DNA of 32,272 nt from an uncultured Alphaproteobacteria bacterium. Its GTDB lineage: Bacteria > Pseudomonadota > Alphaproteobacteria > UBA8366 > JADFVY01. The notes under the pieces were generated by a model, which did no database searches, was not told the origin of the DNA, and saw only the letters and a program-made list of their open reading frames with translations. The stretch spans positions 1-32,272 of the forward strand of contig CAMYNJ010000156.1 of NCBI GenBank assembly GCA_947259795.1, written 5' to 3'. This document shows positions 1 to 32,272 of this stretch, in pieces. A program made the translations under genes and the position numbers. The number at the start of each line of letters is the position of its first letter. The stretch's first letter is position 1.

Positions 1-1212
1 GACAAGGTGCCGATGCGCGAAAAAGGCATGACGCCCTATGAGCTGATGCTGTCGGAAAGCCAGGAGCGCATGCTGATGGTGCTCGAGCCCGGCCGCGAGG
101 AGGAAGCGCGCGCTATCTTCGAGAAATGGGAGCTGGATTTCGCGGTGATCGGGCGGGTCACGGACACCGGCCGGCTGGTGCTGAAATTCCATGGCGAGAC
201 CGTCGGCGATATCGAGGTCGCACCGCTGGTCGCCAACGCGCCGGAATATGAGCGCCCGTGGGAGCCGACGCCGAAAGCAGCGATCATTGACCCGGACGAT
301 ATCGCCGCGCTGAACGACCCGATGGATGCGCTGAGGCGGATCATCGGCAGCCCCAATATGGCCTCGCGGCGCTGGATCTGGGAACAGTACGACCATATGG
401 TCATGGCCGACACCAACCAGCGTCCCGGCGGCGATTCGGCAGTGGTGCGCATCCACGGCACCGACCGCGGACTTGCCATCACCACCGATTCAACGCCGCG
501 CTACTGCCTGGCCGACCCGGAGGAAGGCGGCAAGCAGGCGGTCGCCGAAGCCTGGCGGAACCTGACCGCCGTCGGCGCGACGCCGCTGGCGGTGACCAAC
601 AACCTGAATTTCGGCAATCCGGAAAAGCCCCGCATCATGGGCCAGATCGCCGGTGCAGTGACCGGCATGGGCACGGCCTGCCGGGCACTGGATTTCCCCG
701 TAGTGTCGGGCAATGTGTCGCTCTACAACGAGACCAGCGGCGAGGCGATCCTGCCGACGCCCGTGATCGGCGGGCTGGGCCTGATCGAGGATCTGGACCG
801 GACCGCTCGCGTGCCAATCCCACGCGACGGTCTGGACCTGGTGCTGATCGGCGAGACGAAGGGATGGCTCGGCGCCTCGCTTTACCTGCGCGAGATCGAG
901 GGCCGCGCGGAAGGCGCGCCGCCGCCGGTCGACCTGGCGGCCGAGAGGCGCAACGGCGATTTCGTGCGCGGGCTGATCCAGGCGGGCCGCGTGGCGGCCT
1001 GTCACGATTTGTCGGATGGCGGCCTGGCCGTCGCGGTTACCGAGATGGCTATGGCCGGCGGGATCGGCGCGAATCTGGAGGATCGCGGCGATCGTGGCGG
1101 ACGCGCAGGCGGCCGGCGTGCCGGCCAGTTTGGTGGGAGAAACCGGCGGCGATGCGTTGACAGTTGGCGGCCGCCATACCATATCGATCGACGAGTTGCG
1201 GCGGAGCCATGA
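1..1212 (+). CDS. purL: Phosphoribosylformylglycinamidine synthase subunit PurL, C-terminal part, frameshifted near its end
   Basis: PurL is the large subunit of FGAM synthase in de novo purine synthesis; it makes FGAM from FGAR, ATP and ammonia supplied by PurQ. The window opens inside the gene, and the frame is open from base 1 (DKVPMREKGMTPYE). Family sequence is clear from MTPYELMLSESQERM through the DTNQRPGGDSAVVR, LNFGNPEKP and GNVSLYNETSG segments to HDLSDGGLAVAVTEMAMAGG at about 1003-1060. Soon after GIGAN the frame turns into an Arg/Gly-rich run ending at 1212. The genuine PurL terminus continues in the +1 frame to 1246, and the usual FGEDQAR segment of about 35 residues is absent. 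Either a real disabling deletion or a sequence/assembly error fits. Downstream bolA and grxD are the usual alphaproteobacterial neighbours. Identity is certain; intactness is doubtful. Confidence 0.9.
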   Translation, partial: DKVPMREKGMTPYELMLSESQERMLMVLEPGREEEARAIFEKWELDFAVIGRVTDTGRLVLKFHGETVGDIEVAPLVANAPEYERPWEPTPKAAIIDPDDIAALNDPMDALRRIIGSPNMASRRWIWEQYDHMVMADTNQRPGGDSAVVRIHGTDRGLAITTDSTPRYCLADPEEGGKQAVAEAWRNLTAVGATPLAVTNNLNFGNPEKPRIMGQIAGAVTGMGTACRALDFPVVSGNVSLYNETSGEAILPTPVIGGLGLIEDLDRTARVPIPRDGLDLVLIGETKGWLGASLYLREIEGRAEGAPPPVDLAAERRNGDFVRGLIQAGRVAACHDLSDGGLAVAVTEMAMAGGIGANLEDRGDRGGRAGGRRAGQFGGRNRRRCVDSWRPPYHIDRRVAAEP

Positions 1213-1246
1213 GGAATGGCTGCCGTCATTCATGGCGCAGCCGTAA
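1082..1246 (+). pseudogene. purL: Out-of-frame genuine C-terminus of PurL
   Basis: Read in the frame shifted from the main purL frame, this stretch gives AAIVADAQAAGVPASLVGE, then TGGDALTVGG, ISIDELRRSHEEWLPSFMAQP and a TAA stop at 1244-1246. This is the normal end of alphaproteobacterial PurL. It has no start codon of its own in a sensible place and no ribosome binding site, so it is the displaced tail of the upstream gene and not a separate gene. The junction lies at about 1066-1085, where the short near-repeat GATCGCGGCGATCGTGGCG occurs. Confidence 0.8.
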
Positions 1247-1283
1247 AACCGGGTGCGTGCCTTAGAGGTAAGGAATTTCAGAC

Positions 1284-1517
1284 ATGGCTATGGAAGCGAG
1301 CGAGATCGAACGGCTGATCAAGGAGGCCCTGCCGGACGCGGAAGTCCGGATCGAGGATCTGCGCGGTGATGGCGACCATTATTCGGCCTATGTCCGTTCC
1401 GCTTCCTTCAAGGGCAAGAATCGCGTTCAGCAGCATCAGATGGTCTATTCGGCATTGCAGGGCCGGATGGGCGGCGAACTGCACGCGCTGGCGCTGCAGA
1501 CCGCGGCGTCGGATTGA
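1284..1517 (+). CDS. bolA: BolA family protein
   Basis: A 77-residue protein spanning a whole BolA domain: MAMEASEIERLIKEALPDAEV at the N-terminus, then DHYSAYVRSASFKGKNRVQQHQ and VYSALQGRMGGELHALAL. The fold has a helix-turn-helix-like loop, and the HQ(M)VY..L motif with its conserved histidine matches the family region that helps bridge a [2Fe-2S] cluster with monothiol glutaredoxins. The start ATG follows GAGGTAAGG at a usable distance. The partner glutaredoxin gene begins 61 bases downstream, the classic BolA-Grx pairing for iron-sulfur trafficking and iron sensing. Which BolA subtype it is cannot be settled from sequence alone; it is short and lacks extensions. Confidence 0.93.
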   Translation: MAMEASEIERLIKEALPDAEVRIEDLRGDGDHYSAYVRSASFKGKNRVQQHQMVYSALQGRMGGELHALALQTAASD

Positions 1518-1578
1518 ATTTCCGCTATAGGTTAGAGACAGGCCGCGGCGCGGCCCGGCAAACAAGGATCAGAGAGAC

Positions 1579-1914
1579 ATGGATAATGTAGTTTTCGACC
1601 GTATCCGCGAGGAAATTTCGGAAAACGACGTGGTGGTCTTCATGAAGGGCACGCCCGTCTTCCCGCAGTGCGGCTTTTCCTCGGTGGTGGCGCAGGTGAT
1701 GACTGCCCTGGGCGTGAAATTCAAGGGCATCAACGTGCTGGAGGACCCGGGTATCCGTGAGGGAATCAAGAGTTTCAGCAACTGGCCGACCATCCCGCAG
1801 CTCTATGTGAAGGGCGAATTCGTCGGCGGCTGCGACATCGTGCGCGAAATGTACGAGAACGGTGAGCTGAAGCAGCTGATGAGCGAAAAGGGCGTCCAGA
1901 CCCAGGCGGCGTGA
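1579..1914 (+). CDS. grxD: Monothiol CGFS-type glutaredoxin (Grx4/GrxD)
   Basis: A 111-residue single-domain monothiol glutaredoxin. The active-site motif CGFS is at residues 31-34, preceded by VVVFMKGTPVFPQ, with the glutathione-binding features WPTIPQLYVKGEFVGGCDI near residues 70-90. Proteins of this class carry a glutathione-ligated [2Fe-2S] cluster, as a homodimer or with BolA, and deliver it to apo-proteins; they are poor general disulfide reductants. An ATG preceded by AGAGAGAC gives the standard N-terminus. It lies directly after bolA on the same strand and ends just before a strong hairpin, so bolA-grxD is probably the end of the purL transcript. Confidence 0.95.
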   Translation: MDNVVFDRIREEISENDVVVFMKGTPVFPQCGFSSVVAQVMTALGVKFKGINVLEDPGIREGIKSFSNWPTIPQLYVKGEFVGGCDIVREMYENGELKQLMSEKGVQTQAA

Positions 1915-1940
1915 CGACCGGACTAATCGCATCGAATGGA

Positions 1941-1967
1941 AAGGCGCCCCAACCGGGGCGCCTTTTT
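1941..1967. terminator. Bidirectional intrinsic terminator between grxD and the facing lipoprotein gene
   Basis: Perfect 10-base-pair stem AAGGCGCCCC (1941-1950) with GGGGCGCCTT (1955-1964) around an AACC loop. It is followed by T's on the plus strand and, read backwards, preceded by A's that become U's for minus-strand transcripts. It sits between the grxD stop at 1914 and the stop of the convergent lipoprotein gene at 1967, so it can end both transcripts. Confidence 0.88.
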
Positions 1968-2572
1968 CATTCCGGCGATGACGGTCCGGACCCGGACCCG
2001 CATGGCGGAAGATCCAGGCCTGCGCCGGAGTCCGGGACGGCGGATCGCAGATCGAAGTTGCGGGCCATGGTGATAAACTCATCCTCGTTGTCGGTTCTCA
2101 GATAGGTGGAGACCAGCAACGCGCCCTCGGGCAGCCGTTCGCGCCGGCAGCCGGCAGCGCCGATCGACAAAGAGCCTTTCGTGCCGTCGGGGTCCTGTTC
2201 CTTCCAGGCCTTGATCTTGCCGCGCAGGTCCGTTAGCCGCGCCATGTCCGCTTCCGCCACGCGGAACACCGACAGGTGAAAACCAGGCTTCACCTCCACA
2301 CCGGGTATGTCGGCGGCCGCTGCACCGGCTATCTTTTCAAGGATAAACCGCTCCTGCAGATTTTCATCCGGGTTCGGGCGTTCAGCGCCGATTTCCAGCA
2401 CGGCGCCGTCTTCGCGGACCTCTAATGCGTCCGGCATCTGCACGGCAACCCTGATTTGCCGCGCGTCCGCCGTCATAAGATCGAGCTGCCGGAGCTTCAG
2501 CATGGACGAAATCGGCATATAGCCGCATCCTGCCAGCGCAAGAAAGGCCAGCCCAACGAGTATTTCCCGCAT
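1967..2572 (-). CDS. Predicted lipoprotein of unknown function
   Basis: A 201-residue protein beginning MREILVGLAFLALAGCGYM, a short signal with a lipobox LAGC (Cys 16), so it should be lipidated and periplasm-facing. The ATG at 2572 is preferred over an in-frame TTG six bases upstream because GGAG lies 7 bases before the ATG. The mature part has no motif I recognise. It contains alternating predicted strands (QIRVAVQMPDALEV, AVLEIG), a charged middle (DLRGKIKAWKEQ) and a Pro/Gly/Ser-rich end. Two cysteines occur, the lipobox one and one in GAAGCRRE. It is transcribed divergently from the DUF2975/XRE operon across an AT-rich spacer and ends at a shared terminator. A role in the envelope is an inference only. 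Confidence 0.75.
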   Translation of the reverse strand: MREILVGLAFLALAGCGYMPISSMLKLRQLDLMTADARQIRVAVQMPDALEVREDGAVLEIGAERPNPDENLQERFILEKIAGAAAADIPGVEVKPGFHLSVFRVAEADMARLTDLRGKIKAWKEQDPDGTKGSLSIGAAGCRRERLPEGALLVSTYLRTDNEDEFITMARNFDLRSAVPDSGAGLDLPPCGSGSGPSSPE

Positions 2573-2587
2573 TCGCAATCTCCATGT

Positions 2588-2617
2588 TTGACATATAATT
2601 TATAATGTATTACATTA
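2588..2617 (+). promoter_or_regulatory. Promoter with overlapping palindromic operator for the DUF2975-XRE operon
   Basis: A consensus -35 TTGACA (2588-2593) is followed after 17 bases by a -10-like TACATT (2611-2616). A perfect inverted repeat TAATGTA-T-TACATTA (2603-2617) covers the spacer end and the -10, the place where a repressor would block RNA polymerase. The surrounding 2573-2650 spacer is strikingly AT-rich against its GC-rich neighbours. The downstream operon encodes a small XRE protein, the natural candidate to bind here. Weak -10-like elements on the other strand could also serve the divergent lipoprotein gene. Confidence 0.65.
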
Positions 2618-2650
2618 ATTTTTGATAACGTCAAATGAAAGGTTACGGAT

Positions 2651-3211
2651 ATGACGGCAACCGCGAAAGACGGCCCCGAGGGGTTCGGCCGCATCCGCGC
2701 GGCAAGCCGGTTTCTCAAAAACCTGACGACATTGGGTGCTGTGATCATTCTCGGATTCGGCGTTGCCTTCGCTGCCTTCCCGGTCTGGTTCGATCAATTG
2801 ATAATCAATGCGTTTCCGGAGTTGACGATTGCCACCGGAATTACGCCCTTCAAACGGACCGGGCTGCTCGTCCTGATGGCTTTTCCGCTGGCGGTGACAC
2901 TGTACGGCCTCTGGCACGCGCGCCTGCTGTTCGCGTCCTACGAAAAGGGTGAGATTTTCACCAGCAGGGCAGCCGGCCATATCCGCTTGGTGGGGCTGGC
3001 CATGCTGATCAACGCCATCCTGTCGCCGTTGGTCCATACGCTCGGCAGCATTCTCCTGACCTATGACAACATGGCAGGCAGCCGCGCCATCGCCGTTTCG
3101 TTGTCCAGCGATAGCTATTCGCTTCTGCTGACGGGTGGCCTGTTGATCGTGATCGGCTGGGTCATGCATGAAGCGGCCCGGCTGTCGGAAGAAAACCGGC
3201 AATTCGTCTGA
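2651..3211 (+). CDS. DUF2975-type integral membrane protein
   Basis: A 186-residue membrane protein with four predicted transmembrane segments, roughly residues 27-47, 66-88, 112-135 and 154-174, and a short charged N-terminal tail. The motif LLFASYEKGEIFTSRAAGHIRLVG between segments 2 and 3 is typical of the DUF2975 family (compare the GxxFt..ni..lr..G pattern). In many bacteria DUF2975 genes are followed by a tiny XRE/Cro-type regulator, as in Bacillus yoaS-yozG; here the regulator starts 9 bases after the stop. The biochemical function of the family is unknown. The pair may be an autoregulated membrane-associated switch, which is inference. No catalytic motif is visible. Confidence 0.8.
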   Translation: MTATAKDGPEGFGRIRAASRFLKNLTTLGAVIILGFGVAFAAFPVWFDQLIINAFPELTIATGITPFKRTGLLVLMAFPLAVTLYGLWHARLLFASYEKGEIFTSRAAGHIRLVGLAMLINAILSPLVHTLGSILLTYDNMAGSRAIAVSLSSDSYSLLLTGGLLIVIGWVMHEAARLSEENRQFV

Positions 3212-3219
3212 GGCCGCCG

Positions 3220-3432
3220 ATGCCCATCATCGTCAACCTGGATGTGATGCTTGCGCGCCGGAAAATGCGGTCGCGAGAGCTTGCGGAGAAGATCGGGATC
3301 GCGGAACAGAACGTTTCCCTGCTGAAATCCGGCAAGGTGAAGGGCGTGCGCTTCGAAACACTGGAAAAGATATGCCAGGCGCTCGACTGCCAACCCGGCG
3401 ACCTTCTCGAATTCCGGGAGGAGGAGGCTTGA
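3220..3432 (+). CDS. Small XRE/Cro-family transcriptional regulator
   Basis: A 70-residue protein made of one helix-turn-helix domain: MLARRKMRSRELAEKIGI, then AEQNVSLLKSGKVKGVRFET, then LEKICQALDCQPGDLLEF. The sequence matches the YozG-like subgroup of XRE regulators that accompany DUF2975 proteins. There is no ligand-binding or dimerisation extension. It is co-directional with the DUF2975 gene with only 8 bases between them, so it is likely translated from the same mRNA. The 15-base palindrome over the -10 of this operon is the most plausible target, suggesting autorepression; that link is inferred. It ends at 3432, converging on a minus-strand gene after 47 bases with no clear terminator. 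Confidence 0.85.
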   Translation: MPIIVNLDVMLARRKMRSRELAEKIGIAEQNVSLLKSGKVKGVRFETLEKICQALDCQPGDLLEFREEEA

Positions 3433-3479
3433 TCCGCAACGAAAACCAGCATCCGGAAGGCCGTCGCGGAGTCCGACGC

Positions 3480-3728
3480 TTAAAGCCCGGAAAGGATAGC
3501 ACCGAGATTCGGCGTCTTCCGTATCAGGGCATCGAGCGCGATTTCCGACGAATTCGCGTCAAGCGCGCGAACCCCGCTTGCGTCACACACGACGACGGCA
3601 AAGAACTCCTTGAAGGCGCTTGTCCAGTATCCCGCATCGCCCATATCGGATCGAACCCAGGCGCGCTCGATCGGCACGAGCGTGACATCGCCAACGCTCA
3701 AGGGATTGCCTGCCCGCAGCGCCTCCAT
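3480..3728 (-). CDS. Small GerW-like protein lacking the glycine-rich loop (hypothetical)
   Basis: An 82-residue soluble protein with no signal peptide. Its start ATG (3728) abuts the TGA of the upstream DUF2953 gene, so translation is probably coupled. I know no named family for it, but its motifs line up with the GerW protein encoded two genes upstream. G-x-P-x6-TL-x-P occurs at residues 7-19 here and 26-38 in GerW with identical spacing, and A-x7-GVR occurs at 44-54 here and 76-86 in GerW. The 35-residue Gly-rich segment between the two blocks of GerW is replaced by 22 ordinary residues (WVRSDMGDAGYWTSAFKEFF). It looks like a divergent, shortened GerW sister. Function unknown. Confidence 0.6.
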   Translation of the reverse strand: MEALRAGNPLSVGDVTLVPIERAWVRSDMGDAGYWTSAFKEFFAVVVCDASGVRALDANSSEIALDALIRKTPNLGAILSGL

Positions 3729-4340
3729 TCAGGCATTCCCCCGGAACAAACGCCGCCACGCTGGTAGCATGGTCGGTGACAGCATGAATGCCACCATCAA
3801 GGCGATGAAGTGAATCGGCACCAGGCGGAACTGGCCATGGCTCTCGACTTCGAATACCGGGTCGATAAATTCCGGCTCGATGCATACCGCCGCGCTCCGA
3901 AGGTTCTGCGCCATGCCGGCGACGGGCCCGATGACGGCCCACAGGCGACCGGTGTCGGCAGGGTCACCCAGACCGATGCGCAATCGAAGAAACAGATTCC
4001 GTGCATGGGTTGCGCGCAATATGTCGCGAATGAATCTATACAGGCGTCGGCGAAATGCCGGCTGTTTCAACAGCGAGACGATGCCGCGTGCGTTGACCTT
4101 CTTCCTGGTCTGCCTGGGCGGCTTTGCTTTCTTCCCTGGCGTGGGCTGAGGCAGCGGTCCAGGCCTGTCCGCCTGAGGGATGCGAAGCTGAAAACGCACG
4201 AGCCCAAAGAGCCAGCGGAAACGGACATGGCCCTCCGTCACCTTGATCCGATGGATCGAAAACACGACCGTCAGGGGTACCGCCGAGAGGGCGATTATGA
4301 GCGCCACCAGCAGCCCAAGCGTTAGCGCAATGGAAGCCAC
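3729..4340 (-). CDS. DUF2953-type membrane protein (YtfI-like)
   Basis: A 203-residue protein with an N-terminal transmembrane segment (residues 3-27), a short basic region rich in Lys/Pro (about 65-85), a central soluble domain and a second hydrophobic stretch near 175-195. The features LRLRIGLGDPADTGRLWAVIGPV and IEPEFIDPVFEVESHGQFRLVPIHF are characteristic of DUF2953: a GxGDPA(x)TG.l.g block and a P.F....... G...r..p block. The start is GTG at 4340, only 3 bases after the gerW-like stop. In Bacillus, ytfI (DUF2953) and ytfJ (GerW) are neighbours, so the pair is conserved far beyond spore formers. Its role outside sporulation is not established. Confidence 0.8.
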   Translation of the reverse strand: MASIALTLGLLVALIIALSAVPLTVVFSIHRIKVTEGHVRFRWLFGLVRFQLRIPQADRPGPLPQPTPGKKAKPPRQTRKKVNARGIVSLLKQPAFRRRLYRFIRDILRATHARNLFLRLRIGLGDPADTGRLWAVIGPVAGMAQNLRSAAVCIEPEFIDPVFEVESHGQFRLVPIHFIALMVAFMLSPTMLPAWRRLFRGNA

Positions 4341-4343
4341 TGC

Positions 4344-4703
4344 TTATTCGGCTTTACTGCTTCCGGGTTTGGCTGATGCCGCCTTGCCGACGGTTTCCAC
4401 CACTTTTTCCAGCACCGAGGCCGTGCCGCCCTTGATCGACTCGATCCGAACGCCGTCTTTGTTGACGACGATCATCGCCACGGGTTTTACGCCCCCGCCG
4501 CCGCCTGTGCCGCCACCGGTTCCGGCACCCTTCTTCGGGTCGGTGCCTTCGCCTGCACCGACACCAAAACCGAAGCCGACACTCACCAGGGGGATCAGCG
4601 TGTTGCCTTCAATAACGATCGGCTCGCCCACCACCGTCTTGGTATTGAGCATGCGTTCGATTTCTTCGATCGCTTTGCCAAAAAGACTTTCTACGTCTTT
4701 CAT
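4344..4703 (-). CDS. GerW/YtfJ family protein
   Basis: A 119-residue protein. The family core is VVGEPIVIEGNTLIPLVSVGFGFGVG, followed by a long Gly-rich tract (about residues 49-72) and PVAMIVVNKDGVRIESI. I chose ATG at 4703, not an in-frame upstream start, because GGAGG sits 4 bases before it and the family begins with a helix like MKDVESLFGKAIEEIERML. GerW was defined in Bacillus spore germination; homologues occur in non-spore-formers with no assigned function. Here it heads a three-gene unit with DUF2953 and a small GerW-like protein. With no signal peptide it should be cytoplasmic, possibly tethered through its DUF2953 partner (inference). Confidence 0.85.
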   Translation of the reverse strand: MKDVESLFGKAIEEIERMLNTKTVVGEPIVIEGNTLIPLVSVGFGFGVGAGEGTDPKKGAGTGGGTGGGGGVKPVAMIVVNKDGVRIESIKGGTASVLEKVVETVGKAASAKPGSSKAE

Positions 4704-4881
4704 TTCGCCTCCAGGGGCCCTTGGGACCTGTGCGCAATTGTCTGCGGGAACTGAAGAAGAATCGGGAGCAAGAAGCTCGTGCAATAGAGCTTAAGCATCT
4801 CAAGGCTGGTGTCGTTGATGTGGGTCAACACCGAGGCAATAGAATTGAACTACCTTCGAAACGGTATCCACGGGCGGCTTC

Positions 4882-5046
4882 ATGAAACTCCATGGCCCGG
4901 GCGCGGGCTCGGAGCCTTGGAACCGCCGCTTCTTCGACCTCAACCACTACCGCGTCATCATCCTCTTCGACCAGCGCGGCGTCGAACAGGGATATGTCCA
5001 CATCTGGATTTTTGGCGGGGTGCAGCGCTTCTATCTGAATTGGTAA
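4882..5046 (+). pseudogene. Decayed N-terminal fragment of a prolyl iminopeptidase-like alpha/beta hydrolase
   Basis: This 54-codon frame reads KLHGPGAGSEPWNRRFFDL, then NHYRVIILFDQRG, ending at TAA 5044-5046. It corresponds to the oxyanion-hole region of proline iminopeptidases (HGGPGAG....RRFFDP..YRVVLFDQRGCGRS), but one Gly of HGGPG is missing, and after DQRG the family sequence stops and is replaced by about 20 unrelated residues. The catalytic Ser, Asp and His regions are absent. The 4704-5100 stretch around it holds no intact gene. Bases 4720-4880 look less GC-rich than the flanks and contain a weak in-frame echo (VVDVGQHRGNRIEL) of the family's usual LDVGDGHRIYWE start. I read it as a relic. 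Confidence 0.55.
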
Positions 5047-5068
5047 AGGCGCCCCGAAGGGCGCCTTT
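5045..5068 (-). terminator. Hairpin terminator downstream of rpsD
   Basis: Perfect 10-base-pair stem AAAGGCGCCC (5045-5054) with GGGCGCCTTT (5059-5068) around a CGAA tetraloop. It lies 32 bases beyond the rpsD stop in the direction of rpsD transcription. The U run is short (UUU), so efficiency is uncertain. The stop codon of the decayed hydrolase fragment on the other strand overlaps its edge. Confidence 0.65.
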
Positions 5069-5100
5069 CCGTGTCTTGCGATCTCGCGCCTGGTCGAGGA

Positions 5101-5715
5101 TCAGCGTGAATAGAACTCGACGACGAGGTTGGGGTGCATCACCACCGGATAGGGTACGTCGGCCAGCTTGGGCGCGCGTACGTAGGTCGCCTGCATCTTC
5201 TTGTAGTCGACCGAGATATATTCCGGCGTGTCGCGCTCCGGCGACTGGATGGCTTCCAGCACCATCGGGATCTCGCGGCTCTTCTCGCGCACCTCGATGA
5301 GGTCGCCGTCGCGCATCCGGTAGGAGCCGATATTGACGCGTTTGCCGTTCACCTTCACATGGCCGTGGTTGATGAACTGGCGTGCGGCGAAGACGGTCGG
5401 CACGAAACGCGCGCGGTAGATCGCGGCGTCCAGCCGGCGCTCCAGCAGTTCGATCAGGTTCTCACCGGTGTCGCCGCGGCGGCTGTCGGCTTCCTGGTAA
5501 AGCTTGCGGAACTGCTTTTCGTTGATGTTGCCGTAGTAGCCCTTGAGCTGCTGCTTGGCGGCAAGCTGGGTGCCGTAGTCGGAAAGCTTGCGGCGGCGCT
5601 GGCCATGCTGGCCCGGGCGGGATTCGCGGCGGTTGAAGGGGCTCTTGGGCCGGCCCCAGAGATTGACGCCGAGACGGCGATCGATCTTGTACTTGGCGGA
5701 ATGTCTCTTGCTCAT
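5101..5715 (-). CDS. rpsD: 30S ribosomal protein S4
   Basis: A 204-residue protein, the normal size, starting [16 protein letters not shown] with GAAGGACC just before the ATG. The N-terminal arm lacks the zinc-binding cysteines of some S4 proteins. The S4 RNA-binding domain is at about residues 94-155 ([21 protein letters not shown], then [20 protein letters not shown]), and the family C-terminus [13 protein letters not shown] is present. S4 binds 16S rRNA early in 30S assembly. Here the gene is monocistronic, away from the alpha operon, as in many alphaproteobacteria. It has its own promoter and terminator. Confidence 0.98.
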
Positions 5716-5854
5716 GGTCCTTCATTCCCGATCATGGTCGGTGTTGTGTTTGTCCGGTAGTCCACATCCGCGGCCCTGTGCCATAGAAGGCTGAGGCCAT
5801 GGAGGGCGGGGATTCGGCCAATCGCCGGCCCACATTCCCGGAAAGCGAGGGGCT

Positions 5855-5882
5855 TATATACGCATGAATGGCGGCAAGTCAA
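5855..5882 (-). promoter_or_regulatory. Putative sigma-70-type promoter of rpsD
   Basis: On the minus strand TTGACT (5882-5877) is followed after 16 bases by TATATA (5860-5855). This would give an rpsD leader of roughly 130 bases. The 413-base gap between rpsD and rpsF (5716-6128) contains no supported gene. It holds this promoter and, on the other strand, the rpsF promoter/leader region. Confidence 0.55.
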
Positions 5883-6001
5883 AGATTTTCGCCGACCGGC
5901 GGCCACCGGCGATCATTGCTATCGCCCTGCCCCGCGACCATATGACTGTCACAGCGACGGACCAGGGCCGATTTTTTCCTTTCCCCGGCCCGACGGATGT
6001 G

Positions 6002-6128
6002 TATATTGCGCCGCTTCATAACTCCTTGCCGGGCCCGTATCGGGGTTCGGCTAGGTCCGAACCGATCGAACCGCGGATGGGCCGCGGCGACGCCGGACCG
6101 CTAACAGCCAGAGGGAGTCTGACGACTT
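6002..6128 (+). promoter_or_regulatory. rpsF promoter -10 and structured 5' leader
   Basis: A -10-like TATATT lies at 6002-6007 without a convincing -35. Downstream is a stem ATCGG-(GG bulge)-TTCGG paired with CCGAA-CCGAT (6039-6066, loop CTAGGT). It is followed by a CCGCGG/CCGCGG hairpin (6071-6087) and the single-stranded-looking GCCGGACCGCTAAC at 6091-6104 before the AGGGAG ribosome binding site. Known rpsF leaders in several bacteria present a CCG motif bound by the S6:S18 complex for feedback control. The CCGGACCGC segment is a candidate for such a site, but the assignment is by analogy only. Confidence 0.4.
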
Positions 6129-6596
6129 ATGCCTTACTACGAGAATGTCTTTATCGCGCGGCAGGATATCTCCGCCGCCCAGGTGGATACGCTTGCCGAC
6201 ACCTTTTCGGAGTTTGTCACCGGCGCGGGCGGACAGATTCACCGCCGCGAATACTGGGGACTGAAGAGCCTGCAGTACCGCATCAAGAAAAACCGCAAGG
6301 GTCACTATGTTCTGATGAACATCGAGGCCCCCTCGGAGGCGATGCAGGAAATGGAGCGCCAGATGCGCCTCAACGAGGACGTGCTGCGCCACATGACGAT
6401 TCGCACCGAGGAAATCCCCGAGGGCCCGTCCGTCGTGATGCAGGGCCGCGGCGGCCGCGATGACGACCGTCCGCGACGCGACGGCGACCGGCCGCGACGC
6501 GACGACGACCGGCCGCGCCGCGAAAGCGAGGCGCCGAAAGCCGCCGCCGCACCCGCCACCGATGAGACCCCCACCGAGAAAGGAGGCGAGGAATGA
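6129..6596 (+). CDS. rpsF: 30S ribosomal protein S6 with charged repeat tail
   Basis: A 155-residue S6. The globular domain is at about residues 1-95 ([57 protein letters not shown]). It is followed by a long C-terminal extension with three DDRPRRD-type repeats and an Ala/Glu-rich end ([22 protein letters not shown]). Alphaproteobacterial S6 proteins often carry such tails. S6 binds 16S rRNA as a heterodimer with S18, whose gene overlaps it by ATGA. It leads the rpsF-rpsR-DUF2232-rplI cluster. Confidence 0.98.
6462..6524 (+). repeat. Three tandem 21-base repeats in the rpsF tail
   Basis: Copies at 6462-6482, 6483-6503 and 6504-6524 encode [14 protein letters not shown] and DDRPRRE. The first two copies differ at only a few bases; the third has diverged most. 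This is an in-frame expansion that changes tail length without disturbing the S6 fold. Confidence 0.9.
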
Positions 6597-6853
6597 GCGC
6601 CGAAGCCACTACCGAGCGCCCCGCGGCGGGACGCCGTCCATTCTTCCGCCGTCGCAAGACCTGCCCGTTCACCGGGCCGAACGCGCCGGTTATCGACTAC
6701 AAGGACGTCAAGCTGCTGCAGCGCTTCACTTCGGAACGGGGCAAGATCGTACCGAGCCGCATCACTGCCGTTTCCAACAAGAAACAGCGTGAGTTGGCCC
6801 GCGCCATCAAGCGCGCCCGGTTCCTGGCGCTGATTCCCTATATCCTGAAGTAA
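6593..6853 (+). CDS. rpsR: 30S ribosomal protein S18
   Basis: An 86-residue S18 with the hallmark segments [50 protein letters not shown] and [11 protein letters not shown]. The ATG overlaps the rpsF TGA (ATGA), with an ideal AAGGAGG six to seven bases upstream inside the rpsF tail, so S6 and S18 are made in a coupled way. S18 sits on the 30S platform with S6. Confidence 0.98.
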
Positions 6854-6892
6854 GGCAGGGCCCGCCCCCCGGGGTGATCCCTGGTTAAGAGT

Positions 6893-7825
6893 ATGACCAG
6901 CCCATGGTGGTTGCTGAGCGCCGGCGCCGGCCTTGCCAGCGCACTGCTCTACGGGCTTGCTCCGGCAAGCCCGCTGGGCGTCATGATACTTCCTGTCCTG
7001 GTCTCCGTGCCTCTGTTCATGGCGGGACTGGGGTTTGGGACGCTGGCCGGCGCGGTGGCCTCGGCGGTCGCCATCGCAGGCGTGCTGGTATTCCAGGGGC
7101 CTATGGCCGGCGCGGTTTTTGCGGTCGGGTTCGCGGTTCCGGTGGCGATACTGGTCCGCCAGGCCATGCTGGCGCGAACCGACGACGGCGTGACCGAATG
7201 GTATCCGGCGGGACTGCTGGCCGCCACGCTGACGATCGTCGGACTGGGACTGGCGGTGGCGGTTACCGCGGTGATATCGTCGCTTGAAGTTCAGGAACTG
7301 TTCGACGAGCGCCTGCGTGCCTTCGCCGAGAGCTTCGCCGCCAGCGGCGGTGGAATCACCGCCGAGGATCTGCTGGCACGGATGGAGTGGACCAAACGGC
7401 TGTTACCGGGACTGACGACCAGCTTCCTGATGCTGGTTCTGTTGGCCGGCGCAGCGCTGGCCCAGGCGGCGCTGCAGAAACTGAAACGGAATCTGCGGCC
7501 CTGGCCGGATTTCGCGGGCATGGAGCTGCCGAACTGGATGGCGGTCGTCGCCGCTGTAACAATCGCCGCCGCGATGCTGCTGCCGGATCCCGCCGGGACT
7601 TATGCCGTCGCGATGTCATTTGCGGCATGCTTTGCCTTCCTGTTGCAGGGCCTGGCCGTGATCCACGCCTTCAACCGAAAGATCAGGGGTGGCACGATCC
7701 TGCTGGTGATCATCTACCTGCTGGTATTCGGGCAGATGTGGCCGGCGATGCTGGTGGTGCTGCTGGGCGCGGTGGAACAGTTCGCGGGACTGCGGCGCAG
7801 TTGGATTGAGAAAAAGGAAGAATAG
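6893..7825 (+). CDS. DUF2232 polytopic membrane protein
   Basis: A 310-residue hydrophobic protein with about eight predicted membrane segments: the first pair near residues 8-50, further segments around 55-85, 105-130, 180-200, 215-235, 240-260 and 270-300. A soluble loop (LFDERLRAFAESFAASGGGITAEDLLARMEWTKRLLPG) lies in the middle. This matches the DUF2232/YybS-type family that is regularly inserted between rpsR and rplI in alphaproteobacteria. Molecular function is not known; a permease-like or S-component-like role has been suggested by its topology but is unproven. ATG 6893 has only a weak ribosome binding site (TTAAGAGT). Confidence 0.85.
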   Translation: MTSPWWLLSAGAGLASALLYGLAPASPLGVMILPVLVSVPLFMAGLGFGTLAGAVASAVAIAGVLVFQGPMAGAVFAVGFAVPVAILVRQAMLARTDDGVTEWYPAGLLAATLTIVGLGLAVAVTAVISSLEVQELFDERLRAFAESFAASGGGITAEDLLARMEWTKRLLPGLTTSFLMLVLLAGAALAQAALQKLKRNLRPWPDFAGMELPNWMAVVAAVTIAAAMLLPDPAGTYAVAMSFAACFAFLLQGLAVIHAFNRKIRGGTILLVIIYLLVFGQMWPAMLVVLLGAVEQFAGLRRSWIEKKEE

Positions 7826-7909
7826 CGCGGGATTGCGTTGTTCGGCTTTTAGGTTTAAACGAACGACCGAATTTGGCTCCGCCGGTGCGGGGCGCAGGAG
7901 GATAGAAAG

Positions 7910-8638
7910 ATGGAAGTGATTTTGCTCGAGCGTGTGGAGAAGCTGGGCCAGATGGGCGACGTGGTCAACGTCAAGCCCGGTTTCGCCCGCAATTTCCTGC
8001 TGCCGCGCAACAAGGCGTTGCGGGCCACAAAGGAAAACAGGGGGCTTTTCGAACAGCAGCGCCAGCAGTTGGAAGCCGATAACCTGGCCCGAAAGGGCGA
8101 GGCGGAAAAGGTTGGCGAAAAGCTGGACGGCATGCGCATCAGCATGATCCGCAGCGCCGGCGAGAGCGGCCAGCTATACGGCTCCGTCACCTCGCGCGAT
8201 ATCGCCGAGGGCGTCACCGCCGGCGGCGTCACCATCACCCGCAACCAAATAGTGATGGATCATCCGATCAAGATGCTGGGCCTGCATGAGATGCGTGTCA
8301 GCCTGCATCCGGAAGTGTCGGTCACGGTGGTGGTCAATGTGGCGCGTTCGCAAGAGGAAGCCGAGCGCCAGGCTAAACTGGGACACGCCATCACCGCGCA
8401 GGAAGAAGAGCGCGCCGAGCGGGCGGCCATGGCTGCCGAGGCGGCGGCGGCAGCGGCCATGGCCGCAAAGGCCGAGGAAATGCTGGAACATGCCCCGGAG
8501 GAAGACCTCGTGGAATCGGTGGTCGCCGAGGTGACCGGCGAAGCGGAAGCGGCCCCCGAGTCGGCTGCCCCGGCCGAGGAGGAAGCCCCGGCCGAGGAAG
8601 CCGCAGATGAGTCCGGCGAGGAGAAAGACAAGGGCTGA
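7910..8638 (+). CDS. rplI: 50S ribosomal protein L9 with long acidic/alanine-rich tail
   Basis: A 242-residue L9. The N-terminal domain is [19 protein letters not shown] with [16 protein letters not shown]. It is followed by the connecting helix and C-terminal domain ([56 protein letters not shown]), ending near residue 150. A further 90 or so residues are a helical Ala/Glu-rich extension with [14 protein letters not shown]-like repeats. Typical L9 is about 150 residues, and longer tails are known in alphaproteobacteria, but this one is at the long end. An AGGAGG ribosome binding site precedes the ATG. L9 binds 23S rRNA near the L1 stalk and affects reading-frame maintenance. Confidence 0.97.
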
Positions 8639-8696
8639 ATCTCTTGAAATCGGCCAAATCGGGAAGTTATCCCCGATATCCTCTGGATTGAACCCT

Positions 8697-8727
8697 TACA
8701 CCCGCCGCGAGGCGGGTGTACTATTTT
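8697..8727 (+). terminator. Hairpin terminator after rplI, immediately before dnaB
   Basis: Perfect 10-base-pair stem TACACCCGCC (8697-8706) with GGCGGGTGTA (8711-8720) around a GCGA loop, followed by CTATTTT. It lies 58 bases after rplI and ends 11 bases before the dnaB ATG at 8732, so the usual Shine-Dalgarno position of dnaB falls inside the stem. It could terminate, attenuate or control dnaB translation. Confidence 0.65.
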
Positions 8728-8731
8728 GACC

Positions 8732-10249
8732 ATGACGTCACCCGCCACCGAAAATACGGTCACCCCGCTTCGCAACGACGGGGGCGACACTCCATCTTAC
8801 CGAATCCCACCCCATAACGCCGAGGTGGAGGCGGCGCTGCTGGGCGCCATCCTGACCAACGACCGGGCCCTGGAAAAGGTTTCGGAATTCCTGCAGGCCG
8901 AGCATTTCTACGAGCCGGTTCATGGCCGCATCTACGACGCTGCGCGACGGCTGGTGGAGCGCGGCCAGAAGGCCAGCCCGCAGACCCTGGCCCATTTTTT
9001 CGAGGCCGACGAGGCGCTGGCCGAGGCCGGCGGCGGGCGTTACCTGTACGAACTGGCCGCCAGCGTGATCAGCGTGGTCAATGTCGCCGATTACGGCCGC
9101 ATGATCCACGACCTCTATCTGCGCCGCCAACTGATCGGGCTGGGCGAAGAGGTGGTCAACGAGGCCTACGCGCATGACATCGACGATTCCGCCCCGGCGC
9201 AGATCGAGAAGGCGGAACAGCGGCTCTACGACCTGGCCACGATCGGCGAGACCGATCGCGGCATCGTCACCCTGAAACATGCCTCCGTCGTCGCGCTGGA
9301 AGAGGCCGAGCAGGCCTTCAAGCGCGAGGGCCATGTGGTTGGCGTGACCACGGGGCTGAAGGATCTGGACCGCCGGCTGGGCGGGCTGCATGGATCGGAC
9401 CTGCTCATCCTTGCCGGCCGGCCCTCGATGGGCAAGACGGCGCTGGCCACCAATATCGCCTTCAACGCCGCGCAGGCCCGGAAGCCGAATGACGGGGACG
9501 AACCCGCCGGCACCCACAAGGTGCTGTTCTTCTCGCTGGAAATGTCGTCCGAACAGTTGGCCGCGCGTATCCTGTCGCAGGTCTCGGGCATCCCGTCCGA
9601 CCGCGTGCGCCGCGGCGAGATCAACGCCGACGAGTTCCAGGCCTTCGCCGTTGCCAGCCAGCAGATGAGCCGGGTTTCGCTGTTCATCGACGACACGCCG
9701 GCGATCACGGTGTCGACCATGCGCACCCGCGCGCGGCGGCTGAAACGCCAGGGCGGGCTGGACATGATCGTGGTCGACTATCTGCAGCTTCTGCAGGGAA
9801 CGCCCGGGCGCCGTGCGGAAAACCGGGTGCAGGAAGTCTCGGAAATCACCCGCGGGCTGAAGCAGCTGGCCAAGGAACTGGAGGTGCCGGTCCTCGCATT
9901 GTCGCAGCTCAGCCGCCAGGTCGAAAACCGCGAAGACAAGCGCCCGCAACTGGCCGACTTGCGCGAATCCGGCTCGATCGAACAGGACGCCGACGTCGTC
10001 ATGTTCATCTACCGTGAGCAATATTACCTGGAAAAAGGCGAGCCCGTACTGGGCATCGATGAAAAGGGCGAAAAGTTCGAGGATCGCCACACCCGCTGGC
10101 AGAGCCGCATGGCCGAGGTCACCAACACCGCCAGCGTCATCATCGCTAAGCAGCGCCACGGCCCGGTCGGCACGATAGACCTGTTCTTCGAAGGCGCGCT
10201 GACCCGGTTCGGCGACCTCGACCGGCAGCATAGCGACGACGGGTTTTGA
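8732..10249 (+). CDS. dnaB: Replicative DNA helicase DnaB
   Basis: A 505-residue hexameric helicase that unwinds DNA at the replication fork. The N-terminal primase-interacting domain begins RIPPHNAEVEAALLGAIL. The RecA-like domain has Walker A GRPSMGKTALA with Lys 235, FFSLEMSSEQLAARI, the Walker B segment DMIVVDYLQLLQG, and LSQLSRQVENREDKRPQLAD with DLRESGSIEQDADVVMF. No intein interrupts it. I chose the ATG at 8732 over an in-frame TTG at 8726; neither has a good free Shine-Dalgarno because a hairpin occupies 8697-8720. The stop overlaps the alr start (TTGA). Position after rplI is conserved in alphaproteobacteria. Confidence 0.97.
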   Translation: MTSPATENTVTPLRNDGGDTPSYRIPPHNAEVEAALLGAILTNDRALEKVSEFLQAEHFYEPVHGRIYDAARRLVERGQKASPQTLAHFFEADEALAEAGGGRYLYELAASVISVVNVADYGRMIHDLYLRRQLIGLGEEVVNEAYAHDIDDSAPAQIEKAEQRLYDLATIGETDRGIVTLKHASVVALEEAEQAFKREGHVVGVTTGLKDLDRRLGGLHGSDLLILAGRPSMGKTALATNIAFNAAQARKPNDGDEPAGTHKVLFFSLEMSSEQLAARILSQVSGIPSDRVRRGEINADEFQAFAVASQQMSRVSLFIDDTPAITVSTMRTRARRLKRQGGLDMIVVDYLQLLQGTPGRRAENRVQEVSEITRGLKQLAKELEVPVLALSQLSRQVENREDKRPQLADLRESGSIEQDADVVMFIYREQYYLEKGEPVLGIDEKGEKFEDRHTRWQSRMAEVTNTASVIIAKQRHGPVGTIDLFFEGALTRFGDLDRQHSDDGF

Positions 10250-11373
10250 GGGGCGGTATTTACGAGGCCGGCGCGGATCACGGCAGTTCGCTGCTAACCA
10301 TCGACCTCGACGCAATCGCTTCAAATTACCGTTTTCTGGCCGAACGGACGCGCCCCGCGGTGGCGGCGGCCGCGATCAAGGCGGATGCTTATGGGCTGGG
10401 CGTGGGACCGGTTTCGCAGACCCTGTGGGCGGAAGGCTGCCGCGATTTCTTCGTCGCCACCCTGGACGAAGGTATCGAACTGCGAGGCCTGCTGCCGGAA
10501 TCGCGCATTGCCGTGCTGAACGGCCTGATCGCCGGCGAGCCCGCCCTGTTCCGCAAACACAGCCTGATGCCGGCGCTCAACGATCTCGGCCAGGTCGACG
10601 ACTGGCGCGCGGATTGCCGGGAAAACGGCGCCGCCCCGGCGGTCCTGCATCTCGACACCGGCATGTCCCGCCTCGGCCTGCCGCCGGCGGAGCGGGACGC
10701 GCTGACACAGGATCCTTCTCGCCTCGACGGCATCGATATGGCCCTGATCATGAGCCATCTGGCCTGCGCCGATGAACCGGACGAAACCATGAGCCGCCGC
10801 CAGCGCGACGACTTCGCCGCGGCACTCGCCCGCCTGCCCGGCGCGCCGGCGAGCCTGGCAGCTTCGTCGGGTATATTCCTCGGCCCCGATTACCTGTTCG
10901 ACATGGTCCGTCCGGGCGTCTGCCTGCACGGCGTTAATCCACGGCCAGGACAGCCGAATCCGCTGCGCCCGGTCGTCCGGCTTCAGGCAAAAATCCTGCA
11001 AATCCGCGACGTTGACACCCCCCAGACCGTTGGATATGGTGCGACCCACCGCATTGCCGGGCCCGCCCGTTTGGCGACTCTGGCGGCGGGTTACGCGGAC
11101 GGATATCTGCGCAGTTTGAGCGGTCGCGGGACGGCTCATATCGGCGAGACGGCCGTCCCGGTTGTGGGGCGCGTATCGATGGACCTGATAACCGTCGACA
11201 TTACGCGGGTACCGGAGGCCAGGCCCGGCGATATGGTGGATCTGATCGGACCGCATCACGATGTCGACGCGTTGGCCAAAGAGGCCGGGACCGTCGGCTA
11301 CGAGATACTGACCAGCCTGGGACGGCGTTATCGCCGGCATTACCTCGGCGACGGCGGCGGAGAGGTTGCGTGA
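10246..11373 (+). CDS. alr: Alanine racemase
   Basis: A 375-residue PLP-dependent enzyme converting L- to D-alanine for peptidoglycan. The PLP lysine is in AAIKADAYGLG (Lys 45), and the opposing catalytic Tyr is in VGYGATHR (Tyr 264). HLDTGMSRLGL, MSHLACADE, RPGVCLHG and VGRVSMDLITVD complete the family pattern. The only plausible start is TTG at 10246, which overlaps the dnaB TGA (TTGA). The stop overlaps mlaE (GTGA). The overlaps imply coupled translation of replication and cell-wall genes. The enzyme should be cytoplasmic. Confidence 0.95.
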   Translation: MRGGIYEAGADHGSSLLTIDLDAIASNYRFLAERTRPAVAAAAIKADAYGLGVGPVSQTLWAEGCRDFFVATLDEGIELRGLLPESRIAVLNGLIAGEPALFRKHSLMPALNDLGQVDDWRADCRENGAAPAVLHLDTGMSRLGLPPAERDALTQDPSRLDGIDMALIMSHLACADEPDETMSRRQRDDFAAALARLPGAPASLAASSGIFLGPDYLFDMVRPGVCLHGVNPRPGQPNPLRPVVRLQAKILQIRDVDTPQTVGYGATHRIAGPARLATLAAGYADGYLRSLSGRGTAHIGETAVPVVGRVSMDLITVDITRVPEARPGDMVDLIGPHHDVDALAKEAGTVGYEILTSLGRRYRRHYLGDGGGEVA

Positions 11374-12143
11374 ATATATTTCAGCCTATCGGCAAGGCCT
11401 TTCTGGGCTTTCTGGCGGCGACGGGCCGGCTGTCCCTGTTTGCTATCGTGTCGGTGTCGCACTGCGTGCGCCCGCCGATCTATCCGCGCCTGATCGGCCG
11501 CCAGATGATCGAGATCGGCTATTATTCGCTGCCCGTGGTCGGGCTGACCACCCTGTTTTCCGGCATGGTGCTGGCGCTGCAGAGCTATACCGGCTTCGCG
11601 CGCTTTTCCGCCGAGAGCGCGGTGCCCAACGTGGTGGTCCTGTCGATGACCCGCGAACTGGGCCCGGTGCTGGCCGGCCTGATGGTGGCGGGACGCATCG
11701 GCGCGGCGATGGCCGCCGAGATCGGCACCATGCGCGTGACCGAACAGGTCGACGCCCTGACCACGCTGTCGACCAACCCGCACAAATATCTCGTCGCGCC
11801 GCGGCTGATCGCGGGGCTGACCATGCTGCCGCTGCTGGTGCTGGTCGGCGACATCATCGGCGTGTTCGGCGGCTATCTGATCAGCGTCTACAAGCTGGGC
11901 TTCAACCCGGCAATCTACATCAAGAACACCTGGCAGTACCTGGAATTCCTCGACGTCTTTTCGGGCGTCGTGAAGGCCGCCTGCTTCGGCTTTATCGTCG
12001 CCCTGATGGGCTGCTACAACGGCTATCACAGCCGCGGCGGCGCCCAGGGCGTGGGCGCGGCGACCACCAACGCTGTGGTCTCGGCCTCGATCATGATCCT
12101 GATTTCCAACTACCTGATTACGGAGATGTTCTTCGCCAAATGA
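11370..12143 (+). CDS. mlaE: Mla-type phospholipid transport permease MlaE
   Basis: A 257-residue inner-membrane permease of the MlaE/YrbE family with five to six transmembrane segments. Family marks are the amphipathic N-terminus, YYSLPVVGLTTLFSGMVLALQSY, TRELGPVLAGLMVAGRIGAAMAAEIGTMRVTEQ (the conserved coupling region), DALTTLSTNPHKYLVAPR and a C-terminal NYLITEMFF. With MlaF it forms the core of the Mla transporter that keeps outer-membrane lipid asymmetry. GTG start overlaps the alr stop; the stop overlaps the mlaF ATG. The substrate-binding MlaD and periplasmic MlaC genes are not in this window. Confidence 0.94.
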   Translation: MNIFQPIGKAFLGFLAATGRLSLFAIVSVSHCVRPPIYPRLIGRQMIEIGYYSLPVVGLTTLFSGMVLALQSYTGFARFSAESAVPNVVVLSMTRELGPVLAGLMVAGRIGAAMAAEIGTMRVTEQVDALTTLSTNPHKYLVAPRLIAGLTMLPLLVLVGDIIGVFGGYLISVYKLGFNPAIYIKNTWQYLEFLDVFSGVVKAACFGFIVALMGCYNGYHSRGGAQGVGAATTNAVVSASIMILISNYLITEMFFAK

Positions 12144-12928
12144 GCGCCGAGGCAAACATCCCCCCGAAGATCAAGGTAGCCGACCTGCAGAAGAGGTTCG
12201 GGCCGAAGGTCGTGCTCGACGGGCTGGACCTCGACGTGGGGGTCGGCGAATCCGTCGTGGTGATCGGCGGGTCCGGCACCGGCAAATCGGTGCTGTTGAA
12301 ATGCATCCTGGGATTGCTGGAGCCCGAGGAAGGAACCATCGAGATCGACGGGCAGCCCGTTATCGGCCTGCCGACGGCGGATCGCGAGGAGATCAACCGG
12401 AAGTTCGGCATGCTGTTCCAGGGCGCGGCCCTGTTCGACAGCCTGAAGGTATGGGAAAACGTGGCTTTCGGCCTGATCCAGGGCGGCCGGTCGGATCGCA
12501 CGGAGGCGCGCGACATCGCCTATTCCAAGCTGGCCGATGTGGGGCTGGGGACCGATGTGGGCGGACTGTGGCCGGCGGAGCTGTCAGGCGGCATGAAGAA
12601 GCGCGTTGCCCTGGCCCGCGCCATCGCCACAACGCCGGAAATCATCTTTTTCGACGAGCCGACCACCGGGCTGGACCCGATCATGGCGGACGTGATCAAC
12701 GACCTGATCGTCAAATGCACGCGCGAGTTGGGCGCCACCGCGCTGTCGATCACCCACGATATGGCCAGCGCCAGAAAGATCGCCGACCGCATCGCCATGC
12801 TGTATAAGGGAAAAATTATTTGGCAAGGCCCGACGTCACAGATCGATTCGTCGGGCAATGAATTCGTCGACCAGTTCATCCATGGCCGGGCCGAGGGCCC
12901 GATCCGGATGGAGGTCCGCGCACCCTGA
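12140..12928 (+). CDS. mlaF: Mla-type ABC transporter ATPase MlaF
   Basis: A 262-residue ATP-binding subunit. Walker A GGSGTGKSVLL (Lys 49), Q-loop FGMLFQGAALFDSL, ABC signature LSGGMKKR (from Leu 148), Walker B IIFFDEPTTGLDPI and switch His in SITHDMASARKIADRIAML are all present. The FDSLKVWENVAFGL stretch is typical of MlaF. The ATG at 12140 overlaps the mlaE stop; the same frame stays open far upstream through mlaE, but that extension is a shadow. It energises lipid transport with MlaE. It is followed after 38 bases by radA. Confidence 0.95.
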   Translation: MSAEANIPPKIKVADLQKRFGPKVVLDGLDLDVGVGESVVVIGGSGTGKSVLLKCILGLLEPEEGTIEIDGQPVIGLPTADREEINRKFGMLFQGAALFDSLKVWENVAFGLIQGGRSDRTEARDIAYSKLADVGLGTDVGGLWPAELSGGMKKRVALARAIATTPEIIFFDEPTTGLDPIMADVINDLIVKCTRELGATALSITHDMASARKIADRIAMLYKGKIIWQGPTSQIDSSGNEFVDQFIHGRAEGPIRMEVRAP

Positions 12929-12966
12929 CCGGCGCATTTCGTACTTATAAGGACCCGACGCCAATA

Positions 12967-14388
12967 ATGGCTCGCAAGAATACGCAATATGTCTGCCAGT
13001 CTTGCGGCGCGGTGCATCCGCGCTGGAGCGGCAAGTGCGAGGCCTGCGGCGAATGGAACAGCATCGTCGAGGAGGCCTCGGCATCCATCCCGATGGGCGG
13101 CAAGGCAGGTGGCCGCAAGGCGGCGTCCGGCGCACGGAACAAGCTGGAGTTGGTCGCCCTGGATGGCGAATCCCGGAACCTTGCGCGCCGGGTAACTGGC
13201 ATCGCCGAATTCGACCGGGTGGTCGGCGGCGGCATGGTTCCCGGCTCGGCCCTGCTGGTGGGCGGCGATCCGGGCATCGGCAAGTCGACCCTGCTGCTGC
13301 AGGTCACGGCGGCGCTGGCCGGCGGGGCGAAGGCTATTTACATCTCTGGCGAGGAATCGATCGATCAGGTGCGCATGCGCGCCCGGCGCCTGGGCGTGGC
13401 GGAGATGCCGGTGGGGCTGGCGGCGGCAACGGACCTCAATGAAATCCTCGGCGCGCTGCACGGTCCGGACGTCCCCGACATCGTGGTCATCGATTCGATC
13501 CAGACCATGTATGTGGACGCGCTGGATTCGGCGCCGGGTACCGTCGGCCAGGTGCGCGCCTGCGCCCAGGAACTGATCCGCGCCGCCAAACGCCGGGGCT
13601 TCACTCTGGTACTGGTCGGCCATGTCACCAAGGAAGGCACCATCGCCGGTCCCCGAGTGCTGGAACATATGGTCGATACCGTGCTTTATTTCGAGGGCGA
13701 GCGGGGGCACCAGTTCCGCATCCTGCGCGCGGTCAAGAACCGCTTCGGCCCGACCGACGAGATCGGCGTGTTCGAAATGACGGGCGGCGGCCTGGCCGAG
13801 GTTTCGAATCCCTCGCAGCTGTTCCTGTCGGACCGCGACGAGCCGGTGTCCGGCGCGGCGGTCTTCGCCGGGATGGAAGGATCCCGGCCGATGCTGGTGG
13901 AAATCCAGGCGCTGGTCGCCCCCTCGCCCCTGGGTACGCCGCGCCGCGCGGCGGTCGGCTGGGACAGCGGCCGGCTGTCGATGGTGCTGGCCGTGCTGGA
14001 GGCGCGCGCCGGGGTTCACCTGGCAGGCAATGACGTGTATCTGAACGTGGCCGGCGGGCTTCGCATTTCGGAACCCGCCGCGGACCTGGCAGTGGCCGCC
14101 GCGCTGGTCTCGTCGCTGACCGGCAAGCCGGTTCCGGCCGGTTGCGCAGTCTTCGGCGAAATCGGCCTGTCGGGGGAAGTGCGGCCGGTGGCCCAGGCCG
14201 AGGCGCGGTTGAAGGAGGCCGGCAAGCTGGGCTTTACGCAGGCGATCACGCCGCGCATAAGACAGGCTGGCGGCGCGGCATGGGAATTGCGAGTGCGCGA
14301 GATCGCTGATCTCGGCGAACTTGTGCTGATGTTTGAAGATGAGGAGCCGGCGGTGCGCGCCGCCATGGCGAGGAGCGTGGACAATTGA
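12967..14388 (+). CDS. radA: DNA repair protein RadA
   Basis: A 473-residue RadA (Sms). An N-terminal C4 zinc finger (Cys 10, 13, 24, 27: CQSCG...CEACGEW) is followed by a RecA-like core with Walker A GGDPGIGKST (Lys 106), the RadA-specific KNRFG motif (257-261), and a C-terminal Lon-protease-like domain (NVAGGLRISEPAADLAVAAAL, GEIGLSGEVRPV). RadA is a DnaB-like branch-migration helicase in recombination, so its nearness to dnaB is fitting. AAGGACC upstream of ATG 12967 may serve as ribosome binding site. The stop overlaps cvpA (TTGA). Confidence 0.97.
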   Translation: MARKNTQYVCQSCGAVHPRWSGKCEACGEWNSIVEEASASIPMGGKAGGRKAASGARNKLELVALDGESRNLARRVTGIAEFDRVVGGGMVPGSALLVGGDPGIGKSTLLLQVTAALAGGAKAIYISGEESIDQVRMRARRLGVAEMPVGLAAATDLNEILGALHGPDVPDIVVIDSIQTMYVDALDSAPGTVGQVRACAQELIRAAKRRGFTLVLVGHVTKEGTIAGPRVLEHMVDTVLYFEGERGHQFRILRAVKNRFGPTDEIGVFEMTGGGLAEVSNPSQLFLSDRDEPVSGAAVFAGMEGSRPMLVEIQALVAPSPLGTPRRAAVGWDSGRLSMVLAVLEARAGVHLAGNDVYLNVAGGLRISEPAADLAVAAALVSSLTGKPVPAGCAVFGEIGLSGEVRPVAQAEARLKEAGKLGFTQAITPRIRQAGGAAWELRVREIADLGELVLMFEDEEPAVRAAMARSVDN

Positions 14389-15152
14389 TTGCCGATATCG
14401 TCGTTGTGGCTGTCCTGCTGATATCGGCCGTGATTGCTCTGTTCAGGGGATTCGTAAAGGAAACTCTGACCATCGCCGGCTGGATCGGCGCCATATTCGT
14501 TACGCTGTATGGCTACGAGCCTCTGGCGCCGCTGCTGGCCGACATTATCGGAGACATCTGGATAGCCAAGCTCGCGGTGGCCGCGACCCTGTTCCTGGTC
14601 TCCCTGGTCATCCTCACCATTGTCTCACACATGATTGCCAGCCGGGTGCAGGGCAGCATGTTGGGCCATCTGGACCGCGCACTGGGCTTCGTGTTCGGGC
14701 TGGTACGCGGCATCTTACTGTTATCGGCGGTCTATCTGGCCGCCACATTTGCCTGGAATGAAGATGACCTGCCGGACCAGATCGCCGACGCAAAAAGCCT
14801 TCCGGTGGTCAAGCTGGGCGCCGACATCCTGGCCAGTATGCTGCCCGAGGACACCTTCCCCGGCCGCGACGAGGCTGGCGACCAGATCGAGGACGCGGTG
14901 GACAATATCAGGGAAGGGGTCGAAGATGCGGTCGAGGGCGTGGCCAAGGAAAAGCTGCAGGAGATGATCGAGGAGATCGATGCGGAGGAGCGGCTGCGCC
15001 GGCTGAACGAGCCGGAACCGGAGACCGCGCCGCCGCCGGCCGAAACGGACGCGGAGGATGCGCCGCCGCAGGCCGAGGACCTGCCGGCGCCGCCCGGCTA
15101 CGAGGACGAAGAGCGCAGCGACATGCAGCGGCTGATCGAGAGCAACCAGTAA
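14385..15152 (+). CDS. cvpA: CvpA family membrane protein
   Basis: A 255-residue protein with four N-terminal transmembrane segments (about 2-22, 28-48, 62-84, 100-125) containing the CvpA signature RGFVKETLTIAGWIGA and GHLDRALGFVFGLVRG. A long acidic, Pro-rich cytosolic or periplasmic tail (EPEPETAPPPAETDAEDAPP) extends from about residue 150 onward; basic CvpA proteins are near 160-180 residues, so the tail is an addition. TTG start overlaps the radA stop. CvpA sits next to purF in many proteobacteria and is linked to colicin V secretion and envelope stress tolerance; its mechanism is unknown. Confidence 0.92.
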   Translation: MIADIVVVAVLLISAVIALFRGFVKETLTIAGWIGAIFVTLYGYEPLAPLLADIIGDIWIAKLAVAATLFLVSLVILTIVSHMIASRVQGSMLGHLDRALGFVFGLVRGILLLSAVYLAATFAWNEDDLPDQIADAKSLPVVKLGADILASMLPEDTFPGRDEAGDQIEDAVDNIREGVEDAVEGVAKEKLQEMIEEIDAEERLRRLNEPEPETAPPPAETDAEDAPPQAEDLPAPPGYEDEERSDMQRLIESNQ

Positions 15153-15194
15153 TACCAATGTAGGGCAATGTGAACCGCAAAGGGGGAGCCCGCC

Positions 15195-16649
15195 GTGATA
15201 CCCACCACCAATCCCTTCGACGACGACCATCTGCGCGAGGAATGCGCGGTGTTCGGCGTTTTCGGCCATGTCGACGCCGCGGCCCATGTGGCGCTGGGCC
15301 TGCATGCGCTGCAGCATCGCGGCCAGGAGGCCGCCGGCATCGTCGCCTTCGACGGGCGCCAGTTCCATGCCCATCGCGGGTTGGGCCTGGTCAGCGACAT
15401 CTTCGCCGACAGCCAGGTGATCGGGCGGCTGCGGGGATCGGCCGCGGTCGGCCATACCCGCTATTCGACCACCGGCGAACTGGTGCTGCGCAATGTCCAG
15501 CCGCTGTTCGCGGAGTTCGAGTTCGGCGGCATGGCGATCGCCCATAACGGCAACCTGACCAACGCGCGGCTGCTGCGCCAGGACCTGATCAAACACGGCG
15601 CCATCTTCCAGTCCACCACCGATACCGAAATCTTCAACCATCTCATCGCCAACGGCCGCGGCGCCATGCTGGACCGCGTCATCCAGGCGCTGAACACGGT
15701 TGAGGGCGCCTATTCGCTGATCCAGCTGACCAAGGAGGGGCTGGTCGGCGTGCGCGACCCGCTGGGCGTGCGGCCGCTGCAGCTTGGCCGCCTGGACGGC
15801 GGCTGGATGCTGGCCTCGGAAAGCTGCGCCTTCGACATCATCGGGGCCGAATTCGTACGCGACGTAGCGCCGGGCGAACTGATCGTCATCAATGACGAGG
15901 GCGTGCGCAGCCACCGTATATCGCTGGCCGCCAAGTCGCGCTTCTGCATCTTCGAATATATCTATTTCGCGCGCCCCGACAGCGTGGTCGAGGGCAAGTC
16001 GGTCTATGCGGCGCGCAAGGAAATCGGTGCGGAGCTGGCCCGCGAATCCCATGTCGAGGCGGACATGGTGATCCCGGTACCCGATTCCGGCGTGCCGGCG
16101 GCGCGTGGCTACGCGCAGCAATCCGGCATTCCCTTCGAGCTGGGAATCATCCGCAACCACTATGTCGGCCGCACCTTCATCGAACCGACCGACGAGATCC
16201 GCCATCTCGGCGTCAAGCTGAAACACAACGCCAACGCCGGCCAGATCGCCGGCAAGCGTGTCATCCTGGTGGACGATTCCATCGTGCGCGGCACGACATC
16301 GAAGAAGATCGTCGAAATGGTGCGCAATGCCGGCGCGGCGAAAGTGCATATGCGGATATCCAGCCCACCAACCGCCCATTCCTGCTTCTATGGCGTCGAT
16401 ACGCCCGAGCGCGGCAAGCTGCTGGCCGCCACCCATGACGAGGCCGGCATCAGGGACGCGATCGGGGTCGACAGCCTGGCCTATATCTCGCTGGACGGGC
16501 TGTACCGCGCGGTCGGCGGGGCGGCCCGCAACGGCGCCGCGCCGCAATATTGCGACGCCTGTTTTTCCGGCGATTATCCGATCGCGCTGAAGGACCAGAT
16601 GGAAGGCGACGAGCCGCCGCAACTGTCGCTGCTGGCGGAACTGGGCTGA
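15195..16649 (+). CDS. purF: Amidophosphoribosyltransferase PurF
   Basis: A 484-residue enzyme catalysing the first step of de novo purine synthesis: glutamine plus PRPP to phosphoribosylamine. The N-terminal glutamine amidotransferase domain exposes Cys 17 (EECAVFGVFG) after removal of a 16-residue propeptide, and shows LQHRGQEAAGI and GHTRYSTTG. The C-terminal PRTase domain has the PRPP loop VILVDDSIVRGTTSKK and IPVPDSGVPAARGYA. GTG 15195 follows AAGGGGGAG. It is the first gene after cvpA (42 bases) and is followed after one base by an SDR gene. A purine link also runs through purL and guaA in this window. Confidence 0.97.
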   Translation: MIPTTNPFDDDHLREECAVFGVFGHVDAAAHVALGLHALQHRGQEAAGIVAFDGRQFHAHRGLGLVSDIFADSQVIGRLRGSAAVGHTRYSTTGELVLRNVQPLFAEFEFGGMAIAHNGNLTNARLLRQDLIKHGAIFQSTTDTEIFNHLIANGRGAMLDRVIQALNTVEGAYSLIQLTKEGLVGVRDPLGVRPLQLGRLDGGWMLASESCAFDIIGAEFVRDVAPGELIVINDEGVRSHRISLAAKSRFCIFEYIYFARPDSVVEGKSVYAARKEIGAELARESHVEADMVIPVPDSGVPAARGYAQQSGIPFELGIIRNHYVGRTFIEPTDEIRHLGVKLKHNANAGQIAGKRVILVDDSIVRGTTSKKIVEMVRNAGAAKVHMRISSPPTAHSCFYGVDTPERGKLLAATHDEAGIRDAIGVDSLAYISLDGLYRAVGGAARNGAAPQYCDACFSGDYPIALKDQMEGDEPPQLSLLAELG

Positions 16650-16650
16650 T

Positions 16651-17361
16651 ATGAGCAACGGCATTCTGGAAGGCCGGGTGGCGCTGGTCACCGGGGCCAG
16701 CCGCGGCATCGGCGCGGCGGTGGCGACGCTGTTTGCGGCCCAGGGCGCCCATATCGTCGCGCTGGCGCGCACCGTCGGCGGGCTGGAGGAGTTGGACGAT
16801 GCCATTAAGGCGCAAGGCGGCACGGCAACGCTGGTGCCCCAGGATCTCGCCGACCTCGACGCCATCGACCGGCTGGGCGCCGCCCTGCATGAGCGCTTCG
16901 GCAAGCTGGATATCCTGGTCGCCAATGCCGGCGTGCTGGGCGTGCTGTCGCCGATCGCCCATGTCGAGCCGAAGGTCTGGGACGAAACCATGCTGTTGAA
17001 TTTGACGGTGAATTTCCGCCTGATCCGCAGCCTCGACCCGCTGCTGCGCCTGTCCGACGCCGGCCGCGCCATCTTCGTGACCTCCGGCGCGGCCCGCGCC
17101 CCGCGCGCCTATTGGGGACCCTATGGGACATCCAAGGCGGCGCTGGACTATTTGGTCGGCACCTGGGCGCAGGAGGTGGCGAAAACCAATATCCGCGTCA
17201 ACCTCGTCAATCCCGGCGCCACGCGCACCGGCATGCGCGCCGCCGCCATGCCCGGCGAGGACCCGATGACCCTGCCCGCCCCCGAAGACATCGCCCCCGC
17301 CTTCCTCGACCTCGCCAGCCCGGCCTGCACAAGGCACGGCGAGACCGTCAACGCGCAGTAG
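16651..17361 (+). CDS. Short-chain dehydrogenase/reductase
   Basis: A 236-residue NAD(P)-dependent oxidoreductase of the classical SDR family. The Rossmann motif TGASRGIG is at 14-21, NAG in LVANAGVLG, and the catalytic pair Tyr 158/Lys 162 in YGTSKAAL; NPGATRTGMRA follows as usual. The expected catalytic serine lies in FVTSGAARA. The substrate is not predictable. It starts one base after the purF stop, an association kept in many alphaproteobacteria, so it is co-transcribed with purF. No signal or membrane segment. A 192-base gap (17362-17553) follows in which I see no gene or convincing terminator. Confidence 0.92.
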   Translation: MSNGILEGRVALVTGASRGIGAAVATLFAAQGAHIVALARTVGGLEELDDAIKAQGGTATLVPQDLADLDAIDRLGAALHERFGKLDILVANAGVLGVLSPIAHVEPKVWDETMLLNLTVNFRLIRSLDPLLRLSDAGRAIFVTSGAARAPRAYWGPYGTSKAALDYLVGTWAQEVAKTNIRVNLVNPGATRTGMRAAAMPGEDPMTLPAPEDIAPAFLDLASPACTRHGETVNAQ

Positions 17362-17553
17362 TAGTATCCCACCACTGGACGCCGCGGCGCGGGATGGCGC
17401 CGGGGAGCAGCCGCGGCCCGCCCCGCACCGACCCGCAGAACAACCCCACGCAAAGGCGATTTCCGCGGGTTTCGGCGTATGCAGGCTTGACTCGGACAGG
17501 GTATCTCTGGCCTTTCTGATAAGCGGGTCAACGGTGGACGGTCCGAACGCGAA

Positions 17554-19116
17554 ATGATAACTCGACGCACACTCGCGGCAACCATGGCGATGTCTATCCT
17601 GTTGGTGGTGGGCGGTTGCGCGTCCCTGCCCAAGGATTTCGACAAACCGGAATCATATGCCTTTGCCGATACCGACGACACGGCCCTCGGCAAGGCGAGC
17701 CGCGAGAGGCGGCAGGATCATCCCGGCCAGACGGGATTTCATCTTCTCGCAAACGGCCTCGACGCGTTCGTCGCGCGCGCCATCCTGGCACAGGCCGCCG
17801 AGCGGAGCATCGACGCCCAGTACTACATTCTGCATAACGACCTCACAGGCCGGTTGTTCGTCGACCAGCTTCTGAAGGCCGCCGACCGCGGGGTTCGCGT
17901 GCGACTGCTGCTCGACGACCTGGATGTCGCCGGCAAGGACCTCGCACTGGCCGCGGTTGACAGGCATCCGAACCTGGAGATCCGGGTATTCAATCCGTTC
18001 GCGCGCAATGTGGGCCGTACCTCGCAGTTCATCACCCGCCTGGGCGAGGTGGATCGACGCATGCACAGCAAGTCGTTCAGTGTCGACAACCAGTATGCGA
18101 TTCTCGGCGGGCGCAATATAGGGGACGAGTATTTCGAGGCAGACCCGCAGCTCGCCTTTACGGATCTCGACGTCGTGGCGATGGGCTCCGTGGCGCAACT
18201 GGTCTCGACCGCTTTCGACAGGTACTGGAACAGCGAACTGGCCTACCCGATTGCGGTGCTGGTGACGCCGCCGGCCGACCAGGAGGCCGAGGCGGCGCGG
18301 GCAAGGCTTTCGAAATTCGCCGAAGCGCAGGCCGAGTCGGACTATCTGCGCGCCCTCCGCGATTCCGAGCTGGCCAATGCGCTGAGAAACCGGGCGGCAA
18401 GCTATTATTGGGGCACCGGCGAAGTCGTCTACGACCCGCCCGAAAAGCTCCTCGAGGAGCGTGGCGAATCAGAGCGCTACCTCACCGGGCAGCTGGGTCC
18501 CTACATGCGGGAAGTGGACAAGGAACTGATCATCTTTTCCCCCTACTTCGTTCCCGGCGCCGACGGCGTGGCATTCCTGAAGGCAATGCGCGATCGTGGC
18601 GTGCGCGTTAGGATTCTGACCAATTCGCTGGCTTCCAATGACGCTTCCATAGTCCATGCCGGCTATCTGAAGTATCGCAGGGCCCTGCTGCGCGCCGGCG
18701 TCGAACTTTACGAGTTGAACAAAGTGCTTTCCGCCGAGCAGCGTAAAGCCAGGAAGGGGCTGTCCGGATCGTCGGGGGCGAGCCTTCATGCGAAATCCTT
18801 CGTACTCGATCGCGAGTCCGTTTTCATCGGATCGCTCAACCTCGATCCACGCGCGGTCTTTTTCAACACCGAAATCGGCGTTGTGGCGCACTCACCGGAA
18901 ATGGCCGGCCTTATGGGCAGGGTTTTCGACGAACAGATCGACCGGGTGGCCTTCCGCCTGGAATTGGCCGAGGACGAAAACGGCACCGAGCAAATTCTAT
19001 GGCACGGGGCCGTCGACGGCGAACAGGAGGTCTTCAACCACGAGCCGCATGCGAGCCTGTGGCGGCGCTTCTGGGTCCATTTTCTGAGCATCTTCCCGAT
19101 CGAATCGCAGCTCTAG
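17554..19116 (+). CDS. Phospholipase D/cardiolipin-synthase-like lipoprotein (ClsC/YmdC type)
   Basis: A 520-residue protein with signal MITRRTLAATMAMSILLVVGGC and a lipidation Cys 22 (VGGC). Two HxKx4D motifs are present: His 171-Lys 173-Asp 178 followed by GGRN, and His 412-Lys 414-Asp 419 followed by GSLNLDPR, so both half-sites of a PLD active site are intact. Family features include IDAQYYILHNDLTGRLF and FSPYFVPG. YmdC/ClsC-like proteins make cardiolipin or exchange phosphatidyl groups; a lipid anchor would place this one at the periplasmic face. There is no adjacent ClsC partner (YmdB-like) gene. Nearby mlaEF also concern envelope lipids, but they are separate transcripts. Confidence 0.9.
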   Translation: MITRRTLAATMAMSILLVVGGCASLPKDFDKPESYAFADTDDTALGKASRERRQDHPGQTGFHLLANGLDAFVARAILAQAAERSIDAQYYILHNDLTGRLFVDQLLKAADRGVRVRLLLDDLDVAGKDLALAAVDRHPNLEIRVFNPFARNVGRTSQFITRLGEVDRRMHSKSFSVDNQYAILGGRNIGDEYFEADPQLAFTDLDVVAMGSVAQLVSTAFDRYWNSELAYPIAVLVTPPADQEAEAARARLSKFAEAQAESDYLRALRDSELANALRNRAASYYWGTGEVVYDPPEKLLEERGESERYLTGQLGPYMREVDKELIIFSPYFVPGADGVAFLKAMRDRGVRVRILTNSLASNDASIVHAGYLKYRRALLRAGVELYELNKVLSAEQRKARKGLSGSSGASLHAKSFVLDRESVFIGSLNLDPRAVFFNTEIGVVAHSPEMAGLMGRVFDEQIDRVAFRLELAEDENGTEQILWHGAVDGEQEVFNHEPHASLWRRFWVHFLSIFPIESQL

Positions 19117-19303
19117 GCAGCGCGACCCGCGCTTCCCGCCTCTTCTTGGCCAGGCCCGGCCCGAACCCTGCTGGCCATAGCTGAGGCGCTGGCGAAGACG
19201 GAAAAGCCGGGCAAGCGAGGCCTATCGCCACGAACGCTTTCCCTGTGCCAGAGCAATAGAATAAGCTGCCGCCTGACGGCATGACTGGCAGGAGGTATCC
19301 GAG

Positions 19304-19927
19304 ATGCTGACCATTCTGGGGCGGGCAAATTCGATTAATGTTCGCAAGGTGTTGTGGCTTTGCGGCGAGTTAGGGCTGGAGTATGAACGCGAGGATTGGG
19401 GGCAGGGGTTCCGCGACACCAGCGACCCGGACTATCTGGCGCTGAATCCCAACGGGCTGGTGCCGGTGATCCGCGACGGCGATTTCGTGCTCTGGGAATC
19501 GGACGCCATCGTGCGTTACCTGGCGCAGAAGCATGGCCGCGACGACCTGTACCCCGCGGGATTGGAGGAACGCGCCCTCGTCGAGCAGTGGATGAACTGG
19601 TACGGCACCGGTTTCGGCCAGAGCTTCCGCTATGCCTTCCACGCGCTGATCCGCAAGAACCCGGCCTTCGCCGACCAGGCCAAGATTGAAGAATCGTTAC
19701 GCGCCTGCGCGGCCCGCGTGGCGACCCTGGAGGCGCATCTGGCCCGCAACGGCCCTTACGTGGTGGGGCAGGATTTCACGCTGGCCGACATCCTGATCGG
19801 CGCAGGTGTGAACCGCTGGATGCACATGCCCGCCGACAAGCCCCCCTGCTCCGCCGTCGCGGCGTATTACGAGCGCCTGAGCGAGCGCCCGGCCTACCGG
19901 GAATGGTTCAACAGCGCGAACGCGTGA
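19304..19927 (+). CDS. Glutathione S-transferase family protein
   Basis: A 207-residue GST. The N-terminal thioredoxin-like domain (1-80) has Ser 10 in RANSINVRKVLWL, the cis-Pro loop NPNGLVPVI and the glutathione-binding WESDAIVRYLAQKH. The helical C-terminal domain has the N-capping box FTLADILIG. AGGAGG lies 7-8 bases before the ATG. The class and substrate cannot be told. It stands alone, 187 bases after the PLD gene (no feature seen in that gap) and converging on the small lipoprotein gene at 19990. Confidence 0.93.
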   Translation: MLTILGRANSINVRKVLWLCGELGLEYEREDWGQGFRDTSDPDYLALNPNGLVPVIRDGDFVLWESDAIVRYLAQKHGRDDLYPAGLEERALVEQWMNWYGTGFGQSFRYAFHALIRKNPAFADQAKIEESLRACAARVATLEAHLARNGPYVVGQDFTLADILIGAGVNRWMHMPADKPPCSAVAAYYERLSERPAYREWFNSANA

Positions 19928-19989
19928 GGGCGGACGACCGGCGGAGCCGGAAAAAATCCATCCACACTGAGGTCATCATCACGAGTCAC

Positions 19990-20169
19990 TCAGTAGCCGC
20001 CGCTCCCGCCTCCGCCTCCGCCCCCTCCACCGTCACTGCCGCCGCCGCTGTCTCTTGTGTCCTGCTGTCTGGGATAGTCGCCGTTCTGCCAGTGTCTGCA
20101 GCCGGCCAGCAGGAGGCCGGCCGGAAGGCCGAGGCCGATGGCGCGGAGGAATGCGCGTCTTGCAAGCAT
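19990..20169 (-). CDS. 59-residue Tat-type glycine-rich mini-lipoprotein
   Basis: A small gene likely to be missed by length filters. It reads MLARRAFLRAIGLGLPAG, then LLLAGCRHWQNGDYPRQQDT, then RDSGGGSD, nine glycines, and SGGY. The N-terminus combines a twin-arginine-like motif (RRAFLR at 4-9) with a lipobox LAGC (Cys 24), so it should be exported, probably by Tat, and lipidated. The mature part is only about 36 residues: a polar stretch then a Gly/Ser tail ending in Tyr. A good ribosome binding site (GGGAG, 8 bases before ATG) supports translation. It lies downstream of and co-oriented with the YbhB-like gene, 105 bases away. Function unknown. Confidence 0.7.
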   Translation of the reverse strand: MLARRAFLRAIGLGLPAGLLLAGCRHWQNGDYPRQQDTRDSGGGSDGGGGGGGGGSGGY

Positions 20170-20274
20170 CGTCTTACTCCCTGTTGGTGGGTTTACGGGA
20201 ATGCCTACAGCCGCGCCGGGATATCCTTCCCGCGGCTCACCGTTCCGTGATGAATCTGCGTCCCTGCGCGGTTG

Positions 20275-20742
20275 TCAGTCGCGTGTGTAGGTGCCGGTCA
20301 GGGTCGCCTGGGCCAGGATATGGGGCGCGGCGGCGGCGGACACATACCCGAAGGATGCGCCTTCGTGCAGGTCCAGCCTGTCGACGTCGAGGGCGAGCAC
20401 GCGAAAATGGTAGTGGTGCAGGCCGTGGCCGCGCGGCGGGCAGGGCCCGCCATAGCCGGGGCGCTTGAAATCGGTCACCGCCTGGCGGACATCGCCGACG
20501 CGGGCATCCTTGGGATAATCCTGCCTCAGGCCTGACGCATCCGCGGCGATATCAAAAACAGCCCAATGGGTCCAGGTGCCGCCGGGCGCATCGGGGTCGG
20601 CGCACAGCAGCGCGAAACTGCGAACGTCCGCCGGCGCACCGGACCAGGCGAGCGGCGGCGAAATATCCGCCCCGTCGCAGCTATGAATTTCAGGGATGCG
20701 TTCGCCGTCGGCGAAGGCGGTGCTGGTAAGGGTCATGGTCAT
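20275..20742 (-). CDS. YbhB/YbcL family PEBP-like protein
   Basis: A 155-residue phosphatidylethanolamine-binding-protein fold. Motifs are IHSCDGADISPPLAW, LLCADPDAPGG with THWAVFDI, and GYGGPCPPRGHGLHHYHFRVLALD, which form the anion-binding pocket of the family. I start at ATG 20742, which has GGGAG 9 bases upstream, not at the in-frame upstream start. No signal peptide is evident, so it is likely cytoplasmic. The biological role of bacterial YbhB proteins is unclear. It follows der by 78 bases on the same strand. Confidence 0.92.
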   Translation of the reverse strand: MTMTLTSTAFADGERIPEIHSCDGADISPPLAWSGAPADVRSFALLCADPDAPGGTWTHWAVFDIAADASGLRQDYPKDARVGDVRQAVTDFKRPGYGGPCPPRGHGLHHYHFRVLALDVDRLDLHEGASFGYVSAAAAPHILAQATLTGTYTRD

Positions 20743-20820
20743 GGCAGTCTCCCGCTGAAGAGTCGAACCCGCCAATATGATTGTATCGAATGCGGCCTAC
20801 GCCGCAAAGCAGCGTCACTC

Positions 20821-22230
20821 CTACCGCCGCTTCTTCGCGCGGCCCTCGTAAGGGTTCTTGCCTTTGCGCAGGTTTATGCGTAGCGGCACGCCTTCCAGGC
20901 CGAAATCCTCGCGCAGGCCGTTGACCAGATAACGCGTGTAGGACTCGGGCAATTCCTTCGGGCGCGAGGTCCAGATGGCGAAGGTCGGGGGTCGGGTCTT
21001 GATCTGGGTGGCGTAGCGCAGGCGGATGCGCCGGCCGGCGGCCATCGGCGGCGGGTGGGCCTCGGTCATGGCCAGCAGCCAGTCGTTCAGTTTCGCCGTG
21101 GATATGCGCGATCGCCAGATATCGTAGATATCGAACACTGCGCGCAGCAGCCGGTCGAGATTGCGCCCTTCCAGTGCCGAGATGGTGACCACCGGCACGC
21201 CGCGCACCTGGGGCAGCGAGACCTCAAGCTTTTCGTGGAGCGCCTTCAGCGCCGCCTTGCCGTCCTTGACCAGATCCCACTTGTTGGCGGCGATAATCAG
21301 GGCGCGGCCCTCATCCACTACCTGACGGGCAATGGTCAGGTCCTGCTTTTCCAGCAGCTGTTCGGCGTCCAGCAGCAGCACGACCACCTGGGCGAAGCGG
21401 ATCGCGCGCATGGTGTCGCTGCCCGACAGCTTCTCGATCTTCTCAGCGACCCGGGCGCGGCGGCGCAGGCCAGCGGTATCGACCAGCTTGACCGGCCGGC
21501 CCCGGAACGACCAGTCGACGGCGATGGAATCGCGGGTGATACCGGCCTCGGGCCCTGTGAGCAGTCGCTCCTCGCCCAGGAGACGGTTGATCAGGGTCGA
21601 CTTGCCGACATTCGGCCGCCCGACGATGGCGAGCTGCAGGGGACCGTGGTCCTCTTCTTCCGGCCCCTCCCCTTCCTCAATCTCTTCGTCGTCCACTTCA
21701 CCGTGCCTGATCGCGCCGGCCGCGCGCGCCGCGGCTTCCTCGGCATAGGGCAGCAAGGCCTCAAACAGGTCGCCCATGCCCTCACCATGCTCGGCCGAGA
21801 CCGGCACCGGGTCGCCGAGGCCCAGCGCGAAGGCCTCTATCAGCCCGTTCTCGCCGGCCCGGCCCTCGCATTTGTTGGCGACCAGGACGACGGGCGTGGA
21901 TTCCTTGCGCAGCAGATCGGCGAAATGTTCGTCCATCGGGGTGACGCCGGCGCGCGCGTCGATCAGGAACAGGGCCACGTCGGCGGCGCGCAGGGCCTGT
22001 TCGGTCTGGCGGCGCATGCGCCCGGCCAGCGAGCCTTCCGGCGCATCCTCCAGCCCGGCGGTGTCGAGCACGCGAAAGCGCAGACTAGCGATGCGGCCCT
22101 CGCCCTCGCGCCAGTCGCGGGTTACGCCCGGCGTGTCGTCGACCAGCGCAAGGCGCTTGCCCACCAGCCGATTGAACAAGGTGGACTTGCCCACATTGGG
22201 CCGCCCGATGATGGCAACGCTGAACGTCAT
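20821..22230 (-). CDS. der: Ribosome-associated GTPase Der (EngA)
   Basis: A 469-residue protein with two tandem G domains: G1 GRPNVGKS at 9-16 and again at 204-211, DTPGVTRD and EAGITRD switch I segments, DTAGL (both domains), NKCE and NKWD. The C-terminal KH-like domain (about 365-450) ends in [11 protein letters not shown]. An acidic linker (about 178-194, [15 protein letters not shown]) separates the G domains. Der is an essential 50S assembly factor. The start MTFSVAIIG at 22230 follows GGAAAAAAA. It lies downstream of bamB behind a 115-base structured spacer. Confidence 0.97.
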
Positions 22231-22246
22231 TTTTTTTCCATTAGTC

Positions 22247-22329
22247 CGGCTCCGGCCCGCTCCCCCACCCGGCCGCCCATTCGGTATCGTACACTGTGGG
22301 CGGCCGGGGGCGAGGCCGGAGCCGCCCAC
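22247..22329 (-). promoter_or_regulatory. Structured bamB-der spacer with mutually exclusive hairpins
   Basis: In the 115 bases between bamB and der, an outer stem pairs CGGCTCCGGCC (22247-22257) with GGCCGGAGCCG (22314-22324). Inside it an inner stem pairs CCCGGCCGCCCA (22268-22279) with TGGGCGGCCGGG (22297-22308) around a 17-base loop. The central arm can instead pair with GCCGCCCAC (22321-22329), which overlaps the outer stem, so the two folds exclude each other. There is no U run, so it is not an ordinary terminator. It could be an mRNA processing or attenuation element, or simply GC-rich repeats. Confidence 0.5.
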
Positions 22330-22345
22330 GCAAGTGGATAATAAG

Positions 22346-23671
22346 TTACCGGTAGGCGTAGAGATCTGCGTCCTCGGTCTGCAGATAGAGCGTCCCGTCG
22401 GCCACCGCAATGGCCATGACATCGTCCGGCGAGCGGAACGTCTCCTTTATCGAGCCGTCCGCCGGATCCAGGGCGACAGCCTTGCCATGGCTGCCGAAGA
22501 CTAGGATGGTCCCGCCGATCACCGCGGGGCCGTACCAATGGATCGGATTCTCCTTGTCCTCGGGATCCTCGAAGCGGTCCAGTTGGGCGATCCAGCGCAC
22601 CTTGCCCTCGCGACGGCTGAGCGCGATGATTTGGGATTCGTTGCTGACCATGAACAGCCAGGCGCCGGCGATCCAGGGCGTCTGCACGCCGCCGACATTG
22701 CGCTCCCAGGCCCGCGCCCCGGTGCGCATGTCGATCGCGACGGTGCGGCCGGAATGGCTGATGGCATAGACCAAGGCGCCATCGGTCACCGGCAGGGCGC
22801 GGATGTCGGCCAGCGCCGAGGCGGCGTCGACCCGGCGCACGGCGGCCAAATTGTCCGACCAGGACGGCCGGCCGTCGCTGGTGCGCAGCGCGAAGATTTC
22901 GCCCGACGAATAGGGCACGATCACGGCGCCGTCGATTCCCGCCGGCGCCGCCGCGCCCAGCAGCATTGCGGTTTCGGCGAAACCGGCATGGCGCCATTTG
23001 CGCTCGCCGGTTTCGGCATCGAGGGCGAAGAGCTGGTTGTCGACGGTGACGGCGAAGATCATGCCATCCATCACCAGGGGCGCGGCACGCACCGGGCCGG
23101 GCAGATCATGCTGCCAGATCGCCGTGCCGTCCTCGGGATTCATCGCGGCGAGCCGGCCGTAACCGGTGCTGACGTAAAGTTTGCCACCGGCGAAGGCCAG
23201 GCCGCCGCCGAAAGCTTCCCAGTCGCGCTTGACTGGTTCGCGTTCAACCCGCCACAGCCGCTTTCCCTTGTCCACGCCGTAGGCGGAAACCCGGAATTTC
23301 GAATCCATGGTGAAGACGCGCCCATCGGCGACAACCGGCCCGCTGAGCAGCGGCCGGCGGCTGCCGGCGCTGGAGCCAATATCGACATTCCAGGCAGCGC
23401 GGCCGATGGTTGACGGCCCCTCCACATGGCCGACCGCATGCAGGGGACCGCCGCCGGCCTGCGACCAGGCGCTATTGCGGACCGCCGCGCCCAGCGATAC
23501 CGGCTCGCCCGCGACTTGCGGATCAGGCTGCAGGTCGCCCTCATAGAGCAGAACGGAAATGCGTTCGCCGGGCAGCGGCGGGGGCTCGGCCTCGCCGAAC
23601 CAGGTGCAACCGGTCGACAGCAGCAGCGATGCGGCCAGGACGGCGGGTGCGATATGGCGTGGGAAGGTCAT
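22346..23671 (-). CDS. bamB: Outer membrane assembly lipoprotein BamB (PQQ-like beta-propeller)
   Basis: A 441-residue lipoprotein: signal through LLLSTGC with lipidation Cys 22, then a beta-propeller of repeated GxxYA...G.v.aLd..tG.. blades such as [30 protein letters not shown] and [15 protein letters not shown]. BamB is part of the BAM complex that inserts beta-barrel proteins in the outer membrane. The chosen ATG is at 23671 because the signal peptide begins there, although the ribosome binding site is weak. The order YfgM-like, BamB, Der on one strand is conserved in proteobacteria and supports the assignment. Confidence 0.93.
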
Positions 23672-23687
23672 GGGTTCGCGGCGCCGT

Positions 23688-24338
23688 TCAGGACGGGCCC
23701 AGGGTGCGCAACATTTCCGTGGCGCGCGTCCGCAGGCTGTCGGGGGTTTCCATATCGTCGGCCAGGCGGGTGAAGATTTCCCGCGCGGTGGCACTGTCCC
23801 CGCTGTTCAAGGCAACGACCGCCTGCAATTCGCGCGCCGTATAGCGCCAGGGACGGGCATCGGCGGCCAGCGGCGACAGCCGCGCGTTCAGGGTAATCGC
23901 ATCGCCGCCATCCACCTGCATGCGCACGGAGTAAAGCGCCGCCAGATCGCGGAACAGGGGCTCGACCGAGCCGTCGGCGGCCAGCGCATCGTAAAGCGCG
24001 ATCGCCGCCTCGCGTTCGCCGGCGTCGGCGCGCATCTTGGCCTCGCGCAGGCGGGCCAGCGCGGCGTACCCGCCCGGCGCATTCGCGACATAGGCGGCCA
24101 GCATGTCGGCGGCGATCGCAGGATTCTTCGTGTTCTCGACCTCGGCGATCACGGCGCCGAACCTGTCTCCGGCGGCCATGCGCTGGCTGCGGTCAAATTC
24201 GCGCCAGCCGACCACAGCAGCCGTCCCCAGCACCAGGGCCAGGGCCGCGGCGATGGCGAACTTGCCATACTTCTTCCAGAGGATTTCCCAGTTCTCGCGA
24301 CGAAGTTCTTCGTCGACCTCGCGAATGATATCGCTCAA
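23688..24338 (-). CDS. YfgM-like TPR membrane protein
   Basis: A 216-residue protein. It begins at a TTG (24338) with GGAG 8-9 bases upstream, giving MSDIIREVDEELRRENWEIL, the usual N-terminus. One transmembrane segment (about residues 27-47, KFAIAAALALVLGTAAVVGW) leaves the rest in the periplasm as TPR-like helices (DMLAAYVANAPGGYAALARL, TARELQAVVALNSGDSATAR). YfgM in E. coli acts with the SecYEG/PpiD periplasmic chaperone network. Gene order with bamB (16 bases downstream) is conserved. An alternative ATG upstream lies in another frame. Confidence 0.88.
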   Translation of the reverse strand: MSDIIREVDEELRRENWEILWKKYGKFAIAAALALVLGTAAVVGWREFDRSQRMAAGDRFGAVIAEVENTKNPAIAADMLAAYVANAPGGYAALARLREAKMRADAGEREAAIALYDALAADGSVEPLFRDLAALYSVRMQVDGGDAITLNARLSPLAADARPWRYTARELQAVVALNSGDSATAREIFTRLADDMETPDSLRTRATEMLRTLGPS

Positions 24339-24417
24339 CGCCCATCTCCAATGCCATAAACGGCGGCTAACATAGCGGCGCGACAGCCCCGTGGCAAAGA
24401 GGAAAACGGCGACGGCG

Positions 24418-24975
24418 TCACACCGTCTCCTTCCACTTGATGGAGCAGCCGATGCTGGGGATCTGGTCGCGGGGGCCCGCGCCGGTGCGGGCAACCCGCA
24501 GCATGGCCTCGAAGAGGTCGCGGCGGACGCCGGGCGGGGCCGCGTCCTTGCGCGATTCGTCCAGCCGGCCGCGATATTGCAGCTTCAGATCGCCGTCGAA
24601 GCCGAAGAAATCCGGAGTGCAGATGGCGCCGTAGGCGCGCGCGACTTGCTGGCTCTCGTCATAGACATAGGGGAAGGTGAAGCCATGCTGTTCGGCGAAC
24701 AGCTTCATTTTGTCGGGCGCGTCGGCCGGATAGGCGGCGACGTCGTTCGACATGACGGCGATGGCCGAGACGCCATGCTGCGCCAATTCAGCGCAGTCGC
24801 GCGCGATGCGGTTGACCACCGCCTTCACATAGGGGCAGTGGTTGCAGATAAACATTACCAGTGTGCCGTTCGGCCCCTTGACGTCGGCAAGGCGATGGCT
24901 GCGACCGTCGATGCCGGGCAGTTCGAAATCCGGGGCGGGCCAGCCGAAATCGCAGACGGGCGGTTGGGCGGACAT
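24418..24975 (-). CDS. Thioredoxin-like redoxin family protein
   Basis: A 185-residue protein of the AhpC/TSA-thioredoxin fold. The motif MFICNHCPYVKAV carries a CxxC (Cys 44-Asn-His-Cys 47), with CTPDFFGFD later in the chain. This N-H-C-P-Y arrangement is typical of a family annotated thioredoxin-like/redoxin. AGGAG lies 7 bases before the ATG. No signal peptide is obvious, so it is probably cytoplasmic. It is the first of the minus-strand genes before yfgM-bamB-der, 79 bases upstream of the YfgM-like start. The substrate is unknown. Confidence 0.88.
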   Translation of the reverse strand: MSAQPPVCDFGWPAPDFELPGIDGRSHRLADVKGPNGTLVMFICNHCPYVKAVVNRIARDCAELAQHGVSAIAVMSNDVAAYPADAPDKMKLFAEQHGFTFPYVYDESQQVARAYGAICTPDFFGFDGDLKLQYRGRLDESRKDAAPPGVRRDLFEAMLRVARTGAGPRDQIPSIGCSIKWKETV

Positions 24976-25153
24976 GGGAATACTCCTGGTCGGTTACGGC
25001 GAATTTCTGTCTGGGGGCCGATTGTGCAGGGATTGCAGCCCCGCCGCAACCGCCTAAAAGTCTGGCCGGAAGGCTTGCGCCATTGCGCGGCTTGCGTCAC
25101 AATACAGCCGCAAAATGCGCTGTCCGTAAAGACTTATGGGAGAGAACGCGCAA

Positions 25154-25246
25154 GTGACGCAGATCGACTCGGAGACCATAGCCGATTCGCATATCGGCCG
25201 CCGGCCCGGCAACGCCCGGCCGGCCTGCCGGAGGACCTTGGCATGA
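25154..25246 (+). CDS. Possible 30-codon upstream ORF coupled to the DUF2794 gene
   Basis: A GTG-started frame reads MTQIDSETIADSHIGRRPGN, then ARPACRRTLA, and its TGA overlaps the next gene's ATG (ATGA). A GGGAGAG stands 9-10 bases before the GTG. I do not recognise the peptide; its Arg-rich end is unremarkable. It may be a translated leader or a coincidence of a short open frame. Confidence 0.25.
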   Translation: MTQIDSETIADSHIGRRPGNARPACRRTLA

Positions 25247-25575
25247 CCGAGATGTTCCGGCTTTCCGATTACCGCAAGAAGAAATACCGCCAGCGGATTT
25301 TTTTCGACCGCCGGGAACTGCGCCAGCTTATGGATCTCTACAGCCGCCGGGTCGCCATGGGCGAATGGAAGGATTACGCCATCGACCAATATGGCCCGAT
25401 TTGCGTCTTTTCCATATTCCGCCATTCCTTCGACCAGCCGCTGTTCGCCGTAGCCAAGCGCGCGGCGGGCAAGGGATGCGACTATGCGGTCTACAGCGGT
25501 CGCCAGCAGTTGAAGCGCGGTCGCTCCATGGCCGAGGCGCTTGCCGTCCTGGAAAAGCAGATCAGGCTGGTGTAA
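25243..25575 (+). CDS. DUF2794 domain-containing protein
   Basis: A 110-residue protein starting MTEMFRLSDYRKKKYRQRIFF, then DRRELRQLMDLYSRRVAMGEWKDYAIDQYGPICVFSIFRHSFDQPLFAVAK, and an end with VYSGRQQLKRGRSMAEALAVLEKQ. This is the DUF2794 family, which is essentially alphaproteobacterial and of unknown function. The frame stays open far upstream, but homologous sequence begins only at ATG 25243, which has GAGGACC upstream. The basic N-terminus may contact nucleic acid (inference only). It lies ahead of gcrA on the same strand, 245 bases apart. Confidence 0.88.
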   Translation: MTEMFRLSDYRKKKYRQRIFFDRRELRQLMDLYSRRVAMGEWKDYAIDQYGPICVFSIFRHSFDQPLFAVAKRAAGKGCDYAVYSGRQQLKRGRSMAEALAVLEKQIRLV

Positions 25576-25605
25576 GGAAATTTTCCACGCCTCCATGAAG
25601 ACCCG

Positions 25606-25623
25606 CGTGCGCTTAAGCGCACG
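25606..25623 (+). promoter_or_regulatory. Perfect 18-base palindrome between the DUF2794 gene and gcrA
   Basis: CGTGCGCTTAAGCGCACG is a perfect inverted repeat with no spacer, 31 bases after the DUF2794 stop and about 80 bases upstream of the proposed gcrA promoter. It could fold into a weak hairpin at the end of the DUF2794 transcript or be a protein-binding site. It has no T run after it and so is a poor intrinsic terminator. Confidence 0.5.
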
Positions 25624-25674
25624 GATTCGGGCCCGCAGAGCCGGTTTCGGGCAAAAATGTCACTATATTACCCC

Positions 25675-25713
25675 GATTCGGCCCTTGAACCTCCCTGATT
25701 TACAGTATATTGT
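25675..25713 (+). promoter_or_regulatory. Putative gcrA promoter with an upstream GANTC methylation site
   Basis: A -35-like TTGAAC (25685-25690) and a -10-like TATTGT (25708-25713) are 17 bases apart. A GATTC (25675-25679), the CcrM recognition sequence GANTC, lies just before the -35, and a second GATTC is at 25624-25628. In Caulobacter, GcrA acts at promoters with methylated GANTC, so self-regulation is possible. The stretch 25576-25820 holds no supported gene. Confidence 0.5.
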
Positions 25714-25820
25714 GTGGATAGGAGCCGTTGCCACTATATGTATGTATATGGACGACAGGCTGCGGGCCGCGAACCACCGCCCCCGCGAAAATGTGACCAA
25801 CAGATATTGAGAGGACGGTT

Positions 25821-26195
25821 ATGGAATGGACTGAAGAGCGGGTTGCCAGGCTGAAAGCGCTGTGGGGCGAAGGCCGCACGGCAAGCCAGATTGCGGTGAT
25901 ACTTGGAGACGTTACCCGCAACGCGGTCATCGGCAAGGCGCACCGGCTCGGCCTCAAGGGCCGCCCGTCGCCAATCCGTAAAGAAAAGGTGGCGACGCCG
26001 AAACCGGCCCGCCGGCCCGTGGCCCAGACTTCGCGCCCGGTTCGGGTCAGCGACCGCCAGTGCCACTGGCCGATCGGTCACCCGCGGGAACCCGGTTTCC
26101 ACTTCTGCGGCGCGCCCGCGATCGACGACAAGCCCTACTGCGAGAAACATTGCAACGTCGCCTACCGGCGCAGCGAAAGCTCCGCCGCGGCCTGA
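25821..26195 (+). CDS. gcrA: GcrA cell-cycle regulator
   Basis: A 124-residue GcrA. The N-terminal DNA-binding domain is MEWTEERVARLKALWGEGRT, then ASQIAVILGDVTRNAVIGKA and HRLGLKGR. A Lys/Pro/Arg linker leads to the C-terminal sigma-70-interacting domain with CHWPIGHP...FHFCGAP...KPYCEKHC (Cys 81, 96, 107, 111, a plausible metal site). Caulobacter GcrA is 173 residues, so the linker here is short. GcrA activates promoters carrying methylated GANTC sites. GAGAGGACGG precedes the ATG. Presence of this protein is a strong alphaproteobacterial marker. Confidence 0.95.
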   Translation: MEWTEERVARLKALWGEGRTASQIAVILGDVTRNAVIGKAHRLGLKGRPSPIRKEKVATPKPARRPVAQTSRPVRVSDRQCHWPIGHPREPGFHFCGAPAIDDKPYCEKHCNVAYRRSESSAAA

Positions 26196-26217
26196 CATCG
26201 GCGACACGGAAACGAAG

Positions 26218-26249
26218 ACGGCGGCCCCGCGAAGGTGCCGCCGTTTCTT
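26218..26249 (+). terminator. Intrinsic terminator after gcrA
   Basis: Stem ACGGCGGC (26218-26225) pairs with GCCGCCGT (26237-26244) around an 11-base loop and is followed by TTCTT. It lies 22 bases after the gcrA stop and before the convergent cupredoxin gene, whose stop is at 26280. Confidence 0.75.
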
Positions 26250-26279
26250 GTTGCGGTATCGTTGCCGCATTGCCGCCCC

Positions 26280-26756
26280 CTATTCGATACGGATCGTTCC
26301 TTCCATGCCGAAGAGTTCGTGCAGCGGCTGATCGCAAATCAGCCTGAATTCACCGGCTTCGAGAGGCACGAAGGTCAGTGTCTTGGTCTCGCCGGCTTCC
26401 AGCGCAATGGACCGCAGCAGCGGCATGCCGACCTCGCCAACGGCGAAAACCAACCTCTTTGCCGCAATCGCGTCGAAGAAGGCTGGAGCGACGAAATTAT
26501 GGGCGCCGCCGCCCTCGTTCGACAGGGTCAGTTCGTAGGGCTGATCAACCCTGAAGGTTAGACTGGCCGGCGAAAAACCGAACGCGTCCAGCACCACGGT
26601 CCGCGCTTCGGCTTTCGACCAGTCCACGGCCGCGACGATCCTGCCGAGTTCGGCCATGCGGTCTCCCGTCGGCTCGACAAATCCGTCCTCGCCCGCGCCG
26701 CAAGCGGCAAGAAACAAATTGCCGGCCAACAACAGCGGTAGTCCGGCTTTCCTCAT
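26280..26756 (-). CDS. Cupredoxin-domain lipoprotein
   Basis: A 158-residue secreted protein with a lipobox at Cys 19 (LFLAACGAG) and a cupredoxin domain from about residue 52. A full type-1 copper ligand set is visible: His 86 (GGGAHNFVAPAF), Cys 141, His 146 and Met 151 (ICDQPLHELFGMEG). The spacing C-x4-H-x4-M is typical of plastocyanin- or nitrosocyanin-like blue copper sites. A GGGGGAGG ribosome binding site is present. It could carry electrons or bind copper in the periplasm; the partner is unknown. It is the last of a file of minus-strand small exported proteins. Confidence 0.85.
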   Translation of the reverse strand: MRKAGLPLLLAGNLFLAACGAGEDGFVEPTGDRMAELGRIVAAVDWSKAEARTVVLDAFGFSPASLTFRVDQPYELTLSNEGGGAHNFVAPAFFDAIAAKRLVFAVGEVGMPLLRSIALEAGETKTLTFVPLEAGEFRLICDQPLHELFGMEGTIRIE

Positions 26757-26806
26757 TGCAGCCTCCCCCTGGAGCCTGGTCCGAAATTTACGCAGCCCTG
26801 TGGGCG

Positions 26807-27520
26807 TCAGTTGATGATCTGCCAGGAACCGTCCGGCTGGCGGCAGGCCGTGCCGTAGGTCTGCTGCGACCGCCCGCCGATCGTGCTCATGGTCTGGTAT
26901 TCGCGGCAGTAACGTCCCTGGCTGTCCTGGTAGGCCGGCGAAGGCGTCACCTGGTACTGGCCGCCGCCGCTGCGATCCTGCCAGGTGATCGGCTGGTTCG
27001 GCGGCGCATGCTCCAGGATCTGGCCGACACAGTTCTGGTCGACATCGTCCATTGAACGGCCGATATGGCCGCCGATCAGGGCGCCGATGATGGTGCCGCC
27101 GATCACCGCCGCCGTCCTGCCGTGGCCGCTGCCGACCTGATAGCCGGCGACGCCGCCGGCCACCGCGCCAAGCGCCGTACCGAGATCCTGGCGGTAACAG
27201 CTGTTGCGGTAGACGCCATAGGGCGGCTGGTAGGATCGACCCTTGCCGTACCGGCCATGGCTATACCAGGGCGGCGCGCCATAGCTCCAGCCGACCGGCC
27301 GGTAACCCTTCTTGGCGAGTCCCGGGGGCACCCCGCCTTTTTTGGCGAGTCCCGGCGGCATCCCGCCATGGCCGGGCGGCACACCGGCCTGCGCGGGCGG
27401 GGGATAGACGGGCCCGGGCTGCTGATACACGGGCGGCGGGCTGCTTCGCGCGGTCTGCCCTACATGGCAGCCGGCGAGGACCGTGCCCAGCACGATCATC
27501 GAAACCGCAATTCTGATCAT
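26807..27520 (-). CDS. Glycine-zipper lipoprotein (17-kDa antigen type) with PPGLAKKG repeats
   Basis: A 237-residue protein with signal ending LAGC (Cys 18). The mature part has a Pro/Gly-rich region with a tandem G(M/V)PPGLAKKG repeat (53-72) and an aromatic stretch (SYGAPPWYSHGRYG). It is followed by a glycine-zipper hydrophobic segment (about 113-155, GTALGAVAGGVAGYQVGSG, GGTIIGALIGGHIG) and a C-terminal domain QYQVTPSPAYQDSQGRYCREYQT ending CRQPDGSWQIIN, as in rickettsial 17-kDa antigen relatives. The ATG at 27520 is preferred over the adjacent GTG at 27523 because GGGAG is 8 bases before the ATG. It is probably outer-membrane associated. Confidence 0.85.
   Translation of the reverse strand: MIRIAVSMIVLGTVLAGCHVGQTARSSPPPVYQQPGPVYPPPAQAGVPPGHGGMPPGLAKKGGVPPGLAKKGYRPVGWSYGAPPWYSHGRYGKGRSYQPPYGVYRNSCYRQDLGTALGAVAGGVAGYQVGSGHGRTAAVIGGTIIGALIGGHIGRSMDDVDQNCVGQILEHAPPNQPITWQDRSGGGQYQVTPSPAYQDSQGRYCREYQTMSTIGGRSQQTYGTACRQPDGSWQIIN
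27305..27364 (-). repeat. Two tandem 30-base repeats encoding PPGLAKKG
   Basis: Adjacent units encode GMPPGLAKKG and GVPPGLAKKG in the glycine-zipper lipoprotein (residues 53-72), with a partial third unit (GVPPGHG) just N-terminal. The unit has few base differences, indicating recent duplication. Confidence 0.8.
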
Positions 27521-27549
27521 CACGCTATCTCCCGGTATGTTTTACCCGG

Positions 27550-28029
27550 TCAGCCGTTATCCTCGCGCCAGTCCTCGATGAAATCCTTCATCAAATCCGC
27601 CATGGTGCGGGCGACATCGCGGCCGTGGGTCTGGGGGCCCGAGCCGAGGATCGTTCCGTTCTCCCAGATAATGACCTTCGCGTGCAGATCGCGCTTGTCG
27701 CCGGTCAGCCGCACCTTGTCAAAGCGATAGACCGCGATATCCGCCGAAGTGAAACAGATCGCCGGCTGTGCCAGCGTCGCCACGCGCACCTGGAAGACAT
27801 AGATGGATCCGTCGAAGCGGATCGGAATGGCCTTCGCCTCGCGCCCCATGGCGTTGGTCAGCTGCCCTTCGCTGACGCCGCATTTCACGCTGTCGGCGTC
27901 GAAGGGCTCGAAGGTGAGCGCCATCCTTTTAACGTCTCTCAACTTGTTGTCGATCGTCTGTGAGCCCGCCAACGAGGGCGCCACCAGCAGGGCCGCCAGG
28001 ACCAGAAAGGCGGGAATCCGGGATTTCAT
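27550..28029 (-). CDS. Exported protein of unknown family, tandem paralogue A
   Basis: A 159-residue protein with a cleavable signal (MKSRIPAFLVLAALLVAP, then SLAGSQ). I start it at ATG 28029, where the signal begins; GGAG lies 11 bases upstream. The mature protein begins TIDNKLRDVKRMALTFEPFD and has Cys 50 (KCGVSEGQL) and Cys 92 (ICFTSADIAVYRF) 42 residues apart, a possible disulfide. It then has IIWENGTIL, THGRDVARTM and a DWREDNG end. Its sister at 28118 shares all these landmarks. I cannot name the family; some predicted strands suggest a small beta-rich fold. It follows the sister gene on the minus strand by 88 bases. Confidence 0.7.
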   Translation of the reverse strand: MKSRIPAFLVLAALLVAPSLAGSQTIDNKLRDVKRMALTFEPFDADSVKCGVSEGQLTNAMGREAKAIPIRFDGSIYVFQVRVATLAQPAICFTSADIAVYRFDKVRLTGDKRDLHAKVIIWENGTILGSGPQTHGRDVARTMADLMKDFIEDWREDNG

Positions 28030-28117
28030 TGCTTGTTCGTCTCCATCAAATTCGGGCCGGCGCATCGGCGTCGCGCCCATCGGTTCGCCACAACATATCG
28101 TTGTTGAAGCGCGGGGG

Positions 28118-28636
28118 CTACCCCGCCCTTTGCCGGGCGTTATCCTGGCTCCAATCCGCAGCCAAACTCTGCACCAGCTGCGTCACCACCGCAGTGACTT
28201 CCTTGCCATGCTGGTTGCGCGCCGAAAAAATGACGATGCCGTTGCTCCATAGTATGGCACGCGCCCGGTTGCCCTTCGGATAGGCCGGCAGCGCCAATTT
28301 TCCGACATAGCGGACCTCGATATCGATCGAGGAAAAGCAGTCCGATGCCCTCGGCAGGGAACTGATCCGCAGATAGAGCGCATAGTCATAGCCGCCCAGC
28401 GTGAAACCCGCCCCTTCCGCACCCTCTGTTACGGCTTCAATCAGCTTCGACTCACCGATGCCGCAATCCCGCGCATCCGAATCCAGCGGTTCGATCGCGA
28501 TCTCGAGATTGTTGACGTCCCGCAGGGTGCCGTTGAGGGTTTGCGCGGATACGCCGCCTGCGGCGACGAGCACCAAACCGAAAATCGCAACCACGCAAGC
28601 TGTTTTCAATAAATTCATGAGCAAGGATCTGTCCAT
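28118..28636 (-). CDS. Exported protein of unknown family, tandem paralogue B
   Basis: A 172-residue protein with a signal peptide or anchor (LLKTACVVAIFGLVLVAAGG, then VSAQ). It may start at 28636 or at the internal ATG 28618; neither has a strong ribosome binding site. The mature part TLNGTLRDVNNLEIAIEPLD matches paralogue A (TIDNKLRDVKRMALTFEPFD). Cys 58 and Cys 100 are again 42 apart, and ILWSNGIVIF, QHGKEVTAV and DWSQDNA mirror A. I do not recognise the family. The 194-base gap upstream (28637-28830) shows no gene or clear promoter. Confidence 0.7.
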   Translation of the reverse strand: MDRSLLMNLLKTACVVAIFGLVLVAAGGVSAQTLNGTLRDVNNLEIAIEPLDSDARDCGIGESKLIEAVTEGAEGAGFTLGGYDYALYLRISSLPRASDCFSSIDIEVRYVGKLALPAYPKGNRARAILWSNGIVIFSARNQHGKEVTAVVTQLVQSLAADWSQDNARQRAG

Positions 28637-28830
28637 TTTCTTGTTACCGGCAGCCTGTAACGGACCCCATCCCGGCCGACCGCACGCGGGTCAACCGCCC
28701 GCCAGCCCAATGTCGCACACAGATGTTAATCCTTGGTGACTGCCGCTATGGATTCGATGAGATTTTTTGCGGGAACGACGCCCGGTCCCGGCACGGGTCA
28801 TGCTGACGTGGCGGGGTAAAGCCGGCGGGG

Positions 28831-29163
28831 TCAGCGTGCGGCGGATTTTCCGGCCGCCGCACCCGAAAAAAGGAAATACAGGAACAGCGGGAAACCCGCG
28901 GAAACTCCAACGAGACAGGTGCCAAGAACGACAAGCCCCGCCGCGTGGCGCGGCAAGCGGCCGATAAGCGCCAGCAGCAGCACGGCGGCGCTGACGATCA
29001 CGTCGAGCGCGAAAAACGAGGCGATGCGGTTGTCGAACGCGGCCAGGACGAAGCCCGCCGGATCGACGCCGTTCTCAATCAACCAGGGCACGAAAGCCGC
29101 ATAGGGGATCACCACTCCAGCCAAGGCGAGCAGCAGGAACAAGCGCGGATTGACGGGCTTCAT
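28831..29163 (-). CDS. DUF2834 membrane protein
   Basis: A 110-residue protein with about three transmembrane segments (8-29, 48-70, 76-98). The sequence IPYAAFVPWLIENGVD, then FDNRIASFFALDVIVSAAVL, is typical of DUF2834 family proteins, where a conserved SFF.lDv..s stretch begins the second helix. AGGAGAG precedes the ATG by 7 bases. Function is unknown. It is 71 bases downstream of guaA on the same strand. Confidence 0.8.
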   Translation of the reverse strand: MKPVNPRLFLLLALAGVVIPYAAFVPWLIENGVDPAGFVLAAFDNRIASFFALDVIVSAAVLLLALIGRLPRHAAGLVVLGTCLVGVSAGFPLFLYFLFSGAAAGKSAAR

Positions 29164-29180
29164 TCGATCTCTCCTTTTGG

Positions 29181-29222
29181 CGGGATGAGAAACGGGGGGT
29201 TAACGGGACGAGAAACGGGGGG
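29181..29222 (+). repeat. Two 23-base-period direct repeats between guaA and the DUF2834 gene
   Basis: CGGGATGAGAAACGGGGGG (29181-29199) and CGGGACGAGAAACGGGGGG (29204-29222) differ by one base and are 23 bases apart. On the minus strand they read as CCCCCCGTTTCTCxTCCCG. They occupy most of the short spacer and cannot form a long hairpin, so they are not a normal terminator. Confidence 0.8.
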
Positions 29223-29234
29223 CGTATTTCCCCG

Positions 29235-30788
29235 CTATTCCCACTCGATGGTGCCGGGGGGTTTCGAGGTCACGTCGTAGACGACCCGGTTGATGCCGCG
29301 CACCTCGTTGATGATGCGGGTGCCGGTGCGGGCCAGGAATTCGTGATCGAAGGGATAGGAATCGGCGGTCATGCCGTCGGTGGAGGTGACGGCGCGGAGC
29401 GCGCAGACATGGTCGTAGGTGCGGGCGTCGCCCATCACGCCGACGGTGCGCACCGGCAGCAATACCGCGAAGGCCTGCCAGATCGCGTCATAGAGCCCGG
29501 CATTGTGGATTTCCTCGCGGAAAATGGCATCCGCGCGGCGCAGGATATCGAGCTTTTCGCGGGTTATGGCGCCGGGAATGCGGATCGCCAGGCCCGGGCC
29601 GGGGAACGGATGGCGGCCGACCAGCGAGTCCGGCATGCCCAGTTCGCGCCCCAAGTCGCGGACCTCGTCCTTGAATAGCTCGCGCAACGGTTCGACCAGC
29701 TTCAACTTCATGCGCTCCGGCAGGCCGCCGACATTATGGTGCGACTTGATGGTGACGCTGGGCCCGCCGATCGCCGAGACCGACTCGATGACGTCCGGAT
29801 AGAGCGTGCCCTGGGCCAGGAAGCCGGCGCCGCCAACCTTGTGGGCCTCCTCGTCGAACACATCGATGAACAGGCCGCCGATTATTTTCCGTTTCTCTTC
29901 CGGGTCGTCGACGCCTTCCAGTTTGCCGAGAAAAAGATCCTCGGCGTCGCGGTGAATCAGCGGGATGTTGTAGTGGTCGCCGAACAGCCGCACGACCTCT
30001 TCCGCCTCGCCCTGGCGCATCAGCCCGTGGTCGACGAAGATGCAGGTCAGCCGCTCGCCGATCGCCTCATGGATCAGCACGGCGGCGACGGAAGAATCGA
30101 CGCCGCCCGACAGGCCGCAAACGACCTTGCCCTTCTCGCCCACCCGTTCGCGGATGCGCGCGATCGCCTGGTCCTTGAAGGCCGCCATGGTCCAGTCGCC
30201 GGAACAGCCGCATATCAGTTTCGCGAAATTGCTCAAAAGCTTCGCGCCATGCGGGGTATGCACGACCTCGAGGTGGAACTGCACGGCATAGAAGCGGCGT
30301 TCGTCGTCGGCGATGGCGGCATAGGGCGCGCCGTCGCTGGTGGCGACCACGCGAAAGCCTTCCGGGATACGCACGATGCGGTCGCCGTGGCTCATCCAGA
30401 CCTGTTCGCGGTCGCCCTTGCGCCACACGCCCTCGAACAGGCCGCAATCGTCGACGACATCGACGAAGGCGCGGCCGAATTCCTGGTGGTCGGATATTTG
30501 CACCTCACCGCCCAGCTGCGCGCACATGGTCTGCTCGCCATAGCAGATGCCCAGCACCGGCAATCCCATCTCGAAGACGCAATCGGGGGCGCGCGGGCTG
30601 GTTACCTCGGTCACGCTGGCCGGGCCGCCGGACAGGATGATTCCCTTCGGCCCGAAGGCTTCTATCTTCGCCCGGTCGAGACTGTTGTAGGGGTGGATTT
30701 CGCTGTAGATCCCGGCCTCGCGCACCCGGCGCGCGATCAACTGGGTCACCTGGCTGCCGAAGTCGATAATAAGGATGCGGTCCGTCAT
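29235..30788 (-). CDS. guaA: GMP synthase (glutamine-hydrolysing)
   Basis: A 517-residue enzyme converting XMP to GMP. The class I glutamine amidotransferase domain has Cys 82 (GICYGEQ), His 172 and Glu 174. The ATP-PPase has the P-loop SGGVDS (227-232), and the dimerisation domain ends [15 protein letters not shown]. Two residues are unusual: FHLEVVHTP where FHPEVVHTP is normal, and GEQ where GMQ is common; the catalytic triad itself is kept. I prefer [13 protein letters not shown] at 30788 over an ATG three codons upstream because the family starts there, though neither has a strong ribosome binding site. The final step of purine nucleotide synthesis matches purL and purF in the window. Confidence 0.96.
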
Positions 30789-30807
30789 GCAAGGCATTTA
30801 CGTGAGT

Positions 30808-30908
30808 CGCGCCGCGAGCGCAAGCGGCGCGCTGTCGCAACGATCCGACCGCATTTACGTTTCCAACTGCCCACAGCATATAAAAGATGGCCCGGCGGTT
30901 CCGCCTGG
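30808..30908. promoter_or_regulatory. guaA/BCCT divergent spacer: leader hairpin and 18-base inverted repeat
   Basis: The 228-base gap between the divergent guaA and transporter genes holds a hairpin CGCGCCGC/GCGGCGCG (30808-30831, loop GAGCGCAA) just upstream of the guaA start. An imperfect 18-base inverted repeat CCCGGCGG-TT-CCGCCTGG lies at 30891-30908. A TATA-rich sequence (30877-30884) could serve as a -10 in either direction, with the inverted repeat at the minus-strand -35 position. No clean -35 box is visible. Bases 30940-30975 are AT-rich and may contain the transporter promoter. Confidence 0.4.
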
Positions 30909-31016
30909 GGCTATATTTCGCTATGGCTTGTTCTTTGCGCCAAATAATTTTCAAATATTAAAAATACAACGCATAAGGATAGGGTCGGTCATCCATTGAA
31001 CAAAGGGAGGCACGGC

Positions 31017-32272
31017 ATGCCCGGTCGTTACGATACGAATTACGAATTGGGTCAAGACAATTTGCAGAAATTCGGGGTCGACATACACCATCCCGTTTTC
31101 TGGATTTCCAGTCTTCTGGTTCTCGTTTTCGTTATAGGCACACTGATCATGCCCGGCGAGGCCAAGGTCGCCTTCGACGGCGCCAAGGGCTGGTCGATTG
31201 CCAATTTCGACTGGCTGTTCATGGTGGGCGGCAACATCTTCGTTGTTTTCTGCCTCGCGCTGATCGTCATGCCGGTCGGCAAGATCCGGATCGGCGGGGC
31301 GGATGCGAAGCCGGAATTTACGACAATGTCATGGTTCGCCATGCTGTTCGCGGCCGGCATGGGCATCGGGCTGATGTTCTGGAGCGTCGCCGAGCCGACC
31401 GCTTACTACTCCGACTGGTATGGCACGCCGCTCAACGCCGCGGCGAACACGCCGGAAGGTGCGCGCATGGCGATGGGCGCCACGATGTTCCACTGGGGCC
31501 TGCATCCCTGGGCGATCTATGCGGTAGTCGGCCTGTCGTTGGCCTTCTTCACCTATAACAAGGGGCTGCCGCTGACTATTCGCTCCGGCTTCTTCCCGTT
31601 GATCAAGGACCGATCCTGGGGCTGGTTCGGCCATGTCATCGACGTGGTTGCGGTGATGGCGACGATCTTCGGGCTGGCGACGTCGCTCGGCTTCGGCGCG
31701 CAGCAGGCGGCCAGCGGCCTCAAATTCCTGTTCGGCGTGGAGGCCGGCATCGCCACCCAGGTCGCCATAATCATCGGCGTCACCGCGGTGGCGATCTTCT
31801 CCGTCGTGCGGGGGCTCGATGGCGGCGTGAAAGTGCTGAGCAACATCAACATGGGCCTGGCGGGCGGGCTGATGCTGTTCGTCATCATCGCCGGGCCGAC
31901 GCTCGCCATCGTCGGCACTTTGTTCAGCACCGCCGGCGCCTATCTCGAAAACATCGTCTTCATGAGCAACTGGATCGGCCGCGAGGACGACAAGTTCTAC
32001 CATGGCTGGACCGTGTTCTACTGGGCCTGGTGGATCTCCTGGTCGCCGTTCGTCGGCATGTTCATCGCCCGCATCTCCAAGGGCCGCACGGTGCGCGAGT
32101 TCATCACCGCCGTGCTGCTGATCCCCACCCTGGTGACGCTGGTGTGGATGTCCGCGTTCGGCGGCTCGGCGCTGGAGCAGGCGCAAAACTATGTTGGCGC
32201 GCTGGCCAACGGCATCAGCGATGTCTCGCTGGCGCTGTTCCAGATGCTGGAGAACCTTCCGCTGACGGCGGT
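31017..32272 (+). CDS. BCCT family osmolyte transporter, 3' end outside window
   Basis: The first 418 codons of a betaine/choline/carnitine transporter. An excellent AAGGGAGG lies before ATG 31017, and the frame is open to the window edge. Family marks are MLFAAGMGIGLMFWSVAEPT (109-128; GMGIG as in Na+-coupled BetP-type members), ATMFHWGLHPWAIYA, FGLATSLGFGAQQ, and the signature FYWAWWISWSPFVGMFIARI (334-353) with the substrate-box tryptophans. Many transmembrane segments are evident. It probably imports glycine betaine or a related osmolyte or methylamine; the exact substrate is not predictable. Transcribed divergently from guaA. Confidence 0.93.
   Translation, partial: MPGRYDTNYELGQDNLQKFGVDIHHPVFWISSLLVLVFVIGTLIMPGEAKVAFDGAKGWSIANFDWLFMVGGNIFVVFCLALIVMPVGKIRIGGADAKPEFTTMSWFAMLFAAGMGIGLMFWSVAEPTAYYSDWYGTPLNAAANTPEGARMAMGATMFHWGLHPWAIYAVVGLSLAFFTYNKGLPLTIRSGFFPLIKDRSWGWFGHVIDVVAVMATIFGLATSLGFGAQQAASGLKFLFGVEAGIATQVAIIIGVTAVAIFSVVRGLDGGVKVLSNINMGLAGGLMLFVIIAGPTLAIVGTLFSTAGAYLENIVFMSNWIGREDDKFYHGWTVFYWAWWISWSPFVGMFIARISKGRTVREFITAVLLIPTLVTLVWMSAFGGSALEQAQNYVGALANGISDVSLALFQMLENLPLTA

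Follow-up and report, generated by a model that had tools for sequence, protein, structure and literature searches.

Tandem exported paralogues with a conserved cysteine pair and a predicted LptE/PelC-type fold in an uncultured alphaproteobacterium

P1 and P2, encoded by adjacent genes of an uncultured alphaproteobacterium, are paralogues whose sequence family is absent from the Pfam and NCBIfam catalogues and is predicted, with fair support from structural models, to adopt the fold of LptE, PelC, CsgG and TraT. The genes lie in a stretch of 32,272 nucleotides (the window), positions 1 to 32,272 of contig CAMYNJ010000156.1 in assembly GCA_947259795.1. The reading that best accounts for the data, to which we assign a probability of about 0.4, is that P1 and P2 are soluble, unlipidated, disulfide-stapled periplasmic modules for binding or scaffolding, built on an outer-membrane accessory fold and working with a 17-kDa partner. 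The analysis places an unnamed gene pair in a family that is now defined and has a predicted structure. For annotation, it is a case in which what looked from sequence like a new domain has, according to the models, a known fold, and it supplies an example, open to testing, in which an outer-membrane accessory fold is employed without a lipid anchor.

A pair of diverged paralogues with predicted signal peptides

Both open reading frames described in the initial annotation were found on the minus strand: the upstream paralogue P2 (172 residues) at positions 28118–28636, and the downstream paralogue P1 (176 residues as called) at 27550–28080. In P2, a signal peptide (28544–28636, minus strand; cleavage at VSA/QT, judged by eye) precedes a mature domain that would begin at about Q32 (28543). 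For P1, the ATG at 28029 (M18) is more likely to be the true start than that at 28080, a preference that follows from the position of the signal peptide as judged by eye. From M18, the P1 signal peptide would span 27961–28029 (minus strand), with cleavage near AGS/QT, also placed by eye, and the mature protein would begin at about Q41 (27960). Inspection of the cleavage regions showed no lipobox cysteine in either protein; the P2 site, being without a cysteine, does not form a lipobox. Both P1 and P2 are predicted to be exported by ordinary, non-lipoprotein signal peptides, in agreement with the earlier view of them as exported proteins.

The pair had been described as tandem paralogues of low identity, and the alignments bear this out. 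BLASTP aligned P1 and P2 without gaps over 149 residues, 45 of which are identical (30%, E = 2e-30). The Smith-Waterman score of the two mature sequences was 224, compared with a mean of 26.7 (sd 4.4, maximum 47) when one of them was shuffled; it was not equalled once in 1000 such trials. The motif T-x4-LRDV...EP-x-D-x-D is present in both proteins, as are the paired blocks WSNG/WENG, HGKEV/HGRDV and DWSQDN/DWREDN that had been picked out beforehand.

Orthologues of P2 in two other genomes, G002 and G003, are 59 and 60% identical over the whole length and 61 and 66% identical in the mature part; the P1 orthologue in G002 is 82% identical in the mature part. The ratio dN/dS was 0.12 for P1 (window versus G002) and 0.23 and 0.21 for P2 (window versus G002 and G003, respectively), figures that are rough since dS between the orthologues is high. 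These values indicate that both are real genes under purifying selection. They bear on the alternative that one or both genes are dispensable, decaying duplicates, for which it can be said that G005, a single-contig genome from the same bacterial family as the window, has one copy and that two drafts from that family (G001 and G004) show none. The substitution pattern largely rules this out, and the reading frames of P1 and P2 are undamaged in both the window and G002, so that decay retains only a very slight probability.

A family outside the catalogues that appears thinly spread over the class

No match to P1 or P2 was found among the 24,736 models of Pfam and the 18,950 of NCBIfam at E values up to 10, which upholds the proposal that they fall outside catalogued families; a confident profile match to a known family had been set beforehand as the result that would speak against it, and none was found. 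Sequence searches of the PDB gave no match for P1 and three weak matches for P2 (best E 0.022, to dynein-docking proteins), and a 19-row family profile gave three against the same sequences (best E 0.25); both sets were taken as chance. When 19 members, including the window pair, were each scanned against Pfam, NCBIfam and PHROGs, the sole strong domain was PG_binding_1 (E 3.2e-16), fused to the C-terminus of the family member in locus L029 (positions 1264–1941, minus strand). Matches to endolysin, SleB and similar entries among the 19 members probably come from this peptidoglycan-binding tail. Other candidates were taken as chance: DUF7436 in Pfam (E 0.0081, one of the 19), NadA in NCBIfam (E 0.063, two of the 19), a PHROGs spanin for P2 (E 0.22), a PHROGs integrase in one member (E 0.0056), and an NCBIfam heptose epimerase for L047 (E 4e-4, far under the cut-off). 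A search of the literature found nothing on the family, which is no proof of absence. A plasmid-borne gene was also considered and rejected, as the 72,556 plasmid records searched by tblastn with P2 and a relative, L022, contained no match.

The genome of the window (164 contigs, 66% complete) contains two family copies. Within the same bacterial family, a member was found in five of seven genomes and none in the drafts G001 and G004. Both copies occur in the window genome and in G002, one copy each in G005 and G006, and P2 only in G003, where the contig stops 158 bases past P2. In a tree, P1 branches outside a group formed by P2 and the single copies of G005 and G006 (93/92), a topology that tentatively suggests an older duplication with later loss. 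Across the class Alphaproteobacteria, a seven-row profile matched at least 12 of 385 genomes, and the 19-row profile at least 22 of 385, at E ≤ 0.01; these counts are lower bounds, since at most 9 or 10 candidates were scored per genome. Two of the 22 matches, the porin-like L051 and the short frame L052, are probably false. A sample of 398 genomes from the phylum returned the window genome and at least two weak matches, both from the same class. The family thus sampled appears to be spread thinly over the class.

A conserved pair of cysteines, and a subfamily with a pair at other sites

To describe conservation we used a 24-row alignment consisting of seven sequences from the bacterial family of the window, 12 found with the seven-row profile and five found with the 19-row profile. 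Matched sequences outside this alignment are L032/L055 (one gene, four cysteines), L047 (a short frame, three cysteines), L049 and L050 (a second subfamily, see below), L051 and L052 (judged false), and L062 and L063 (matched later). In all 24 aligned members the mature domain has exactly two cysteines, in the same two columns, although the profile that finds distant members rewards cysteines and some bias toward cysteine-bearing matches is therefore built in. These two columns are the only invariant ones; a leucine, a tryptophan and a histidine (H143 in P2) are nearly so.

In P2 the pair consists of Cys58 (codon 28463–28465, minus strand), which lies between the first strand and the first long helix of the model, and Cys100 (28337–28339, minus strand), at the start of the third strand; the equivalents in P1 are Cys67 (27880–27882, minus strand) and Cys109 (27754–27756, minus strand). 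The initial annotation had read a conserved pair at a fixed spacing of 42 residues as a likely disulfide. The spacing is indeed 42 in both P1 and P2, but not in the wider family, where insertions alter it; the two columns nevertheless stay put, and the pair keeps the appearance of a disulfide throughout the alignment. An internal disulfide probably forms in P1 and P2. No CxxC, the active-site motif of Dsb and thioredoxin proteins, is present in either mature protein, the only two cysteines being those 42 residues apart.

Outside the 24-row set, L047, L055 and L062 have both conserved cysteines plus one or two extra, and L063 retains the second of the pair only. L062 is a distant relative from genome G364 in which the two additional cysteines lie nearer the C-terminus, and it could possibly carry two disulfides.

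Two weak matches to the 19-row profile, L049 and L050, lack both conserved cysteines, and neither has a Pfam match above chance. A search seeded with L050 gave 10 hits, spread over seven of the 372 class genomes covered. In each of the nine aligned rows of this second subfamily there are again exactly two cysteines, both at other sites, which the alignment places ahead of the first strand and where the last helix ends, at the C-terminus; the alignment excludes L091, which is without the C-terminal cysteine. In L085–L090 and L092–L094, one cysteine precedes the first strand and the other stands in an AC pair of residues at the C-terminus. Comparison of the two subfamily alignments gave an hhalign probability of 94.9% (E 4e-8, 127 columns), with the qualification that L049 and L050 came from the first profile, so that the two alignments are not wholly independent. 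The absence of one pair, accompanied by a second pair at other sites, is the pattern expected of a structural disulfide. With their pairs in different positions, the two subfamilies would offer a clean natural case of one structural disulfide being given up and another taking its place.

Structural models match the LptE/PelC/CsgG/TraT fold

AlphaFold2 models, made with six sequences, had mean pLDDT values of 87.6 for P2 and 89.2 for P1. The general order of elements is the same in both, i.e., a strand, a short helix, a long helix, antiparallel strands and a long C-terminal helix, with six strands listed in the model of P2 and four in that of P1. The top Foldseek matches of both models in the PDB were to LptE: for P2, 8h1s_B (E 3.8e-5) and 5tse (E 4.9e-5), followed by PelC 5t11 (E 6.4e-4); for P1, 5tse (E 5.5e-4) and 8h1s_B (E 1.9e-3), followed by PelC (E 2.2e-3). 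PqiC (8q2c) matched P2 at E 5e-3. VIA-align gave Z scores for P2 of 10.8 (curli complex), 10.6 (CsgG), 10.1 (PelC, 114 residues), 9.7 (TraT), 9.6 (FlgT, 3w1e), 8.8 (TolB) and 8.8 (LptE, 8h1r_B). For P1 the scores were 9.5 (PelC, 118 residues), 9.2 (curli complex), 9.0 (TraT), 9.0–9.5 (CsgG), 8.2 (LptE, 8h1r_B) and 8.1 (FlgT, 3w1e). XCC0632 of DUF330 (2iqi) matched at 7.9 (P2) and 7.0 (P1). Ribosome hibernation factors stood in the same lists at 8.2 (P2) and 7.8 (P1), and the margin over unrelated proteins is thus modest. TM-scores normalised to the query were also moderate, at 0.39–0.51 for the five best P2 rows and 0.34–0.47 for the five best P1 rows; PelC 5t0z_B reached 0.54 with P1, and 8h1s_B 0.43 with P2 and 0.34 with P1. 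The rmsd of the best Foldseek rows was 4.8–9.6.

The models of P1 and P2 match the same solved structures, those of the LptE/PelC/CsgG/TraT fold, and a new fold was rejected on that basis. Structures that fail to superpose had been named beforehand as a second result against the proposal; in the general order of their elements and in the solved structures that they match, the two models agree. The suggestion that the pair represents a candidate new domain accordingly fails in the structural sense, and what it describes is a sequence family of a known fold, thinly spread over the class. At the level of profiles, homology to LptE or DUF4410 was not detectable: the family alignment scored an hhalign probability of 0.2% against 30 LptE sequences and 0.4% against DUF4410 (seven sequences). 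The control comparison of LptE with DUF4410 was likewise low (0.25%), and the two halves of the LptE set scored 100% against each other.

LptE (PF04390) differs from P1 and P2, which have no lipobox, no LptE profile match in Pfam at E up to 10, and a conserved internal cysteine pair; LptE was also absent among the 12 Pfam families listed for the 19 members. DUF4410 (PF14366) has no profile match to P1 or P2 and appeared for one of the 19 at E 0.094. PelC (5t11, 5t0z, 9h80) has the fold in common over most of the domain. PelC is an outer-membrane lipoprotein; unlike it, P1 and P2 are without a lipobox, and no pel gene was present among the window neighbours scanned (17-kDa antigen, cupredoxin, DUF2834, GcrA and guaA). 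For FlgT (3w1e, residues 91–267) and the N-terminal part of TolB (1c5k, residues 36–161) the core fold is common, the matched regions being parts of larger proteins, and neither is matched by P1 or P2 in Pfam. The core is also common to TraT and CsgG, the curli complex included (Z 9.0–10.8). CsgG is larger than P1 and P2, lipidated, and has membrane-spanning parts. TraT too is larger and lipidated, with membrane-spanning parts that P1 and P2 lack (TraT as described in PMC11733297).

A common fold with the LptE/PelC group does not show what P1 and P2 do. It does raise the alternative that they are parts of a transport or secretion machine of the envelope, handling lipid, LPS or polysaccharide as PqiC, LptE or PelC do, and that they may assemble into a hetero-oligomeric ring. 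The top fold matches are those very proteins, and paralogues encoded next to each other could assemble into a mixed ring: PMC10897342 describes PelC as a dodecameric ring and PqiC as an octamer, counts PelC and LptE structures among the structural homologues of PqiC, and names 5tse, an Acinetobacter lipoprotein, as LptE. Large transporter-like genes of RND type, recognised by eye, are also present in the regions of three distant relatives (L072, L074 and L075), though at least 1.6 kb away. However, PqiC is, unlike P1 and P2, a lipoprotein, whose octamer depends on lipid and which is a monomer without it (PMC10897342), and soluble TraT is monomeric once its lipidated first helix is removed (PMC11733297). 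These observations make a ring of unlipidated P1 and P2 doubtful. In addition, the four window neighbours scanned with Pfam are a 17-kDa antigen, a cupredoxin, DUF2834 and GcrA. We consider a transport machine unlikely, and return to the soluble binding or scaffold modules of our preferred reading.

The pair is followed by genes for two putative lipoproteins

Twenty-six bases after P1 lies a gene for a 17-kDa-antigen-like glycine-zipper protein (26807–27523, minus strand) with a lipobox, LAGC, judged by eye, and Pfam matches over the cut-off to 17kDa_Anti_2 (E 5e-7) and Rick_17kDa_Anti (E 3e-6). Fifty bases beyond it is a gene for a cupredoxin-like protein (26280–26756, minus strand), also with a lipobox by eye (LAAC) and with matches over the cut-off to Cupredoxin_1 (E 7e-7) and Copper-bind (E 2e-5). 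We infer that P2, P1, the 17-kDa gene and the cupredoxin gene form an apparent four-gene operon of exported proteins. A scan of 25500–29400 found one promoter-like site where 0.9 were expected and three terminator-like sites where 4.5 were expected, counts that are uninformative on the operon. Upstream of the pair is guaA, and between guaA and the pair lies a gene for a DUF2834 membrane protein (28831–29163, minus strand; Pfam E 5e-19) that had no tblastn match in the 23 related loci tested.

The order paralogue, 17-kDa gene, cupredoxin gene and convergent gcrA recurs in L017, from G005, which represents another genus of the bacterial family of the window; the homologues there are 67% (17-kDa) and 45% (cupredoxin) identical. 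By tblastn, L017 was the only one of 23 loci with relatives of the 17-kDa and cupredoxin genes, and four of these loci (L015, L016, L083 and L084) break off at the family member or close to it.

A cupredoxin lipoprotein in the apparent operon of two genera, together with the invariant or nearly invariant C58, C100 and H143 of P2, would fit a periplasmic copper or redox system in which the cysteines and the histidine bind metal. Against such a system, the two cysteines, separated by 42 residues, form no CxxC motif, and the 18 regions outside the bacterial family of the window contain no cupredoxin relative (tblastn, E up to 1e-3), yet the aligned members there keep their cysteines. The related subfamily that lacks both cysteines and has two elsewhere is also more readily explained by a structural staple than by metal binding. 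A role in copper or redox chemistry is, in our judgement, quite unlikely.

A proposed role at the periplasmic face of the outer membrane

In the reading that we prefer, P1 and P2 would be exported by their signal peptides and stay soluble in the periplasm, without a lipid anchor, where they would adopt the fold of the outer-membrane accessory proteins LptE, PelC, PqiC, TraT, CsgG and the N-domain of TolB. A disulfide between Cys58 and Cys100 in P2, and between Cys67 and Cys109 in P1, would connect the tail of the first-strand region with the beginning of the third strand. The proteins would serve as small, non-catalytic binding or scaffold modules, either on the outer membrane at its periplasmic side or at the peptidoglycan, and P1 and P2 may act as a pair, alongside the 17-kDa glycine-zipper lipoprotein encoded with them, which we favour as the likeliest partner. 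The main pointers to a binding or scaffold role are this lipoprotein and the peptidoglycan-binding tail of L029; the tail would place the L029 member at the peptidoglycan.

A bolder form of this proposal, which we regard as rather unlikely, is that P1 and P2 form an obligate hetero-oligomer, a soluble and stapled counterpart of PelC- or TraT-type assemblies that docks on the 17-kDa lipoprotein, and that the family has swapped one structural disulfide for another at a different site, the pair being internal in one subfamily and linking the N- and C-termini in the other. If true, P1, P2 and the 17-kDa protein would constitute a new small envelope complex.

Distant relatives mostly lack a conserved neighbourhood

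Genes were clustered by BLAST over 22 loci, i.e., the 18 regions outside the bacterial family of the window plus L083, L084, L017 and the window itself. Clusters present in at least three of the 22 were the family itself, dksA (four), and PII, an ammonium transporter, RND-type genes, flgI and guaA (three each). Gene picking for this purpose was crude (it missed the L078 member, left the L074 member alone in a cluster and took wrong-strand frames in L017), and the main neighbourhood question was also put by tblastn. For the most part, distant relatives do not share a conserved neighbourhood.

One local pattern is that of a four-member clade (L073, L079, L080 and L082; 97/95), in which each member lies directly beside dksA, as identified with Pfam. 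In three of the four flgI is nearby, and L082 lies between flgH and dksA-fliX-flgI. This arrangement, and the match of FlgT 3w1e to both models, would be consistent with accessories of the flagellar basal body resembling FlgT. Set against this are the absence of FlgI from the genome assembly of the window (66% complete), and the lack, in the BLAST clustering of picked genes, of any flgI-cluster member around the window pair or in 15 of the 18 regions of distant relatives; L080, moreover, has dksA with no flgI in the stretch covered. A flagellar function is very unlikely for the window pair, whereas the four-member clade may have a flagellar or dksA-linked role. Periplasmic binding or scaffolding remains our preferred reading for P1 and P2.

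Two further, weak groupings were observed. Genes for PII and an ammonium transporter occur in L068 (4126–5779), L069 (3140–4949) and L070 (3765–4157 and 11570–12499); they are adjacent in L068 and L069, which are from one genus, and the Pfam names are from L068 only. In L066 (1950–6841) and L075 (689–4393), from different bacterial families, a trmFO/GidA-like gene and two squalene/phytoene-synthase-like genes surround the member, with Pfam names from L075 only. None of the dksA/flgI, PII and squalene-synthase patterns gives a function for P1 and P2, as they are not seen around the window pair.

Closer to the window, guaA homologues stand beside the member in G002, G003 and G006. In the G006 locus, L084, a piece of 122 bases from the 3′ end of guaA is repeated with 98% identity (7117–7237 and 9401–9522), and two putative lipoprotein genes, judged by eye and with no Pfam match, lie between the copies. 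The repeat adjoins the upstream side of the family member and has the appearance of a scar left by insertion or tandem exchange.
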